A DNA stretch of 64,000 bases. It comes from Thiosulfativibrio zosterae. GTDB lineage: Bacteria > Pseudomonadota > Gammaproteobacteria > Thiomicrospirales > Thiomicrospiraceae. The translations under genes and the position numbers were made by a program. This document shows positions 1 through 64,000 of this stretch, in pieces. Below the pieces are notes generated by a model that saw nothing but the letters and a program-made list of their open reading frames with translations, did no database searches and was not told the DNA's origin. How positions within the stretch are numbered: position 1 is the stretch's first letter; each line of letters opens with the position of its first letter. Location of the stretch: contig NZ_AP021888.1 in the NCBI RefSeq assembly GCF_011398155.1, forward strand, positions 1,409,501 to 1,473,500. Direction: 5' to 3'.

Positions 1-42
1 CAGTAACTGGGTTAAACGTTCTTGGTAGGGAAGGGTATCCAT
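1..42 (-). CDS. Start of an unknown gene, cut by the window edge
   Basis: An ATG on the minus strand at 42 is preceded at a suitable distance by GGAG, and the frame stays open to the window edge, reading MDTLPYQERLTQLL. A further ATG lies in frame at 54. Only 14 residues are visible, so no function can be proposed. It diverges from the small ORF at 221 and would belong to the integrated element. Confidence 0.3.
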   Translation of the reverse strand, partial: MDTLPYQERLTQLL

Positions 43-220
43 GGTCTGCTCCATATGTAAGATCAATAAAGATAAGTATCTTACTGTTTTTGATCGCCAA
101 ATATCAGCAGATGTTAAGCTATAAAAATAGAGTTACAAGTAAGTTAAGTTGTTGTTATTATTACATTTTAAGTGGTTTATGATATAATTAACTTGTTGAA
201 ATTAAACAGAATTAACCCAA

Positions 221-382
221 ATGAGCCTATACAAAATACGTCGCAAAATTCTTAATGTGATGCTCTTAGAAGCCTATGACAAGGCACAATCTGCAAAAGA
301 AAAGATTGCTGCAATTAAGGTGCTGGGAAAAGTAAACGGGCTCTATCCACATAAAAGGAAAAAATATGACCATTATGTATGA
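221..382 (+). CDS. Small basic protein of unknown function (53 aa)
   Basis: This short frame, beginning MSLYKIRRKILNVM and ending at a TGA at 380-382, overlaps the start of the following XRE regulator gene by 17 bases. The sequence is rich in Lys, Arg and Ala and looks helical (LLEAYDKAQSAKEKIAAIKVL). It resembles no family I can name. The overlap suggests co-translation with the regulator, in the style of small paired genes on mobile elements, where the partner might be a toxin. That pairing is inference. A clear Shine-Dalgarno site is lacking, so the ORF could be spurious. Confidence 0.45.
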   Translation: MSLYKIRRKILNVMLLEAYDKAQSAKEKIAAIKVLGKVNGLYPHKRKKYDHYV

Positions 383-788
383 TCCCATCAAAGACCAACT
401 CGACATCTATCTATTCGACAAAGACCATTTAGGCGAGCCTTTCAAACACGAATTGAACACGGATATAGAAATATGCCACTATGACCTAGAGCTACATGGC
501 CCTAATTGCCCGCAGGTCATCAGTATTTCTAATGCATCACAACACGGTTTTTGGCCGATACAGTTAGCCAATTACAGCGGCAATCCTATCGCAGACCTAC
601 GACACAAGTACGGCTTAACTCAAGCGGATCTGGGAGCCATTATGAAGGTCAGCAAGGCCAGAATCAGTCAAATGGAAAATGGCGGCAATGTCAGTGTGGA
701 AAACTTCGAGCGTGTGCGTAAGGCAGTAACAGGCTTAGCTTCCAGTCATTGGGCTAATAATAAGGTTACCACAGAGCTGCTCAGCTAA
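366..788 (+). CDS. XRE-family helix-turn-helix transcriptional regulator
   Basis: The 140-residue protein has an N-terminal half of unknown type (residues 1 to about 70). A Cro/C1-type helix-turn-helix follows at about residues 75-115: the stretch LRHKYGLTQADLGAIMKVSK is followed by ARISQMENG, the classic second helix and turn. AAAGGA lies seven bases before the ATG at 366. It is preceded by an overlapping 53-aa ORF and followed by a terminator at 903-931. On an integrated element such a protein usually controls maintenance or excision genes, or acts as an antitoxin. Which of these applies cannot be told from the sequence. Confidence 0.85.
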   Translation: MTIMYDPIKDQLDIYLFDKDHLGEPFKHELNTDIEICHYDLELHGPNCPQVISISNASQHGFWPIQLANYSGNPIADLRHKYGLTQADLGAIMKVSKARISQMENGGNVSVENFERVRKAVTGLASSHWANNKVTTELLS

Positions 789-902
789 AGGCATAGCCAG
801 CCGTTTAATAGGCTTGCGATTGGCCACCAGTCTGCTCACCTACGAGGCGGCAGTGCGTGCCGGTTAAGACTGCTTTACTTCTGTGATGCCGAACAACAAA
901 AA

Positions 903-931
903 AAGGCCACGATTGAGTGGCCTTAGTTTTT
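903..931 (+). terminator. Rho-independent terminator after the XRE regulator
   Basis: An eight-base-pair stem, AAGGCCAC/GTGGCCTT, with a six-base loop is followed by a T-run. An A-run lies before it, so it could also act in reverse on transcripts from the primase side. Confidence 0.8.
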
Positions 932-966
932 ACCAACAATTTTTGATAGTTGGTCGATGTATCGAT

Positions 967-1160
967 GTGGGTTAGGTGGGTTATGTGGGGTGGAATTTGC
1001 TTATAAGATAATTGATAATTTTAAAAACTATTTTTTTCACAGAATAAGAATTTACCCCACTTAACCCACTTTAACCTGCTCCAGCCCTTTAAATACAAGG
1101 CCTGCAGCTAGGTGGGTTATGCAAAAACAACCCCACTTTGACCCCACTATTTAGTGGGGT
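967..1160. repeat. Iteron-like GTGGGTTA repeats with an AT-rich core; candidate replication origin
   Basis: Two direct copies of GTGGGTTA lie at 967-974 and 976-983, followed by GTGGGG at 985-990. After an AT-rich stretch (about 995-1050) the same motif returns inverted as ACCCCACTTAACCCACTTTAACC-like units at about 1056-1077, again as GTGGGTTA at 1112-1119, and as CCCCACT at 1131-1137 and 1142-1148. A nine-base-pair hairpin (ACCCCACTA/TAGTGGGGT, 1141-1160) overlaps the stop codon of the primase-helicase gene. Repeats around AT-rich DNA next to a replication gene are typical of plasmid-type origins, but the origin function is inference. The stretch 789-960 otherwise holds only the terminator and a short open frame without a start. 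Confidence 0.5.
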
Positions 1161-4015
1161 AGAGTAACACCTCCTTCGCTCGAACCTGCATCAAACCCCA
1201 TAGCGACGGGCGAGATTGTAAGCCCTGGCTTAACCCGTGCAAGCGCAGAGGCAATTTGAGTTGCAAGATTTGCATCTAACACCTCAACCCAATAACTTTT
1301 AGAGCCACTGACATTAGTGCTTCTTAAGACAAGCCCCTTAGTAATGCGATCCACTCGGTAACTGAGTTGATTGCCAATGCTTCGGGCACTTTGAGCAGCA
1401 TGTTGCCCTGCAAGCCCTGTTAAGGTTTCATAGACATTGGTCTCTGTCTCGCCAGCCATGCCGTTGCGGGCATGACGTATGTTATTGTGCAATTCACCAG
1501 CTTTAAAACGTTCTTGGTTAGGGTACAACTTGGCTAAGTTGTAAAGTAGCTCAAAAAGGTCATCAAGCTCTGGATTAGCTTGCGCATTTTTGAGCATTAC
1601 CGTCATAGGATCAACCAACTTAGACTCGGGTAAAGTCCTTGCTAAGAATGCAATCGGCTGGCGGACTAACTTATCCCAGCTAGAAAAGGAAGCTGCGCGA
1701 CCTTTTTCTTCTGGTGCACCTGCATCTATCCAGTATTGCACTAATGCCAACACTGACATAATGATTTTAGGTCGAGTTTCCCTAGCCAATTCAATCGGGT
1801 CAAAATCAAAAGTACGATTAATCGGTTGTTCAGATTGAGGATTAATACGACACATCAAAACCCGTCGACTCATATCGCCATTCATCTGCAGGTTATTACC
1901 CGTGAAGATAAAAACGCAGTTGTTAATAGTATCCTGCATGTGACTAATACCCAGTTCACGATCTGAATAGCCTTCTTGTGTTATGACCGAAGCCATAGAA
2001 GGTGAGTCAAATACACCAACCATATTGTCGAATATGGCAATCTGTTGATCGGCTATTAGGAGACTGAGCAATCGTTTACGGACTTCATCCTCCTTTCGAC
2101 TATCCAGTGGTGCCATAGCGCTCACAATTTCGCCGGTGCCAATGACAGATAATGCAGTTGCCAGTAGCGTCTTGCCGGAACCTTGTAGCGGTGCATCAAA
2201 GCCAAAAGCAGGGCAAGTTTTAAGAATGGGTCGAAGTACAACACTAAATATAGCAGTAATAGCCACCGTAAGATCTGCGTTTGATTCGAACGGAAATTCA
2301 CGGAAGGGCTCAAAGATCACTTTTAGGTGATGCAAGGCGCGCTGCGCGTCAATATTACGCTCAAAATCAGGGAAGTCATCCATGTTAAATACCCCCATAA
2401 TTTCAGTAGAACTGTCATAACCGGGCTTTAGCATGGGTTTCAGATCGCCTCTGATAAGAGGGTGATCGGTAATTGCCTTCAAATGTTTCAAGCGATTGAG
2501 CTTGCCGACTTCGATGATGTTCTTAACAAGATTTTTACTGGGGTTAATGGGCTTACCATTCACCTCATAGTTAAAATTTAACCCAAGGAAGTGCTGCAAT
2601 AAATGCTCATTAACAGGCACCATGCTCGTATTGTTTAACATGACCATATCATTGCCATGACAAAATATCTCTGAGCCCTTGCTTAATATCACTAAAGTAT
2701 GCTCGACACCAACATCAAGCTGATTAGGTGCATAGGTCACCGTAAAACGCTTGTTGACTAGCTTAAAGGTTCTTTCGCCACGAGCAAAAGAATGAATGGA
2801 CGGGTATTGTTGGTTAGAGTAGATTTTACCAACTGTACGACCGCCATCGTAGTCAGGCTCAATCGGATCTAAGCAGACCGCTCCATGATATTTAACCTTG
2901 TTAGACAAGATGTCATTAACAGTGGTAGGCTGCATTTCACCATACATTCGCACAACAATTGGCCAGTAACCCGGTAGATCAGCGCCATCTAAGGCCTTCT
3001 CAATTTCCGCTCTTACTACTTCAATATCGATTTTAGGATCAAATGCTTGAGCATCAGCAAGCTTATTTTCGATATAGTCTTTACGGATTGCATCTGCCTT
3101 AGATCTTGCCAATAACTTACCATTAGTCATTAGGTCACTAACACGATGAAGTTCAGCATCAGAAAGGTCAGGTAATGCGACCCTAGTATCGAGTAAAGGT
3201 TGCATACCTTTAATGAAGTCAGGCTCACCGCGTCGCTGCTCCAATGGGGCTACGCAGTGGGCTCCTGCAGCAAAATCTAAACGACTGGGCTGGTATACCG
3301 TCATGTCAAACGGCACACGCTCAAGCATAGTGCCAGCGGTTGTGATTTTGATATAACCATGTCCAGCAAGCCATAGTCTTTGCTCAATCACTTTAGCTGC
3401 ACGAGGAATGTCAGTGCCATCAGCAACCATAATATAGATACGCTGGCCACTAACACCGCTGAGCTGTTCATCCGTATCCTTGTTGTAAATCAAAGAAGAT
3501 GATGACCCCCACCACAAAAGGTCAACCGCCTTAACTCCTGGAACGTTAGAGCGTAGCAGATCTATTAAATAGTCTTTGCTTAAGGCACCTGCACCATCTT
3601 GAGGATCATAATCCAACATCATAATTGCAGGACCACATGGCCATCCAAAGTGTTCATTAGTACGACTAATGTAACCCGTCTTATCAGCAAGCTTATTGTA
3701 ACTAGATGAAGTCACAACGGTTGCATCCGTAACACCATTTATGGGGATACCATAGGTTAGGGCTTGATGACTTTTGAGCGACACAAGGACTGCCTTAAAG
3801 TCGCTTAAATTGTTAAAAGTCTTAACCTCAGCTCGCCCATGAATAAGCTGTGCAGTTGGGGTTTTGACGATTTTGTCATCAACCAACTCTACTTTTTTGG
3901 TAAGTATTGAAGGGTTATTGGAAGTAATAACCGTAAAACGAGCAGCAGAATGAACGCCTTGCCAGTTGATAATGTTCATATCTGTGCTATCATTAACTTG
4001 TATAAATTTTGCCAT
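1151..4015 (-). CDS. Primase-helicase-like replication protein of the integrated element
   Basis: The 954-residue protein shows two recognisable parts. Around residues 125-260 there is a primase-like region of the archaeo-eukaryotic type, with an acidic motif MLDYDP near residue 135 and downstream motifs in QRIYIMVADG and SRLDFAAGAH. Around residues 600-740 there is a P-loop ATPase with Walker [11 protein letters not shown] near residue 610, an acidic IFDN strand and a sensor-like FTGNNLQMNGDMSRR stretch, as in helicases of phage satellites and mobile elements. It would start and drive replication of the excised element. The stop codon overlaps a hairpin in the repeat region described as a candidate origin. 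Family assignment rests on motifs only. Confidence 0.7.
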   Translation of the reverse strand: MAKFIQVNDSTDMNIINWQGVHSAARFTVITSNNPSILTKKVELVDDKIVKTPTAQLIHGRAEVKTFNNLSDFKAVLVSLKSHQALTYGIPINGVTDATVVTSSSYNKLADKTGYISRTNEHFGWPCGPAIMMLDYDPQDGAGALSKDYLIDLLRSNVPGVKAVDLLWWGSSSSLIYNKDTDEQLSGVSGQRIYIMVADGTDIPRAAKVIEQRLWLAGHGYIKITTAGTMLERVPFDMTVYQPSRLDFAAGAHCVAPLEQRRGEPDFIKGMQPLLDTRVALPDLSDAELHRVSDLMTNGKLLARSKADAIRKDYIENKLADAQAFDPKIDIEVVRAEIEKALDGADLPGYWPIVVRMYGEMQPTTVNDILSNKVKYHGAVCLDPIEPDYDGGRTVGKIYSNQQYPSIHSFARGERTFKLVNKRFTVTYAPNQLDVGVEHTLVILSKGSEIFCHGNDMVMLNNTSMVPVNEHLLQHFLGLNFNYEVNGKPINPSKNLVKNIIEVGKLNRLKHLKAITDHPLIRGDLKPMLKPGYDSSTEIMGVFNMDDFPDFERNIDAQRALHHLKVIFEPFREFPFESNADLTVAITAIFSVVLRPILKTCPAFGFDAPLQGSGKTLLATALSVIGTGEIVSAMAPLDSRKEDEVRKRLLSLLIADQQIAIFDNMVGVFDSPSMASVITQEGYSDRELGISHMQDTINNCVFIFTGNNLQMNGDMSRRVLMCRINPQSEQPINRTFDFDPIELARETRPKIIMSVLALVQYWIDAGAPEEKGRAASFSSWDKLVRQPIAFLARTLPESKLVDPMTVMLKNAQANPELDDLFELLYNLAKLYPNQERFKAGELHNNIRHARNGMAGETETNVYETLTGLAGQHAAQSARSIGNQLSYRVDRITKGLVLRSTNVSGSKSYWVEVLDANLATQIASALARVKPGLTISPVAMGFDAGSSEGGVTLPH

Positions 4016-4208
4016 GAGTCTAATCTCCTATATTGGCATTTAAATTGAATGTCACATACTTGTAATATGTGACACTTTAAAGCTGCGAACGGTTTAAACC
4101 CCCGTCAGCACAGGGCTTGAGTAGTGTTAAGCTAGTTAAGTCATATTTGAACCTCCGAAATTTTTTATAATTTTTTGGTGGGTTTGCTTCTGCTTTTATT
4201 ACCCCTAG

Positions 4209-4220
4209 TCGCCTAGGCGA
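4209..4220. repeat. Perfect 12-base palindrome TCGCCTAGGCGA within a larger hairpin
   Basis: The palindrome is flanked by CCCC at 4202-4205 and GGGG at 4222-4225, which extends the possible hairpin. It lies between the primase-helicase gene and the small DNA-binding protein gene, so it could be an operator or part of an origin. Confidence 0.6.
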
Positions 4221-4226
4221 TGGGGG

Positions 4227-4270
4227 CCAACCCTGATTTCGTTTTTTGCGGAAACGAAAATCAGGATTGG
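4227..4270. repeat. Long near-perfect inverted repeat upstream of the primase gene
   Basis: The arms at 4227-4245 and 4252-4270 (CCAACCCTGATTTCGTTTT and AAACGAAAATCAGGATTGG) pair with one mismatch and one bulge around a short loop. There is no T-run typical of a terminator on either side. It sits directly beside a second palindrome, which makes an operator, an origin structure or an excision-related site possible. Confidence 0.65.
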
Positions 4271-4298
4271 AAAAAGTGGAAATCAGTGATTATTCACT

Positions 4299-4493
4299 TC
4301 ATGATAGATACCACTCAAAAAATCTTTCTGGGTTAACAAGACGACTCTTTCCTTTCGAGTTAAAAACGATTCCTTGGTCCCTTAACTCATAAAAGTTACG
4401 GTCAATCATTCTTCTTATTGCTTCTGGTTTAACGCCTATCTGAGGCGCAAACTCTTTAGCAAACGTTACGATCGGCTTAACTTGAATTTGCAT
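4299..4493 (-). CDS. Small DNA-binding protein, excisionase/Cox-like
   Basis: The start was set at the internal ATG at 4493 because AGGAG lies at an ideal distance before it. An upstream ATG at 4529 has no such site. The resulting 64-residue protein contains a winged-helix-like pattern, FAPQIGVKPEAIRRMIDR followed by KGKSRLVNPERFFEWYLS. It resembles the small Cox/AlpA-type regulators that direct excision or switch promoters in temperate phages and satellites. Its place between integrase and replication gene supports a directionality or switch role. The family call is by appearance only. Confidence 0.6.
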   Translation of the reverse strand: MQIQVKPIVTFAKEFAPQIGVKPEAIRRMIDRNFYELRDQGIVFNSKGKSRLVNPERFFEWYLS

Positions 4494-4658
4494 TAGTTTT
4501 AGCTCCTGTGCATTAATTGAATAATCCATACCGGCAGTTTATTGCTGTTATGGTCTGTTCTTTGGGTTCGGTTTAAATTATGGCGGAGTTGAAATTTGAT
4601 TGCTGATGTGTAGAGTTAAGAAAAAATCTTAAAAAATTAACGATTTTTTTATTGACAC

Positions 4659-4682
4659 AAAAAAGCCGCTAAAAAGCGGCTT
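4659..4682 (-). terminator. Terminator after the integrase-unknown gene pair
   Basis: The stem AAGCCGCT/AGCGGCTT (4663-4670 and 4675-4682) is followed on the minus strand by a T-run. It lies directly beyond the stop codon at 4686, closing the two-gene integrase transcript. Confidence 0.85.
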
Positions 4683-4685
4683 GAA

Positions 4686-5573
4686 TTATCTCTTTAGTAT
4701 GAATGATGGTGGCTTGGAAAGGTCAATGCTCATTATGATATTGAGCAAAGGTTCTATTGTGTTCGTATATCCGGATTCGTTTCTGTCTTTACCTAGCTCT
4801 GCATAATGAACTAAAGTTTTCCTAGCAAAACGTTTAGGTTTATTTACTGCCTCATAGAGCTTCAAATCTAGGTAAGCTAATAATGAATAATTAATTACAT
4901 CTGACATTTTGATTAGTTTTTTTTTGGCCTCACCATAAACAACCAAGTTATTAGCCTGCCTTTTTCTATCAATAATAAGCTTCAACTCTGAGAAAATTTG
5001 TTGGTCACTTGCAGTAACATCAATTGTTATATTAACTAAGTCAACAGGAAGGGGGGTATCTAATTCATTTCGTTTAATTAAATAGAAATCTTCAGGTGAA
5101 AATTTTTCGCCATTTACTTCATTAACAAAGCACTCGTAAGGATTGTGTTGTATTGAAAAAAAGCTCGCTTCAATCTCTAAATGCGGGTCATTATAGATTT
5201 CATTCGGATTTGCAAACCATTCATCTAATGAATGTAGCTCTATGGTTAAGTTGCTTTCTTTAACGCTTCTAACATCAACTTCAATATAACTCTCATTTTC
5301 AAGATCGTTTTTTACATTCCCCATATCCAAAGCGCCAATTTCCAATATATATTTTGGAACTTGAATTAAGGAGGGTGGTATAGAAAGCGGGTTGTCGATG
5401 AGTTCGTTTATGGCCTCTTTAGAGCGCGCTAAATCTGTAGAAACTAACTCAAACAAGGTCCGCCTAACCCAAATAAGTTTAGCGAGCCTATCTAGTTCGA
5501 TACCAAAAAGATCATATTTTTTTGCACTGAAAGACTTAGGTGGTTGCCTAATTTTCTTATTTTCATATGTCAT
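4686..5573 (-). CDS. Integrase-linked protein of unknown function (about 295 aa)
   Basis: The start at 5573 (MTYENKKIRQ) was chosen because GGAT lies at a proper distance before it and it falls just after the integrase stop. A possible in-frame upstream start at 5600 would overlap the integrase by 23 bases. The protein is soluble-looking and rich in charged residues, with an N-terminal region (KKYDLFGIELDRLAKLIWVR) and a C-terminal region (YLDLKLYEAVNKPKRF). The layout recalls integrase-adjacent DUF6387-type proteins, but this is from memory and not verified. Tight linkage to the integrase suggests a role in recombination, its control, or element defence. No catalytic motif is evident. Confidence 0.7.
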   Translation of the reverse strand: MTYENKKIRQPPKSFSAKKYDLFGIELDRLAKLIWVRRTLFELVSTDLARSKEAINELIDNPLSIPPSLIQVPKYILEIGALDMGNVKNDLENESYIEVDVRSVKESNLTIELHSLDEWFANPNEIYNDPHLEIEASFFSIQHNPYECFVNEVNGEKFSPEDFYLIKRNELDTPLPVDLVNITIDVTASDQQIFSELKLIIDRKRQANNLVVYGEAKKKLIKMSDVINYSLLAYLDLKLYEAVNKPKRFARKTLVHYAELGKDRNESGYTNTIEPLLNIIMSIDLSKPPSFILKR

Positions 5574-5577
5574 ATCA

Positions 5578-6651
5578 TTATCCAGCCAAATAATTAACAT
5601 CTCGTTTTAAAACAGTACTAACAATTTTAGCATGGTGAGCATAACGGTTCGTCATTTGGACTGATTTGTGATTAAGGGTTTGCTTAATATCTTCCAATGA
5701 AAACCCATCTTCAAGCATAGTGCTGGCGGTAGTGTGTCGTAGGTCGTGGATCCTTAAATTTGACGGCATATCAGATGCTTCTTTTGCACGTTTCCAGTAA
5801 TAGTCAAAGTTTACCATTGGTTTTTTGGGGTTGTTAGGTATTGGGAAAACCCAATTTGAAAGAGGAGATTGCATCTTAAATGCTTTAAGCATTTTGACAG
5901 TTTCACTACTAATCAATATCTTATGGTCATCACCGTTTTTAGTGTTTGTAAGCAAGACAAATCCTTTTTTAAGGTCTACATTTTCCCATTTCAACTTAGC
6001 AATTTCGTTTCTACGTGCACCAGTAGTCAGGAGTAATGTTAATAATACCGGTAATCCAATCCAGCCAGCATTTTGAGACGCAATTAATAAGTCTGCTTGT
6101 TGTTGTTTAGATAGAAACACTTCTCTACCTTTAGACTCCTTGCGTCTAACAATACCGATGGTTGGATTAACAAGTTGTAGTTCTCGATATTTGCGTTGTT
6201 GAGCCGCCCATTTGAAAAGGCTTGATATTGCAGCTTGATATCGATTTATTGTGGGGCCAGCTAATGACTTTCTCTCTGCGATATCATCAAGTGCATTCTC
6301 GACCATAATCCGAGTTATTACATTGATCGGAGTATTCCCCCAAAAATCTAGAAAGTAATCTAATTGCTTTTGTGCGTGGTCACATTTAAGGCCTAAGTTT
6401 GCTGACTGGTAGTCCTGAACAACCTGAAAATAAGTAGGTGTTTTAGCTCGAATTTTAAGTTCGTCAATCTGTGTAAGCTCAGCTTTTGCAATTTTGCCAA
6501 GTGTTGTTTGGGTATTTGCGTGATTGATAAGACTTAACCAATCGTTTGCTTCTTGAAGCGTAGGAAAAGATTTAGAGTAGCGTTCACCATCAATCATTTT
6601 ATTGACGCGATAACGAGTAGAGTTTTTAGTTTGATATTTAGAAATCGACAT
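5578..6651 (-). CDS. Site-specific tyrosine recombinase (phage-type integrase)
   Basis: The 357-residue protein has the expected layout: an Arm-binding N-terminus (about 1-70), a SAM-like core-binding domain (about 75-170), and a catalytic domain (about 180-350). The catalytic residues are visible as Arg in TTGARRNEIAKLKW, His-x-x-Arg in IHDLRHTTASTMLEDG, His in LNHKSVQMTNRYAH and the Tyr of RYAHH. It would catalyse integration into and excision from the neighbouring tRNA-Leu gene, whose 3' end lies about 137 bases from its start codon. The Shine-Dalgarno site lies in a small hairpin, which may limit its translation. Confidence 0.95.
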   Translation of the reverse strand: MSISKYQTKNSTRYRVNKMIDGERYSKSFPTLQEANDWLSLINHANTQTTLGKIAKAELTQIDELKIRAKTPTYFQVVQDYQSANLGLKCDHAQKQLDYFLDFWGNTPINVITRIMVENALDDIAERKSLAGPTINRYQAAISSLFKWAAQQRKYRELQLVNPTIGIVRRKESKGREVFLSKQQQADLLIASQNAGWIGLPVLLTLLLTTGARRNEIAKLKWENVDLKKGFVLLTNTKNGDDHKILISSETVKMLKAFKMQSPLSNWVFPIPNNPKKPMVNFDYYWKRAKEASDMPSNLRIHDLRHTTASTMLEDGFSLEDIKQTLNHKSVQMTNRYAHHAKIVSTVLKRDVNYLAG

Positions 6652-6657
6652 TTTGTA

Positions 6658-6674
6658 ACTCCCGAAAACGGAGT
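6658..6674 (-). promoter_or_regulatory. Hairpin covering the integrase ribosome-binding site
   Basis: On the minus strand ACTCC and GGAGT pair in a five-base stem with a seven-base loop. The GGAG half is the ribosome-binding site placed seven bases before the integrase ATG. Such masking could lower integrase translation. The stem is short, so the effect is uncertain. Confidence 0.4.
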
Positions 6675-6787
6675 CAAAAACAACAATTACGCATGAAATT
6701 ACACATTGATGTTTTGACTAGAATTATGTTAAGTTTTAAGTCGAACCCAAAAAACAAAAATTATTCAATCAAATCAACGAGTTAAAA

Positions 6788-6874
6788 TGGTGCCCGGGGC
6801 CGGACTCGAACCGGCACGGAGTTTCCTCCGAGGGATTTTAAGTCCCTTGCGTCTACCGATTTCGCCACCCGGGC
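6788..6874 (-). tRNA. tRNA-Leu (anticodon UAA)
   Basis: Read on the minus strand, this is an 87-base class II tRNA with a long variable arm, the anticodon TAA in GGGACTTAAAATCCC, a GGTTCGAGTCC T-arm and an encoded CCA end. Its 3' end faces the integrase gene and is the probable attachment site of the integrated element. It is the last gene of the Gly-Cys-Leu cluster that follows pgsA in many gammaproteobacteria. Confidence 0.97.
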
Positions 6875-6945
6875 ATGGTGTCCAGTTAAAGAAATTAACT
6901 GAGTAGTGTCAAATTGTAATTACGATAAAACCATTTAGGAAATGA

Positions 6946-7019
6946 TGGAGGCGGAGCCCGGAATCGAACCGAGATCCACGGATTTGCAATCCGCTGCATA
7001 ACCACTCTGCCATTCCGCC
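6946..7019 (-). tRNA. tRNA-Cys (anticodon GCA)
   Basis: The minus strand gives a 74-base cloverleaf with the anticodon GCA in GGATTGCAAATCC, the T-arm GGTTCGATTCC and an encoded CCA. It is the middle gene of the Gly-Cys-Leu cluster. Confidence 0.97.
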
Positions 7020-7024
7020 GAAAA

Positions 7025-7099
7025 TGGAGCGGGAAACGAGGATCGAACTCGCGACCCCAACCTTGGCAAGGTTGTGCTCTACCGCTGAGCTATTCCCGC
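7025..7099 (-). tRNA. tRNA-Gly (anticodon GCC)
   Basis: The minus strand gives a 75-base cloverleaf with the anticodon GCC in CCTTGGCAAGG, the T-arm AGTTCGATCCT and an encoded CCA. It is the first gene of the cluster and lies just after a good promoter at 7116-7143. Confidence 0.97.
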
Positions 7100-7115
7100 T
7101 TCGTAATGTGTGCGT

Positions 7116-7143
7116 ATTATAGGGGGCTCAAAGGAAAATACAA
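7116..7143 (-). promoter_or_regulatory. Sigma-70 type promoter of the Gly-Cys-Leu tRNA cluster
   Basis: On the minus strand a -35 element TTGTAT (7143-7138) and a perfect -10 TATAAT (7121-7116) are separated by 16 bases. A C-rich stretch lies just upstream of the -10. The predicted start is a few bases before tRNA-Gly, and the terminator of pgsA lies just upstream, so the tRNAs have their own promoter. Confidence 0.75.
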
Positions 7144-7174
7144 GGTTTTTTTTAATAAAAATGTCATTTTTTGA

Positions 7175-7202
7175 TAAAAAAATAGCGGGGTTTAATCCGC
7201 TA
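7175..7202 (-). terminator. Terminator after pgsA
   Basis: The stem TAGCGG/CCGCTA (7183-7188 and 7197-7202) is followed on the minus strand by a T-run. It separates the uvrC-pgsA transcript from the tRNA cluster. Confidence 0.75.
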
Positions 7203-7231
7203 GTTTTTAAGCTGATGTTTTTAATGAATTA

Positions 7232-7807
7232 TCAGTTTTTTGGGTCGCTGTTCATAATAACAGGTAGGGCTGCTTTAGTGTATTGAACCCAAGTGATTAA
7301 AGTGAGTGTTGCTGCAAAATATAGCATTGGGAAGCCTAAATATCCCCAATCAATCCCCCAAAGCTCACCACCATAAATTAACCAGGTTAAAGCGGCCAGT
7401 TGTGAAGATGTTTTTATTTTACCTAGATTGGATACAGCAACCACTTCGCGGGCATTGTTTTCTGCCATCCATTCTCTGAGTGCTGAAATGCCTATTTCAC
7501 GCATCATGATAATAATGGCAGATAGAATGACCCACAGGTTGTCATGATATTCAGCAGCCACCACAATTAAAGCGGCACTGACAATCAGCTTGTCGGCGAC
7601 TGGGTCTAAAAAAGCACCTAGTTTAGAGCTCACACCGAGCTTTCTGGCAAGATAGCCATCAAACCAATCGGTGATGGCCGCAATCATAAAGGCTAAGCCT
7701 GCCCAAAAACGCGCATCTTCGATGGGCGCATAGTAACAAATGATAAAAACGGGTATTAGAAAAACTCGTGACCAAGTCATGAGCATGGGTAGGGATTTTA
7801 GGTTCAT
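7232..7807 (-). CDS. pgsA: CDP-diacylglycerol--glycerol-3-phosphate 3-phosphatidyltransferase
   Basis: This inner-membrane enzyme makes phosphatidylglycerophosphate from CDP-diacylglycerol and glycerol-3-phosphate, the committed step to phosphatidylglycerol and cardiolipin. The 191-residue protein carries the CDP-alcohol phosphotransferase motif as DGYLARKLGVSSKLGAFLDP followed by VADK (about residues 49-72), and four or more hydrophobic segments. Length and start (MNLKSLPMLMTWSR) match the family. It lies 89 bases downstream of uvrC and upstream of the Gly-Cys-Leu tRNAs, the same order as in Escherichia coli, which supports the assignment. Confidence 0.97.
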   Translation of the reverse strand: MNLKSLPMLMTWSRVFLIPVFIICYYAPIEDARFWAGLAFMIAAITDWFDGYLARKLGVSSKLGAFLDPVADKLIVSAALIVVAAEYHDNLWVILSAIIIMMREIGISALREWMAENNAREVVAVSNLGKIKTSSQLAALTWLIYGGELWGIDWGYLGFPMLYFAATLTLITWVQYTKAALPVIMNSDPKN

Positions 7808-7896
7808 ACAACAGGCTTTAATATCTTAAATTTTAAACAGCGATTAATTTGTTGAATATTATCATAATTGCTTAACAAGGCGTTAAGTCTTGAGAT

Positions 7897-9723
7897 TTAT
7901 ATTTCACCATGAAAGAAGTCATAAACTTTTTCGGCAATGCTTTGACTGATTCCTGGAACTTTAGCGAGCTCTGAAACGGCGGCATTTTTTACTTCAGCCA
8001 GCCCGCCAAAATGCGTTAGTAATTTTTTGCGTGTTTTGGGACCCACGCCTGGAATATCTTCAATTTGCGAATGGGTTTGGGCTTTTTGTCTTCTAGAACG
8101 ATGACTGGTAATGGCAAAGCGGTGCGCCTCATCCCGAATATGATTAATTAAATGAAGCGCTATATCATCCGCTTCTAGGTCAATGCCTTCCTCGTTATAG
8201 GGTGTATACAGAATTTCTAACCCCGCTTTTCGACCTTCGCCTTTGGCCACCGAAACCAGCGGCAGGTGTTCTAAGTCTAAGGATTTTAATACCTCGATGG
8301 CTTGGGTTAGCTGACCTTTACCGCCATCCACCACAATTAAATCGGGAAGTTCCGCATTTTGAGTTTTGAGTTTGGCATAACGACGACTCAAAACTTGATG
8401 CATCGCGGCGTAATCGTCGCCCCCCGTAATCCCCTCGATATTAAATTTTCGATAACGATTGGTATCGGGGACACCTTGATTAAACACCACACAGCTGGCA
8501 ACAGTTTGATTGCCTTGGGTGTGGCTGATGTCAAAACACTCCATATAATTGGGTGCTTTTGCCAACATCAACACTTCTTTTAAAGCGTCGACGCGCGATT
8601 GTTGTGAGGCTTTTTGATTGAGATGTTGCTTGAGTCCAGACAAGGCATTGGTAACTGCCAATTGAACCAATTGCTTTTGCCCAGTTTGCTTGGCAACTTG
8701 CAGTTTTACATCACGATTTTGCTTGTCAGAAAGCCACTTTTTTAACCAGGCCTGGTCTTCTAAGTCGGTTTTAACCAATATTTGAGAGGGAATGGGGTGC
8801 TCAAAATAATGATGCGTGATAAAAGCCGTGATGATTTCTGATTCACTTGAATTGTGTTCAATCTTTGGAAAGCTGTTTTGACTTCCCCATAAATGCCCAC
8901 CGCGATACATCATTAAAGTAAGACAAGTTTGGTTGGCTTCGGTTGCTAAAGCGATAACATCAATATCTTGATCAGTTGGTTGATTAATTAAGTGCTGATT
9001 TTGGATAGCGCGCATCGAGGCAATTTTGTCGCGAAACTCCGCGGCTAACTCAAACTCTAATGCTTCTGATGCGGTTTGCATTTTTTGCCCTAAAGATTCA
9101 ATCACTTCAAAACTTTTACCGGCCAAAAAGTTTAAGGTATTTTTAACATCTTCTTGATAATCCGCATCAGACACCAAGCCCGCTACGCAGGGCCCAGAGC
9201 AGCGTTTAATTTGATATTGCAAACATGGGCGTGAGCGATGATTGAATACCGAGTCAGCACATTGGCGCACCTGAAAAATCTTTTGCATACTGTGCAAAGT
9301 TTGATGCACGGCAGCAGTATTAGGAAAGGGGCCAAAATAGTCGCCTTGGCGTCGTTTAGCGCCACGGTGATAGCTGAGTGCGGGATATTTTTTGTGCGTT
9401 GAAACATAAATATAGGGGTAAGACTTATCATCCCTAAACAAAATATTGTATTTGGGCATGAGTTTTTTGATGAGGGTGTTTTCTAAGATTAAGGCTTCAC
9501 TCTCGGTATCTGTGACGATGGTTTCGATACGAGCCACCTGTGAAACCATGGATTCAGTCTTGATATCGGTATGTTGCTTATTAAAATAACTCGAAACACG
9601 ACGCTTAAGGTTTTTGGCTTTTCCGACATAAATAATTTTGTCGGCTTCATTAAACATTTGGTAAACGCCAGGGCGTTCGGTTAGGTTTTTTAAAAAGGCT
9701 TGTATATCGAATTTTTCAGTCAT
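7897..9723 (-). CDS. uvrC: Excinuclease ABC subunit C
   Basis: UvrC makes the dual incisions in nucleotide excision repair together with UvrB. The 608-residue protein has the GIY-YIG nuclease domain at the N-terminus (GVYQMFNEADKIIYVGKAKN, about residues 19-38), a UVR motif for UvrB contact around 205-240, the RNase H-like second nuclease domain (CFDISHTQGN and VVDGGKGQL), and tandem helix-hairpin-helix motifs at the end (IEDIPGVGPKTRKKLL, VPGISQSIAEKVYDFF). It is co-directional with pgsA. One copy of the ACCAGGCCTGGT palindrome lies inside it, at 8745-8756. Confidence 0.98.
   Translation of the reverse strand: MTEKFDIQAFLKNLTERPGVYQMFNEADKIIYVGKAKNLKRRVSSYFNKQHTDIKTESMVSQVARIETIVTDTESEALILENTLIKKLMPKYNILFRDDKSYPYIYVSTHKKYPALSYHRGAKRRQGDYFGPFPNTAAVHQTLHSMQKIFQVRQCADSVFNHRSRPCLQYQIKRCSGPCVAGLVSDADYQEDVKNTLNFLAGKSFEVIESLGQKMQTASEALEFELAAEFRDKIASMRAIQNQHLINQPTDQDIDVIALATEANQTCLTLMMYRGGHLWGSQNSFPKIEHNSSESEIITAFITHHYFEHPIPSQILVKTDLEDQAWLKKWLSDKQNRDVKLQVAKQTGQKQLVQLAVTNALSGLKQHLNQKASQQSRVDALKEVLMLAKAPNYMECFDISHTQGNQTVASCVVFNQGVPDTNRYRKFNIEGITGGDDYAAMHQVLSRRYAKLKTQNAELPDLIVVDGGKGQLTQAIEVLKSLDLEHLPLVSVAKGEGRKAGLEILYTPYNEEGIDLEADDIALHLINHIRDEAHRFAITSHRSRRQKAQTHSQIEDIPGVGPKTRKKLLTHFGGLAEVKNAAVSELAKVPGISQSIAEKVYDFFHGEI
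8745..8756. repeat. Palindrome ACCAGGCCTGGT, copy in uvrC
   Basis: This is an exact 12-base copy. In uvrC it is read as GAC CAG GCC TGG TTA and encodes Asp-Gln-Ala-Trp-Leu. Confidence 0.95.
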
Positions 9724-9793
9724 GGGTTTTCAGGTAGAATGCCGTTTAATCTATTATTGATGTTAAATTATAATTGTTTTGAAGGATAAAGAG

Positions 9794-10723
9794 ATGGAAG
9801 ACAATCAACAAGGTTTGAATCGTCTGGCTAAAGCGGCAGAGATTTTTATTAAACAAGAGCGCTGGAGCCGCCGTTGGACCAATTTACTGAAGCTTTCTGT
9901 TATCGCCTATTTTGCGGTTTTAATTTGGATGATGACCGCACAGTTTTCACCAGAAGTTGAATCTATGAGCGGCAATGAGCACCTAGCCGTTGTTAAACTA
10001 GATGGTCCAATTATGCCTGGCACAAAAATCAGTGCTGAAGCTTTTAATCCTTTATTAGAAGAAGCCTTTAAAGACAAACAGGCTAAAGCGGTGGTGATTC
10101 AAGCCAATTCGCCTGGCGGCAGTCCGGTTCAGTCAGCCATGATTAATGATGAAATCACCCGCTTAAAGGCGCAATATAACAAGCCGGTTTATGTGGTGGT
10201 TGAAGATATGTGTGCTTCAGGCTGTTATTACATCGCCGTTGCTGCAGATAAAATTTATGCCAATAAAGGTTCTATTATTGGATCTATAGGCGTGCGAATG
10301 GACAGCTTTGGTTTTACCGGTTTAATGGACAAGCTCGGTATTGAAAACCGCTCTATGCATGCTGGTGAACACAAAACCTTTATTGATCCGTTTGGGCCTA
10401 AAGATGAAGCGGGCAGACAATTTTTTCAAGAGCGTATTTTAGAAAGAACCCATCAACAATTTATTGAAACGGTTAGAAAAGGCCGTGGCGACCGAATTAA
10501 AGAAACCCCAGAAACTTACACTGGATTGGTTTGGTTAGGAGATGAAGCCGTTGAAAACGGTATGATTGATGGCCTAGCGGATATCGGTAAAGTAAAACGC
10601 GATATGGGCTTAGAGGATGTTCGCGTGTTTGAAGGTGAGAAAAGCGTTATGCAACAGTTGATGGGCGATTTGGGATCGGAAGCCTCTTTGAGCTTTCAGC
10701 AGTTTTTAACCACCTTAAAGTAA
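9794..10723 (+). CDS. S49-family membrane serine peptidase (SppA-like)
   Basis: The start was set at the ATG at 9794 because AAGGA lies eight bases before it. A TTG at 9779 is in frame but overlaps that site. The 309-residue protein has one N-terminal membrane segment (LLKLSVIAYFAVLIWMM) and a ClpP/crotonase-type fold with the nucleophile in DMCASGCYYIAVAADKIY (Ser near residue 142) and a candidate general base in GEHKTFIDPFGPK. It belongs to the short SppA type that digests leftover signal peptides or membrane protein fragments. It diverges from uvrC across 70 bases and ends at a strong bidirectional terminator. Confidence 0.92.
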   Translation: MEDNQQGLNRLAKAAEIFIKQERWSRRWTNLLKLSVIAYFAVLIWMMTAQFSPEVESMSGNEHLAVVKLDGPIMPGTKISAEAFNPLLEEAFKDKQAKAVVIQANSPGGSPVQSAMINDEITRLKAQYNKPVYVVVEDMCASGCYYIAVAADKIYANKGSIIGSIGVRMDSFGFTGLMDKLGIENRSMHAGEHKTFIDPFGPKDEAGRQFFQERILERTHQQFIETVRKGRGDRIKETPETYTGLVWLGDEAVENGMIDGLADIGKVKRDMGLEDVRVFEGEKSVMQQLMGDLGSEASLSFQQFLTTLK

Positions 10724-10739
10724 TCTTTTAAAGATACAA

Positions 10740-10766
10740 AAAAACCGAACTCAGTTCGGTTTTTTT
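10740..10766. terminator. Bidirectional terminator between the S49 peptidase and csiV-like genes
   Basis: The inverted repeat AAAAACCGAACT/AGTTCGGTTTTT has A- and T-runs on both sides. It lies between two convergent genes and should stop transcription from both. Confidence 0.9.
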
Positions 10767-10784
10767 GTTTTTAAGGGTTTTAAA

Positions 10785-11432
10785 TTAATCTTCAACCGGC
10801 TGAACTTTTACCAAAGCACCAAACAGCGGATGGTCTATGTAATGAATTTCATCTTTCAATACTTTACGAGATTCTTTCAAATAAAAGCGCCATACAGGGG
10901 GCATGCCTACCATAGGCTCGACTATTTCCATTTTTTGTTGCTTTCCCAAGTCATCTCTGACTCTGCTCGGAATGGCTTTATCAACCTGAAACTCAACATC
11001 TATATGCGGATAACGCGATTTATAAAATAAAAAATCGCCTTTTACTTTAGAGGTCCATTCCGTTTCTGGGTAGTTTTCAAACGAAATGCGTGTTGCCTTT
11101 TCTTCTGGCAAGCCGTAAACCGCATAGGCTTGATGCATTAAAATTTTGTAACCAATCTCAGGTTTTAATTTTTTGGCTTGGGATGCCAGCATCAAATACT
11201 TATCATTAAGGGGCTCAGCGGGCACGCTACCATCTAGGTCTATATCGGTATCAATCAATGGCCAAGTTTCTTCTGTCCAACCGCGTATGGCTGTGGTTTC
11301 AAAAATTAAAAGTTCTACTTGGTATTTGGGATACGGCTGACTATTTTTGTCAGATGCCATCGTTGCTAAGGGCAATGTGGCCCAAGCAGCGAATATAACA
11401 GGAGTTAGTGAGCGTAAGTTCAATCGATTCAT
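10785..11432 (-). CDS. CsiV-like periplasmic protein
   Basis: The 215-residue protein starts with a signal peptide (MNRLNLRSLTPVIFAAWATL, cleavage likely after ATMA). It then shows the pattern YQVELLIFETTAIRGWTEETWP, which I associate with the CsiV family. That family is described in Vibrio as a periplasmic activator of a penicillin-binding protein, and its genes commonly lie beside mfd, as here (48 bases after mfd, same strand). The match is by recognition, so the cell-wall role is an inference. The protein has no membrane segment beyond the signal peptide. Confidence 0.65.
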   Translation of the reverse strand: MNRLNLRSLTPVIFAAWATLPLATMASDKNSQPYPKYQVELLIFETTAIRGWTEETWPLIDTDIDLDGSVPAEPLNDKYLMLASQAKKLKPEIGYKILMHQAYAVYGLPEEKATRISFENYPETEWTSKVKGDFLFYKSRYPHIDVEFQVDKAIPSRVRDDLGKQQKMEIVEPMVGMPPVWRFYLKESRKVLKDEIHYIDHPLFGALVKVQPVED

Positions 11433-11479
11433 CTTTAACTTGAAATTCTCTTTAAGTGAGCTTTATTTAAAGCTCAAAA

Positions 11480-14400
11480 TTATGAACGCACCCTAATACT
11501 TTCAACAATCACTTCGAGCGCCTGAATGCGTTGTTCAATATTAGGCATTGTAGCGAAATATTTCAGTTCGGTTTGACCTTTTAGTTGGTAGTGTTTAGGA
11601 GCATTTTGAATCAGTTTAATCAAAGACAAAGCATCTAGGCTAGGTTGTGGACCAAACTGGATGCGAATCATGCTGTCATTGGCTTCAACTTTTTGAAAAT
11701 TCATGGGGTCGATTAACAGCTTGACCTGGGTGACTGCAAATAAGTGTTTGACTTGATCGGGCAATAAACCAAAACGGTCAATCATTTCGACCTCTAATTC
11801 TCGTAAAGCATTCTCGTCATTGGCACTGGCAATACGCTTGTAAAAAACCAAACGCGTGTGAATATCTGGCAGATAATCCTCTGGAATTAACGCGGGAACG
11901 CCCAAATTCACTTCACATCCTTGATGTAAAGAAGTACTCAGCTCTGGGCGTTTGCCAGATTTTAAAGCTCTCACGGCTCTATCAAGTAGTTCAGAGTAAA
12001 GGGTGAAACCAATTTCTTGGATTTGACCTGACTGGCCATCTCCCAGCAATTCTCCCGCACCTCGAATTTCCAAATCGTGACTGGCCAACATAAAGCCCGC
12101 CCCAAGGGTGTCGTGTTTGGCGATGGCGGTTAATCGCTTTTCGGCATCTTTGGTCAACAAAACCTTTGCAGGTGTAAACAAATACGCATAGGCTTTGTGA
12201 TGCGAGCGTCCCACGCGACCACGCAATTGATGTAATTGTGCCAAACCAAACTTATCAGCACGATGAATAAGAATGGTATTTGCGGTCGGAATGTCGATCC
12301 CCGTTTCAATGATGGTGGTACAAACCAATATTTGAAATTTACGGTGATAAAAGTTTTCCATTACCTGCTCAAGTTCTCGTTCATGCATTTGGCCATGCGC
12401 AGAGGCAACTTTGGCTTCTGGTAGCAGAGCTTGCATTTCTTCGGTCATGGCTTCTATTTTGGCAACATCATTAAACAGTAAATAAATTTGACCACCACGG
12501 CGAATTTCACGCAAACAGGCCTCACGCACCACATCTGGATTCCATTCTTGCACAAAGGTTTGTACAGCAAGGCGTTTCGCAGGCGCTGTGGCAATAATGG
12601 ATAAATCACGCAAATCATTCATGGCCATATTAAGCGTTCTAGGAATTGGCGTTGCGGTCATGGTGAGCACATCAATTTCGGCACGCATCTTTTTGAGTTG
12701 TTCTTTTTGACGCACCCCAAAACGATGTTCTTCATCAATAATAATCAAGCCTAAGTTGCCAAAAGCCATATCTTTTTGAATCAGCTTGTGTGTCCCGATA
12801 ACAATATCCACCTGATTATTTTTGACCGCCTCTAAAATATCTTTTTGTTCTTTGGCGGTTTGAAAACGAGAAAGCCCTTCAACTCGAATTGGCCAGTCTG
12901 CAAAGCGGTTTCTAAAGTTTTCTAGGTGTTGCTGAGAAAGCAGGGTGGTTGGCACCAATACCGCAACTTGTTTACCCGCATAAGCGGCGGTAAAAGCGGC
13001 TCTCATGGCCACCTCTGTTTTACCAAAGCCAACATCGCCGCACACCAAACGATCCATGGGTTTATCGGAGTGCATATCTTGCAATACGGCTTCAATGGCA
13101 GCTTCTTGATCAGGCGTTTCTTCAAAGGGAAAGCCATTTTTAAAACGCGCATAGGCTTCTTCGTTAGATTCAAATGCAAAGCCAGATAAAGCAGCTCTTT
13201 GTGCATAGATGTCGAGCAATTCGGCAGCAACATCATGGACTTTTTCAGCGGCTTTGCGTTTGGCTTTTTCCCACTTATCAGAACCTAACTTATGCAAAGG
13301 AGCAGTTTCTGCACTGGCACCTGTGTATCGACTGACCAGGTGCAAAGAAGTAACAGGCACAAACAATTTGTCTTCGTTGGCGTATTCAATCATCAGAAAC
13401 TCTTGTTCTTCTGCTTGAATAACCATTTTTTCTAAACCACGATAACGTCCAACACCATGATCTATATGCACAATTGGGCTACCCATGTCTAGTTCGATGA
13501 GGTTGGCAATGGCGGTGTTAAAGTCGCTGTGTTTGGTTTTACGACGGCGCTTTTGCACCACCGTTTTACCCAAAATTTGGCTCTCAGAGATAATACAAAA
13601 CTCTGGCGTGACTAAAGAGTCTTCTAGAGGACCGACCACAATAGAATATTGAGCTTGCCCATTTTTAGACGGTTTAGACTGTTCAAGTCCTTGGGTAAAT
13701 TCCAGCCAGCTTTCAATGGGCTTAGGATGATGTTTTTGCTTTTTCAAAAGCCCAATAAGCGTTTCTCTGCGGCCGGTTGACTCAGCACAAAACATCACTC
13801 GACCAGAATATTGGTCCAAAAATGCATTGAGTTTGGCCAGTGGATAATCGCTGTGATTTTGAATGGTTAGGTCAGGCAAGGCTTGCAGGTTAAAAAACAA
13901 GGTATGCTTTTGTTGCTTAGCTGCTTGCTCGTCTAAAAAAGAAACGCGATGAAATTGTTTAAGGTGTGTCAGGGTTTCCGTTTTATTTAAAACCAAAACC
14001 TCTGGCTTTAAAATCGGGTAATCAGGATTGTGCTGCCCGATTTGGTAGCGTTCTTGATAATCCGCATAGTTGGCATCCAACGGGTCTTCAATACTATTGT
14101 CATCAAAAAAGACCGTTGTGCTCGGCAAATAATCAAATAAGGTTGCCGTACTCTTGTGGAATAAGGGCAGATAATATTCCAACCCATCTACCATTTGTTT
14201 TTGGCTAACGCTTTTGTAAATGTGACTATTGCGAGCATCTTCACCAAACACCGTACGGAAAGCTTGGCGGAATTGTTCAATACCTTGCGGGTTTAAATCA
14301 TATTCTTTGGCTGGCAATAATTGGATGCGCTCAATTTTTTCTAGCGAACGCTGAGTTTCTGGATCAAAACTGCGAATAGTTTCAATTTCAGTGTCAAACA

Positions 14401-14974
14401 AATCCAGTCGATAGGGGGTTTTACTGCCCATGGGAAACAAATCAATCAAAGCGCCTCTGACCGCAAATTCACCATGCTCATTCACTTGGCTAACTCTTTG
14501 GTAACCACCCACTTCTAGTTGGCTAATAAAAGATTCGATATCCAGCTCTTGTCCGCGATTGAGCAAAAAGGTGTATTGATCAATAAAGCTATGCGGCACG
14601 AGGCGCTGCATCAAGCCGGGCAAGGTAATCACTAAAATACCTTTTTGCGTGCTCGGCAATTGATAAAGTGTTTTTAAACGCTGTGAGATAATATCTTGAT
14701 GAGGTGAAAACTGATCATAAGGCAAGGTTTCCCATTCCGGAAACTGTAGAATAGGCAAACTTTCATCTACAAAGAAAGACAACAATTCAGACATTTGATT
14801 GGCTAAAGTGCTGTTTTCAGCCAAATAAATAACCAGGCCTGGTTGTTTTTGAGCCTGATTAATCAGTGAAATGGCTTTTTCAGTCGGTGAGTTTAAGTGC
14901 CAATAAGAGCGATGACCTTGCATCAAAATGGCATCTTTGAACAGAATCGGGGTGGTTGCAGATTTTTTAGACAT
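11480..14974 (-). CDS. mfd: Transcription-repair coupling factor
   Basis: Mfd removes RNA polymerase stalled at DNA damage and recruits UvrA. The protein of about 1164 residues has the UvrB-like N-terminal region, a CarD-like RNA-polymerase-interacting domain (SPIVHIDHGVGRYRGLEKM, near residue 500), and a RecG-type translocase with Walker A GDVGFGKTEVA, DEEH box and motif VI QLRGRVGRSHHKAYAYL, then the C-terminal TRCF domain. The start at the ATG at 14974 (MSKKSATTPIL) is preferred to an in-frame TTG at 14995, although the ribosome-binding site is weak. A palindrome copy lies at 14832-14843. Confidence 0.97.
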   Translation of the reverse strand: MSKKSATTPILFKDAILMQGHRSYWHLNSPTEKAISLINQAQKQPGLVIYLAENSTLANQMSELLSFFVDESLPILQFPEWETLPYDQFSPHQDIISQRLKTLYQLPSTQKGILVITLPGLMQRLVPHSFIDQYTFLLNRGQELDIESFISQLEVGGYQRVSQVNEHGEFAVRGALIDLFPMGSKTPYRLDLFDTEIETIRSFDPETQRSLEKIERIQLLPAKEYDLNPQGIEQFRQAFRTVFGEDARNSHIYKSVSQKQMVDGLEYYLPLFHKSTATLFDYLPSTTVFFDDNSIEDPLDANYADYQERYQIGQHNPDYPILKPEVLVLNKTETLTHLKQFHRVSFLDEQAAKQQKHTLFFNLQALPDLTIQNHSDYPLAKLNAFLDQYSGRVMFCAESTGRRETLIGLLKKQKHHPKPIESWLEFTQGLEQSKPSKNGQAQYSIVVGPLEDSLVTPEFCIISESQILGKTVVQKRRRKTKHSDFNTAIANLIELDMGSPIVHIDHGVGRYRGLEKMVIQAEEQEFLMIEYANEDKLFVPVTSLHLVSRYTGASAETAPLHKLGSDKWEKAKRKAAEKVHDVAAELLDIYAQRAALSGFAFESNEEAYARFKNGFPFEETPDQEAAIEAVLQDMHSDKPMDRLVCGDVGFGKTEVAMRAAFTAAYAGKQVAVLVPTTLLSQQHLENFRNRFADWPIRVEGLSRFQTAKEQKDILEAVKNNQVDIVIGTHKLIQKDMAFGNLGLIIIDEEHRFGVRQKEQLKKMRAEIDVLTMTATPIPRTLNMAMNDLRDLSIIATAPAKRLAVQTFVQEWNPDVVREACLREIRRGGQIYLLFNDVAKIEAMTEEMQALLPEAKVASAHGQMHERELEQVMENFYHRKFQILVCTTIIETGIDIPTANTILIHRADKFGLAQLHQLRGRVGRSHHKAYAYLFTPAKVLLTKDAEKRLTAIAKHDTLGAGFMLASHDLEIRGAGELLGDGQSGQIQEIGFTLYSELLDRAVRALKSGKRPELSTSLHQGCEVNLGVPALIPEDYLPDIHTRLVFYKRIASANDENALRELEVEMIDRFGLLPDQVKHLFAVTQVKLLIDPMNFQKVEANDSMIRIQFGPQPSLDALSLIKLIQNAPKHYQLKGQTELKYFATMPNIEQRIQALEVIVESIRVRS
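14832..14843. repeat. Palindrome ACCAGGCCTGGT, copy in mfd
   Basis: The exact copy is extended to AACCAGGCCTGGTT at 14831-14844. In mfd it encodes Gln-Pro-Gly-Leu-Val, a different frame from the uvrC copy. Confidence 0.95.
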
Positions 14975-15067
14975 GAGTAACTGGTTTTCTTTCAAAAACC
15001 GTATTCTACCCTAAGCGTCGCCTAAGTTTGAGTGTTGCCGTCAGGATTCATAAAAGGAAAACATAAA

Positions 15068-16282
15068 ATGGAAGGTGCTTGGGCATTTAATTGGGTACAA
15101 ATCTTGAGACATCAGAGTCGCTCAGTTTGGCTATTAGGATTGACCTTAACAGGCTTTGCCTTGTGGGGATGGACTGGTTTTACTAACGATTTATGGCAGC
15201 CAGTTGTGTTGGCATTTATTGCGCTTGTTGTGATGAGTTTGCTCAGTATCTATTTATTAGATTCATTCAAATCCGCCGTATTTATTTTTGGCGCCAGTAG
15301 CCTATTGTTCATATTATTGATAGGGTTAGGTCTTCTTTTTAATGACAACTATCAAGAATCAACGGCGTTTGGCTGGGTCATTATTTTGATTATGATGATG
15401 AGCAATCTCACCCATATCATCACCACCTTACACCGCGAAATGGCGCGCGGCGCTCATCAATATGATGGCATTGCAGAAGCCATTCGAATCAACAGTGGGC
15501 CAATTTTCTTGTCTAACACAACCACCTTAGCTGGCTTTTTGATGGTGGGTTGGTTTGATACAACATTTCAAGAGATGGCGCTAACCGTTTTATTGGGTTG
15601 GGCTTTAATTACAATTTTGCTGCTGATCTTTTTACCCTGGATTATGATGAACTGGTTATTGGAATTCAGAGTAGGGCATTACCAAGACCGCCACGGTTTT
15701 TTATTTATTGCGGATTATTTGCAGAAATCTCCTGTGAGTGCTAAAGCACTCAGTGCTCTGTTAATTGCCTTGTCGGCAGTGGCATTAGGACTATTGGTTT
15801 GGGCATTTTCAGACTATCAGGCTCTATTAATGATGTTATTAAGCAGTGGTATTCTACTGGGCATTTTTTGGCAAAATTTAAAGCTTACCTTAGCTGTTTT
15901 GGCCGTCAGCGCCTTAGCAGTATTACTGGCATTTGCCATGATGAAGTTGAGCATTGCTTTCGATGAACAAGCACTCTTAATCACCTTAGTCATTCCTTTA
16001 GGGATAGTTTTGGATGATGCAATACATTTTTTTAGCCGAATTAGACGAGCTAAACAAGGATTTTATCGTGATGATTTATCCGCAATCCGCTTCACTTTAA
16101 GCAGTATTGGGCGCCCAATTTGGAATACAAGCCTGTTACTTTTTGTAGGGTTAACGGTTTTATTAATATTTGGTAACTCTATGATTTATCAGTTAAGTAT
16201 CTTAACTTTACTTTCGATAGCATTGGCTACCTTTATGGTGCTAGTCTTATTGCCCGCACTTTATATTAGTAAATCCTTATAA
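15068..16282 (+). CDS. RND/MMPL-related membrane protein without periplasmic domains
   Basis: The ATG at 15068 was chosen because AAGGAA lies eight bases before it. An in-frame TTG at 15032 precedes that site. The protein of about 404 residues appears to have twelve membrane segments in two related halves of six. The second half keeps the RND/MMPL relay-type motif IPLGIVLDDAIHFFSRIRRA, and the first half has the matching segment without the acidic residues (LIMMMSNLTHIITTLHREMA). The large loops that RND exporters carry after the first helix of each half are almost absent. Substrate is unknown. It is divergent from mfd and followed at 177 bases by sulfide:quinone oxidoreductase, with which a link is possible but unproven. 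Confidence 0.75.
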   Translation: MEGAWAFNWVQILRHQSRSVWLLGLTLTGFALWGWTGFTNDLWQPVVLAFIALVVMSLLSIYLLDSFKSAVFIFGASSLLFILLIGLGLLFNDNYQESTAFGWVIILIMMMSNLTHIITTLHREMARGAHQYDGIAEAIRINSGPIFLSNTTTLAGFLMVGWFDTTFQEMALTVLLGWALITILLLIFLPWIMMNWLLEFRVGHYQDRHGFLFIADYLQKSPVSAKALSALLIALSAVALGLLVWAFSDYQALLMMLLSSGILLGIFWQNLKLTLAVLAVSALAVLLAFAMMKLSIAFDEQALLITLVIPLGIVLDDAIHFFSRIRRAKQGFYRDDLSAIRFTLSSIGRPIWNTSLLLFVGLTVLLIFGNSMIYQLSILTLLSIALATFMVLVLLPALYISKSL

Positions 16283-16459
16283 GTAAAAATATTATTCCAT
16301 TCATCAAACTTATTTATGGCAATTATTCATAAAATCTATTTTTAATTTTTGAGTATATACTGCAAGATAGGCGACACAAAAGTTACGGCAATTCATTTAT
16401 GACTTCAAAATTCTTAAATGATTACCCATTTATAAAAATGCAATAAAGGAAATAATCAG

Positions 16460-17776
16460 ATGGCAACTATTGTTATTGTAGGTTCAAGTACCGGTGGCTT
16501 ACCCATGGCATACGATGTTCGTAAGCACCTAGGTAAAGAACACACTGTAAAAGTCGTTAACGCGGTAGAAGAATTTAGTTTCGTCCCTTCAAACCCATGG
16601 GTTGCAGTGGGCTGGCGTAAACCTGAAGATATTTCTTTCAAACTAGAACCTCACTTAACTCGTAAGGGTGTAGAGTTTTTCAACCAAACAGTCACCAAAC
16701 TAGATGCAGACAATAACAAGCTAGTTTTAGACGATGGTTCTGAAATGGCTTATGACTACCTAATTTTAGCCACTGGCCCAGCCTTGGCATTCAATGAAGT
16801 GCCTGGTTTTGGTCCTAAGAGCCATGGTGGTAACACAGTGTCTGTTTGTACAACGCCTCATGCTGCTGAAGCTTATGAGCAATGGGAAGAATTCTGTCAA
16901 AACCCTGGTCCAATCATTATTGGTGCGGTTCAAGGTGCTTCATGTTTCGGTCCAGCATACGAATTTGCCATGATTATGGAAACAGATTTGCGTAAGCGTA
17001 AAATTCGTAGCCAAGTACCTATGACTTTTGTGACCGCAGAACCTTATATCGGACATTTAGGTTTGAATGGTGTTGGTGATTCTAAAGGTTTGATGGAAGC
17101 TGAAATGCGCGCACGTCACATCAACTGGATTTGTAACGCCAAAACAACCAAAATTGAAGATGGCGTCATGTATGTTGATGAACACAACTCTCGTGGTGAT
17201 GTGATTGACCAACATGAATTACCTTTCAAATACTCAATGATGTTGCCTGCATTTAAAGGTTCACAGTTCCTAGTTGACTTGGTAGATCCTGATGCTTCAA
17301 AAATGGGTGGCCCATTAGTCAACCCACGTGGTTTTGTTAAGGTTGACCAATTTAGCCGTAACCCAACTTACCATAATATTTATGCTTTGGGTGTTGGTAT
17401 TGCCATTCCGCCTGTTGACACTAAGTGCCCAGTTCCCTGTGGTACGCCAAAAACTGGCTTGATGATTGAGTCAATGGTAACGGCAATTTGTCACAACCTA
17501 GAAGCCAACTTGGAAGGCAAAGATCCACACGAAATCCCAACTTGGAACACTGTGTGTCTTGCTGACATGGGCGATACAGGTGCCGCTTTCGTTGCCTTAC
17601 CTCAAATTCCTCCACGTAACTTAACTTGGGCTAAAAAAGGTAAGTGGGTGCATTTAGCGAAAATTGCGTTTGAGAAATACTTCATCCGCAATATGAAAGC
17701 AGGTAACTCTGAGCCAATTTATCAGAAGTACATCATGAAAATGCTAGGCATTACGCGTTTGAAGTCTGATAGTTAA
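16460..17776 (+). CDS. sqr: Sulfide:quinone oxidoreductase
   Basis: This FAD enzyme oxidises sulfide and passes electrons to the quinone pool, with polysulfide or elemental sulfur as product. The 438-residue protein begins with a dinucleotide-binding motif (IVIVGSSTGGLPMAYDV) and keeps the second FAD motif LILATGPALAF. Cysteines expected for the catalytic sulfur bridge are at about 130 (VCTTPH), 162 (GASCFGPAYEFA) and 323/327 (KCPVPCGTPKTG). The C-terminal KYFIRNMKAG is typical for membrane association. The subtype (one of the less studied classes) cannot be settled by eye. It stands alone as a single-gene unit with its own terminator and is the best metabolic clue to a sulfur-oxidising host. 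Confidence 0.88.
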   Translation: MATIVIVGSSTGGLPMAYDVRKHLGKEHTVKVVNAVEEFSFVPSNPWVAVGWRKPEDISFKLEPHLTRKGVEFFNQTVTKLDADNNKLVLDDGSEMAYDYLILATGPALAFNEVPGFGPKSHGGNTVSVCTTPHAAEAYEQWEEFCQNPGPIIIGAVQGASCFGPAYEFAMIMETDLRKRKIRSQVPMTFVTAEPYIGHLGLNGVGDSKGLMEAEMRARHINWICNAKTTKIEDGVMYVDEHNSRGDVIDQHELPFKYSMMLPAFKGSQFLVDLVDPDASKMGGPLVNPRGFVKVDQFSRNPTYHNIYALGVGIAIPPVDTKCPVPCGTPKTGLMIESMVTAICHNLEANLEGKDPHEIPTWNTVCLADMGDTGAAFVALPQIPPRNLTWAKKGKWVHLAKIAFEKYFIRNMKAGNSEPIYQKYIMKMLGITRLKSDS

Positions 17777-17799
17777 TTGAGTCATTATTGACGCTTCTT

Positions 17800-17826
17800 A
17801 AAAGCCCTCTTAAAGAGGGCTTTTTC
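17800..17826 (+). terminator. Terminator after sulfide:quinone oxidoreductase
   Basis: The inverted repeat AAGCCCTCTT/AAGAGGGCTT is followed by a T-run, beginning about 25 bases after the stop codon. Confidence 0.9.
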
Positions 17827-17877
17827 ATTTATAATGCTGCCTCAATTGCCTATTTGGTCTGAGGACTCGCACACATC

Positions 17878-18507
17878 ATGGTTGAAATTTTTTCTGGCTT
17901 ACACTATCTAGACATTTTGGGAACGATTGTTTTTGCGTTTTCAGGTCTGCTGGCAGCCAGCCGTAAACAACTGGATTTATTTGGCGCTATTGTCATTGCC
18001 ATGGTGACAGCGATTGGTGGCGGTACCTTGCGAGACTTAATTCTAGACCAACCTATTTTTTGGGTTAAAGACCCTTCTTATATTTACATCATCACTGTCG
18101 CAACCATTTTTTTATTTTATTACGCGCGTTTCTATCATGTACCCATGAAATCCTTACTTTTTTTAGACGCCGTTGGACTCGCCGCCTTTACCGTTATTGG
18201 TGCTCACAAAGCCATCTTATTGGATTTAGATGATGCCATTATTATTATGACAGCCGTCATGACCGGGGTTGTCGGGGGTGTCATTCGTGATGTACTGGTT
18301 GGAGAGGTTCCTTTAATTTTTCGTAAAGAAATCTATGCCACGGCAGCATTTGTGGGCGCAAGTTTAATGTTACTGGGCATGAACTTTGGGCTGTCAATTG
18401 AATGGTCTATGTTCATTGCCATGCTGGTAACCTTTGGAATGCGATGGATGGCCATTAAATATAACTTTAGTTTGCCGGTTTTTAAGCCTGTATCGCACCA
18501 AGATTAG
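17878..18507 (+). CDS. TRIC/UPF0126-family membrane channel protein
   Basis: The 209-residue protein has seven hydrophobic segments in two repeats, with the glycine-rich motifs AIGGGTLRDLILDQPIFWV and GVVGGVIRDVLVGEVPLI. These mark the YicG/YadS family, prokaryotic relatives of trimeric intracellular cation channels. Its physiological cargo in bacteria is not settled; cation flow or small metabolite transport has been suggested. It lies 11 bases before the Lol permease gene, so co-transcription is likely, but a functional link with lipoprotein sorting is not evident. Confidence 0.9.
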   Translation: MVEIFSGLHYLDILGTIVFAFSGLLAASRKQLDLFGAIVIAMVTAIGGGTLRDLILDQPIFWVKDPSYIYIITVATIFLFYYARFYHVPMKSLLFLDAVGLAAFTVIGAHKAILLDLDDAIIIMTAVMTGVVGGVIRDVLVGEVPLIFRKEIYATAAFVGASLMLLGMNFGLSIEWSMFIAMLVTFGMRWMAIKYNFSLPVFKPVSHQD

Positions 18508-18518
18508 GAAACGATCTC

Positions 18519-19769
18519 ATGTTCAAACTCCCTTTTGAAACTCTATTAGGTTTTCGCTATACCCGAGCCAAACGCCGCAATGGATTTATTTCTTTTATTT
18601 CCTTGTCATCTATGCTCGGCATAGGTTTAGGTGTGGCGGCCTTAATAACCATTATGTCGATTATGAATGGCTTTCAATCGGAATTACGCGACAGAATTCT
18701 GGGAATGACAGCCCACATGAACCTGTCTGAATCTAATGACAGACTCACACACTGGCCAGAACTTTACGAGATGGTTAAAAGCATTCCTGAGGTCACCGGT
18801 GCAGCGCCCAATATTACAGAGCAGGGCATGTTAACCAATGACCAGCGCGTTAAGGGGGTTATGGTGCGTGGCGTTTTGCCCGAGTACGAGCAGCAGGTCA
18901 GTGATGTTGATGGCAAAATGATTGTCGGTAAATTGGCCGACTTAAAAGCCAAAGAATACAGCATTATCTTAGGCGCAGAATTAGCATTAAGTTTAGGTGT
19001 TTCTGTGGGTGACAAAGTCACTTTGCTGGCACCCCAAGGCTCGGTTTCCCCCATGGGCATTGTCCCAAGAATCAAACGCTTTACCGTGGTCGGTATGTTT
19101 AAAGCGGGCATGTATGAATACGACAGCGGCTTGGCACTGATTCACCTTGAAGATGCCAAAAAAATATTTAAGTATGACGATGAAGTTGGGGTTTTACAGC
19201 TGAAACTTCTTGATATGTTCGACTTAGGACGCGTGAGAAATGCCATCGCTCAAAAAGCTGAAAGCACACTTTATATGCGAGATTGGACACAGCAACACGC
19301 CAACTTTTTTAAAGCCATCGAGATGGAAAAACGCATGATGTTCATTGTTTTAGCGCTGATTATTATGGTTGCTGCCTTTAATATCGTATCCACCATGGTG
19401 ATGGTCGTCACCGATAAACAAAAGGACATTGCCGTTCTGCGTACCATTGGGGCATCCCCCATGAGTATTCAACGAATCTTTATTGTGCAGGGCTTGATTA
19501 TTGGCATCATCGGTTCATTACTAGGTTTAGCAGGTGGTATTAGCTTGGCCTTAAACATTGATGTGATAGTTCCCTTTATAGAACAAATGCTTGGGGTTCA
19601 TTTCTTCCCAGCAGACATTTACTATATCAGCGCAGTTCCGTCTGAATTGCACTGGGATGATGTGTGGCTAGTTTCAGGTCTGGCATTTGTTCTAACACTA
19701 CTCGCAACGCTTTATCCAGCATGGCGCGCTTCTAAAACTCAACCTGCGGAGGCATTACGCTATGAGTAA
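18519..19769 (+). CDS. Lipoprotein-releasing ABC transporter permease (LolC/LolE type)
   Basis: This permease releases outer-membrane lipoproteins from the inner membrane to the carrier LolA. The 416-residue protein has the FtsX/MacB-like layout: one membrane helix near residues 24-46, a periplasmic domain of about 220 residues, and three C-terminal helices. The family start LLGFRYTRAKRRNGFISFIS is clear. Only one LolC/E-type gene is present before lolD, so a homodimer, or a second subunit elsewhere, is possible. It overlaps lolD by eight bases. Confidence 0.93.
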   Translation: MFKLPFETLLGFRYTRAKRRNGFISFISLSSMLGIGLGVAALITIMSIMNGFQSELRDRILGMTAHMNLSESNDRLTHWPELYEMVKSIPEVTGAAPNITEQGMLTNDQRVKGVMVRGVLPEYEQQVSDVDGKMIVGKLADLKAKEYSIILGAELALSLGVSVGDKVTLLAPQGSVSPMGIVPRIKRFTVVGMFKAGMYEYDSGLALIHLEDAKKIFKYDDEVGVLQLKLLDMFDLGRVRNAIAQKAESTLYMRDWTQQHANFFKAIEMEKRMMFIVLALIIMVAAFNIVSTMVMVVTDKQKDIAVLRTIGASPMSIQRIFIVQGLIIGIIGSLLGLAGGISLALNIDVIVPFIEQMLGVHFFPADIYYISAVPSELHWDDVWLVSGLAFVLTLLATLYPAWRASKTQPAEALRYE

Positions 19770-20454
19770 TCCAGTTCTTGAAGCTAACAACCTACAAAAA
19801 GCCTATCACGATGGCAAGCTATTAACTTCTGTGATTAAACAGGTCGATTTTCAATTAAATGCTAAAGAAAAATTGGCCATCGTCGGGAGCTCCGGTTCAG
19901 GTAAAAGTACTTTACTTCATTTATTGGCTGGTTTAGATACGCCCAGTGACGGCAAAGTGTCTTTAATGGGACAGAACTTTTCTGACTTAAACGAAGCCAA
20001 GCGTGGCTATTTGCGCAATGAACACTTGGGGTTTGTTTATCAATTCCATTTTTTACTGCCGGAATTAACAGCGCTTGAAAATGCCATGCTACCCTTAAGA
20101 GTTCGCCGTACGCCGGCCAAAGTTGCCGAAAAAGAAGCGCGCTTTCTATTAGAGCGCGTGGGATTGGGGCATCGTTTAGAGCACAAACCCAGTGAACTCT
20201 CCGGTGGCGAAAGACAGCGTGTTGCCATGGCAAGAGCCTTAATCACCAAACCTGCTTGTATCTTGGCAGATGAACCGACAGGCAACTTGGATGAACACTC
20301 GGCACAACAAGTTTTTGAGTTGATGCTAGAACTCAATCAAGAGCTGGAAACCGCTTTATTAATCGTGACGCATGATTTATCTTTGGCAGCCCGCATGGAT
20401 CGCCAACTTTATTTGCGTGATGGTACTCTGCATGAAATGGCAGCTTCAAACTAA
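19762..20454 (+). CDS. lolD: Lipoprotein-releasing system ATP-binding protein
   Basis: LolD drives release of lipoproteins by the neighbouring permease. The 230-residue protein has Walker A GSSGSGKSTLLHLLAGL, the signature LSGGERQRVAMARAL, Walker B CILADEPTGNLD and a His switch in LIVTHDLSLAARMD. The Q-loop stretch FVYQFHFLLPELTALEN is characteristic of the LolD/MacB group. Its start overlaps the end of the permease gene, showing translational coupling. Confidence 0.96.
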   Translation: MSNPVLEANNLQKAYHDGKLLTSVIKQVDFQLNAKEKLAIVGSSGSGKSTLLHLLAGLDTPSDGKVSLMGQNFSDLNEAKRGYLRNEHLGFVYQFHFLLPELTALENAMLPLRVRRTPAKVAEKEARFLLERVGLGHRLEHKPSELSGGERQRVAMARALITKPACILADEPTGNLDEHSAQQVFELMLELNQELETALLIVTHDLSLAARMDRQLYLRDGTLHEMAASN

Positions 20455-20473
20455 GCTTTTTACCTCAAATTTA

Positions 20474-20485
20474 ACCAGGCCTGCA
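20474..20485. repeat. Imperfect palindrome copy (10 of 12) between lolD and yheS
   Basis: ACCAGGCCTGCA keeps the CCAGGCCTG core and is the only copy found outside a gene, in the 38-base gap before yheS. Confidence 0.7.
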
Positions 20486-20492
20486 CTTTTTT

Positions 20493-22427
20493 ATGCTCTC
20501 AATTCAATCCATTTCTCTTAATGCTGGCATCAAACCCTTATTTGATAAAGCGTCCTTAACCCTACATCCAGGACAAAAAGTGGGTTTGATTGGACAAAAT
20601 GGCACGGGAAAAACCACCTTATTTAAAGCCATTTTGGGCGAAGCCCACCTGGATAGCGGCAGCATACAAATGCCCACTACCTGGCAAATAGGTCATGTAG
20701 AACAAGAAGTACACGCCACAGAAATGCCCGCACTGGACTACGTTACCAGTGGCGATACCCTTTATGCGCAAATCATGGCGGATATCCGTTTAGCTGAACA
20801 AACGGATCACCATGATCAATTGGTGCACAGCTATGATGCTTTGGATAAAATTTCTGGTTACCAAGTACCTTTAAAGGCGCAACAGTTATTGTTTGGTTTG
20901 GGGTTTAGCGAAAGTGATTTTGCGAAAAAACTACACGAATTTTCAGGGGGTTGGCAGGTTCGTTTAAAACTGGCAAGAGCTTTAATGCAACGCGCAGACT
21001 TGCTACTGTTAGATGAACCGACCAACCATTTAGACATTGAAGCCGTCGCATGGTTAATTCAATGGCTTAAGCAATTTGAAGGCGCGGTAATTGTTATTTC
21101 GCATGATCGGCATTTTTTAGATGAAGTGGTGCAAGGCATTGCGCACGTTGATCAACAGAAACTATATTTGTACTCAGGTAATTTTGAAGCCTTTGAACGC
21201 CAGCGCAATGAACGCTTAATGCAGCAACAAAGTCTGCATGAAAAACAAAAGCTTCAAATGCAGCACTTAAAGTCATTTATTGATCGCTTTAAGGCAAAAG
21301 CTTCTAAAGCCAAACAAGCGCAAAGCCGTGTTAAAGCCCTAGAGCGCATGGAAGAAGTTGCCGCTGTACACGCCACCAATCCGTTTCAGTTTGAGTTTTT
21401 TGAGCCTGACCATTTGCCAGACCCCATGTTGCAAGCAGAAGGGTTATGCTTTCATTATGGTCAAGATACGGACATTATTCACCAAGCAAAATTTGTCTTG
21501 CGAGCAGGCGACCGTATAGGTTTGGTAGGGGTCAATGGTTCTGGTAAGTCAACGCTTTTAAAACTATTAGTGGGCGAACATAAGCCGCAAAGTGGCAAAA
21601 TCCTAATCAGCAAAGGCGTATCGTTTGGTTATTTTGCGCAGCACCAATTAGAGTCTTTGTATTTGGATTTATCCCCAGTACAACATCTGCTTAAAATCTC
21701 TGAAACCATTAGCGACCAAGAAGCGCGAAACTTCTTAGGGCAGTTTGGTTTTTCTAGTGAAAAAGCGCTTGATCCGGTTAAGGTATTTTCTGGAGGCGAA
21801 AAGGCGCGCTTGTCTTTAGCCATCATGATTTACCAAAAACCTAACTTGATTATTTTAGATGAACCTACCAACCATTTAGACATGGAAACTCGCGACGCCC
21901 TAGACATTGCTTTACAGTCTTTTGACGGTGCCTTAATCTTGGTAACCCATGACCAGCATCTATTAGAAAGTATCGTAGACCAATATTGGTGGGTTCATGA
22001 TAAGCAAGTCATTCATCATCACGGCGATTTAAATAGTTACTTGCAAGCGCGTTTAAAGCACATTAAACAGATGCAAGCGGCACTCAAAGAAGCTGAAAAT
22101 TTGACCAGGCCTGGTCAAAATACCCCCACCAAAAAGGCGCAGCGCCAAGAAAATGCCGCACAAAGAAATGCCTTGCGTCAAGCCACCAAACAACAGACTC
22201 AAAAGTTGGCTAAAGTTGAAACACACATGGCTCAGGCACAACAAAAACTCGATGCTTTGCATCAAATGCTTGAGGATTCTTCTCTTTATGAAAGCGCACG
22301 CTCAGAAGAGTTAAAAAAGCTATTGATCGAAGAAGCGGCATTGAAAACGCAAATTGAACACTTTGAAGAAGATTGGTTGTTATTACAAACAGAAATTGAA
22401 GAAATTACCGAACAATTTTTAGGGTGA
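20493..22427 (+). CDS. yheS: ABC-F family ATPase, YheS-like
   Basis: The 644-residue protein contains two ABC ATPase domains in one chain and no membrane segments. Walker A motifs are GQNGTGKTTL and GVNGSGKSTL, and both domains have Walker B with LLDEPTNHLD or ILDEPTNHLD and LSxGE-like signatures (EFSGGWQVRLKLARAL, VFSGGEKARLSLAI). A charged linker follows domain one and a coiled-coil C-terminus (about 530-644) matches YheS in length. ABC-F proteins bind the ribosomal E site and help stalled translation; the precise role of YheS is less certain. The longest palindrome copy lies at 22101-22118, in the linker to the C-terminal coiled coil. Confidence 0.93.
   Translation: MLSIQSISLNAGIKPLFDKASLTLHPGQKVGLIGQNGTGKTTLFKAILGEAHLDSGSIQMPTTWQIGHVEQEVHATEMPALDYVTSGDTLYAQIMADIRLAEQTDHHDQLVHSYDALDKISGYQVPLKAQQLLFGLGFSESDFAKKLHEFSGGWQVRLKLARALMQRADLLLLDEPTNHLDIEAVAWLIQWLKQFEGAVIVISHDRHFLDEVVQGIAHVDQQKLYLYSGNFEAFERQRNERLMQQQSLHEKQKLQMQHLKSFIDRFKAKASKAKQAQSRVKALERMEEVAAVHATNPFQFEFFEPDHLPDPMLQAEGLCFHYGQDTDIIHQAKFVLRAGDRIGLVGVNGSGKSTLLKLLVGEHKPQSGKILISKGVSFGYFAQHQLESLYLDLSPVQHLLKISETISDQEARNFLGQFGFSSEKALDPVKVFSGGEKARLSLAIMIYQKPNLIILDEPTNHLDMETRDALDIALQSFDGALILVTHDQHLLESIVDQYWWVHDKQVIHHHGDLNSYLQARLKHIKQMQAALKEAENLTRPGQNTPTKKAQRQENAAQRNALRQATKQQTQKLAKVETHMAQAQQKLDALHQMLEDSSLYESARSEELKKLLIEEAALKTQIEHFEEDWLLLQTEIEEITEQFLG
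22101..22118. repeat. Palindrome, longest copy (18 bases) in yheS
   Basis: TTGACCAGGCCTGGTCAA is perfectly palindromic over 18 bases and contains the 12-base core. It encodes Leu-Thr-Arg-Pro-Gly-Gln, a third reading frame of the motif. Confidence 0.95.
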
Positions 22428-22432
22428 TAAAC

Positions 22433-22463
22433 AAAAAAGGCTGTTTAAAAACAGCCTTTTATA
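22433..22463. terminator. Bidirectional terminator between yheS and the DUF2892 gene
   Basis: The stem AAAGGCTGTTT/AAACAGCCTTT has A- and T-runs on both sides, suited to stop both convergent genes. Confidence 0.9.
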
Positions 22464-22482
22464 TAAGATTTATCAACTGCGC

Positions 22483-22686
22483 TTATTTAAAAGCTGAACC
22501 ATGTTGCAAACCAAATTTTTCTAGGATTTTAACCATAGGGCAGAATCCAGTAATACCAGAGAATAATAGGTTAGCGCCAACGAAAGCGGTTAAATAAATC
22601 CACTCAGGAGCGTGATAAATACTCAAAAGTGAAGACGCTAAAACCATGGTGCCTGCAGCCAATAAGACAACTTTTTCGATAATCAT
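22483..22686 (-). CDS. DUF2892-family small membrane protein
   Basis: The start was placed at the ATG at 22686, because AAGGA lies properly before it. An in-frame TTG at 22707 lies upstream. The protein of 67 residues (MIIEKVVLLAAGTMVL) has two membrane segments and the motif GFCPMVKILEKFG. This matches DUF2892, also found as the membrane part of YgaP-type rhodaneses, where the Cys sits at the membrane surface. A link to sulfur metabolism fits the host but is inference. A dyad at 22772-22787 lies about 86 bases upstream of the start. Confidence 0.85.
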   Translation of the reverse strand: MIIEKVVLLAAGTMVLASSLLSIYHAPEWIYLTAFVGANLLFSGITGFCPMVKILEKFGLQHGSAFK

Positions 22687-22771
22687 TTGAAATCCTTTAA
22701 AATTCAAAGTGAACGGTCATAAAAAAATAGAATCCAAAAATGATAAATTAATGCATTCATAAAAATAAATT

Positions 22772-22787
22772 ATGGTAATTTTACCAT
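22772..22787. promoter_or_regulatory. Operator-like dyad ATGGTAA-TT-TTACCAT
   Basis: Seven-base perfect half-sites are separated by two bases in the gap between the divergent DUF2892 and tig genes. It has the form of a repressor operator and lies closer to the DUF2892 promoter region. The binding protein is unknown. Confidence 0.5.
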
Positions 22788-22840
22788 GAGTTGCAAACTA
22801 CGCAAAATAACTTTTTCTTTTCATAACGAATGTTAGTCAG

Positions 22841-22846
22841 TATAAT
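22841..22846 (+). promoter_or_regulatory. Probable -10 element of the tig promoter
   Basis: A perfect TATAAT lies 42 bases before the tig ATG. The -35 candidate TTTTCA at 22818-22823 is weak but spaced by 17 bases. Confidence 0.5.
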
Positions 22847-22887
22847 CTAGCGTTTATTTTTTAAATCGATGGTATTGAGATTAAATC

Positions 22888-24195
22888 ATGCAAGTAACAG
22901 TACAAAAACCAGAGCAAGGCCTTGAGCATAAAATTAGCGTTTCTTTCGCATCAACAAACATTGATTCTGCTGTTGAGAAAAAACTAGCAGAAATGCGTCG
23001 TACCGTTCGCATGGATGGCTTCCGTCCAGGAAAAGTACCTTTAAATGTTGTTAAAAAGCGTTATGGCATACAAGTTCGTCAAGAAGTCATGGGCGAAGAA
23101 GTTCAAAAATCATTTTATGATGCCCTAGATAAAGAATCTTTAAACATTGCTGGTTATCCTCGTTTTGACGAACTAAACGATCAAGATGGTAATATCACTT
23201 ACACCGCATCTTTCGAAGTTTACCCAGAAATTACACTTCCAGAGTTTTCTGCCATTAAAGTAGAAAAAGTAACCGCTGCAGTGACTGATGCCGATGTTGA
23301 CGGCATGGTTACTAAATTGCGTGAACAGCGCCAAGCTTGGAAGCCTGCCAGTGCCGCTAAAAAAGCCAAAAAAGATGAGCAAGTAATCATCGATTTCGTA
23401 GGCAAGCTAAATGGTGAAGAGTTTGAAGGCGGAAAAGCTGAGAATGTGCCTTTAGTTCTAGGCAGCGGCCGTATGATTCCTGGCTTTGAAGATGGCATCA
23501 TTGGCATGAAAAAAGGGGAGGAAAAAACGATTGAAGTGACTTTCCCTGAAAACTACCACGCCGAAAACTTAAAAGGTCAAACAGTCACTTTTGACATCAC
23601 TGTTCATTCTGTTCAAACTCAAGTTTTACCAGAGTTAGATGAAGAGTTTGTTAAAGCGTTTGGCATTGAAGATGGTAAAGCAGAAACCTTGATTGCTGAA
23701 ATCAAATCAAACATGGAAAAAGAATTGAAGCGTGCTGTTGAAAATAAAAACCGCACCAATGTTCTAGAAGCACTTTCGCAAGTGGTTGATGTTCAATTAC
23801 CTAAGTCAATTTTAGATCAAGAAATCAATGCCTTGATGAACCGCGCGGTCCAAAACATGCAGCAACAAGGTATGAAAGCTGAAGATGTTAAAATCTCTGC
23901 TTCTGAGTTTACCGAAGAAGCGACGATTCGCGTTAAGCTAGGGTTAATCTTGGGTGACATCATTAAAGCTCACGGTATTCAAGCAACTGAAGAAATGAAA
24001 ATCGCTTTCATTGAAGATCAAGCGTCTTCTTATGAAGATCCTTCTGAAGTGATTAACTGGTACAAATCTAATCCAAAAGCAATGGCTGAAATCGAGTCTA
24101 TTGTTGTTGAAAAAGAAATCGCCAATAAAATTTTAGAACAAGCTCAAGTCACTGAAGTTAATAAAACTTTTGATGAAATTGTAAACGCTCGTTAA
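22888..24195 (+). CDS. tig: Trigger factor, ribosome-associated chaperone and prolyl isomerase
   Basis: Trigger factor binds nascent chains at the ribosome exit. The 435-residue protein shows the ribosome-binding signature MDGFRPGKVPLNVVKKRYG (about residues 42-60), the FKBP-type isomerase domain (VIIDFVGKLNGEEFEGGKAEN, about 165-185) and a long helical C-terminal chaperone domain. Length is normal. It heads the conserved order tig-clpP-clpX-lon-hupB and is followed by its own terminator, so it can be expressed separately from clpP. Confidence 0.98.
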   Translation: MQVTVQKPEQGLEHKISVSFASTNIDSAVEKKLAEMRRTVRMDGFRPGKVPLNVVKKRYGIQVRQEVMGEEVQKSFYDALDKESLNIAGYPRFDELNDQDGNITYTASFEVYPEITLPEFSAIKVEKVTAAVTDADVDGMVTKLREQRQAWKPASAAKKAKKDEQVIIDFVGKLNGEEFEGGKAENVPLVLGSGRMIPGFEDGIIGMKKGEEKTIEVTFPENYHAENLKGQTVTFDITVHSVQTQVLPELDEEFVKAFGIEDGKAETLIAEIKSNMEKELKRAVENKNRTNVLEALSQVVDVQLPKSILDQEINALMNRAVQNMQQQGMKAEDVKISASEFTEEATIRVKLGLILGDIIKAHGIQATEEMKIAFIEDQASSYEDPSEVINWYKSNPKAMAEIESIVVEKEIANKILEQAQVTEVNKTFDEIVNAR

Positions 24196-24210
24196 TCTAA
24201 AACTTTCATA

Positions 24211-24263
24211 AAAACTTAACGCTAAGAGGAAACTCTATAATAGATAGCGTTAAGTTTTTTTTT
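24211..24263 (+). terminator. Terminator after tig with a nested small hairpin
   Basis: The outer arms AAAACTTAACGCTA (24211-24224) and TAGCGTTAAGTTTT (24245-24258) pair perfectly over 14 bases and are followed by more T residues. The loop holds a further small inverted repeat, AGAG/CTCT. Confidence 0.9.
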
Positions 24264-24319
24264 ACCTGTCGTAAATAATCAGGTAAATTGTCACTATAAA
24301 AATTAAAAAAGGGATTTCT

Positions 24320-24928
24320 ATGAGTATCGAGATGATTCAAAATGCATTGGTACCAATGGTTATTGAACAAACCAGTCGTGGCGAAAGATCCTATGACATT
24401 TATTCAAGACTGTTAAAAGAGCGCGTTATTTTCTTGGTTGGGCAAGTAGAAGACCACATGGCCAATTTAATTGTGGCTCAAATGTTGTTCTTGGAATCAG
24501 AAAATCCTGATAAAGATATTCACCTTTACATTAACTCGCCTGGTGGAAGCGTCACTGCCGGTATGGCCATTTATGACACCATGCGTTTTATTAAGCCTGA
24601 TGTGAGCACTATGTGTATTGGTCAAGCTGCAAGCATGGGTTCATTTTTATTGTCAGCTGGCGCCAAAGGCAAACGCTTTGCACTGCCAAACTCTCGCGTG
24701 ATGATTCACCAGCCTTTGGGTGGCTTCCAGGGGCAAGCGAGTGATATTGCGATCCACGCAAAAGAAATCATTTCTATCAAAGAAAAGTTAAACAATGCCT
24801 TGGCAGAACATACTGGTCAACCGGTAGAACGCATTGAACAGGATACCGATCGTGATAACTTTATGAGTGCACAACAAGCCTGTGATTATGGTTTAATTGA
24901 TAAAGTTCTTACAAGCCGTAACGCTTAA
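24320..24928 (+). CDS. clpP: ATP-dependent Clp protease proteolytic subunit
   Basis: ClpP forms the 14-subunit barrel that degrades proteins fed by ClpX or ClpA. The 202-residue protein has the catalytic Ser in [19 protein letters not shown] (Ser about 105) and His in [19 protein letters not shown] (His about 130). The acid residue lies in the [10 protein letters not shown] region. The N-terminal stretch [20 protein letters not shown] is typical. clpX follows after 32 bases with a good ribosome-binding site, so the two are co-transcribed. Confidence 0.98.
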
Positions 24929-24960
24929 TACCCCTAAACACACAAAAGAGAGAAGCGAAA

Positions 24961-26214
24961 ATGCCAGAAAAAAACCTCTATTGCTCTTTTTGCGGCAAAG
25001 GCCAAGAAGAAGTTCGCAAACTCATTGCAGGACCTTCAGTTTATATTTGCGATGAATGCGTTGATTTATGCAACGATATTTTGCGCGATGAATTCGGCAC
25101 AGAAGCTTTAAGCTCTTTTGAGTTGGATAAACTTCCGACACCTAAAGAAATCAGCGCAATTTTGGATGATTATGTGATCGGCCAACACCAAGCCAAAAAA
25201 GTTTTGGCGGTCGCTGTATACAATCATTACAAGCGTTTACAAAATGGTTATCAAAAAGATGATGTTGAGTTAACCAAAAGTAACATTTTGTTTATTGGTC
25301 CAACGGGTTCTGGTAAAACGCTTCTTGCCCAAACTTTAGCTCGTTTATTGGACGTACCTTTTGCCATTGCAGATGCAACCACCTTAACCGAAGCTGGGTA
25401 TGTAGGTGAAGATGTTGAAAGTATCGTTTTAAAACTGCTGCAGCGTTGTGACAATGATCCTGAAAAAGCTGAGCGCGGTATTATTTATATCGATGAAATT
25501 GATAAGATTACGCGTAAATCTGAAAACCCATCCATTACACGAGATGTATCTGGTGAAGGTGTTCAACAGGCTCTATTAAAGTTGATTGAAGGTACGGTTG
25601 CTAATATTCCTCCCCAAGGCGGCAGAAAACATCCTAATCAAGATATGATTCAGGTGGATACCTCTAAAATCTTATTTATTGTGGGCGGCGCTTTTGAAGG
25701 CTTAGATCGTATTATTGATCAGCGCATTGAAAAAAATGTGGGTATTGGCTTTTCTGCTGATGTGAAGTCAGCGGATGAAAAGAAAACTTTGTCTGAAAAA
25801 TTCCAAAGCATTCAACCAGAAGACTTAATTAAGTTTGGGTTAATTCCAGAATTTGTGGGTCGTCTGCCGGTGATTGCATCTTTAGATGAATTGGATGAAG
25901 ATGCTTTAGTGCGTATTTTAACAGAACCCAAAAACGCTCTAGTGAAGCAATTTCAAAAAATGTTTGAGTTGGAAGGCGCTCAATTGCAATTTAGAAAAGA
26001 CGCGCTCTTGGAAGTTGCAAAAATGGCCATAAAAAGAAAAACAGGGGCTCGTGGTTTAAGATCTATTTTGGAGCAAACCTTGCTTGATACTATGTATGAG
26101 TTACCCAGTTTAGAAAATGTTGAATCTGTGGTCGTGAATAAATCGGTTATAGAAGGCAAAAAGAAACCCGTACTGGTTTACCAAGAAGCGGATAAAAAGG
26201 TCGTTAGCGAATAA
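24961..26214 (+). CDS. clpX: ATP-dependent Clp protease ATP-binding subunit
   Basis: ClpX unfolds tagged substrates and passes them to ClpP. The 417-residue protein starts with a four-Cys zinc-binding domain ([17 protein letters not shown] and CDECVDLC), followed by an AAA+ module with Walker [13 protein letters not shown], Walker [11 protein letters not shown] and the pore loop region GYVGEDVES. The ClpP-binding loop is seen as VGIGFSADV, a version of the usual IGF motif. A terminator follows before lon. Confidence 0.98.
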
Positions 26215-26239
26215 CTATAACGCCTCATTCACTTCCAAT

Positions 26240-26296
26240 AAAACCCAGTCGACTCATAAATTAACACGCTTAATTTAGGTATCACTGGGTTTTTTG
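26240..26296 (+). terminator. Terminator between clpX and lon
   Basis: AAAACCCAGT (26240-26249) and ACTGGGTTTT (26284-26293) pair perfectly and are followed by T residues. The loop of 34 bases is longer than usual, so read-through into lon is possible. Confidence 0.7.
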
Positions 26297-26346
26297 ATTT
26301 TATAAAACTAAAACGCAATCCCATAACATAACAAAAGAAGAAGCCT

Positions 26347-28776
26347 ATGGATATTAATCAAATTGACTATAAAACCAATGTATTTGTACTTGCCTTAAGA
26401 GATGTCGTGGTTTTTCCAGGGATGGTGGTGCCCTTATTTGTTGGGCGAGAAAAATCCCGCAATGCGCTTAAAGAAGCCATGAAACATGACAAACAAATCT
26501 TTTTGGTGACTCAAAAAAATAATACCGATGAATCTCCCAAAGCTTCTGATTTGTATCAAGTTGGGGTTATGGCCAATATTTTGCAAATTTTAAGACTGCC
26601 CGATGGCACAGATAAGGTGTTAATTGAAGGTGTAAAGCGTTTTGAATTGTTGTCTTTATATGATGAAGAAGCTTTTTTAACGGGGGATGTCAGACAAATC
26701 AGTTCAGATGACGAGTTATCCGCTGATGTCAGTATTTTGGTGCGCGCTATCCAAGATCGTTTTGCAACCTATGCGGATTTAAAGAAAAAAGTGCCATCAG
26801 AAGTCAAAAAGAGTGTCGCTTCAGCCACAGATGCCAATCGTTTAGTTGATATTATCTCTGCAAATCTTCGTTTGACCATTGAAGAAAAACAAACGCTGCT
26901 TGAAAAAATTTCTTTAATTGCCCGTCTTGAACACATTCTTGCAACCATTGAAACTGAAATTGATATTTTAGAATCAGAAACCCGAATTAATGCTCGTGTT
27001 AAAAAACACATGGACAAAACTCAGCGTAATTTTTATTTAAATACCAAGTTAAAAGCCATTCACGAAGAACTGGGTGAAGATGCCGTTGAAGAAGAGGGCG
27101 ATGAACTCGCCAAGCTCAAAGAAAAAATTGAAGCCGCGGGCCTACCTGAAGCACCCATGAAAGTTGCGATGGATGAACTCAAAAAATTGCGTTCTATCCC
27201 CGCACAATCCCCAGAAGCCAATATTGTGCGCAACTACCTAGATTGGTTAGTGAGTATTCCATGGAAAAAGCGTTCACGCGTTTCTAAAGACCTAAACAAA
27301 GCACAAGTCATTCTGGATGAACAACATTATGGCCTTGAAAAAGTTAAAGAACGAATTGTTGAATATTTAGCCGTTCAACAGCGTGTTAATAAAATCAAAG
27401 GACCTATTTTGTGCCTAGTAGGGCCTCCAGGGGTCGGCAAAACCTCTTTAGCCAAATCAATTGCTGAGGCCACTAACCGAAATTTTGTGCGTATGTCGTT
27501 GGGTGGTGTGCGAGATGAAGCTGAAATTCGTGGTCATCGTAAAACCTACTTAGGGGCTTTACCAGGTCGTATTATTCAAAAAATGAAAAATGCTGGGACT
27601 AAAAACCCACTATTTTTATTAGATGAAATAGACAAAATGGCGCGAGATCAGCGAGGCGATCCAGCCAGTGCTTTATTAGAGGTGTTAGATCCAGAACAAA
27701 ACAAAGCCTTTAACGACCATTACTTAGAAGTGGACTATGACTTGTCCGATGTTATGTTTATTGCCACTTCCAATTCCATGGATATGCCTGAGCCTTTGAT
27801 GGATCGTATGGAAATCATTAATTTGTCTGGCTATACTGAAATTGAAAAATTGAACATTGCCACAGAACATTTATTGCCAAGAGAATTAAAAAATCATGGT
27901 TTAAAAGCAAATGAACTGGAAGTTCCTGCAGAAACCATCACTCAAATTATCCAAACCTATACTCGTGAAGCCGGTGTTAGACTGCTATCACAAGAATTGG
28001 CAAAAATTTGCCGTAAAGCGGTTAAGCGTATCGTTACTGGCGAAGCAACAGCACCCATTGTTGTATCACCGAATGATTTAAAAGATTATTTAGGCGTAGC
28101 AAGACACAGAATTGGTTTGGCGGATGAGAAAAATCAAATTGGTCAGGTTGCAGGTTTAGCCTGGACAAGAGTTGGTGGTGATTTATTGCGCATTGAAGCG
28201 ACAGCCATGCCAGGAACAGGCAAAAACACCACGACTGGGCAATTAGGTAGTGTCATGCAAGAATCCACTCAAGCTGCTATGAGCGTCATCAGAAGCCGTA
28301 CAGCCCAGTTAGGTTTAAAGCCCGACTTCTATGAAAAGCAAGATATTCATTTGCACTTCCCAGAAGGGGCTATTAAAAAAGATGGTCCTAGTGCCGGAAT
28401 CGCGATTTGTACTGCCATTGCTTCGGTTTTAACGCAAATTCCGGTCAGAGCGGATGTTGCCATGACAGGTGAAATCACTTTAAGAGGTGAGGTATTACCC
28501 ATAGGTGGTTTAAAAGAAAAACTTTTAGCCGCATTAAGAGGGGGCATTAAAACCGTCTTAATCCCTCACGATAATGTCAGAGATTTGGCCGAAATATCAG
28601 ATGATATTAAATCAAAATTGGATATTCATCCGGTTCAATGGGTTGAAGAAGTCTTGAATTTAGCCCTAGAAAGTCAGCCAAAACCGCTTGATATGGCAAT
28701 TGAAAAAATTGATGAAAGCCTGATATCTTCAGAGGTTGGAGGCGAAATCAAGGAAAACCAACCAAAAACACACTAA
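26347..28776 (+). CDS. lon: ATP-dependent protease Lon
   Basis: Lon degrades damaged and regulatory proteins in the cytoplasm. The 809-residue protein has the N-terminal substrate domain ([20 protein letters not shown]), the AAA+ module with Walker [19 protein letters not shown] near residue 357, and the proteolytic domain with the catalytic Ser in [15 protein letters not shown] (about residue 680) and Lys in [16 protein letters not shown]. Length is normal for bacterial LonA. No heat-shock promoter was identified by eye. hupB follows with its own promoter. Confidence 0.98.
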
Positions 28777-28791
28777 AAGTAATCGTTTTCC

Positions 28792-28821
28792 TTGACACAG
28801 GGGTTAAGTGCTTGATATAAA
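28792..28821 (+). promoter_or_regulatory. Promoter of hupB
   Basis: A perfect -35 TTGACA (28792-28797) and a -10 TATAAA (28816-28821) are spaced by 18 bases. They lie in the lon-hupB gap, about 55 bases before the hupB ATG. Confidence 0.75.
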
Positions 28822-28875
28822 TGTCGTAACCGCAAGGTGACAGGATTACTCAAAATTTTATGGAGAAACATACAC

Positions 28876-29148
28876 ATGAACAAGTCTGAACTAGTAAGCG
28901 CAATCGCAGAAGAATCAGGATTAACCAAAGCAGATTCTGCTAAAGCCCTTGACGCAACTGTAGCGGCGATTACAAAAGCGATGAGTGCTGGTGATTCAGT
29001 GGCAATTATTGGATTTGGTACATTTAAGGTTGGTGAGCGTGCTGCTCGTACTGGCCGTAACCCACAGACGGGTGCAGAGATGCAAATCCCAGCTGCTAAA
29101 GTACCTAAGTTCTCAGCAGGTAAAGCACTTAAAGACGCTGTAAACTAA
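28876..29148 (+). CDS. hupB: DNA-binding protein HU-beta
   Basis: HU bends and compacts DNA without strong sequence preference. The start was placed at the ATG at 28876 ([20 protein letters not shown]), which gives the standard 90-residue protein; upstream in-frame codons have no family similarity. The DNA-binding arm signature [20 protein letters not shown] is intact with the conserved GRNP tip. The position after lon is conserved in gammaproteobacteria. A strong terminator follows. Confidence 0.97.
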
Positions 29149-29204
29149 TAAGTATTTAGATTATTGAGTTGTTATTGACTTAAAGCTTAACAATTCATTT
29201 AATT

Positions 29205-29260
29205 AAAACCTTGCCTATAAATTCTGTAACTTGATGAATTTTATAGGCAAGGTTTTTTTT
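29205..29260 (+). terminator. Terminator after hupB
   Basis: Arms of 17 bases (29205-29221 and 29240-29256) pair perfectly, from AAAACCTTGCC to GGCAAGGTTTT, with a run of T residues after the second arm. Confidence 0.92.
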
Positions 29261-29305
29261 TGCCCAAAAACTGTCAAAAAATTGTAAAAATTCTCATTAA
29301 ATGCG

Positions 29306-29333
29306 TTGACAACCCTCCACATCTCTTTATAAT
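29306..29333 (+). promoter_or_regulatory. Consensus promoter of the Val-Asp-Val-Asp tRNA operon
   Basis: A perfect -35 TTGACA (29306-29311) and a perfect -10 TATAAT (29328-29333) are spaced by 16 bases. The leader from there to the first tRNA is about 80 bases. Confidence 0.9.
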
Positions 29334-29413
29334 ACGCCACATCAATTAGGGACCTGATAAACATTGTTTTAAGGCGCTTTAATTGTGTTGTAAATACTCA
29401 ACAGCTACAGACT

Positions 29414-29489
29414 GGGTGATTAGCTCAGCTGGGAGAGCATCGCCCTTACAAGGCGAGGGTCACTGGTTCGAACCCAGTATCACCCACCA
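29414..29489 (+). tRNA. tRNA-Val (anticodon UAC), first copy
   Basis: This is a 76-base cloverleaf with the anticodon TAC in CCCTTACAAGG, the T-arm GGTTCGAACCC and an encoded CCA. It is the first gene of a four-tRNA operon. Confidence 0.97.
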
Positions 29490-29512
29490 ATTTGTTGCTT
29501 GTTGTTATGTAC

Positions 29513-29589
29513 GGAGTGGTAGTTCAGCTGGTTAGAATGCTTGCCTGTCACGCAGGAGGTCGCGGGTTCGAGTCCCGTCCACTCCGCCA
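29513..29589 (+). tRNA. tRNA-Asp (anticodon GUC), first copy
   Basis: This is a 77-base cloverleaf with the anticodon GTC in GCCTGTCACGC, the T-arm GGTTCGAGTCC and an encoded CCA. Confidence 0.97.
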
Positions 29590-29632
29590 TTATTTATAAC
29601 AATTTCGAATTGTCATTGTATGATTACGATTC

Positions 29633-29708
29633 GGGTGATTAGCTCAGCTGGGAGAGCATCGCCCTTACAAGGCGAGGGTCACTGGTTCGAACCCAGTATC
29701 ACCCACCA
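29633..29708 (+). tRNA. tRNA-Val (anticodon UAC), second copy
   Basis: The sequence appears identical to the copy at 29414-29489, while the spacers on both sides differ. This indicates an old duplication kept uniform by selection or gene conversion. Confidence 0.97.
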
Positions 29709-29744
29709 TTTATTTTAGATAATTGCCCAAGTTATCAACTTTCC

Positions 29745-29821
29745 GGAGTGGTAGTTCAGCTGGTTAGAATGCTTGCCTGTCACGCAGGAGGTCGCGGGTT
29801 CGAGTCCCGTCCACTCCGCCA
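29745..29821 (+). tRNA. tRNA-Asp (anticodon GUC), second copy
   Basis: The sequence appears identical to the copy at 29513-29589. It is the last gene of the operon and is followed by a terminator. Confidence 0.97.
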
Positions 29822-29833
29822 TATTCAAATATT

Positions 29834-29857
29834 AAACCCTCTCATGAGGGTTTTTTA
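29834..29857 (+). terminator. Terminator of the tRNA operon
   Basis: The stem AACCCTC/GAGGGTT with a four-base loop is followed by a T-run. Confidence 0.9.
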
Positions 29858-29919
29858 TTGTCCAAAATAATTCAAATATCAACAAACCTTAAAGCTATTG
29901 GCCTTAACAAAATTTAAAC

Positions 29920-29950
29920 CAAAAAAATCCCCAATTAAGGGGATTATTTT
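29920..29950 (-). terminator. Terminator after fabI
   Basis: The stem AATCCCC/GGGGATT with a six-base loop is followed on the minus strand by a T-run. It lies 20 bases beyond the fabI stop. Confidence 0.85.
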
Positions 29951-29967
29951 ATCCAATCAATCAAAAA

Positions 29968-30744
29968 TCAGGTTGAAGCGGTAATGTTGTAACCGCCATC
30001 GACATAAGTCACTTCACCGGTAATCCCCGAAGCCAAATCAGAACATAAAAAAGCTGCCGTATTGCCTACTTCTTCAATCGTTACATTTTGACGTAAAGGC
30101 GTTGCTAAGGCAGCTTTCTCAAGCATCGAGCGGAAATCTTTAATACCTGCCGCGGCAAGCGTACGGATTGGACCCGCAGAAACCGCATTTACACGAATAC
30201 CATCTTGACCTAAGTCAGCCGCTAAGTAACGCACAGTGGCTTCTAGAGAGGCTTTAGCAATACCCATGACATTATAGTTAGGAACAGCACGCTCAGCCCC
30301 TAAGTAAGAAACGGTCATGACCGCGCCTTTGTTCTTTTTAAGGAGTTCATAACCGCCTTTGGTGAGTGCAGTTAAGCTGTAGGCTGAGATATCGTGTGCA
30401 ATCGCAAAACCTTGACGAGTCGAAGCATCAATCATGCGTCCTTCTAGTTCTTCGCGAGGTGCGAAAGCCACTGAATGCACCAAAATATCTAGACCACCCC
30501 AAACTTTTTCAATTTCTGTGAAAACCGCGGTAATCTCTTCATCAGAAGTCACATCTAATGGCAAAACAATGCTGGTGCCTAGTTCTTCAGCAATCTTTTC
30601 AACACGACTTTTTAATTTTTCGCCTTGAAAGGTTAAGGCAATTTCTGCACCTTGTGCTTGCATTTGCTTGGCAATACCATAAGCAATTGATTTGTTATTG
30701 GCGACACCCACGATTAGGGCTTTTTTTCCGTCTAGAAATCCCAT
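29968..30744 (-). CDS. fabI: Enoyl-[acyl-carrier-protein] reductase (NADH)
   Basis: FabI carries out the last reduction of each fatty-acid elongation cycle. The 258-residue protein is a short-chain dehydrogenase of the FabI type: N-terminal [20 protein letters not shown] and the catalytic pattern [20 protein letters not shown] with the two tyrosines and the lysine in the Tyr-x6-Tyr-x6-Lys spacing. AAGGAG lies seven bases before the ATG. It is a single-gene unit, divergent from the ABC transporter operon. FabI is the known target of triclosan-type inhibitors. Confidence 0.97.
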
Positions 30745-30841
30745 TTTGACTCCTTTGTTATAATGAGGCAGCGTTTAAGCAACGCTTAAAGGCTATTGAA
30801 TAGATTTAAATTTTCAACAATTATAACCCGAAAATATCCTA

Positions 30842-30847
30842 TATAAT
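30842..30847 (+). promoter_or_regulatory. Probable -10 element of the peptide ABC transporter operon
   Basis: A perfect TATAAT lies 29 bases before the ATG of the substrate-binding protein gene. No good -35 element is visible. Confidence 0.4.
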
Positions 30848-30875
30848 GCTTAACTTTAGGGTTTGATAAGGCATA

Positions 30876-33026
30876 ATGTTTTTGAAAAAGCTTGCTTTGA
30901 TCGGTATTTTTTTAAGTTTACCGGGATGTTCGGAACAGCCTTGGAATAACCCCTATGCTGAAAATACTGTTCAACAACCCATTCTATTCAGTTCTTTTTC
31001 TGCCCCCCCTAAACATCTTGATACAGTTATTTCTTATAGTTCGAATGAGTGGGGCATCAGTAGTCAAATCGTTGAGCCGTTGTTACAGTACCACTATTTT
31101 AAACAACCTTACACGCTCGAACCCTTAACCCTGCAAGCCATGCCAGAGCAGGTTTATTTGAATAATGATGAGGTTCAAGTCTCAGCAAACTCAAATGACA
31201 TCGTTTTTACAGAATACCGCTTTAAGCTCAAAGACAATATCCAGTTTCAGCCACACCCTGCTTTTGTAAAAACAGCTGATAACGATTATCCGTTGCATCA
31301 TTTATCGGAAAAAGCCTTACAAAATATTGTCAATATGACCGATTTTTCAGAAGTGGCTTCCAGACCCTTACGGGCCAGTGATTATGTTTATGCCATTAAA
31401 CGCATGGGCTATGCCAAAAATCATTCGCCGATTTTAGGCTCCATGCAAGAGTATATTGTGGGCTTAAAAGCGTTTACTGAAAACTTAAAAGACTTACCCA
31501 AAGACAAAATAGATTTACGCAGTCTTGAAATTTCAGGGGTTAAAGTTATTAATGATTTTGAGTTTACGATTCGTATTCACGGGCAATATCCGCAATTTAT
31601 TTATTGGTTAAGCATGAACTTCTTTGCGCCAGTGCCTTGGGAGGCTATAGCCTTTTACAATCAACCAGGCCTGGTTAAAAAGAACATCACTTATGACACC
31701 TATCCCGTTGGCACAGGGCCTTATATGTTGGTTGAAAACAACCCCAATAAACGCATGAGGCTTTTAGCTAACCCTAATTATCATCATGGATTTTATCCAA
31801 CAGAAGGGCTTGCCGAAAAAGCGGATGCTGCTTTGTTAAAAGATGCCGGAAAACCTTTACCCTTTATTAAAGAATTGATCTATTCCCTTGAAAAAGAAAG
31901 TGTACCCTTGTGGAATAAATTTATGCAGGGTTACTACGATGCATCGGGTGTAAGCTCGGACAATTTCGACCAGGCCGTTTCGATTGGTGGCAATGGTTCG
32001 ATGAACTTAACCGCTGAAATGCAAGATCGTGATATACAGTTTTTAAATACCATTGAGCCGAGTATTTTTTATTTTGGGTTTAATATGGCCGATGAAGTGG
32101 TGGGGGGCTATTCAGAAAAACAACGCAAACTTCGCCAAGCCTTAAGCCTTGCCATTAACTACGAAGAGTATATTTCTATCTTCCTAAATGGCCGAGGCGT
32201 TGCCGCCCAAGGGCCTATTCCACCGGGTATTTGGGGATTTCAAGAAGGTGAAAAGGGGGTCAACCCAATCCTGTATGACTGGAAAAATGGTCAAGCACAA
32301 CGAAAATCCATAACAGAAGCCAAGCGTTTATTAGCCGAAGCCGGCTATCCCAACGGCAAAAAGCCAGATGGCACTAAACTTACCTTACATTACGACACCG
32401 CCGCAACCGGCCCAGACAGCAAAGCACAATTGAATTGGTATCGTAAACAATTTGAAAAGCTCGGTGTTGAATTGGTTATTAGAGGCACAGACTATAATCG
32501 CTTTCAAGAAAAGGTTCGTAATGCCAAGGTTCAGTTGTTTAGCTGGGGTTGGAATGCGGATTATCCCGATCCAGAAAACTTTTTATTTTTATTGGCAGGC
32601 GAAAATGCACCTATCAATAATCAAGGCACTGGGGTTAACGCTGCTAACTACGACAATCCTGAATACAATCAATTGTTTAAACAAATGAAAAGTTTAGAAA
32701 ATGGTGAAGAGCGCCAAGTCATCATTGAAAAAATGCTACAAATTTTAAGAGCCGACGCCCCTTGGGCTTGGGGATTACACCCTAAGTCTTTAGTGCTTTA
32801 CCATGGTTGGTATCAAAATGTATGGGCGAATCCTTTAGCGAACAACACTCTAAAATACAAAAAGTTAGATGAAGCATTGCGTTTCAAACAACAACAAACC
32901 TGGAACCAACCGGTTGTTTGGCCCTTGTGGTTGTTATTATTGGGTGCCGTCTTAATCAGTTATCCATTGGTTCGTGGCTACCGAGCCAGACAAAGAGCGG
33001 TGATTCAAACCGAGGTAAATCGCTAA
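30876..33026 (+). CDS. Extracellular solute-binding protein, family 5, of a peptide-type ABC importer
   Basis: This 716-residue protein would capture peptides or a similar solute in the periplasm. It has a lipoprotein signal with Cys at position 18 (IFLSLPGC) and the family 5 fold, recognised from the stretches YPVGTGPYMLVENNPNKRM, FYFGFNMAD and RQALSLAINYEEYISIFLNG. Unlike most relatives, it also has a C-terminal membrane helix (WPLWLLLLGAVLISYPLV) and a basic tail, so it would be anchored at both ends. It overlaps the permease gene by one base (TAATG). A palindrome copy is at 31664-31675. Confidence 0.92.
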   Translation: MFLKKLALIGIFLSLPGCSEQPWNNPYAENTVQQPILFSSFSAPPKHLDTVISYSSNEWGISSQIVEPLLQYHYFKQPYTLEPLTLQAMPEQVYLNNDEVQVSANSNDIVFTEYRFKLKDNIQFQPHPAFVKTADNDYPLHHLSEKALQNIVNMTDFSEVASRPLRASDYVYAIKRMGYAKNHSPILGSMQEYIVGLKAFTENLKDLPKDKIDLRSLEISGVKVINDFEFTIRIHGQYPQFIYWLSMNFFAPVPWEAIAFYNQPGLVKKNITYDTYPVGTGPYMLVENNPNKRMRLLANPNYHHGFYPTEGLAEKADAALLKDAGKPLPFIKELIYSLEKESVPLWNKFMQGYYDASGVSSDNFDQAVSIGGNGSMNLTAEMQDRDIQFLNTIEPSIFYFGFNMADEVVGGYSEKQRKLRQALSLAINYEEYISIFLNGRGVAAQGPIPPGIWGFQEGEKGVNPILYDWKNGQAQRKSITEAKRLLAEAGYPNGKKPDGTKLTLHYDTAATGPDSKAQLNWYRKQFEKLGVELVIRGTDYNRFQEKVRNAKVQLFSWGWNADYPDPENFLFLLAGENAPINNQGTGVNAANYDNPEYNQLFKQMKSLENGEERQVIIEKMLQILRADAPWAWGLHPKSLVLYHGWYQNVWANPLANNTLKYKKLDEALRFKQQQTWNQPVVWPLWLLLLGAVLISYPLVRGYRARQRAVIQTEVNR
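31664..31675. repeat. Palindrome ACCAGGCCTGGT, copy in the solute-binding protein gene
   Basis: The exact copy is extended to AACCAGGCCTGGTT at 31663-31676. It encodes Gln-Pro-Gly-Leu-Val. Confidence 0.95.
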
Positions 33027-34006
33027 TGCTCAGTTATATTATTCGACGATTACTGTTCGCCATTCCCATTTTAATTGGGGTTAACTTCATCACCTTTGCC
33101 CTGTTTTTTATGGTCAATACACCAGATGACATGGCCAGAGCACAACTCGGTGCCAAACAAACCACACCTGAGATGATCGAAGCCTGGAAGCAGGACCATC
33201 ATTATAATAAACCTTTATTTTTCAATGAGTCTGCAGCAGGTTTTGACAAGGTTCAAGAGACCTTATTTGTGCAAGAGTCGCTGAAATTATTTATGTTTGA
33301 GTTTGGTAAGTCAGATTCTGGACGCCAAATCTCCAGTGATATTTTAGAGCGCATGGTACCCAGCTTAACACTTGCTTTACCAACCTTTATCATCGGCCTA
33401 ACCACCAATATTGCGTTAGCATTGCTGATTGTATTGTTTAGAGGTTCTCGACTGGACATGGCTGCCATGATGATTGCCGTTGCTATTATGTCGATTTCTG
33501 GACTGTTTTATATTATTGCCGGACAAGTCTTGTTCAGCAAAATTTGGCATTGGGTGCCTATTTCTGGATATGAAAGCGGCTGGGACAGTTTAAAGTTTAT
33601 TGTATTGCCGGTGTTAATCGGGGTTTTTGCCGGCATAGGTTCTGGTTTACGCTGGTATCGCAGTCTATTTTTAGAAGAAATTAACAAAGATTATGTTAGA
33701 ACGGCGCGCGCTAAAGGTTTGTCTGAAATCCAAGTACTCTTTAGACATGTATTTCAAAATGGTTTACTGCCCATTTTAACTGGCGTGGTCGTGGTTATTC
33801 CGAGCTTGTTTATGGGCAGTTTAATTATGGAATCTTTTTTTGGAATTCCAGGTTTGGGGAGTTACACCCTAGATGCCATCAACGCCCAAGATTTTGCCAT
33901 CGTTAAAGCCATGGTGTTCCTGGGTTCGGTTTTATATATTATTGGATTAATACTCACAGATATTTCTTACACCTGGTTTGATCCAAGAGTGAGGTTATCC
34001 AAATGA
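33026..34006 (+). CDS. Peptide-type ABC transporter permease (DppB/YejB-like)
   Basis: The start was set at the ATG at 33026 that overlaps the stop codon of the preceding gene. It gives the typical N-terminus MLSYIIRRLLFAIPILIGVNFITF. The 326-residue protein has six membrane helices and the inner-membrane EAA loop YVRTARAKGLSEIQVLFRHVFQNGLLP that contacts the ATPase. It forms the channel with the next gene product, which overlaps by four bases (ATGA). Confidence 0.94.
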   Translation: MLSYIIRRLLFAIPILIGVNFITFALFFMVNTPDDMARAQLGAKQTTPEMIEAWKQDHHYNKPLFFNESAAGFDKVQETLFVQESLKLFMFEFGKSDSGRQISSDILERMVPSLTLALPTFIIGLTTNIALALLIVLFRGSRLDMAAMMIAVAIMSISGLFYIIAGQVLFSKIWHWVPISGYESGWDSLKFIVLPVLIGVFAGIGSGLRWYRSLFLEEINKDYVRTARAKGLSEIQVLFRHVFQNGLLPILTGVVVVIPSLFMGSLIMESFFGIPGLGSYTLDAINAQDFAIVKAMVFLGSVLYIIGLILTDISYTWFDPRVRLSK

Positions 34007-35349
34007 GCCTGACTTTCTTATGGACCGATATCCTCGTTTGGGGCTTAGTCATTTCGTTGTTTATTTGGGGCAAACTCATTGGACGCTCTCCCCAAGTTCA
34101 GCAACAGTGGTTAAGAGTATTTAACTCTAAGGTCGCCATGGTGAGTGCAGTGTTATTACTCACCTATGTCCTGTTCGCGTTATTAGACTCAATTCATTTG
34201 GTTATCAATCAACACACCCATAGCTTGCTCGACCTAGCGCTTCAACATTTAATTGATAGCACAGAACGCACCTATTCAGCGCCATTTGCGCTCACAGAAT
34301 ATAACAAGAGCACCCAAGTGCTCGCAGACGGCACAACGGCTCAAATTTATTTGCCACTTAAATATGTCAATCCACAGCAATCCATTGGATTTTTAATCTT
34401 GCAAGGATTCAGCCTAGGCTTATTAATCAGTGTCTTATTGGTAACACTACATACTTACTGGAGAAGCCTTAAAAACAACCAGGCCTGGTTAATTTTAGCG
34501 CCCAAAATGCTCAAAAATGAAACACAACTGCCTTGGCTCACAGCCTATATCACTTTAACTCTCGTGCTCATCACCTTTAGTGTCATCTATCAACTCAGCC
34601 ACCATTATCATGTTCTGGGCACGGATAAAGTGGGCGGCGATGTTCTGTATGAATCGCTTAAGAGCATTCGAACCGGCGTTTTAATTGGCGTACTCACAAC
34701 CCTGGTGATGTTACCCGTGGCTCTGATTTTGGGCATCAGCGCTGGATTATTTAAGGGTTGGGTCGATGATGTTATTCAATATCTCTACACCACACTTAAC
34801 TCCATTCCAGGCGTGCTATTAATTGCCGCAGCAGTCTTGGTGATGCAAGTGATTATGGGCAATCATCCCGACTGGTTTGCCAGTACTGAAGAGCGTGCTG
34901 ATATTCGATTATTATTTTTAATTTTCATTTTGGGCCTCACCAGTTGGACTGGTCTGTGTCGACTGCTGCGTGCTGAAACGCTTAAAATCAGCCAAATAGA
35001 ATTTGTCACTGCCTCTCGGGCGTTTGGCGTCAGTCGAATTAAAATCATTTACAAACATATTTTGCCAAATGTCATGCACATCGTCTTAATAGCCGTGGTA
35101 TTAGACTTTAGTGGTTTGGTTTTAGCGGAAGCCGTATTATCCTATGTCGGCGTCGGGGTAGATCCCACCATGCATAGTTGGGGCAATATGATTAACCAAG
35201 CTCGCCTAGAAATGGCGCGTGAACCCATGGTTTGGTGGTCTTTGTTATCGGCTTTTTTCTTTATGTTTATTTTAGTATTGGCCGCTAACTTATTTTCGGA
35301 CCGAGTACAATTTGTTCTAGACCCGCGTAACCAAGACGGGCGTTTTTAA
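34003..35349 (+). CDS. Peptide-type ABC transporter permease (DppC/YejC-like), with extended N-terminus
   Basis: The 448-residue protein is longer than usual DppC permeases (about 300). The C-terminal part carries the permease fold and the EAA loop FVTASRAFGVSRIKIIYKHILPNVMH. The N-terminal 200 residues hold extra membrane segments (about 6-25, 45-65, 137-155 and 180-200) around a periplasmic loop. The motif VLGTDKVGGDVLYESLKSIRTG before the core domain is as in DppC. The whole operon is translationally coupled. A palindrome copy lies at 34478-34489. Confidence 0.92.
   Translation: MSLTFLWTDILVWGLVISLFIWGKLIGRSPQVQQQWLRVFNSKVAMVSAVLLLTYVLFALLDSIHLVINQHTHSLLDLALQHLIDSTERTYSAPFALTEYNKSTQVLADGTTAQIYLPLKYVNPQQSIGFLILQGFSLGLLISVLLVTLHTYWRSLKNNQAWLILAPKMLKNETQLPWLTAYITLTLVLITFSVIYQLSHHYHVLGTDKVGGDVLYESLKSIRTGVLIGVLTTLVMLPVALILGISAGLFKGWVDDVIQYLYTTLNSIPGVLLIAAAVLVMQVIMGNHPDWFASTEERADIRLLFLIFILGLTSWTGLCRLLRAETLKISQIEFVTASRAFGVSRIKIIYKHILPNVMHIVLIAVVLDFSGLVLAEAVLSYVGVGVDPTMHSWGNMINQARLEMAREPMVWWSLLSAFFFMFILVLAANLFSDRVQFVLDPRNQDGRF
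34478..34489. repeat. Palindrome ACCAGGCCTGGT, copy in the second permease gene
   Basis: The exact copy is extended to AACCAGGCCTGGTT at 34477-34490. It encodes Asn-Gln-Ala-Trp-Leu. Confidence 0.95.
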
Positions 35350-35364
35350 TATCAAGGCTTATGC

Positions 35365-37005
35365 ATGACTCAAAAACCAGAAAATAATGCCGCTCAGCCA
35401 GTACTTGAAGTGAATCAGCTTTCTTTAAAAGTTGGTCAACAAGACTTGCTCAAAGCGGTGAGTTTTCAAATACAACCCTCAGAAATATTTGCCTTAGTGG
35501 GCGAATCGGGCAGTGGAAAATCCTTAACATCACTCGCTATCATGCGACTCTTACCTGATGCCATTCGGGTGACGCAAGGGAATATTCAGCTCAATCAATC
35601 TGACTTATTTTCTTTGCCAGAATCTAAAATGCAACGCATCAGAGGCCAACAAGTCGCCATGATATTTCAAGAACCCATGACCTCACTCAACCCAGTGATG
35701 ACCGTGGGTGAACAGGTTGCTGAGGTGTTACGCCTTCACCTTGGGCTTAATCAAAAAACCGCACGCGCCCAAGTAATCGCTTTGTTTGACGAAGTCGGGA
35801 TTCCGAGCGCTTCTGAACGCTACGACTGGTATCCACATCAATTATCAGGTGGGCAAAAACAACGCGTGATGATTGCCATGGCTTTGGCTTGCGAGCCAGA
35901 TTTGTTGATTGCTGATGAACCTACCACGGCCCTAGATGTAACCATTCAAGCCCAGGTTTTGCAGTTGCTTAAAAAAATCAGAGCAGACCGCGGTTTATCG
36001 ATTTTATTCATTACCCATGATATGGGGGTGGTGTATGAAATGGCAGATAGAGTTGCAGTAATGCAACAGGGGCAAATTGTGGAGCAAGCTGAAAAAGAAA
36101 CTTTCTTTGCAAACCCCAAACATCCCTACACCCAAAAACTGTTAAATGATGCCATACCCAAGCGAATCTTTAAAGAACAAACATCCGCTGAAAAATTGCT
36201 CAACATTCAAGATTTAACCGTTTATTTCCCCATTAAAAAAGGCTTATTTCAACGAACGGTTGGGTTTGTCAAAGCAGTCGATGGTGTTTGTTTAAGTATT
36301 CCCAAGGGCAAAACTCTCGCACTGGTTGGCGAGTCTGGCAGTGGCAAAAGCACCATCGGACAAGCCATTTTAAAATTAATCGACACCACCTCTGGTGAGG
36401 TTAATTATTTTAATGATGCAGAACCGATTGATTTAGCAAAACTTTCTGAGCGCCAAATGAAGCCGTTGCGCAAAAAAATCCAAGTAATCTTTCAAGACCC
36501 TTTTTCAGCCCTCAATCCTAGAATGACAGTCGGTGAAATCATTAGAGAGGGCATGACCAGTTTGCAAGTTGGCCCACAAGATAAAGCATCGCAAAATACG
36601 CGTATTCAATCATTACTAGAACAAGTCGGTCTTTTGGCAGAACACATGCAACGCTATCCCCATGAATTTTCTGGCGGCCAGCGCCAACGCATTGGTATTG
36701 CCAGAGCTTTAGCGGTTGAGCCAGAATTGATTATTTGTGATGAACCCACCAGTGCATTAGATGTGTCTGTTAGAGCACAAGTCTTGAGTTTATTAGAAGA
36801 TTTACAACAGACATACCAAATGTCTTATTTGTTTATCACCCATGACCTATCGATTATTCCCGCCATCGCTCATGAAGTTGCCGTGATGCAAGCAGGCAAA
36901 ATCGTTGAACAGGGCCCAGTTGAAGCGATTATGAAAAACCCGCAACATCCTTATACCCAAGCACTGTTAAACTCAGCGCCCAGTTTAATTCGTCAAGTGA
37001 TTTAG
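35365..37005 (+). CDS. Peptide-type ABC transporter ATP-binding protein with two fused ATPase domains
   Basis: The 546-residue protein joins DppD-like and DppF-like ATPases in one chain, like YejF or GsiA. Walker A motifs are [15 protein letters not shown] and [15 protein letters not shown]. Signatures are [15 protein letters not shown] and [16 protein letters not shown], and Walker B sites [12 protein letters not shown] and [12 protein letters not shown]. The oligopeptide-type C-terminal motif HPYTQ occurs after each domain. It powers the importer encoded just upstream. Its end overlaps the convergent GIY-YIG gene by four bases. Confidence 0.96.
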
Positions 37006-37289
37006 GTTTCCAGTAAGGCCAGTTTTTGCTGGCGAGTCATTTTTTTAATTTGGGCTTCGAATTGACTTGCTGATGAGCGATTCTCTTGCGACCAATGTTT
37101 TTTTAAGACAACAGGGCGACGCACTGCGGTATATTTGGCACCACCCACCAATTCACCATTATGCTGTTTCAGTCTTCGCACCAAATCATTGGTCACGCCA
37201 CAATATAAAGTACCGTCGGCACACTCTAACAAATAGGTAAACCAAGTTTTGTTTGGGTTTTCTAAATTGTTTATTGAAATGCCTGTCAT
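37002..37289 (-). CDS. GIY-YIG nuclease-domain protein (YhbQ-like)
   Basis: The 95-residue protein is almost entirely a GIY-YIG domain: FTYLLECADGTLYCGVTNDL holds the altered GIY-YIG strands and the following Arg in VRRLKQHN is the conserved catalytic-type residue. Single-domain proteins of this group (YhbQ/UPF0213) are widespread and poorly understood; a role in DNA metabolism is assumed from the fold. It overlaps the end of the upstream lipoprotein gene by four bases, so the two are coupled. Confidence 0.9.
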   Translation of the reverse strand: MTGISINNLENPNKTWFTYLLECADGTLYCGVTNDLVRRLKQHNGELVGGAKYTAVRRPVVLKKHWSQENRSSASQFEAQIKKMTRQQKLALLET

Positions 37290-38155
37290 GAATTTGAGCC
37301 GACTTGCTTGGATAACTGTGTAAAGTCATCTTGAAAATCTTGCAGCTTTCGTTGAAGGTACTGTTTTTGGGAAGCATCCAAACTGCTTAACAAATCTGCT
37401 AAAAACTCACTGAAAACACTTTGATTCGTTGCCATTTTTTGATTTAGTTCATCAGACCAAAATTGGCGTCTATTTTCGAATAACGCTTTGATTGTTGTTA
37501 AACGACTGTTTTCTGGCATTTTAAAAGCATCTGCTAAACGCGCCTGCCAAGCTAAACGATTTTGATAAAAATCGGGCGACATCCAAACGGCGTCTTGCCC
37601 CCAGCGTTGTAATCTTTGCTGTTGCGCTGGCGTTAAATCGCCCAACCAGTCTTCCAAAAAATCTCGCATTTTATCAACGCCATACTCAATCGCTTTGGTT
37701 TTACCTGGCTCAATAAACTTTTCGCGGTATTCTGCGGTTTTCTCACTGAGATTTTCCAACAGTTCGGTTTGCTGTTCTGGGGTCATTTTCGCCATCAATG
37801 GGGCAAAGTTCACGCCAAACTGTTGAAATAATGCATCAGCAAAATCATCGCCCTTATGCATAAACTGCTGAACCTGTTCAGCGCTAACGCCCAAGGCTAT
37901 TTGATCAGCAGCTTGCGATAAAAAATCCGCATACTCAGGCAGTTGAGTTTGACGATGCCATAACAATAATTGATTGAGCGCGGCTTTAAACTCTGGTTTT
38001 TGATAGTTTTCAAGCGTGACATAGTCGCTTAAATACCAAGGTACCAACCAATCTAATTGATTGTAAATAAACCGATTAGAACAAGCGCTTAGCAACACAC
38101 TTAAACACAGTATGACTAGCCCAGCTCGCAACTGAGTCAGCGAAATATTTTTCAT
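37286..38155 (-). CDS. DUF6279-type lipoprotein
   Basis: The 289-residue protein has a lipoprotein signal with the Cys at position 25 (LCLSVLLSAC) and then SNRFIYNQLDWLVPWYLSDYV, which I associate with the DUF6279 family. The rest is helical and charged, with no catalytic motif. The function of the family is unknown; an envelope role is likely from the lipid anchor. It is divergent from dusA over 245 bases that show no other gene. Confidence 0.8.
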   Translation of the reverse strand: MKNISLTQLRAGLVILCLSVLLSACSNRFIYNQLDWLVPWYLSDYVTLENYQKPEFKAALNQLLLWHRQTQLPEYADFLSQAADQIALGVSAEQVQQFMHKGDDFADALFQQFGVNFAPLMAKMTPEQQTELLENLSEKTAEYREKFIEPGKTKAIEYGVDKMRDFLEDWLGDLTPAQQQRLQRWGQDAVWMSPDFYQNRLAWQARLADAFKMPENSRLTTIKALFENRRQFWSDELNQKMATNQSVFSEFLADLLSSLDASQKQYLQRKLQDFQDDFTQLSKQVGSNS

Positions 38156-38400
38156 GACACCACCCGGTAAAGTGTTTTATGTAATTTTAAATCTAGTTAT
38201 CATCATAAATGAATTTACCCAAAAAATGATGTAGATACAATGGCTTAAAGATAAACTTTGAAGCCATCCAACTTTACAACCACTTAAACCGCTTCAAGGT
38301 TTTGAGTTTCAAATTTTAATTCAAACCATTCCGTTTAGCCTAAACCTTTAAAAACGCATATAATTAGCGAATCTTAAAATTTGAAGACTACCACAAAACT

Positions 38401-39474
38401 ATGTTACCCAACCCAAACTCTCGTCTTGAAAATAGTGCCAATCATTTCAGCGTTGCCCCGATGCTAGACTGGACAGACCGTCACTGCCGCTATTTTCACC
38501 GTTTGTTAACGCAACAGGCCTGGTTATATTCAGAAATGATTACCACCGGTGCAATTATTTATGGCCAGGATTTACCCAGATTTTTAGGACATGATCATGA
38601 CCAACCAGTGGTTTTACAATTGGGCGGCAGTACACCCAAAGACATGGCCACTTGTGCAAAACTTGGACAAGAATGGGGTTATGCGGAAATCAACTTGAAT
38701 GTGGGTTGCCCATCTGATCGCGTACAAAATAATATGATTGGCGCCTGCTTAATGGGGCACCCTGAGTTGGTTGCTGAAAATGTAGCGGCGATGAAATCAG
38801 CAGTCGATATCCCTGTAACGGTGAAAACGCGTATCGGAATTGATGAGCAGGAAGACTTTGAAACCTTGGTGCATTTTGTAGAAAGCTTGGTCGGTGCGGG
38901 TGTTGATGGTGTGATTATTCATGCCCGCAAGGCTTGGTTGCAAGGCTTGTCGCCTAAAGAAAATCGTGAAGTACCTCCCCTAAAATATGAATGGGTGCAT
39001 CAACTCAAACAAACTTTCCCAGATTTGGCCATTGCCATTAATGGTGGATTACAAACCCTAGATGCCGCGCAATTGCATTTACAAAATTATGCCTTTGAGG
39101 GCCAAAACTTACCAGGCCTGGACGGTGTGATGCTGGGTAGAGCGGTTTACGAAAATCCTTATTTGCTGAGCAATGTTGATACCCAATATTATCAAGCAAA
39201 AACAGCTATTCCCAGTCGTGAAGCGGTGCTGGAACAATTGTATCCTTATATTGAAAATCATCTGAGCCAGGGCGGAAAGCTCAATCAGGTCAGCCGTCAT
39301 ATTTTAGGCCTTTTTTACGGTATGCCTGGTGGCAGAATGTGGCGTCGCCATATCTCAGAAAATGCATTTGCCACTGGCGCGGGTATTGAAGTGATTCAAC
39401 AAGCCCATCAATTGGTTGCCACCGAAATTGAAAGAATGGCACAACAAATATCTGAAAGAGCAGGGCAATCATAA
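38401..39474 (+). CDS. dusA: tRNA-dihydrouridine(20/20a) synthase
   Basis: DusA reduces uridines 20 and 20a in the D-loop of tRNAs with FMN. The 357-residue protein has the FMN-binding start FSVAPMLDWTDRHCRYFHRL, the catalytic Cys in NLNVGCPSDRVQNNMIGACL, the K-x-R motif VTVKTRIGID and IIHARKAWLQGLSPKENR. These are DusA-type features. Its stop codon overlaps the xseA start by one base. Two near-copies of the palindrome lie inside it. Confidence 0.96.
   Translation: MLPNPNSRLENSANHFSVAPMLDWTDRHCRYFHRLLTQQAWLYSEMITTGAIIYGQDLPRFLGHDHDQPVVLQLGGSTPKDMATCAKLGQEWGYAEINLNVGCPSDRVQNNMIGACLMGHPELVAENVAAMKSAVDIPVTVKTRIGIDEQEDFETLVHFVESLVGAGVDGVIIHARKAWLQGLSPKENREVPPLKYEWVHQLKQTFPDLAIAINGGLQTLDAAQLHLQNYAFEGQNLPGLDGVMLGRAVYENPYLLSNVDTQYYQAKTAIPSREAVLEQLYPYIENHLSQGGKLNQVSRHILGLFYGMPGGRMWRRHISENAFATGAGIEVIQQAHQLVATEIERMAQQISERAGQS
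38513..38524. repeat. Palindrome near-copy (11 of 12) in dusA
   Basis: AACAGGCCTGGT differs at one base from the consensus and encodes Gln-Gln-Ala-Trp-Leu within the tract LLTQQAWLYSEM. Confidence 0.75.
39111..39122. repeat. Palindrome near-copy (11 of 12) in dusA
   Basis: ACCAGGCCTGGA has a perfect 10-base core and encodes Leu-Pro-Gly-Leu-Asp. Confidence 0.85.
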
Positions 39475-41057
39475 TGTTGTTAGTTGTTCCCTTTGCTGAA
39501 AAAGAACAAGCAAAGTCTCTAGGCGCCCGCTGGAATCCGGTCGAAAAAAAATGGTATGTGCCAGACGACCTTTTGCATGACCTAAGCCCTTTTGCAAAAT
39601 GGTTACCGCAAACTGCTCCATCACAATCGCTAAGTAATACAACCTTAAATCTTGAAATAGAGCCAAATGAGTTATCCGAAAAGGGCGTAACGCTCAGTCA
39701 ATTGATGGCACAAGTGCAGGTCAGTTTGCGCCAAGCTTTTCCAGGTGCGGTTTGGGTCAAGGCAGAAATTGCCAATATCAGCGAGCGTCGCGGTCACTTG
39801 TATTTTGAATTGTCCGAAACCAATGAGGCGGGGCAGGTATTAGCCACTTGCCGTGCCATGATTTGGCAGGGTCAGGCGCAACGCATTTTGCAAACCTTTC
39901 AACAAGCAACCGGCAGTGCATTACAAGCGGGTCAAAAAATATTGTTATTAGCCGAACTCACCTTTCACGAAAAATTTGGTTTTTCATTGGCGATACAAGA
40001 TATTGATCCCGCCTTCACTTTGGGAGAGTTAGAAGCCAATCTTAATCAAATTCGTCAGCAATTAATTGCCGAACAGCGTTATGACAAAAACAAACGCTTT
40101 AAATTGCCGAATGACTTTTTTCGGGTTGCTGTTATCGCTCCACCAGCGGCCGCAGGCTTAGGGGACTTTAGAGCAGATGCCGATCTGTTGCATCAACAAG
40201 GATTGTGCGACTTTAACTATTTTTATTCTGCTTTTCAGGGAGAGCAGGTTGAGTCAGAAATGCTCAGTGCCTTTGATGCTTTTTTAGCAATGCACCAAGC
40301 CAAACCGTTTGATGCCTTGGTCATTATTCGCGGTGGTGGCGCCAAGTTAGATTTAAACCCGCTTAATCTGTACAGCTTGGCGCGCATGATTGCCGACAGC
40401 CCTTTACCGGTATTAACCGGCATAGGTCACGAACGCGACTCGACTATTTTAGATGAAGTGGCTTGCCAAAGATTTGATACGCCCAGTAAAGTAATAGGCG
40501 CGATACGCCATGCTATATTTCATCAAGCACAGCAAGCCAAAAACCACTGGCAGCAAATTGAAAAATCCAGTTTAAATTACATCCAAAAACAGCAACAAAA
40601 ATTACAACTACTAGACCAAACCGTTCAACAACAAAGTGTCACGGTGTTGCACAAATGGCAAGAAAAATTAACCCCCATGCATTATCAAATTCAACGCAAA
40701 AGCCAAAGCATCACCAATGATGCCAATGCACAGTTAGAGCGTTTATTTCATAATTTAGTTAATCGAGTGGAACAAAGTGTTGCCCTTAAAAAACACAGCT
40801 TAGAACAAATGCATCAAGCCATATTGGACAATCATCAAAAACCCCTGATGCAAGCCAAAAACCAATTACAACAATGGATGGCATTTATCTTAAGTTCTGG
40901 GCCAAAATCGCAAATGCAACGCGGTTTTGCCATGGTGAGTTCCGCTGAAGGTAAAATTTTAAAAACCGCTGCTTTAGCCCAGCAAGAAACCCAATTAAAT
41001 TTAAAATTCATGGATGGCGAAGTATCCGTGAGCGTCAATCCAAAGGAGAAGGCATGA
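39474..41057 (+). CDS. xseA: Exonuclease VII large subunit with an N-terminal DUF5710-like domain
   Basis: Exonuclease VII degrades single-stranded DNA from both ends. The 527-residue protein has the usual parts from about residue 68: the OB-fold (TLSQLMAQVQVSLRQAFPGA, VWVKAEIANISERRGHLYFE), the catalytic domain (VAVIAPPAAAGLGDFRADAD, VIIRGGGAKLDLNPLN, GIGHERDSTILDEVA) and a long coiled coil, ending in the family motif QMQRGFAMV. In addition, residues 1-45 (VVPFAEKEQAKSLGARWNP followed by KKWYVPDDL) resemble DUF5710, known mostly from plasmid primases and antirestriction proteins. The ATG overlaps the dusA stop, which supports translation of the fused domain. Confidence 0.94.
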   Translation: MLLVVPFAEKEQAKSLGARWNPVEKKWYVPDDLLHDLSPFAKWLPQTAPSQSLSNTTLNLEIEPNELSEKGVTLSQLMAQVQVSLRQAFPGAVWVKAEIANISERRGHLYFELSETNEAGQVLATCRAMIWQGQAQRILQTFQQATGSALQAGQKILLLAELTFHEKFGFSLAIQDIDPAFTLGELEANLNQIRQQLIAEQRYDKNKRFKLPNDFFRVAVIAPPAAAGLGDFRADADLLHQQGLCDFNYFYSAFQGEQVESEMLSAFDAFLAMHQAKPFDALVIIRGGGAKLDLNPLNLYSLARMIADSPLPVLTGIGHERDSTILDEVACQRFDTPSKVIGAIRHAIFHQAQQAKNHWQQIEKSSLNYIQKQQQKLQLLDQTVQQQSVTVLHKWQEKLTPMHYQIQRKSQSITNDANAQLERLFHNLVNRVEQSVALKKHSLEQMHQAILDNHQKPLMQAKNQLQQWMAFILSSGPKSQMQRGFAMVSSAEGKILKTAALAQQETQLNLKFMDGEVSVSVNPKEKA

Positions 41058-41284
41058 GCCAGTCAGCACAAAGCTTTAAAACCAATTATCAAAAACTGCA
41101 AGAAATTGCCCAGAAATTGTCTTATTCAGATGAAATTGATATTGATGAATTAGTACCCATGGTGGACGAAGCCACTCGAGCCTATAACTTATGTAAATCT
41201 CGAATTGAAGCGGTTGAAAAAGCCTTGAATCAACGCCTTGAAACTGAACCCAAAAACAACGAACCCACAACGGATTTGGTTTAA
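41054..41284 (+). CDS. xseB: Exonuclease VII small subunit
   Basis: The 76-residue, mainly helical protein has the XseB pattern FKTNYQKLQEIAQKL followed by DELVPMVDEATRAYNLCKSR, and an acidic end. Several small subunits bind the coiled coil of each large subunit. Its start overlaps the xseA stop by four bases (ATGA), giving translational coupling that suits a fixed complex. Confidence 0.94.
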   Translation: MSQSAQSFKTNYQKLQEIAQKLSYSDEIDIDELVPMVDEATRAYNLCKSRIEAVEKALNQRLETEPKNNEPTTDLV

Positions 41285-41318
41285 ATCTATTTTATTGAGT
41301 GTTTAAAAGGGGCTTTCT

Positions 41319-41693
41319 ATGACAAAACAAGCAACTATCTATCATAATCCGCGCTGCTCAAAAAGCCGTAGCTGTTTTGAGCTGCTCATGGCGCATGGCT
41401 ATGAAGTTATGGAAGTGCGCTATCTAGATAATCCACCATCGCCACAAACTTTAGGGCAACTCATTCATGCCATGCAAAAATCTCCGTTAGAAATAACGCG
41501 CACCCAAGAAGATCTTTTTAAAGCTTTAAAATTAGACCAAAATCCCCCTAAAAATGACCAGGCCTGGTTAGAAATGCTGTCGCAAAACCCTAAATTAATC
41601 GAAAGACCCATTATCCAAATTGGCGAAAAAGTCATTATAGGGCGCCCACCAGAAGTTTTATTAAGCCTTTTGCAAAGTCTGCAAGCCCCATAA
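41319..41693 (+). CDS. arsC: ArsC-family reductase (arsenate reductase, glutaredoxin type)
   Basis: The 124-residue protein has the thioredoxin-like ArsC fold with the active-site motif HNPRCSKSR (Cys 13) and the conserved RPI at about position 100 (ERPIIQIGEKVIIGRPPE). These enzymes reduce arsenate to arsenite with glutathione and glutaredoxin. There are no other ars genes nearby, and the YffB-like relatives have unclear substrates, so a role in arsenic resistance is probable but not certain. A palindrome copy lies at 41557-41568, in the variable loop NDQAWLEM. Confidence 0.88.
   Translation: MTKQATIYHNPRCSKSRSCFELLMAHGYEVMEVRYLDNPPSPQTLGQLIHAMQKSPLEITRTQEDLFKALKLDQNPPKNDQAWLEMLSQNPKLIERPIIQIGEKVIIGRPPEVLLSLLQSLQAP
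41557..41568. repeat. Palindrome ACCAGGCCTGGT, copy in arsC
   Basis: This is an exact copy. It encodes Asp-Gln-Ala-Trp-Leu, the same frame and nearly the same residues as in uvrC, although the proteins are unrelated. Confidence 0.95.
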
Positions 41694-41797
41694 CTCTTGT
41701 CAAAAATGAGTCATCAGTTTGCTATTTCAATGTCATTTATAGCCCTTATGCTCTTAAAACCTTCAAGCAAACTTTTAAGCATTTTGAGTTAAGCATA

Positions 41798-42697
41798 ATG
41801 ACACCGAAAACTTTTGACTCTTTTCTCGCCAAACCCTTAGTATTTTCATTCACGACCGCTTTGTTTTTACAAAGCAACTTAGCCATGGCAAATGTAGCAC
41901 CTGAAGAACGGCTGTTTAAAGTAGATTTAACGCTCGAAAGCAGCCAATATCGCGCTGCAAAAATCAGTGATTCCTCCGGGAAATTAGGGGCAGAACACAG
42001 TAAGGTGTCGGTAGGTAACTTTTTAGTTACCGCCAGTTATGAACATTATCAATTTCAAAATGATGAGATTCAAAGCAGTGACTTGCATTATCCCATTCAT
42101 CAACTCCACGAAGTTAAACTTGAAACTAAGTTGCCTTATCCTTTAAAAAAAGATTGGCTTTTAGTCGGTGGCTTACAACTCATTAACGCCTATGAAAAGC
42201 AATTTAGCAAAGATTTTACGGTTCAAGGATTTGGCTTGGTAAGCCATCAAGTTAAGCCATTGTTATCCTGGCAACTGGGCGGTTATGTCAGTTACCATCC
42301 CGTTGAAACGCAAATTTTGCCCATCATGGTATTAACCTATAACTATCAGTCACCGGAACATCGCGGATTTTATGGGCATCTAGGATTTCCCAAAACACAA
42401 ATAGGTTATCACTTTACGCCAAAACTGCGTTCTGATATTGGGGCTATTTACCAAGAAGTGACCGGACAATTGGCTGAAAATAATCTGGTTGCCGCCAAGG
42501 GTTATTTTCAATTAACCAGTTGGCGCGCGGAATGGGCAACTTATTATGACTGGTCTAAAAAACTGGCCATCAAGCTGGCACTTAAAATGACCTTTGATAA
42601 TGAGATTGATGTTTTCTCTAATCAGTATCAAAAACAAAAGAACCTAACCCTAGGAAATGAAAGCGGTTTTGGCGCAGGCTTGATTTATCATTTTTAA
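41798..42697 (+). CDS. Predicted outer-membrane beta-barrel protein
   Basis: The 299-residue protein has a signal peptide (hydrophobic stretch LVFSFTTALFL, likely cleavage after NLAMA). It then shows alternating polar and aromatic stretches typical of membrane beta strands (FLVTASYEHYQFQND, AEWATYYDWSKKLAIKLALK) and ends with Phe, the usual outer-membrane insertion signal (GLIYHF). It resembles the DUF6268 type of putative porins, but that is a weak recognition. The cargo is unknown. No co-transcribed partner is evident. Confidence 0.75.
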   Translation: MTPKTFDSFLAKPLVFSFTTALFLQSNLAMANVAPEERLFKVDLTLESSQYRAAKISDSSGKLGAEHSKVSVGNFLVTASYEHYQFQNDEIQSSDLHYPIHQLHEVKLETKLPYPLKKDWLLVGGLQLINAYEKQFSKDFTVQGFGLVSHQVKPLLSWQLGGYVSYHPVETQILPIMVLTYNYQSPEHRGFYGHLGFPKTQIGYHFTPKLRSDIGAIYQEVTGQLAENNLVAAKGYFQLTSWRAEWATYYDWSKKLAIKLALKMTFDNEIDVFSNQYQKQKNLTLGNESGFGAGLIYHF

Positions 42698-42802
42698 ACT
42701 TTGGGGACGATAGGGGGTAGAAATGAGATAGGGGTTAAGCTGTAAACTATCAAATATCTAATTTAACATAATATACATTATGCGAACATTTATCCTAGTT
42801 AC

Positions 42803-42826
42803 AAAAAAAGCGCCCTAAGGCGCTTT
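42803..42826 (-). terminator. Terminator after the 150-aa membrane protein gene
   Basis: The stem AAAGCGCC/GGCGCTTT with a CTAA loop is followed on the minus strand by a T-run. Confidence 0.88.
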
Positions 42827-42868
42827 GACTATTTTCACTGATTAAATCAATAAGTTTTCATGCGAGAT

Positions 42869-43321
42869 CTAAGACGCAAATTTGAAATGATGGCTAAGCA
42901 CCATAATCATGGGTGCTGCAGAAACGATCGCTAACAAGATTGGAATCCAAGCTTTCTCTTCTTTATTTTTAAGTCCTATCAGACCAGCAATCACTGCAAT
43001 CGGTGCGGCAACCCAAGCAATCGGCGGAAACACAAAAGCAAACAAAACAGCAACCAATCCGGCAACCATACCCAAAGTTGCTGAATTTCCTGGCTGGTAA
43101 GTTTTTGTATTACGCATATCGTCAGGTGTTGAGCTTGCTGATTGCATTCTTGAGATAATACTAGAAATCTGAGATTCAGAAAGTTCAGGCTGAACCACCT
43201 CTAAATCCGTCATTCCCAATGTAATTTTCTTTTCACGATACAAGGCTTTGACCAAATCATTCCATTGCGCATCATCTGCTAATCCGTCGACGATGGCGTG
43301 AGCTTCTTGTTTAATTGACAT
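42869..43321 (-). CDS. Membrane protein of unknown function (150 aa)
   Basis: I do not recognise this protein. Residues 1-60 are soluble and charged (SIKQEAHAIVDGLADDAQWN, LVKALYREKKITLGMTDLEV). Residues about 80-105 form one or two membrane segments (ATLGMVAGLVAVLFAFVFPP, IAWVAAPIAVIAGLIGLK), and about 122-142 another (AWIPILLAIVSAAPMIMVLS). The membrane part recalls DUF4190-like domains. It lies alone, divergent from rpoN across 237 bases, with a clear terminator. Confidence 0.75.
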   Translation of the reverse strand: MSIKQEAHAIVDGLADDAQWNDLVKALYREKKITLGMTDLEVVQPELSESQISSIISRMQSASSTPDDMRNTKTYQPGNSATLGMVAGLVAVLFAFVFPPIAWVAAPIAVIAGLIGLKNKEEKAWIPILLAIVSAAPMIMVLSHHFKFAS

Positions 43322-43558
43322 GTAATTTCCCGTTTATTAAGATTCTTTTACTCTGATAATTTAGAGCATTTGCACGACAGAATGCTTCAAAATGCTGGTT
43401 TTAGAGCGATTTAACGCCGTAAATCATGCAAGAAACATACCGATTTCATGAATTATCGATTATTATAGCGGTTATCATTTTTTACTCAAATTAAATAGAC
43501 CGTACCCGTTATTCAAATTTTCAATAGCCGTTTTGATAAGCGTTAGGAGAATAGGTTC

Positions 43559-45064
43559 ATGGCCCTCATGCCTGGTTTACAACTCAATATGGGACAACAG
43601 CTCAAGCTGACCCCACAATTGCAACAGTCAATCAAAATACTCCAATATTCTGCCCTTGAGGTACAGCAAACCATTGCCGCAACTCTCGAAACTAATTTTA
43701 TGTTAGAGGTTGAAGAAGAACGCCCAGATGAAGATGAAGAAATCATCCAAACTCAACAAAATGCTGATAATGAAGAATTTTCTCTGAACCTAGATAAGTC
43801 AGAACAAGAAATTAACATTGAAAATGTGGACACCAATACCCTGTCTGACGATATGGATGTGGACTGTAATTGGGACGAAGTTTATTCCGATGTTACAGCG
43901 CCCTCTTCTTCCTCGGGTGATTCTGACGAATATGTATCTGCCGAAAACTACACTTCAGCTGAGCAAAGTTTGCACGACAAACTTTATTGGCAATCTGACA
44001 TCTATCCTTGGAAAGGTGAACAAGAATTAATTGCGTCTTTTATTATTGATGAAATTAACGATGAAGGTTATCTATACACTGAACTCAGTGACATTTTAGA
44101 ATCTATTCTGGCCAAAGAACCTGATTTAGGTTTAACCATGGTGGATATGGAAACGGTTTTAGCCATTATTCAACAGTTTGAACCCACAGGTGTTGGCGCG
44201 CGCTCAATTCAAGAATGTTTAACTTTACAGCTGGCACAACAAAAACAAACGCCTTTTGTGGTAACCGCCAAATACTTAGTTGCTGAAAACTTTGAATGGC
44301 TGGCGCTTCACGATTTTAAGAGAATTAAAAAGGTTTATGGTGTTAACGACGAAGAGTTAGAAAAAATTATTCGCGTCATTCAATCTCTTGACCCCAGACC
44401 TGGTCGAATTTATGCCTCCATTCAAAACGAAATTATTACGCCAGACTTAAAGTTAACCCGCGTTAAAAATGGCTTTATGGTTGAACTAAATCCAGATGCT
44501 TTTCCCCGATTATCGGTCAATTCAGCCTATATTGATATTGCCAACAGTTCTTCAGACAACGAACAAACCCGTAAAATTAAAGAACAGTTACTAGAAGCCA
44601 AAGGGTTAATCAAAAGCATTCAAAGCCGTGGCGAAACTTTATTACGCGTAGGGCGTTATATTGTCGAAAAACAAGCGCGCTTTTTTGAAGAAGGTGAACA
44701 CTTCATGCAACCGATGGTGTTGCGAGATGTTGCGGAATATTTAGAACTCCATGAATCCACGATTTCCAGAGCGACCAATCAAAAATACATACAAACGCCC
44801 AGAGGCACTTTTGAATTAAAATATTTCTTTTCAACGGGTGTCGCTCAATACGGCAATGAAGATCAATCTTCCATTTCCATTAAAGCTTATATTAAAGAAC
44901 TGATTTCTGCAGAGGATCCTAAAAAGCCTCTAAGTGATAATAAGCTCATGGATTTATTAGAAGAAAAAGAAATCAGTGTTGCCAGAAGAACCATTGCTAA
45001 ATACCGCGAAGCCCTTGGTATTCCGTCGTCGAGTGACCGTAAAAAACTCAATAAATTTAAATAA
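43559..45064 (+). CDS. rpoN: RNA polymerase sigma-54 factor
   Basis: Sigma-54 directs RNA polymerase to -24/-12 promoters that need ATP-driven activators. The 501-residue protein has the Gln-rich region I (LNMGQQLKLTPQLQQSIKIL), an acidic region II (about 50-125), the core-binding domain, and the C-terminal DNA-binding part with the RpoN box ARRTIAKYRE. AGGAGA stands eight bases before the ATG. The common neighbours lptB, hpf and ptsN are absent here; the gene stands alone, between a membrane protein gene and a cupin gene. Confidence 0.97.
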   Translation: MALMPGLQLNMGQQLKLTPQLQQSIKILQYSALEVQQTIAATLETNFMLEVEEERPDEDEEIIQTQQNADNEEFSLNLDKSEQEINIENVDTNTLSDDMDVDCNWDEVYSDVTAPSSSSGDSDEYVSAENYTSAEQSLHDKLYWQSDIYPWKGEQELIASFIIDEINDEGYLYTELSDILESILAKEPDLGLTMVDMETVLAIIQQFEPTGVGARSIQECLTLQLAQQKQTPFVVTAKYLVAENFEWLALHDFKRIKKVYGVNDEELEKIIRVIQSLDPRPGRIYASIQNEIITPDLKLTRVKNGFMVELNPDAFPRLSVNSAYIDIANSSSDNEQTRKIKEQLLEAKGLIKSIQSRGETLLRVGRYIVEKQARFFEEGEHFMQPMVLRDVAEYLELHESTISRATNQKYIQTPRGTFELKYFFSTGVAQYGNEDQSSISIKAYIKELISAEDPKKPLSDNKLMDLLEEKEISVARRTIAKYREALGIPSSSDRKKLNKFK

Positions 45065-45147
45065 CCCCCCCTGCTGTAATGATAAAAAGCATTCAAAAAC
45101 TTATCTTACACAGGCAAAGTAAACGATAAAACAAGGACGTTAATATT

Positions 45148-46083
45148 ATGATTCCTAGCGCTGCCATCAATATTGAACAACGCCAAGAAGCCCAACAGCA
45201 ATGGGAAAAAATGGCTGAATTTAAAGAGTATATGTCGGCTGTCAATCCGCCTATGCCAAAAATCGAGGTTAGAGATTTTCCTGCTGAAATGCATGAACAA
45301 GGTAATACTCGCATCATACCTCTCGATTTATCTGACATGATTAAAACCCAATACGAGGCAACAACCCCTAACTTATTGGCCAACTATCTAAAAATTAATA
45401 CTTTAGATACCTTAAAAACAGATGCCAAAGTCACCTCACAGATGTTCTATGTAATTAGAGGTAAGGGAAAAACCCAAACAGAATACGGTACGATTCACTG
45501 GAAAGCGGGCGATCTATTTACTTTACCTTGCGTTAATGATGCTTTGCATACTGCGACAGAAGATACGGCTATCTACTGGGTGCATGATGCCCCACTCCTT
45601 AATTATTTGGGCGTTGCGCCAGCCAATGCCAGATTTGAACCGGTGCTGTACACCAAAGAAAGATTAAATGCAGAACTTAATAAAGTTCGTCAAGAAGGTG
45701 TCGGGCGTAATCGTACAGGGATATTATTAGCTCACCCTAACTTCCCCTTTACCATGACACTGACCCATACCCTATGGTCGCTTTACAATGTATTACCAGC
45801 AGGTATTGTTCAAAAACCCCATCGTCATAACTCAGTGGCTTTGGATTATTGTGTTTCTGCCGGCCCTAATACTTACACCATGATCGGCAAAGAAATTGAT
45901 GAGAACGGTGAAATCATCAGCCCCATTAAAGCCATGTGGAAAGCAGGCTGTGTATTTGTAACACCGCCTGGTTGGTGGCATTCGCATCACAACGACTCTA
46001 CTGAAGATGCAGTTGTACTGCCTATTCAAGATGCTGGATTAATAATGAATATGCAGATTCTTGACTTTAATTTTGTGGGATAA
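45148..46083 (+). CDS. Two-cupin protein, gentisate 1,2-dioxygenase-like
   Basis: The 311-residue protein has two cupin domains. The N-terminal cupin (about 90-160) has the glycine turn but no His ligands where ring-cleaving enzymes have His-Arg-His. The C-terminal cupin keeps a possible metal site: His 225 and His 227 in KPHRHNSVALDY and His 278 in GWWHSHHND. It is similar in layout to gentisate and 1-hydroxy-2-naphthoate dioxygenases, in which the N-terminal cupin normally holds the iron. Substrate is therefore unclear. It starts 83 bases after rpoN and lies 72 bases before a response regulator gene. Confidence 0.75.
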   Translation: MIPSAAINIEQRQEAQQQWEKMAEFKEYMSAVNPPMPKIEVRDFPAEMHEQGNTRIIPLDLSDMIKTQYEATTPNLLANYLKINTLDTLKTDAKVTSQMFYVIRGKGKTQTEYGTIHWKAGDLFTLPCVNDALHTATEDTAIYWVHDAPLLNYLGVAPANARFEPVLYTKERLNAELNKVRQEGVGRNRTGILLAHPNFPFTMTLTHTLWSLYNVLPAGIVQKPHRHNSVALDYCVSAGPNTYTMIGKEIDENGEIISPIKAMWKAGCVFVTPPGWWHSHHNDSTEDAVVLPIQDAGLIMNMQILDFNFVG

Positions 46084-46155
46084 AAGCATTAGAATTGAAT
46101 TTAGTTTTTTTAACCTAATCAGTTTACTGCTCATCTTGAATGGAAGGACCCAACA

Positions 46156-46866
46156 ATGCAAAACATGGACTTTACAATTGCTGTCATCGAAGATGACCCA
46201 ATACAATTGGAAAACTTGCAAACCGCATTAAAAGGGCAAGGTTTCTCTGTGGTTAGTTATGCTGATCGCGTCAGCGCGGAAAAAGGGTTTAATCAATCCT
46301 TACCAGACCTGGTTATTTCTGACATTATTTTGGGTACAGAAATGGATGGTGGATTCGATTTAGCCAAGCACCTATTAACATTTGAGCGCCCTATTCCGAT
46401 TATTTTCTTATCTGAAAGACAGTCTGAGTTTGATATCTATACAGGGCACGCTTTAGGCGCCATTGATTATTTACCAAAACCCATCAGTTTGAATGTGATG
46501 ATTGCTAAGGTCAAAAACCTGTTAAGAATTACAGGCTCTACTGCCAGCAACCCCACACAACCGCAAAGTGCATCGAAAATTGAAGGGCTTCACTTAGCAG
46601 ACAATCAATTCAAAGCCTATTGGAATGATAAACCCTTAGACCTAACAGCAACCGAATACGAAATGCTACGCCAATTTGCCCTATCGGGTCAAAAAACAGT
46701 GGTTACTTATGACACTTTGCAAGAGTCGACTCAAGGGGTTGTAGAGCGCAATACCATCAATACCCATATTTGCCGTATTCGTAATGCGTTTAAGAAAGTT
46801 GATCAAGACTTTAATCTCATTCATAACGAATATGGGCGTGGTTATAGTTGGCAAAATAAAAACTAA
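46156..46866 (+). CDS. OmpR-family response regulator (PdsR-like)
   Basis: The 236-residue protein has a receiver domain with acidic pocket IAVIEDDPIQ, phosphorylation site Asp 56 in LVISDIILGT and Lys in YLPKPIS, then a winged-helix DNA-binding domain (about 145-232, LTATEYEMLRQFA to EYGRGYSW). The stretch EMDGGFDLAKHL after the phospho-Asp recalls PdsR, the regulator linked to proteobacterial sortase loci, but no sortase is in the window. It works with the histidine kinase encoded 76 bases downstream. A terminator-like hairpin lies in between. Confidence 0.88.
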   Translation: MQNMDFTIAVIEDDPIQLENLQTALKGQGFSVVSYADRVSAEKGFNQSLPDLVISDIILGTEMDGGFDLAKHLLTFERPIPIIFLSERQSEFDIYTGHALGAIDYLPKPISLNVMIAKVKNLLRITGSTASNPTQPQSASKIEGLHLADNQFKAYWNDKPLDLTATEYEMLRQFALSGQKTVVTYDTLQESTQGVVERNTINTHICRIRNAFKKVDQDFNLIHNEYGRGYSWQNKN

Positions 46867-46898
46867 CTGAATTCAATTTTTGGATGATGCAATTTTAT

Positions 46899-46927
46899 AA
46901 AAGAGACCCTGTGTCTCTTTTATTTTT
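46899..46927 (+). terminator. Terminator-like hairpin between response regulator and kinase
   Basis: The stem AAAAGAGAC/GTCTCTTTT with a five-base loop is followed by T-rich sequence. It probably lowers kinase expression relative to the regulator rather than splitting the pair. Confidence 0.65.
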
Positions 46928-46942
46928 TAAAGAAGGCGGTTT

Positions 46943-48496
46943 ATGTTGAACTTAAAACACCGAAATTTTCGGGTATCGATAAGATCTCGATTTTTTATAT
47001 TATTGCTCACCTTAACCATTCTGCCTTTTTTAGCTTATCGATTTGCCATAGACTTACATCATATCTTGCTTAAAAACCAAGCGACCATTCAGCATCAAAC
47101 CGCCACAAACTTATCACTCATTTTAGAAAACCGTACTGACCTATGGGCACTCCAAATTTTAGAAGGGACCCCCACCAGCCAATTGGCGCACCTAAACTTG
47201 GAAAACTCTGTTTTATGGATAGTCAATGAACGCGGACAAACCACCTATGTGGTTGGACAATTTAATACCAAACTTCAACCCAATAAAGACCCATTTACTT
47301 GGCTAGGTAAAAGCATTATCGAAACCTTTGCCAGTATTTTTCCTTTTACACTGCCCTATCCCTATCCTCAGTCCGAGCATCCAGAAAGCACATTATTTCG
47401 TCAATCCATTCAAGGACAGACTTTTCAGCAATACCGACTCGACAAAAATCATCAGCCAGTTTCCCTCATGTCGTCTAGCCCTTTAAGGGTGAATGGTAAA
47501 ACGCTTGGCATTATTGTGGTGGAGCAACAAATGTCTAGCTTGCTGGGTGACTCGCTCAATAACTTTTATCGGCTAATTGGTATGGGTGCACTTATCTTTT
47601 TATTTGTGATGCTCAGCGCTATTTTCCATATCGGTGCACTTTCTAATCGTATTGTGAGATTAGATGGCGATGTTCGCAAGACCCTCAGCATTAAGGGCAA
47701 AATATCGACCAATAATTTCCCTGACCGTTTTCAAACAACCTACCATGATGAACTCTCTGATTTACGCCATCACATTTATGAAATGCTACAACAACTGTCC
47801 TCTTATGAGCGCTATTTAAAACAATTTCCCAAAGCATTACGTCATGAATTGCACAATCCTTTAAACCGCTTGTCTATGTCTTTGTCATTATTAGAAAATG
47901 AAATTAACCACAAGCAACTAGACTTTGCACAACACGCCCTTCAACAACTCAAACAAATCATTGCCTCCTTAACCGAAGCGACAAGCATCGAAGACAGTTT
48001 GCAACTTCAAACCCCCGAAGCTTTTCCCATTGGCGAAATGATGCATCATTATCTCGATAACATTGCGACCTTAAATCAAGAAGCCCCTTTAAAAATTAAA
48101 AAGAACATTCCAATGGATGTGATGATTATGGGGGATGGATTTATGATTGAACAGTTGATGGACAAATTGTTAAGCAATGCCAAAGATTTTAATGATGAAA
48201 AAGCCCCGATTGAGGTTCAGACCTATCAGCAAAACAAATCGGTCATTATCAAAGTCATTAACTCTGGGCCTTTATTGCCCGCAGGTTTTGAATCTAGAAT
48301 TTTTGACGGCATGACGAGTATCAGACCCATTAACCAAGATGATCAAGCCCACTTAGGATTAGGCTTGTATATTGTGAAATTAATCGCTGATTACCATAAA
48401 GGGAAAATTAATGCGCGCAATCGATTTGATATCAAAGCAACGGATGGAACAAGTGTCAATGGGGTTGAGTTTATATTAGAAATTCCAATACTGTAA
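46943..48496 (+). CDS. Membrane sensor histidine kinase (PdsS-like)
   Basis: The 517-residue protein has membrane helices at about residues 14-33 and 213-233 enclosing a periplasmic sensor domain, then a HAMP-like linker. The phospho-accepting His 301 lies in KALRHELHNPLNRLSMSL. The ATPase domain has the N-box LLSNAKDFND and G-box LGLGLYIVKLIADYHKG. The overall plan and the N-terminal pattern (RFFILLLTLTILPFLAYRF) are like PdsS of dedicated sortase systems. The signal is unknown. Confidence 0.9.
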   Translation: MLNLKHRNFRVSIRSRFFILLLTLTILPFLAYRFAIDLHHILLKNQATIQHQTATNLSLILENRTDLWALQILEGTPTSQLAHLNLENSVLWIVNERGQTTYVVGQFNTKLQPNKDPFTWLGKSIIETFASIFPFTLPYPYPQSEHPESTLFRQSIQGQTFQQYRLDKNHQPVSLMSSSPLRVNGKTLGIIVVEQQMSSLLGDSLNNFYRLIGMGALIFLFVMLSAIFHIGALSNRIVRLDGDVRKTLSIKGKISTNNFPDRFQTTYHDELSDLRHHIYEMLQQLSSYERYLKQFPKALRHELHNPLNRLSMSLSLLENEINHKQLDFAQHALQQLKQIIASLTEATSIEDSLQLQTPEAFPIGEMMHHYLDNIATLNQEAPLKIKKNIPMDVMIMGDGFMIEQLMDKLLSNAKDFNDEKAPIEVQTYQQNKSVIIKVINSGPLLPAGFESRIFDGMTSIRPINQDDQAHLGLGLYIVKLIADYHKGKINARNRFDIKATDGTSVNGVEFILEIPIL

Positions 48497-48525
48497 AACT
48501 CTATACCCCGATTACCTTCAAAAGA

Positions 48526-49728
48526 CTATTCAACTCTGACCGTCAAGTCTTTGATTTTTCTAACCCAAGGAGAGATATTGTGGTTAGCCTTTAAACTGTT
48601 GGCAGCTTTATCTGCTGCTTGTCGTTCGTTAAAACTGCCTACCAACAAAACATAAGAAGTTACGTCGTTTCGTGTTTGAGGAATAATTTTGGCATCTGCC
48701 AACCCTTTTTCATCTTTCATTTTTTGTGCCGACGCATAATCCGCTAAGCTGGCTAACTGCAAGGTAAAATTAAACGCCGGTTCATTCATCAGCCAATTCA
48801 CTTCAGGAGAATAATTTTTTAAAGGATCTGAAGGTTCTTGAGGTTTTTCAGGCAACTTAACGGTTTTAACCAATTTCACCAAAGGTTGATCTAGCGTTTT
48901 AATACTGGGCGCCTGTGGCTCATTGATCGTTAGCGGCTCAAAGGTTTTTTCAGAGGATGCTTCTTTTGCTTTAGGTGACAAAACGGATTGAGATGCATCA
49001 TTTTCAGCAGGCGAGGCTATTTTTAAAAATTGCATTATCAACTCTAGCTTACTGTCGATTTGCTCGGTATACACTTTTAACTTAGCATCGAGCACTTCAT
49101 TAGTGACTAAATTACCGGCGTTAGCAGCGACTAAAACTTCTGACGCCTGTTCAACCGGAACAGCCTGAGCAGCTAGTGGCATTGCCGGTGGATTTTTAAT
49201 CAATTCTGCTTGCTGCGCTTTTAATTGATTTAATTCTGTTTCTAAGGCGGCTACTTTTTCTTTTAAAGCATCAAAAGATTCGGTTTTACCGCCAGTAATC
49301 ACGGTATTTTTTAACTCAGCAACCTGAGCCTGCATTTCAGTGAAGGCTTCATTCATATTTTTATTAGTCGCCATCACCTTTTGTAATTCGTTATGAATAC
49401 TGGTGTATGCAATATAGAGAACACCCAAAATCGTCAACAACAAAGACAGCATAATAATCACGCCAAAAAAAGACGCCTTTGAGGTGGCTGGCTTATTGGT
49501 TGACTTAGCCGCACTGGCAGCAGCATTAGCGTTTCTTGGGGCGGCGGTATTTCTAACAGGACTTGTAGGCATAACTTCCTCTGCGGCATTTAACCAGTCT
49601 TTAAGTGTGTGTTCTACGGGAGCATCAGCATTTGTGCTGCGTTGACTGGAAAACTGTTGTGCCTGCGACTCTATGGCTTGCAGGAGTTCAGCGCGTTCTT
49701 TTTCCAGTTCGGAGATGGTTTGTGCCAT
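48526..49728 (-). CDS. SPOR-domain membrane protein
   Basis: The 400-residue protein has a cytoplasmic N-terminus of about 85 residues, one membrane helix (VIIMLSLLLTILGVLYIAYT, about 89-108), a coiled coil (about 115-180), a Pro/Lys-rich linker and a C-terminal SPOR domain (about 320-400, FTLQLASLADYASAQKMKDE to SPWVRKIKDLTVRVE). SPOR domains bind glycan strands lacking stem peptides at division sites. A role in cell division or envelope upkeep is likely. It diverges from a small membrane protein gene. Confidence 0.88.
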   Translation of the reverse strand: MAQTISELEKERAELLQAIESQAQQFSSQRSTNADAPVEHTLKDWLNAAEEVMPTSPVRNTAAPRNANAAASAAKSTNKPATSKASFFGVIIMLSLLLTILGVLYIAYTSIHNELQKVMATNKNMNEAFTEMQAQVAELKNTVITGGKTESFDALKEKVAALETELNQLKAQQAELIKNPPAMPLAAQAVPVEQASEVLVAANAGNLVTNEVLDAKLKVYTEQIDSKLELIMQFLKIASPAENDASQSVLSPKAKEASSEKTFEPLTINEPQAPSIKTLDQPLVKLVKTVKLPEKPQEPSDPLKNYSPEVNWLMNEPAFNFTLQLASLADYASAQKMKDEKGLADAKIIPQTRNDVTSYVLLVGSFNERQAADKAANSLKANHNISPWVRKIKDLTVRVE

Positions 49729-49801
49729 TTTTGACTAAAATTCTATATTGAAAAGTGCCTTTATTGTAGAATGTTTAGCTTTAAAAGGAAAGGGATTCAA
49801 C

Positions 49802-49963
49802 ATGGAAAGTATCGGTCTAGACGAGGTAGGAAATGCGCTTCTAATCACATTGGGGTTATTAGTCGTTTCTATCTCAGTAGTGACTTTGGCGATGTGGGGT
49901 GTTTATCGTTTTTTTAAAACGAAAAATGATGACAAGCATTCAAACGAGCCAAAATCTGAGTAA
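49802..49963 (+). CDS. Small single-span membrane protein (53 aa)
   Basis: The start at 49802 (MESIGLDEVGNALL) follows an AAAGGAAAGGG ribosome-binding stretch; in-frame upstream codons overlap that site. The protein has one membrane helix (LLITLGLLVVSISVVTLAMWGV, about residues 13-34) and a charged tail. I do not recognise the family. It is divergent from the SPOR-protein gene, and their shared 73-base upstream region suggests common control. Confidence 0.7.
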   Translation: MESIGLDEVGNALLITLGLLVVSISVVTLAMWGVYRFFKTKNDDKHSNEPKSE

Positions 49964-49971
49964 TTAAAGGT

Positions 49972-50358
49972 TTAAAAAATTTCCCCATCAATGTACATCC
50001 AGTGGCCAGCAGAATCTTTCTTAAACTGGCTCAATTCTTCTAAGATGCCTGATTCATTTGGCTCTAAACGATAACTGGCTTTAAAATGAACTTGCCCTCG
50101 TTTATCTTTGATTTGCCCCTTAACCACTTCAACAATTTCTAAACCTTGCCAAATAAGCCCTTTTTCAAACGAAAATTGACCAGGCCTGGTTGTTTTTGCC
50201 CAGGTTTTCAGCAAATAATCCGCATTTTGCAGCGCAAAAGCACTGTATCTTGAGCGCATTAAGGCTTCAGCTGTGCGCGGCCAAAGCGTTCCTTGATGGT
50301 AAGGTTGGCAACAATTTTGATAAGACTCATTCGAGCCACAAGGACAGAGTTGCATCAT
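49972..50358 (-). CDS. ychJ: YchJ-family protein with SEC-C zinc motif
   Basis: The start was placed at the double ATG at 50358 (MMQLCPCGSNESYQNCCQPY), which overlaps the stop of the MATE gene by four bases; longer in-frame extension has no family likeness. The protein of 128 residues has an N-terminal SEC-C motif with Cys ligands CPCG and NCC, and an NTF2-like domain (MRSRYSAFALQNADYLLKTW to GHWMYIDGEIF). Function of the family is not known. A palindrome copy lies at 50179-50190. Confidence 0.92.
   Translation of the reverse strand: MMQLCPCGSNESYQNCCQPYHQGTLWPRTAEALMRSRYSAFALQNADYLLKTWAKTTRPGQFSFEKGLIWQGLEIVEVVKGQIKDKRGQVHFKASYRLEPNESGILEELSQFKKDSAGHWMYIDGEIF
50179..50190. repeat. Palindrome ACCAGGCCTGGT, copy in ychJ
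   Basis: This is an exact copy. On the ychJ strand it encodes Thr-Arg-Pro-Gly-Gln, the same frame as the copy in yheS. Confidence 0.95.
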
Positions 50359-51716
50359 GACGCCATCTCCAACACAGTTCGTTTCATTAATTGTCTTAAT
50401 TGAAAAGTTAAGATAACGGCTGCAAAGAAAATGCCAATAAAAATGCCCAACCAAAATCCTTCAACGCCCATGGCTGGCACTAAAATATCCGTTAAGGATA
50501 GGACATAACCCATTCCCAAACCTATCAGCCAATAACTGACAAATGTCACGACCATGGTAATCTTAGTATTATGTAATCCTCGCAACGCGCCGGCACTGGT
50601 CGACTGAATAGAATCAAAGACTTGATACGCTATCGCATAGAACAATAATATTAACGCCAATTGAGACACCGCTGCATCACTGGTAAACCAACCAACAATC
50701 GTTTGATTCAGTAGGTAAGTAAACGACATTAAAATCAAACCGACCGCTAAGGCTATCGCCATAGACACTTTATATACGCTCAGTAGACGCACTTTATTAT
50801 TTTGACCATAAACGGTTGCAATTCGCACGCTCACCGCCATCGACAAACTTAAAGGCACCATAAAAACCAGTGAAGAATAACTCAAGGCTATTTGATGTGC
50901 AGCAATCACTACCGATCCTAACTGCGCAATAAACAAGGCAATTAAACTGAACAAACTCACCTCAAATAATAACGCTAAGGTATTGGGAATGCCCAAAGTG
51001 AGAATGCTTTTTATCGCCGAAAAATTGGGTTTTTCTAAAAGTTTGTTTAAGTATTGGCGTGTTTCAAATCCAGACAAGACATACCCAAGTCCAACCAAAA
51101 ACATTGACCACATGACTAAACTACTGGCAATACCACAACCTGCCGCACCCTGAGCCTCAATGGGACCCAGTCCATAAATAAATATCGCATTCAGCGGAAT
51201 GTTAATAAGCAATGCAAAAAAACTAATCAGCATGGTAGGCAGGGTTTTACCCAACCCTTCCCAAAAAAATCGAAGCGCCTGAAATAATGCGATGCCAGGC
51301 AAGCCCCAAGCAATATAGGTTAAATAATCTAAGGTCAGCCTAAAGACTTCGGGTTCTAAAGATAAGGAAAGTAGCAAAGGTTTAAGGTTTAATAACACTA
51401 GAGCCGCAATTGCCCCCAAAGGCAAAGCAACCCAAAGCCCTTGAATCAAAAACAGCCTAATTTGTAGATGATCTTGCTTGCCATAAGACTTAGCAATTAA
51501 AGGCGTTAAGGCCAGCAAAATACCTGTTGGAACCATAAATATCGGCAACAGAATACTGCTCCCTAACCCTATGGCTGCTAAATCATGCGTGCCCACCCAA
51601 CTCGACATAAGCGTATCGACCACACCTAAACTGGTGAGCGCAATTTGGGCTAAAAATATCGGAATGGCTAACTGTATCAGCAGTTTGGCTTCTTGAATAA
51701 ACTCAGCTCTTTTCAT
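50355..51716 (-). CDS. MATE-family multidrug/cation antiporter (NorM-like)
   Basis: The 453-residue protein has twelve membrane helices in two halves. Family motifs include IPIFLAQIALTSLGVVDTLM at the start of helix 1, MSSWVGTHDLAAIGLGSSI, and the matching AHQIALSYSSLVFMVPLSL in the second half. MATE proteins expel cationic compounds using Na+ or H+ gradients. The substrate cannot be predicted. The gene is coupled to ychJ by a four-base overlap, a linkage whose meaning is unclear. Confidence 0.94.
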   Translation of the reverse strand: MKRAEFIQEAKLLIQLAIPIFLAQIALTSLGVVDTLMSSWVGTHDLAAIGLGSSILLPIFMVPTGILLALTPLIAKSYGKQDHLQIRLFLIQGLWVALPLGAIAALVLLNLKPLLLSLSLEPEVFRLTLDYLTYIAWGLPGIALFQALRFFWEGLGKTLPTMLISFFALLINIPLNAIFIYGLGPIEAQGAAGCGIASSLVMWSMFLVGLGYVLSGFETRQYLNKLLEKPNFSAIKSILTLGIPNTLALLFEVSLFSLIALFIAQLGSVVIAAHQIALSYSSLVFMVPLSLSMAVSVRIATVYGQNNKVRLLSVYKVSMAIALAVGLILMSFTYLLNQTIVGWFTSDAAVSQLALILLFYAIAYQVFDSIQSTSAGALRGLHNTKITMVVTFVSYWLIGLGMGYVLSLTDILVPAMGVEGFWLGIFIGIFFAAVILTFQLRQLMKRTVLEMAS

Positions 51717-51735
51717 TGAGTAGCAGACATCGACA

Positions 51736-52113
51736 TTAAACTTTATGACTCAAATCGTCAGATTTTTTAGGGTGTTCCATTTCTGCGGCATCTAAAAAGT
51801 CATCAGATTCTTCATCTAAATTTGTGTTTATGTGAATGATTGTGTGTGGAAAAAGTAAAATCACTAACAACTTTATTGACCAATACAAGAATGCATAAAT
51901 GACGATTGCAAAAACCAATACAACCGGTAAGCCCAAGAGCAAATCCACCATTAAAGCCTTGCCTGCAAATACATTTTCTAAAAAAGACTTATGAATAAAA
52001 CTGAAATATAGCCAATATAAGACCGTTCCCCAACTAATCAGGGAGGCTAAAAAATGAAACATGGGCGACAAACGCGCGTTTCTAAACAAACACAACATAA
52101 ACGAAAATCTCAA
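51736..52113 (-). CDS. Small membrane protein of unknown function
   Basis: The frame can start at a TTG at 52113 or, more modestly, at ATGs at 52098 or 52062; none has a strong ribosome-binding site. From 52062 the protein begins MFHFLASLISWGTVLYWLYF and has three membrane segments, up to about residue 100 of the full frame, followed by an acidic tail (DEESDDFLDAAEMEHPKKSD). I recognise no family. It is on the same strand as the MATE gene, 19 bases upstream of it. Confidence 0.65.
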   Translation of the reverse strand: MRFSFMLCLFRNARLSPMFHFLASLISWGTVLYWLYFSFIHKSFLENVFAGKALMVDLLLGLPVVLVFAIVIYAFLYWSIKLLVILLFPHTIIHINTNLDEESDDFLDAAEMEHPKKSDDLSHKV

Positions 52114-52178
52114 TTAAACCAGATACTCATCAACCTAGGCTGAATGAGTTAAAAAGGGAACTCTTTGAATGCCGTCAA

Positions 52179-52772
52179 TTAAACGGCTAACTTTTGAAAA
52201 AACAGCCATTGCAAACCAATCAGCGTGCTGGCAACATTAAATTCTGCGGCCATTAAGCGTTGCTTAGCTTCAGAAAAAGACAGTTTCACCAAGCGAATAT
52301 CTTCATGATCTTCTGCCAAACCTGCATAATCTGGAACCAGTTGGGCATCAATTTCAGCGGCAAACAAATGCAACACTTCATCACTCCCACCAGGACTGGG
52401 ATAAAACTGATAGATAGGTTCAAATTCAAGTACCTGAATACTGGCTTCTTCTTGGCATTCTCTAACGCAAGCATCATAAGGCTTTTCACCGTGATCAATC
52501 ATGCCAGCTACCGGTTCTAACAACCAAGCATTATTAGGATTTTCATAAGCGTGCATTAGAGCACCCGCTCGGCATTGTTCTACCAGAACGACCTGTTGGG
52601 TTGCCGTATCGTACAACAAAACAACCACTGCCTGACCCCTGCCAAACAATTCTCGGCTAATAATCGGCGTCATTCCACCTTGAAATAAACTGTGTTTAAA
52701 TTCGATACAATCGATTTTAAAAAAACCATCATAGCCGCGCTTTTTGGAAATAATTTCTAATACTTTATTCAT
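52179..52772 (-). CDS. nudF: ADP-ribose pyrophosphatase (Nudix)
   Basis: NudF splits ADP-ribose into AMP and ribose-5-phosphate. The 197-residue protein has the Nudix box GMIDHGEKPYDACVRECQEE followed by ASI, where the usual final Gly is Ser. The metal-binding REx2EE core is intact. The upstream stretch VVLVEQCRAGALMHAYENPN and the downstream YQFYPSPGGSDEVLHLFAAE are typical for NudF. It lies 21 bases downstream of alr on the same strand. Confidence 0.9.
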   Translation of the reverse strand: MNKVLEIISKKRGYDGFFKIDCIEFKHSLFQGGMTPIISRELFGRGQAVVVLLYDTATQQVVLVEQCRAGALMHAYENPNNAWLLEPVAGMIDHGEKPYDACVRECQEEASIQVLEFEPIYQFYPSPGGSDEVLHLFAAEIDAQLVPDYAGLAEDHEDIRLVKLSFSEAKQRLMAAEFNVASTLIGLQWLFFQKLAV

Positions 52773-52793
52773 TGTCTGATTTCTCTGATTGAA

Positions 52794-53879
52794 TTAAGAA
52801 GCACGAACTTCAATAATAGGAACGCGTGCCGTGACACCACACAACAATTCATAAGCAATGGTTGAAGCATGCTTGGCCACCTCATCAACGGGTAAACCTT
52901 CACCCCAAAGTATGGCTTCATCGCCAATTTGAACGCTATCAGCTAGGTCTGTTAAATCGACGGTAATCATATCCATAGATACTCGCCCGATCAAAGGTAC
53001 GCGTTTTCCTGCCACTAAAACAGGTGTTCCCGATACGGCATGTCGTGGATAGCCATCTCCGTAGCCAACGGCTAAAACACCCACAAAAGATTTTTTAGTA
53101 GCCTTCCAGGTTTGTCCATAACCAACCGACTCACCCGCTTCTATCCATTTCAAACTGGTGACTTCCGTTTTTAAGGTCATCACAGGTTTTAAAGGGGATA
53201 ATTGCTGACCTGTTGATAAATCACCCGCCCCATAAAGCATAATACCCGGGCGCACCCAATCAAAATGCGCCGCGGGCAAATTTTGAATCGCCGCAGAATT
53301 GGCTAAACTTTTGGCGCCATTCATTCCTTGCGTTAGTGAATTAAAACAATCTAATTGCTCCAGAGTAAACGCTGTCGATTCACCTGCCGATGCAAAATGC
53401 GACATAGTGATAATATTAGGCTGAACCTTGAGTGTTTGAAGCTTTTTAATGACCTTTGGAAAATGCTCTGGTAAAAAACCCAAACGGTGCATTCCAGTAT
53501 CTATTTTTACCCAAACATTTAACGGTTGAGAATGATTTAAGCGCATCAGCCAGTCGAGTTGATGTTCGGAATGAATCACAAAATCTAGACGGTGTTGAAT
53601 AACCAATGCAAATTCGGACTCACAAAACAGCCCTTCCAGTAACAAAATGCGATGCAAAAAACCCTTATGACGCAACTTAATCGCCTCATCAATAGAAGCA
53701 ACACCAAACGCATCAGCCATAGAGAGTTGCTCAGCAACCCTTGTCATGCCATGACCATAACCATTGGCTTTAATCACCGCTAAAATCTTAGACTTAGGCG
53801 CAAAAGCTCTTACCTGTTTTAAGTTAGATTTTAGTGCTTCGAAATTAATAAAGGCTTTAACGGGACGATAGTTCATCAT
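52794..53879 (-). CDS. alr: Alanine racemase
   Basis: This PLP enzyme makes D-alanine for peptidoglycan. The 361-residue protein has the PLP-lysine motif SKILAVIKANGYGHG (Lys near 38), the catalytic Tyr region GESVGYGQTWKATKK, and IGRVSMDMITVDLTDL. Its ATG directly follows the TAG stop of dnaB, with no gap. The pairing dnaB-alr is conserved in gammaproteobacteria. Confidence 0.97.
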   Translation of the reverse strand: MMNYRPVKAFINFEALKSNLKQVRAFAPKSKILAVIKANGYGHGMTRVAEQLSMADAFGVASIDEAIKLRHKGFLHRILLLEGLFCESEFALVIQHRLDFVIHSEHQLDWLMRLNHSQPLNVWVKIDTGMHRLGFLPEHFPKVIKKLQTLKVQPNIITMSHFASAGESTAFTLEQLDCFNSLTQGMNGAKSLANSAAIQNLPAAHFDWVRPGIMLYGAGDLSTGQQLSPLKPVMTLKTEVTSLKWIEAGESVGYGQTWKATKKSFVGVLAVGYGDGYPRHAVSGTPVLVAGKRVPLIGRVSMDMITVDLTDLADSVQIGDEAILWGEGLPVDEVAKHASTIAYELLCGVTARVPIIEVRAS

Positions 53880-55307
53880 CTAATAACCCTGGTCTGGCAC
53901 ATTAAAACCAGCATGATTTTCAAATCTTGTGTATTTTCCAATAAAGGTGACTCTAACCGTGTCTAATGGCCCATTACGATGCTTACCAATAATAATTTCT
54001 GCCGTACCCTTATCTTCGGTATCAGGATGATAAACCTCATCTCTATAGATAAACAAAATCAAATCCGCATCCTGCTCAATGGCACCTGATTCACGCAAAT
54101 CGGACATAACGGGACGCTTATTAGGGCGCTGCTCCAAGCTGCGATTTAACTGAGATAAGGCAATCACGGGAATATTTAATTCTTTGGCAAGTGCTTTAAG
54201 TCCTCTCGAAATCTCAGAAATCTCATTGACGCGGTTATCATTGCTATTAGAACCACGCATAAGTTGTAAGTAGTCAATCACCACCAAACCTAGGCCGGTA
54301 ACTTTAGACTCAGGATTTTCAAACCCCTCTTCAGTTGCCTTTTTAAGTTGTTTGCTACGCACATCTTTATCAATGCGTCTGGCTCTGGCTCTGAGCTCTG
54401 TAATCATCAAAGCTGGCGAGTCATCAATATAAACATCTGCGCCGGATAGAACACTGACAGCCTTGTTTAATTTTGGCCAGTCATCTTGTTCAAAGCGCCC
54501 AGTTCTCATGCGCTGCGCATCAATTTTGCCGATAGAGCTAATCATACGCATGGCCAATTGTTCGCCGGGCATCTCCATACTGAATACCGCGACAGGCGTG
54601 CCATTTTTGGTGGCGATATTTTCAGCCAAGTTCATTGAAAAGGTTGTTTTACCCATAGAAGGACGACCCGCAACGATGATTAAATCACCTTTTTGCAAGC
54701 CAGAGGTGATCTCATCAAACTTGGTTATATGCGTTTCTAGCCCAGTAATGTTTCCGTTAGAGTTAAACAACTCATCAATCTTGACTATCGCCGACTCCAA
54801 TAGGGTTTCCATGGTTTTATATTCGCGTTGCTTGCCAGAATTATGCTCAGCAATCCGCATAATACGAGATTCAGAAAAATCTAGAATTTCTCGAATATCC
54901 TTACCTTGGGGGTGGTAACAAGTTTCTGTAATCTCATTACATGAAGTAATTAATGAACGCAATATGGACTTTTCTCTGACCAACTGTGCGTAATAAAGAA
55001 TATTGGCGGCACCTGGGGTGTTTTGCACCAACTCAACCAAATAGCCCTTTTGACCTGCAACTTCAAGCAATCCACTTGAGGTTAAAGATTCAATGACGGT
55101 GACTATATCAAAAGGCTTGTTTTTTTGATTTAGGTCAATAATCGCGCCGAAGATCACTTGATGTTGCTTAGTATAGAAATCAAATTCATTCACAATCACC
55201 GCAACATCTTCTATCTTTTCATTAGACAGCATCAAACCGCCCAATACCGATTGCTCAGCGTCGATGGAATGTGGTGGCGTTTTAAATAATTCTTCGTTAT
55301 TGTTCAT
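53880..55307 (-). CDS. dnaB: Replicative DNA helicase
   Basis: DnaB is the hexameric helicase at the replication fork. The 475-residue protein has the N-terminal helical domain (PHSIDAEQSVLGGLMLSNEK), the RecA-like domain with Walker A IIVAGRPSMGKTTFSMNLAE, Walker B LVVIDYLQLM, and DNA-binding loops LSQLNRSLEQRPNKRPVMSD and LRESGAIEQDADLI. No intein is present. It follows rplI after 137 bases with a terminator in the gap. Confidence 0.98.
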   Translation of the reverse strand: MNNNEELFKTPPHSIDAEQSVLGGLMLSNEKIEDVAVIVNEFDFYTKQHQVIFGAIIDLNQKNKPFDIVTVIESLTSSGLLEVAGQKGYLVELVQNTPGAANILYYAQLVREKSILRSLITSCNEITETCYHPQGKDIREILDFSESRIMRIAEHNSGKQREYKTMETLLESAIVKIDELFNSNGNITGLETHITKFDEITSGLQKGDLIIVAGRPSMGKTTFSMNLAENIATKNGTPVAVFSMEMPGEQLAMRMISSIGKIDAQRMRTGRFEQDDWPKLNKAVSVLSGADVYIDDSPALMITELRARARRIDKDVRSKQLKKATEEGFENPESKVTGLGLVVIDYLQLMRGSNSNDNRVNEISEISRGLKALAKELNIPVIALSQLNRSLEQRPNKRPVMSDLRESGAIEQDADLILFIYRDEVYHPDTEDKGTAEIIIGKHRNGPLDTVRVTFIGKYTRFENHAGFNVPDQGY

Positions 55308-55400
55308 AATCGGGTCTATGTGATAAGGGTGTTTATTATAACGAAATTCAGGAAACAGATGAGTGACACTGCTGATTTAACCAGCAATTAATCTAGACAA

Positions 55401-55428
55401 AAAAAATGGAGCCGAAGCTCCATTTTTT
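55401..55428 (-). terminator. Terminator after rplI
   Basis: The stem AAAATGGAGC/GCTCCATTTT with a CGAA loop is followed on the minus strand by a T-run, ending the ribosomal protein operon before dnaB. Confidence 0.9.
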
Positions 55429-55444
55429 GCAAAACAATTGAAAA

Positions 55445-55897
55445 TTAAGCTTTAGTTGCTTTAACTTCAACCGTGATTGACGCAACCACATCAGTGTGTA
55501 ATTGAACATCAATTTCGTAAGTACCCACATGACGCAATGCGCCTTCTGGCATACGAACAGCTTTACGCTCAACTTCAAAACCAGAAGCAATCAATGCATC
55601 AGCAATGTCATGCGTTCCGATAGAACCGAACAACTTACCTTCGTCACCAGCAACAGACTCAACAGCAACTACTAAACCGTTCATTTTTTCATAAACAGCT
55701 TGTGCATTCGCTAAAGCTTCAGCAGCTAATTTTTCTAATTCAGCACGACGCGCTTCAAACTCAGCAATGTTTTCTTTAGTTGCTGGCTTAGCTTTTCCTT
55801 GCGGAATCAAAAAGTTACGCGCGTAACCAGATTTAACAGTAACATTATCACCTAAGTTACCTAAGTTTTGTACTTTCTCAAGCAGAATAATATTCAT
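55445..55897 (-). CDS. rplI: 50S ribosomal protein L9
   Basis: The 150-residue protein has the L9 N-domain signature [20 protein letters not shown] and [16 protein letters not shown], a long connecting helix and the C-terminal 23S-binding domain. Length is standard. It is the last gene of the rpsF-rpsR-DUF2232-rplI operon and is followed by a terminator. Confidence 0.98.
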
Positions 55898-55915
55898 AGC
55901 TCAAACCTCTAAAAT

Positions 55916-56803
55916 TTAATCTTTTTGCAATCGAACACGGACATTCATCCAAATATCCAAAAGTCCAACCGTGGCTAAAACCAAAAGTGTTTGTGGAAAC
56001 AACAACAATAAAACATATAAGCCTACTAGCCAGCCTGTGTTTAAAGCTCTTTGATTGACAGCAAAATGAATAATTGCCAATCCCTGAAACATTAAACCTG
56101 CCATCAGAACACTTGATAAATCTTGTATCAAATTATTGCCATCTAAAACCAGCCCTAGCACAGCAAAAACAACCGTGACATAGGCGACATTTTTAGGCAG
56201 TCTAAGTTGATAAAAATCTTCTCTAAAGCGACCTGGATAATACAACTTGCTTTGCCACCAACGACCCAACAGCACTATTGAAAACCAAAGTGTTACTGCA
56301 AAAATAGCCATTAACAAGGTAATCATAGATACCATTTGAGTGACATCCAACTCTTTAAAATCAACGCCTGCCTGCTCTAAGAGCGGGGCCAGTTGAGTGT
56401 TATAAAGTTGAATCCACCAGGCTTCTGTATCACCAACCATCAAATGAAAGCCGATAACCAGAAGCCCAACTAACATCATGATGGCATTTAATGCCAGTGC
56501 CAAAGAGTTAGTATTACGAAGAACGACGGAAGCAATCCATACTGGGAGCATATACTCCATAATGGAAACCAAACCCGGCCAATAACTTCCTAACATGGTC
56601 GTTGATAGTAAAATACTGGTGGCACCAGCGACTATCAATGTTTTTAACCCTTCAATCACCCCAATTCTAAGGGTTACCAGTGCAATTAAAGCACCAACAA
56701 TAACACCAAATGGGGCTAACCAAACGGTCAGCGCTGAAAATACCAGGGTTGCAATAAAGGCTTGTGTAGCCCCTTTCATCGAAAAACTTGCAACTGCTAA
56801 CAT
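55916..56803 (-). CDS. DUF2232-family membrane protein
   Basis: The 295-residue protein has about eight membrane helices, and the family is commonly placed between rpsR and rplI. Recognisable stretches are LAVASFSMKGATQAFIATLV, VTLRIGVIEGLKTLIVAGA and LYYPGRFREDFYQLRLPK. The function is unknown; the family includes YybS-like proteins. It lies 31 bases after rpsR and 18 before rplI, so it is part of the operon. Confidence 0.9.
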   Translation of the reverse strand: MLAVASFSMKGATQAFIATLVFSALTVWLAPFGVIVGALIALVTLRIGVIEGLKTLIVAGATSILLSTTMLGSYWPGLVSIMEYMLPVWIASVVLRNTNSLALALNAIMMLVGLLVIGFHLMVGDTEAWWIQLYNTQLAPLLEQAGVDFKELDVTQMVSMITLLMAIFAVTLWFSIVLLGRWWQSKLYYPGRFREDFYQLRLPKNVAYVTVVFAVLGLVLDGNNLIQDLSSVLMAGLMFQGLAIIHFAVNQRALNTGWLVGLYVLLLLFPQTLLVLATVGLLDIWMNVRVRLQKD

Positions 56804-56834
56804 TTCAACCCCTTACTGCAGTTCTACAAACTTC

Positions 56835-57062
56835 TTATTTGTGTTGATCTGTGTAAGGCAACAACGCAATATAACGAGCGCGTTTGATAGCTGTTGCTAA
56901 TTGACGCTGATATTTTGCACTTGTTCCAGTAATACGACTTGGAACAATTTTGCCAGTTTCAGTAATATAACTTCTTAAGATATCTAAATCTTTGTAGTCA
57001 ATCTCTTTGATTCCATCAACTGTAAAACGACAGAATTTCTTTCTACCAAATCCTCTAGCCAT
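56835..57062 (-). CDS. rpsR: 30S ribosomal protein S18
   Basis: The 75-residue protein has the S18 pattern [20 protein letters not shown] followed by [20 protein letters not shown]18 binds S6 in the platform of the small subunit. The start overlaps the end of rpsF by eight bases, giving coupled synthesis of the S6:S18 pair. Confidence 0.98.
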
Positions 57063-57405
57063 TGTAAGCTCCTTGACGTTTTTCTTCTTTTTTACCTTGG
57101 AATACTGAAGGTTCAGTAACCGCTTCGTTACGCTTAATAATCATATTGCGTAAAACGGCATCGTTGTAGTAGAACAAGTTTTCTAGCTCTTTAAGCTCTA
57201 CTTGACCACATTCGATGTTCATTAGGATGTAATGAGCTTTGTGTACTTTGTTGATTGGGTAGGCCAATTGACGACGACCTAAATCTTCAAGACGGTGAAC
57301 TTTTCCACCTTTTTCTTCAATAACACCACGGTAGCGTTCAACCATTGCAGGTACTTGTTCGCTTTGATCAGGGTGAACTAAAAATACGACTTCATAATGA
57401 CGCAT
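57055..57405 (-). CDS. rpsF: 30S ribosomal protein S6
   Basis: The 116-residue protein has the typical S6 strands [18 protein letters not shown] and [20 protein letters not shown], with a charged tail. AAGGAG lies before its ATG. The leader upstream (57406-57575) holds a small inverted repeat around 57487-57504 (TTCGGGCAA/TTGCCGAA); in other bacteria an S6:S18-binding leader controls this operon, but I cannot show that here. The 170-base gap contains no other gene. Confidence 0.98.
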
Positions 57406-57575
57406 TCAAATCTCCTTTTGGATTAAAAACAGCCCCCTGGCCTAATTAAAAAATCTTTTTAAAAATGAACCAGTGAAGCAAGGATTTCGGGCAACTTGCC
57501 GAAAGCGTGGATTATACCCATTTTGTAAATTTTAACAAGCTAAAATCTTAAAAAAACAGGTACTTAAATAGAGTT

Positions 57576-58271
57576 TTAGGCAATTGATTGATTGATTTGG
57601 TCTAACACTGCACTTGGATCATCCGCTTGAGTAATTGGTCGCCCCACGACAAGGTAATGTGAACCCGCCTGCATCGCTTCAGCGGGCGTCATGATACGCT
57701 GCTGATCATTAGCATCACTGCCTGCTGGACGAATCCCCGGAGTGACCAAACAAAAATCTTTACCCAACTCAGCTTTCAGAATTGAGGCTTCTTGTGCAGA
57801 ACATACCACACCGTCCAAACCTGCTTTTTTTGCCAAACTCGCCAAACGCAACACATTCTCTGCGGGTGTTCCGGCAAGCCCAATTTGCTGTAAATCCTCT
57901 TGCCCCATACTGGTTAAAATGGTCACTGCAATTAAAATTGGCGGCTTTTCAAATTCTGCTAAAGCATTTTTAGCAGCCGTCATCATTTTATAACCCCCTA
58001 AGGCATGAACATTGACCATCCATACGCCCATTTTGGCTGCTGCTTGGCAGGCTTTTGCGACCGTATTTGGTATATCGTGATACTTTAAATCTAAAAAAAC
58101 ATCAAACCCTTGCTTAATAAGGGCTTCCACAAATTGTGGACCACCGACAGCAAACAATTCTTTACCAACCTTTAGACGACAACTCTTTGGTGAAACGGTG
58201 GATACAAAATTAAGCGCTGATTCAATCGTATTAAAGTCAAGTGCTATGAGAACTTTGGGATCTAACGACAT
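57576..58271 (-). CDS. pyrF: Orotidine 5'-phosphate decarboxylase
   Basis: PyrF makes UMP, the last step of pyrimidine synthesis. The 231-residue TIM barrel has the catalytic Lys-Asp set in [17 protein letters not shown], and the family motifs [26 protein letters not shown] and [20 protein letters not shown]. It follows lapA by 30 bases on the same strand, as in many gammaproteobacteria. Confidence 0.97.
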
Positions 58272-58301
58272 GGTTTTTAAGCCTTTGTAAAATTATAAAA
58301 A

Positions 58302-58637
58302 TCAATTTAAAGTTAAATTCTGGCTGGTTTCTAAAGATTTTTGACCAACCTTAAACTGTGTTATTTCTTTGGTTAATTGAACGAGCTGATCTGCTTGTTT
58401 TTGATTTTTTCTGACTTGCGCCTTGAGCAACCAACGCATTTTTAATACTTGTGCAAATACAATTAAAGCACCCAATAAAGCACCTAAAACCAAAGTTAAA
58501 GCGAGCAGCACTGATAAAGGTAACTCAAAAACAGCAAAAAATGCATCAAACTTGACCAAGGTAGGATTTAAAACCCCCAGCGCCAAACCAAACAACAAAA
58601 CGCCTACAGTCACGATTAAAGATAAAATTTTCAACAT
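58302..58637 (-). CDS. lapA: LapA-family membrane protein
   Basis: The 111-residue protein has two membrane helices (ILSLIVTVGVLLFGLALGVL and LSVLLALTLVLGALLGALIV) and a charged coiled-coil end, the pattern of LapA (DUF1049). LapA is implicated in envelope homeostasis, working with LapB in lipopolysaccharide control, as described for Escherichia coli. lapB, which often follows, is absent here; pyrF comes next. A terminator lies upstream, after ihfB. Confidence 0.88.
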   Translation of the reverse strand: MLKILSLIVTVGVLLFGLALGVLNPTLVKFDAFFAVFELPLSVLLALTLVLGALLGALIVFAQVLKMRWLLKAQVRKNQKQADQLVQLTKEITQFKVGQKSLETSQNLTLN

Positions 58638-58658
58638 AATTGGTCTATTTCTTCAATA

Positions 58659-58698
58659 AAAAAAAAGGATACAACGGAAAATCCATTGTACCCTTTTT
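58659..58698 (-). terminator. Terminator between ihfB and lapA
   Basis: Two arms, roughly AAAAAAGG-TACAA and TTGTA-CCTTTTTT, pair with one mismatch, with a run of T residues following on the minus strand. Confidence 0.75.
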
Positions 58699-58753
58699 TA
58701 AATTAAGGAGCGAATGATGCAAACCTAATTACATCTATCAAACCTTTAAAAAA

Positions 58754-59059
58754 TCACTTTATGATATCGGTGTTATCTTTAGAAGCATCTACCCCTTCAC
58801 GCAAGGATTTACCTGGCTTAAAGTGCGGTACACGCTTATCACTCAGCTCAACCTTTTCGCCCGTTTTAGGGTTACGACCAACTCTTGCTTTGCGATGATG
58901 CAAACTGAAACTCCCGAAACCGCGAATTTCAATTCTGTCACCCTGTGATAATGCATCTATCATAGAGTCTAAAACTTGATTAACTGCAAGCTCAACATCC
59001 TTCTGACTAAATTGAGTTTGTTTTCTTGCAATCAACTCTATCAATTCTGACTTGGTCAT
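58754..59059 (-). CDS. ihfB: Integration host factor subunit beta
   Basis: IHF bends DNA sharply at specific sites and assists recombination, replication start and sigma-54 promoters. The 101-residue protein has the IhfB start [20 protein letters not shown] and the arm sequence [20 protein letters not shown]. The position after rpsA is conserved. Two features in the window could use IHF: the sigma-54 system and the integrase. Confidence 0.96.
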
Positions 59060-59157
59060 GCCATTTTCTCTATCTAATCATTAGAAAGGTGACAGGTGCA
59101 AATTTAATAATGAGCACCTGACCAAAACGACCCTTCTGAAGGGTACCTCAGGGTTGA

Positions 59158-60822
59158 TTAACCTTTAAGGTCTTTCAACAAATCACCTAGCGTATTGCTA
59201 GAAACATCAGTAGAAGCAGAGTAATCTTTAATAGCATTAGCTTCTTCTTGTGCTTCTTTCGCTTTTACAGATAATGAAACTGAACGATTTTTGCGATCGA
59301 TGTTGATGATTTTAGCTTCAACTTCATCACCTTCTTTCAACACAGTGCGTGCATCACGAGTATCTTCCATCAATTCAGAAGCGCGAAGGTAACCTTCAAC
59401 TTCTTCACCTAGGTAAACAACAGCGCCTTTCTCATCAACAGAAGTCACTTTACCTGTAACGATAGAGTTTTTACCGTTAGTGCTGACATACTGTCCAAAA
59501 GGATCTTGCTCTAACTGCTTAAGACCTAAAGAAATACGCTCACGCTCAGGATCGATAGATAGGATGATTGTTTCTAATTCATCACCTTTCTTGAAATCAC
59601 GAATGGCTTCTTCGCCAGTTTGTGACCAAGAAATATCAGTTAAGTGAACCAAACCATCGATGTTACCTTCTAGACCTAAGAAGATACCGAAGTCAGTGAT
59701 AGACTTGATGTTACCAACAATCTTGTCACCTTTGTTGTGAGTTGCAGAGAAAGCTTCCCAAGGGTTAACAGTACATTGCTTGATAGACAAAGAAATACGA
59801 CGACGCTCTTGATCAACATCTAGAATCTTAACGTTAACTTCTTGACCCAAATGAACCACTTTAGATGGGTGAATGTTACGGTTAGTCCAATCTAGTTCAG
59901 ACGTATGAACCAAACCTTCAATACCATCTTCGATTTCAATGAAAGCGCCGTAATCAGTAATGTTAGCAACCTTACCTTTTACTTCAGCACCCATTGGGTA
60001 ACGAGCAACCATATCAGACCATGGATCATCAGCCAATTGCTTCATACCTAGAGAAACACGGTTTTTCTCTTTGTCGAACTTAAGAACTTTAACATCAATC
60101 TCGTCACCCACTTGGATAACTTCTGAAGGATGGCTAACACGACGCCATGCCATGTCAGTAATGTGTAATAGACCGTCAATACCGCCTAGGTCGATAAATG
60201 CACCGTAGTCAGTTAGGTTCTTAACGATACCTTTTAGAACTGTGCCTTCTTCCATTGTGTCTAGTAACGCATCACGCTCTGCAGAGCTTTCTTGCTCGAT
60301 AACAGCACGACGAGAAACAACAACGTTGTTACGCTTACGATCTAATTTAACTAATTTTGCTTCAACTTCTTTACCTTCTAGGAATCCGAAGTCACGGATA
60401 GGACGAATATCCACAAGAGAACCTGGCAAGAAACCACGAACGCCTTGAACATCAACCGTTAGACCACCTTTTACTTTACCAGTAACAAATGCAATAACAG
60501 TTTCTTTAGCTTCAAGAGCCGCTTCAAGAACATCCCAAGTCTTAGCGCGTTTCGCTTTTTCGCGTGACAAGCGAGTTTCACCGAAACCATCTTCTAGGCT
60601 TTCTAGGTAAACTTCTACTTGATCACCTACAGCAACTTCTAGTTTGCCGTTAGCGTCTAAGAATTGTGATTTTGGAACTGCTGACTCAGACTTCATGCCT
60701 GCATCAACAAGAACGGTTTCTTTGTCGATACCAACAACAGTACCGATAATTAATGAACCAGTTTGGAATCTGACTTGTTCGTCAGATTGTTCGAATAACT
60801 CAGCGAAAGATAATTCACTCAT
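59158..60822 (-). CDS. rpsA: 30S ribosomal protein S1
   Basis: S1 helps load mRNA onto the small subunit. The 554-residue protein has six S1 RNA-binding repeats, for example [60 protein letters not shown] and [20 protein letters not shown]. Length and order match gammaproteobacterial S1. It lies between cmk and ihfB, the standard order. The 213-base region upstream holds its promoter and the cmk terminator. Confidence 0.98.
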
Positions 60823-60941
60823 GGATAATTTACCAACATTTTTTCAAACCGTGTTTTTCTTCTGATTGGGGTTTCCAAAACAACAACGGGTCAATTATTA
60901 AAAGGTGCATTTCCCAATTAATGCAACCGAAAAATCTGTAA

Positions 60942-60979
60942 AAACAAAATCCCCGTTTAGGCAAACCCCAACGAGGATT
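60942..60979 (-). terminator. Terminator after cmk
   Basis: The arms AATCCCCGTT (60948-60957) and AACGAGGATT (60970-60979) pair with one mismatch and are followed on the minus strand by a T-rich stretch. Confidence 0.65.
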
Positions 60980-61035
60980 ATTAACTTTTATTATCAATGA
61001 GTTAAGTTAATTCGCTTATCACTCAAAGAAAAACA

Positions 61036-61710
61036 TCATTTTAAAATGCCTGCTTTCCATAATAAATCAATGGCCTTATCGCACACTTGATTGATGGATA
61101 ACTCGCTGGTATCTATAATCACCGAGTCACTGGCAGGCACTAAAGGCGAGGTGGTTCGAGTACGATCTCTTTCATCTCTAGCCATAATGTCCGAAGTTAT
61201 CTGTACAATATTAGCACTAACCCCTTGAGATTTCAACTGATTTACTCTTCTTTCTGCACGAACTTCGGCAGAAGCTGTTAAAAATATTTTAACGGGGGCT
61301 TGTGGAAAAACAACGGTTCCCATATCTCGGCCATCAGCCACTAAGCCAGGCGCCATCGCAAATCCTTTTTGGCGTTTGAGTAAAGCCGCGCGTACCTCCG
61401 GAATTGCCGCCACTATAGAGGCAGCAGCAGCCACTTCTTCATTGCGCACTTTAGAGGTGACATCTTCACCCTCATAAATAATTGAGGTATCGACAAATTT
61501 AACGGGTAAATTTTCTGCTAAATTGACCAGGCCTGGTAGATTTTCCGCTGAAATATTGGATTTTAAAGCGCCAAAGGCTAAGGCGCGATAAATCGCCCCA
61601 CTGTCCAATAAATTAAACCCTGTTTTACAACACAAGTATTGCGCCAAGGTCCCCTTACCGACCCCACTAGGGCCATCAATCGCAATGACTGGATGTGATA
61701 AAGCGTCCAT
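61036..61710 (-). CDS. cmk: Cytidylate kinase
   Basis: Cmk phosphorylates CMP and dCMP. The 224-residue protein has the P-loop VIAIDGPSGVGKGTLAQYL, the CMP-binding stretch LLDSGAIYRALAF, VADGRDMGTVVFPQAPVKIF and the lid DERDRTRTTSPLVPASDSV. Its ATG directly follows the aroA stop, which suggests coupling. A palindrome copy lies at 61526-61537. Confidence 0.97.
   Translation of the reverse strand: MDALSHPVIAIDGPSGVGKGTLAQYLCCKTGFNLLDSGAIYRALAFGALKSNISAENLPGLVNLAENLPVKFVDTSIIYEGEDVTSKVRNEEVAAAASIVAAIPEVRAALLKRQKGFAMAPGLVADGRDMGTVVFPQAPVKIFLTASAEVRAERRVNQLKSQGVSANIVQITSDIMARDERDRTRTTSPLVPASDSVIIDTSELSINQVCDKAIDLLWKAGILK
61526..61537. repeat. Palindrome ACCAGGCCTGGT, copy in cmk
   Basis: This is an exact copy. 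On the cmk strand it encodes Leu-Pro-Gly-Leu-Val, in a variable surface region of the protein. Confidence 0.95.
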
Positions 61711-63048
61711 TTATGCTTGCTCCGCAGTGACTTTTAAACCGACTTGATTGGCCAGGGTTAAAAAAGTTGGGAAAGAAGTATTCACATTCGCACAATCTTC
61801 AATCACCACTTCAGACACTGCCGTTAAACCGGCAATGGTCATCGCCATTGAAATACGGTGATCGTGATGACTTTGAATCTCATCTTTCTGAACTTGTTGC
61901 TTGCCACCCACAATCACCATACCATCATGGGTGGGTTGCGCGTGAATCCCAACGGCATTTAAGGCATCCGCCATAACTTGAATACGATCGGATTCTTTAA
62001 CACGTAACTCTTCAGCGCCAAATAAAACCGTTTTACCTTCAGCCGTTGAGGCTGCAACAAACAACACCGGAAACTCATCAATGGCTAACGGAACCAAATC
62101 CTCAGGGATTTCAATACCTTTCAGAGGCGCATAACGCACATGCACATCTGCCACAGGTTCGCCACCGACAGTTTGTTCGTTTTCAAGCGTAATGTCCGCA
62201 CCCATTAGTTTAAGAATATCGATAACACCCGTGCGGGTTGGATTAATACCAACATGCTCAATCACCAAATCAGAACCAGGTGCAATTGATGCTGCCACCA
62301 TAAAGAAAGCCGCTGAGGATATATCTGAGGGCACATCAATATTCATCGCTGTTAGTGTTCCGCCGCCAGTGACTGTCATTTTTGACGCTGACCCATCAAG
62401 CTTTTCCGTGTGCACAGCATAGCCAAAACCATTCAACATTCTTTCTGTGTGGTCACGCGTTGGCGCTGGCTCAATGACTTCTGTTGTACCTTCAGCATAG
62501 AGTCCAGCCAAGATTAAACAAGATTTAACCTGGGCACTCGCCATTGGCAAAGTATATTGAATCCCTTTTAAAGGCTGACCTTTTTTTAATTTCAAAGGGG
62601 GCATACCGCCTTCTGCGGTATCAATTTCTGCGCCCATCTGTCTTAAAGGATCCGTCACGCGTTTCATGGGACGCTTTGATAAAGAAGCATCACCAATCAA
62701 TTCACACTCAAAATCTTGCCCCGCTAAAATGCCTGCCATTAAACGCATCGCCGTGCCAGAGTTTCCCATATCCAAAGGCACTGAAGGCTTTTTCAAACCC
62801 CTTAAACCCACACCGTGGATTGTCACATCCCCGTTATGAGGGCCTTCAATTTGCACACCCATCGCCTGAAAAGCTTTTAAGGTAGCCAAACTGTCTTCGC
62901 CTTCTAAAAAGCCGCTAACATGGGTTACACCTTCGGCAATCGAACCCAACATAATACTGCGATGAGAAACAGATTTGTCACCCGGCACTCGAATACGACC
63001 TTTGATTGAACCACCAGGTTGGACTTTAAAACGGACATTTTTAGACAT
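61711..63048 (-). CDS. aroA: 3-phosphoshikimate 1-carboxyvinyltransferase (EPSP synthase)
   Basis: AroA adds enolpyruvate to shikimate-3-phosphate in aromatic amino-acid synthesis. The start at the ATG at 63048 (MSKNVRFKVQPGGSIKGRI) has GAGGA six bases before it; an in-frame TTG at 63060 lies upstream. The 445-residue protein has RVPGDKSVSHRSIMLGSIAE, LDMGNSGTAMRLMAGILAG and the late motif ELRVKESDRIQVMADALNA. The sequence around the glycine of the active site (DMGNSGTAMR) may mark the class II type known for some glyphosate-tolerant enzymes; this is a guess. It follows tyrA by 29 bases. Confidence 0.97.
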   Translation of the reverse strand: MSKNVRFKVQPGGSIKGRIRVPGDKSVSHRSIMLGSIAEGVTHVSGFLEGEDSLATLKAFQAMGVQIEGPHNGDVTIHGVGLRGLKKPSVPLDMGNSGTAMRLMAGILAGQDFECELIGDASLSKRPMKRVTDPLRQMGAEIDTAEGGMPPLKLKKGQPLKGIQYTLPMASAQVKSCLILAGLYAEGTTEVIEPAPTRDHTERMLNGFGYAVHTEKLDGSASKMTVTGGGTLTAMNIDVPSDISSAAFFMVAASIAPGSDLVIEHVGINPTRTGVIDILKLMGADITLENEQTVGGEPVADVHVRYAPLKGIEIPEDLVPLAIDEFPVLFVAASTAEGKTVLFGAEELRVKESDRIQVMADALNAVGIHAQPTHDGMVIVGGKQQVQKDEIQSHHDHRISMAMTIAGLTAVSEVVIEDCANVNTSFPTFLTLANQVGLKVTAEQA

Positions 63049-63077
63049 AATTTTCCTCAAACCTTACTCTTAATACT

Positions 63078-63986
63078 TCACGATTGAATGGGTTGTTTAT
63101 TGACAATATGGGCATCACGAGCCGCTTTAGCACTGGCAAATAATTTGTATAAGGCGTCGCCATCTTGTTTTTGAATCAGCTCGCTCATGTGACGCAAAGC
63201 TTGTTGGTAGTTTTCTAACCATTTTAAAACGGCATCACTATTAGTGAGTGCTATGTCGCGCCACATGGTGGCATCACTGGAAGCAATACGCGTAAAATCT
63301 CGAAAACCGCCAGCGGTGTACTGAAATATATCACCTAACTCTTTGTGCTCGTTAAGCATATCCACTAAGCCAAACGCTAAAATATGGGGCAAATGACTGG
63401 TCGCCGCAAAAACTTCATCGTGAACATGCGATGGCATTTCTGTCACTAGCGCACCACAAGCTAACCAAAGCTGGCGAACCAATTCAACGGCTGCAGGATT
63501 TGTATCAGCCAAAGGCGTTAAGATCACCCGATGTTTTTGATACAACATCGCATCAGCCGCTGTCACGCCACTTTTTTCTTTTCCGGCAATCGGATGCCCT
63601 GGGACAAAATTAGCAGGAACTTTTCCATAAACGGATTCAACCGCACGAATGACCGCCATTTTAGCGCTGCCAGCGTCGGTCACTATCGTTTGTGGCTCTA
63701 AAAAAGGTTGCATGGCTTGCAGACTAGATGCCATTGCACCTAGGGGCACAGCCAGCATCACCAAATCTGCCCCCTTCACGGCACTTTCCATAGACAAGCT
63801 GTAACTGTCAATCACACCCAAGGCAACCGCAGTTTTTAAATTAGCCTCATTTTGACCAAAACCAACGATATTTTTAACCAGGCCTGTCTGCTTTAATGCT
63901 AAGGCAAAAGAGCCGCCAATTAAACCGACGCCTACAACCGTGAGCTTATCAATACCTTTAAACTCAGAAACTGCCGAATCAAGCAT
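63078..63986 (-). CDS. tyrA: Prephenate dehydrogenase
   Basis: TyrA converts prephenate to 4-hydroxyphenylpyruvate for tyrosine. The 302-residue protein has the NAD-binding start LTVVGVGLIGGSFALALKQT, the loop FVPGHPIAGKEKSGVTAADA with the catalytic-type His, and ATSHLPHILAFGLVDML. It is a monofunctional enzyme without chorismate mutase domain. It leads the tyrA-aroA-cmk-rpsA-ihfB order. Its start may overlap the end of an upstream gene by eight bases. A near-copy of the palindrome is at 63877-63888. Confidence 0.95.
   Translation of the reverse strand: MLDSAVSEFKGIDKLTVVGVGLIGGSFALALKQTGLVKNIVGFGQNEANLKTAVALGVIDSYSLSMESAVKGADLVMLAVPLGAMASSLQAMQPFLEPQTIVTDAGSAKMAVIRAVESVYGKVPANFVPGHPIAGKEKSGVTAADAMLYQKHRVILTPLADTNPAAVELVRQLWLACGALVTEMPSHVHDEVFAATSHLPHILAFGLVDMLNEHKELGDIFQYTAGGFRDFTRIASSDATMWRDIALTNSDAVLKWLENYQQALRHMSELIQKQDGDALYKLFASAKAARDAHIVNKQPIQS
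63877..63888. repeat. Imperfect palindrome copy in tyrA
   Basis: ACCAGGCCTGTC keeps the CCAGGCCTG core but differs at the right arm. It encodes Gln-Thr-Gly-Leu-Val on the tyrA strand. Confidence 0.65.
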
Positions 63987-64000
63987 ACAACGACTTTAAA
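63979..64000 (-). CDS. Possible end of a gene upstream of tyrA, cut by the window edge
   Basis: A frame entering from the right edge reads Leu-Lys-Ser-Leu-Tyr-Ala and stops at TGA (63981-63979), overlapping the tyrA start by eight bases. In related genomes hisC or pheA precedes tyrA, but six residues are too few to decide. Confidence 0.3.

Follow-up and report, generated by a model that had tools for sequence, protein, structure and literature searches.

The gene encoding the exonuclease VII large subunit (XseA) of Thiosulfativibrio zosterae belongs to a divergent exonuclease VII subfamily which elsewhere has most of its members on plasmids and phages, which is the sole exonuclease VII found in the bacterial family of this organism and which there carries an N-terminal DUF5710 domain under selection. 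The subfamily presumably moved from mobile elements into chromosomes, and DUF5710 may bind DNA, with a preference for a certain DNA structure. A core repair nuclease is present across one bacterial family as a mobile-type version. A natural exonuclease VII with a second, selected domain offers a direct route to how the substrates of this enzyme are chosen. Moreover, residues 1-45 of XseA give a handle on the role of DUF5710, a widespread plasmid and phage domain of unknown function.

In the window (the whole stretch of 64,000 nucleotides that was analysed) xseA occupies positions 39474..41057 of the forward strand and encodes a protein of 527 aa. It is placed between dusA, encoding a dihydrouridine synthase (38401..39474, forward strand; Pfam Dus, E 3.9e-82), and xseB, encoding the exonuclease VII small subunit (41054..41284, forward strand; PF02609, E 6.8e-7, 29.6 bits with a cut-off of 24), which overlaps the xseA stop codon. 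The ATG of xseA at 39474 shares letters with the dusA stop codon (TAATG), an overlap that a previous reading of this DNA by sequence only had already pointed out. That sequence-only reading had also proposed a DUF5710-like domain fused to the exonuclease VII large subunit, and the domain search of the N-terminus bears this out. Residues 2-45 (39477..39608, forward strand) match model positions 3-44 of 44 of PF18974, in the same single 527-aa open reading frame as XseA. The match reaches 64.8 bits against a gathering cut-off of 26.5 (E 5.8e-18 on the N-terminus alone, 3.2e-16 on the full protein) and is therefore far beyond chance; a chance origin was rejected. The N-terminal motifs which that reading had quoted are conserved, with V5, K10, G17, W27, F40 and W43 invariant among 19 aligned DUF5710 sequences, 14 of which came from XseA fusions. 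In an alignment of 29 DUF5710 sequences K10, A13, K14, G17, A18 and W27 are invariant, and the conserved core of the domain (K, G-A-[RK]-W and W-[YF]) is present in this XseA.

The domain is followed by a fast-evolving linker that is predicted to be disordered (residues 46-72; 39609..39689, forward strand), by an OB fold (tRNA_anti_2, residues 73-178; 39690..40007, forward strand; Pfam E 3.4e-18) and by the exonuclease VII catalytic domain with its coiled coil and C-terminal part (residues 204-519; 40083..41030, forward strand; PF02601, Exonuc_VII_L, E 1.6e-59). The match to TIGR00237 (xseA) and the OB fold both begin at residue 73, close to the point, about residue 68, at which canonical XseA had been placed. 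In the AlphaFold2 model of the full-length protein, residues 1-40 have a mean pLDDT of 94-98 per ten-residue block. The N-terminus is modelled as beta-alpha-beta-beta-alpha, then the linker (residues 49-68) falls below a pLDDT of 50, and the OB fold, nuclease and coiled coil follow. As modelled, DUF5710 is a separate small domain, tethered flexibly to the OB fold via the disordered linker.

Pfam and the AlphaFold2 secondary structure together give a complete layout of OB fold, catalytic domain and coiled coil. When aligned to E. coli XseA (8txr, of which the chain reads A at position 238), D231, R286, H319 and D322 are the equivalents of D155, R205, H238 and D241; their codons span 40164..40439 of the forward strand, and none of the four varies among the 18 sequences of alignment A2. 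We take R205, H238 and D241 of the E. coli protein to be catalytic residues. In the OB fold E. coli F63 aligns to W131, the aromatic residue being kept. Passages of PMC11077951 describe D155A as a catalytic mutant and F63A as a DNA-binding mutant of E. coli XseA. The introduction of that paper and the title of one of its references present exonuclease VII as able to take protein adducts off DNA ends and link it to the resolving of quinolone-trapped gyrase complexes in E. coli. Judged by its sequence, the T. zosterae gene probably encodes a complete and active large subunit of exonuclease VII, a single-strand exonuclease acting from both ends.

This XseA is a member of a divergent subfamily, a point which the sequence-only reading had missed; a clean gap in scores and a long branch part the subfamily from canonical XseA. 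TIGR00237 gives 255-262 bits here versus 417-478 bits for the XseA of other gammaproteobacteria. The subfamily stretches AAGLGDF, IRGGGAKxDL and GHERDxTILDEVA..FDTPSKV correspond to TSPTGAA..D, RGGGSxEDLW and GHETDxTIADFVADLRAPTPTAAAE in canonical proteins. Since the stretches around the catalytic residues differ in this way, the active-site pocket may be tuned differently. Profile A2, built from 18 DUF5710-XseA fusions, matched 311 of 340 genomes of the class, 15 of them at 418-761 bits, G150 at 237 and the others at 201 or less. Among 398 genomes of the phylum 374 matched, with G000, G463 and G693 at 473 bits or more and the others at 191 or less. Ten of the 15 high scorers in the class are fused to DUF5710. 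Three genomes of one genus (G084, G222 and G326) have a chromosomal subfamily XseA without the domain, as have G463 and G693. The nuclease does not require DUF5710, since subfamily members without it occur on chromosomes, plasmids and viral contigs. No second XseA was seen in 14 of the 15 high-scoring class genomes (the second match in G352 is a DUF5710 piece), and G232 has a canonical XseA alongside the DUF5710 XseA; most chromosomes with a subfamily XseA thus have no other.

The same division was obtained in trees of the OB and catalytic regions, which were made by a quick method with SH-aLRT support only and have no outside root. After duplicates and short or truncated frames had been left out, a tree of 78 rows separated 23 canonical from 55 subfamily rows by a branch with an SH-aLRT of 100, and placed the family rows in one group (SH-aLRT 93). 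A tree of 68 rows, without L118 (from G150) and nine near-copies, gave the same split (SH-aLRT 100) and the family group at 96. The 23 canonical rows include the class-best A2 scorers and are a non-random set, the score gap over the 340 and 398 genomes being the broader test. By both the tree and the score gap, the T. zosterae XseA does not group with canonical gammaproteobacterial XseA. The presence of DUF5710 needs seven changes in either tree, and the starred branches force at least two of these with 78 rows and at least three with 68 rows. Two of the 15 high-scoring class genomes have unusual arrangements. In G352 (L031) DUF5710 and XseA lie in different frames, with the change near a run of seven C, which may be a sequencing error, decay or slippage. 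G232 has three DUF5710 copies (L043, L051 and L053) with the same XseA-type N-terminus, one with an in-frame TAA before XseA, one leading into a truncated XseA and one on an unrelated tail.

A fusion limited to a single genome was rejected. A survey of XseA proteins of the kind suggested by the sequence-only reading found it family-wide and also in further families. A DUF5710 match is present in 34 of the 36 genomes of the same bacterial family (G000-G035), and a DUF5710-headed XseA frame in 33 of the 36 (29 profile-checked among L001-L030 after removal of L017, which is from another family, plus L241-L244). All 33 XseAs found in the family carry the domain. No XseA was found in family genomes G011, G020 and G035, whose assemblies are 95, 84 and 83% complete, and the DUF5710 match of G035 sits in an unrelated short frame. 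A relative, Hydrogenovibrio sp. JE_KL2, shows 59% identity. In the class sample 22 of 369 genomes have DUF5710, and several other families also have an XseA with the fusion (G055, G082, G137, G253, G286 and G340). One DUF5710 copy, that in XseA, and one XseA copy were found in the 2.65-Mb T. zosterae genome. The titles and abstract openings searched held no description of the DUF5710-XseA fusion or of the divergent subfamily.

The sequence-only reading had expected the N-terminal extension to be translated, and the codons of DUF5710 do show purifying selection. In ten pairs of related fusions DUF5710 had a dN of 0.009-0.152, which was below that of the OB fold plus nuclease in eight pairs, and an amino-acid identity of 80-98%; in the seven pairs with finite dS its dN/dS was at most 0.14. 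In all ten, dN was highest in the linker. Furthermore, dusA is directly upstream on the same strand and abuts or overlaps the xseA start in 26 of the 29 family fusion loci (L002, L007 and L008 have no adjoining dusA), and the frame is open from the end of dusA in 26 of 29. Were the true start codon near residue 65 and the upstream DUF5710 match an untranslated remnant, a fast linker, subfamily members without DUF5710, the in-frame stop in G232 and the frame change in G352 could all be understood. A start near residue 65 is, however, disfavoured because of the codon-level constraint and identity of DUF5710 in these ten pairs, and also by the open frame behind dusA; an untranslated extension was rejected as extremely improbable. 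The dN pattern, the abutment of dusA and the AlphaFold2 confidence together make it most likely that the extension is a translated, folded domain under purifying selection on a flexible tether.

The fusion might also be neutral baggage, if a mobile XseA that carried DUF5710 by chance had spread to chromosomes where the domain is now idle. The repeated gain and loss of DUF5710, with its seven changes in both trees, and the several chromosomes with a subfamily XseA lacking it would fit such a history. Nevertheless the constraint on the domain is strong and uniform across the family, where no XseA found is without it, which leaves this history very unlikely.

Members of the subfamily are also present on mobile elements. 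A tblastn search with the full XseA against 72,556 plasmid records gave some match in 154, canonical copies included, and 78 records covered 80% of the query. Among the 50 plasmid matches listed, nine align from residue 1-3 and thus include DUF5710; these are from Variovorax, Polaromonas and Vibrio. By profile score (406-649 bits), the XseAs of all 12 plasmid regions inspected and that of Moraxella phage Mcat6 (L140) are subfamily members; a further Variovorax copy (L086) reaches 546 bits. DUF5710 is weak in the Vibrio copy L133 (36.7 bits). In 10 of the 12 plasmid regions an annotated xseB adjoins xseA. In viral contigs a subfamily XseA was encoded at 23 loci, none of which had the DUF5710 part, and DUF5710 was encoded in proteins other than XseA at 45 loci; the XseA of a Klebsiella prophage (L144) is canonical. 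Most of the plasmid and viral XseA copies viewed lack DUF5710. Transfer presumably went from mobile elements to chromosomes, although the trees, having no outside root, do not prove this direction. A protein of Stenotrophomonas phage DLP_6 (L056:5716-7017) annotated as exodeoxyribonuclease VII large subunit has only a weak DUF5710 match and is probably misnamed. It was rejected as a fused XseA, having neither an Exonuc_VII_L domain nor a TIGR00237 match.

The plasmid and prophage members suggest that the subfamily could serve mobile elements, acting on transferred single strands or in counter-defence, and that the chromosomal copies were domesticated for a similar conflict role and not for repair. 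DUF5710 is common to ArdC- and TraC-type proteins, and G232 keeps a canonical XseA in addition to the DUF5710 one, which are both in line with this. On the other hand no convincing match to a PADLOC defence model was found (best E 0.0085), the gene lies in a dusA-xseA-xseB run beside ordinary genes, and it encodes the sole XseA found in the genome. Because it is the sole one, this XseA probably also does repair. A conflict role, which is compatible with either a DNA-binding or an adaptor function of DUF5710, seems to us rather unlikely.

The other proteins that contain DUF5710 can provide some indication of its role. When 20 DUF5710-region proteins, chosen among the DUF5710 frames of the loci, were scanned with Pfam, 12 had another domain. 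In eight of these it was a UvrD-type helicase (L176 and L067), SNF2 (L217), FtsK (L214) or Toprim, alone or next to ArdcN and MPTase (L062, L064, L034 and L038). ArdcN, MPTase, DUF5710 and Toprim occur together in L062, L064 and L034. The remaining partner domains were AAA_5, NUDIX, DUF6011 and DUF2213, and L047 had no Pfam family at all. These proteins, together with annotated TraC, zincin and DUF1738 matches, agree with the earlier statement that plasmid primases and antirestriction proteins contain the module. In the literature searched DUF5710 is mentioned in PMC11233732 only, which reports 14 Rep proteins combining Rep_3 with DUF5710 on Acinetobacter pittii plasmids. DNA handling is the common thread of the DUF5710 partner proteins, and for this reason a DNA-recognition role is favoured. 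In one helicase-like protein (L067:451-1977, from G598) a tandem DUF5710 pair separates the Walker A region from the remainder of the protein. An SNF2-type helicase from a viral contig (L217:1926-3611) carries DUF5710 N-terminally, and HARP domains have this layout in SMARCAL1. A kinship of DUF5710 with damage-recognition domains of the HARP or UvsW-XPB type is a conjecture: Pfam gave no HARP match in XseA up to E 1 and there was no usable PDB fold match of any kind, though in so small a domain this does not exclude the link.

By analogy with its partner proteins, DUF5710 is most likely a flexibly tethered accessory DNA-recognition module. The sequence-only reading had suggested that it may bind single-stranded DNA or guide the nuclease to a special substrate. 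In the explanation we prefer, the divergent XseA is the complete, probably active and sole exonuclease VII of the family, found also on plasmids and prophages, and DUF5710 is an extra module for recognising DNA; we consider that this explanation has about an even chance of being correct as a whole. A mobile-element type of exonuclease VII would have displaced the housekeeping enzyme in the family. The role of DUF5710 would be to keep the nuclease in place on its substrate (single-strand/double-strand junctions or protein-blocked ends, for instance); the OB fold would pass single-stranded DNA on to the active site, and the coiled coil would be bound by XseB. The fusion, its presence throughout the family, the selection, the catalytic residues, the neighbouring xseB and a subfamily with mobile members all count for it. 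Against it count, for DUF5710 as a strongly basic DNA binder, a mean net charge of about +0.4 in the first 46 residues over 38 fusions and, for DNA recognition, the lack of a fold match or solved homologue. A sequence search of the PDB found no solved DUF5710 homologue, Foldseek of the DUF5710 model against the PDB gave a best match of E 3.1, VIA-align gave none at Z of 2 or more, and in PHROGs the matches were weak and only to families of unknown function.

The near-neutral charge and small size would equally suit a protein-binding adaptor that docks exonuclease VII on SSB, primase, helicase or another DNA-processing protein and is not itself a DNA binder. DUF5710 is joined to many unrelated DNA-processing domains, as adaptors are, and phages have stand-alone DUF5710 proteins, three of which (L174, L177 and L181, on viral contigs) end in DLPF, which resembles the acidic tip of SSB. 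However, a common partner protein is not evident, and the small DUF5710 proteins are diverse and mostly without an LPF tail (3 of the 31 listed end in LPF). The adaptor is a serious rival to the DNA-recognition role, possible in our view though doubtful. Two small cellular DUF5710 proteins (L048 and L036) end in PPWE or LPWE.

The DNA-recognition role can also be given a wider form. DUF5710 may be a DNA-structure sensor that mobile elements have plugged into primases, replication initiators, SNF2 and UvrD helicases and exonuclease VII, and a mobile exonuclease VII carrying it may then have displaced the housekeeping enzyme of the family. This generalisation is somewhat unlikely, but if true the repair nuclease of the family would pick its substrates by means of a module taken over from plasmids and phages.

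In comparison with known systems, the T. zosterae XseA is similar to canonical E. coli XseA (8txr; TIGR00237) in its OB fold, catalytic domain, long coiled coil and C-terminal part, in the presence of the equivalents of the four catalytic residues and in the adjoining xseB, whereas the extra DUF5710 with its linker, the lower TIGR00237 score and the altered signature stretches distinguish it. It has the DUF5710 module in common with TraC-type primases and ArdC-type polyvalent proteins, although by Pfam their ArdcN, MPTase (zincin) and Toprim domains are absent from it. The plasmid and prophage XseAs of Variovorax, Polaromonas, Vibrio, Pseudomonas pCAR1, Acinetobacter plasmids and Moraxella phage Mcat6 belong to the same subfamily by both profile and tree. 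Unlike these, the copy described here is chromosomal and is the sole XseA found in its genome, and with those of the Variovorax, Polaromonas and Vibrio plasmids it also shares DUF5710.
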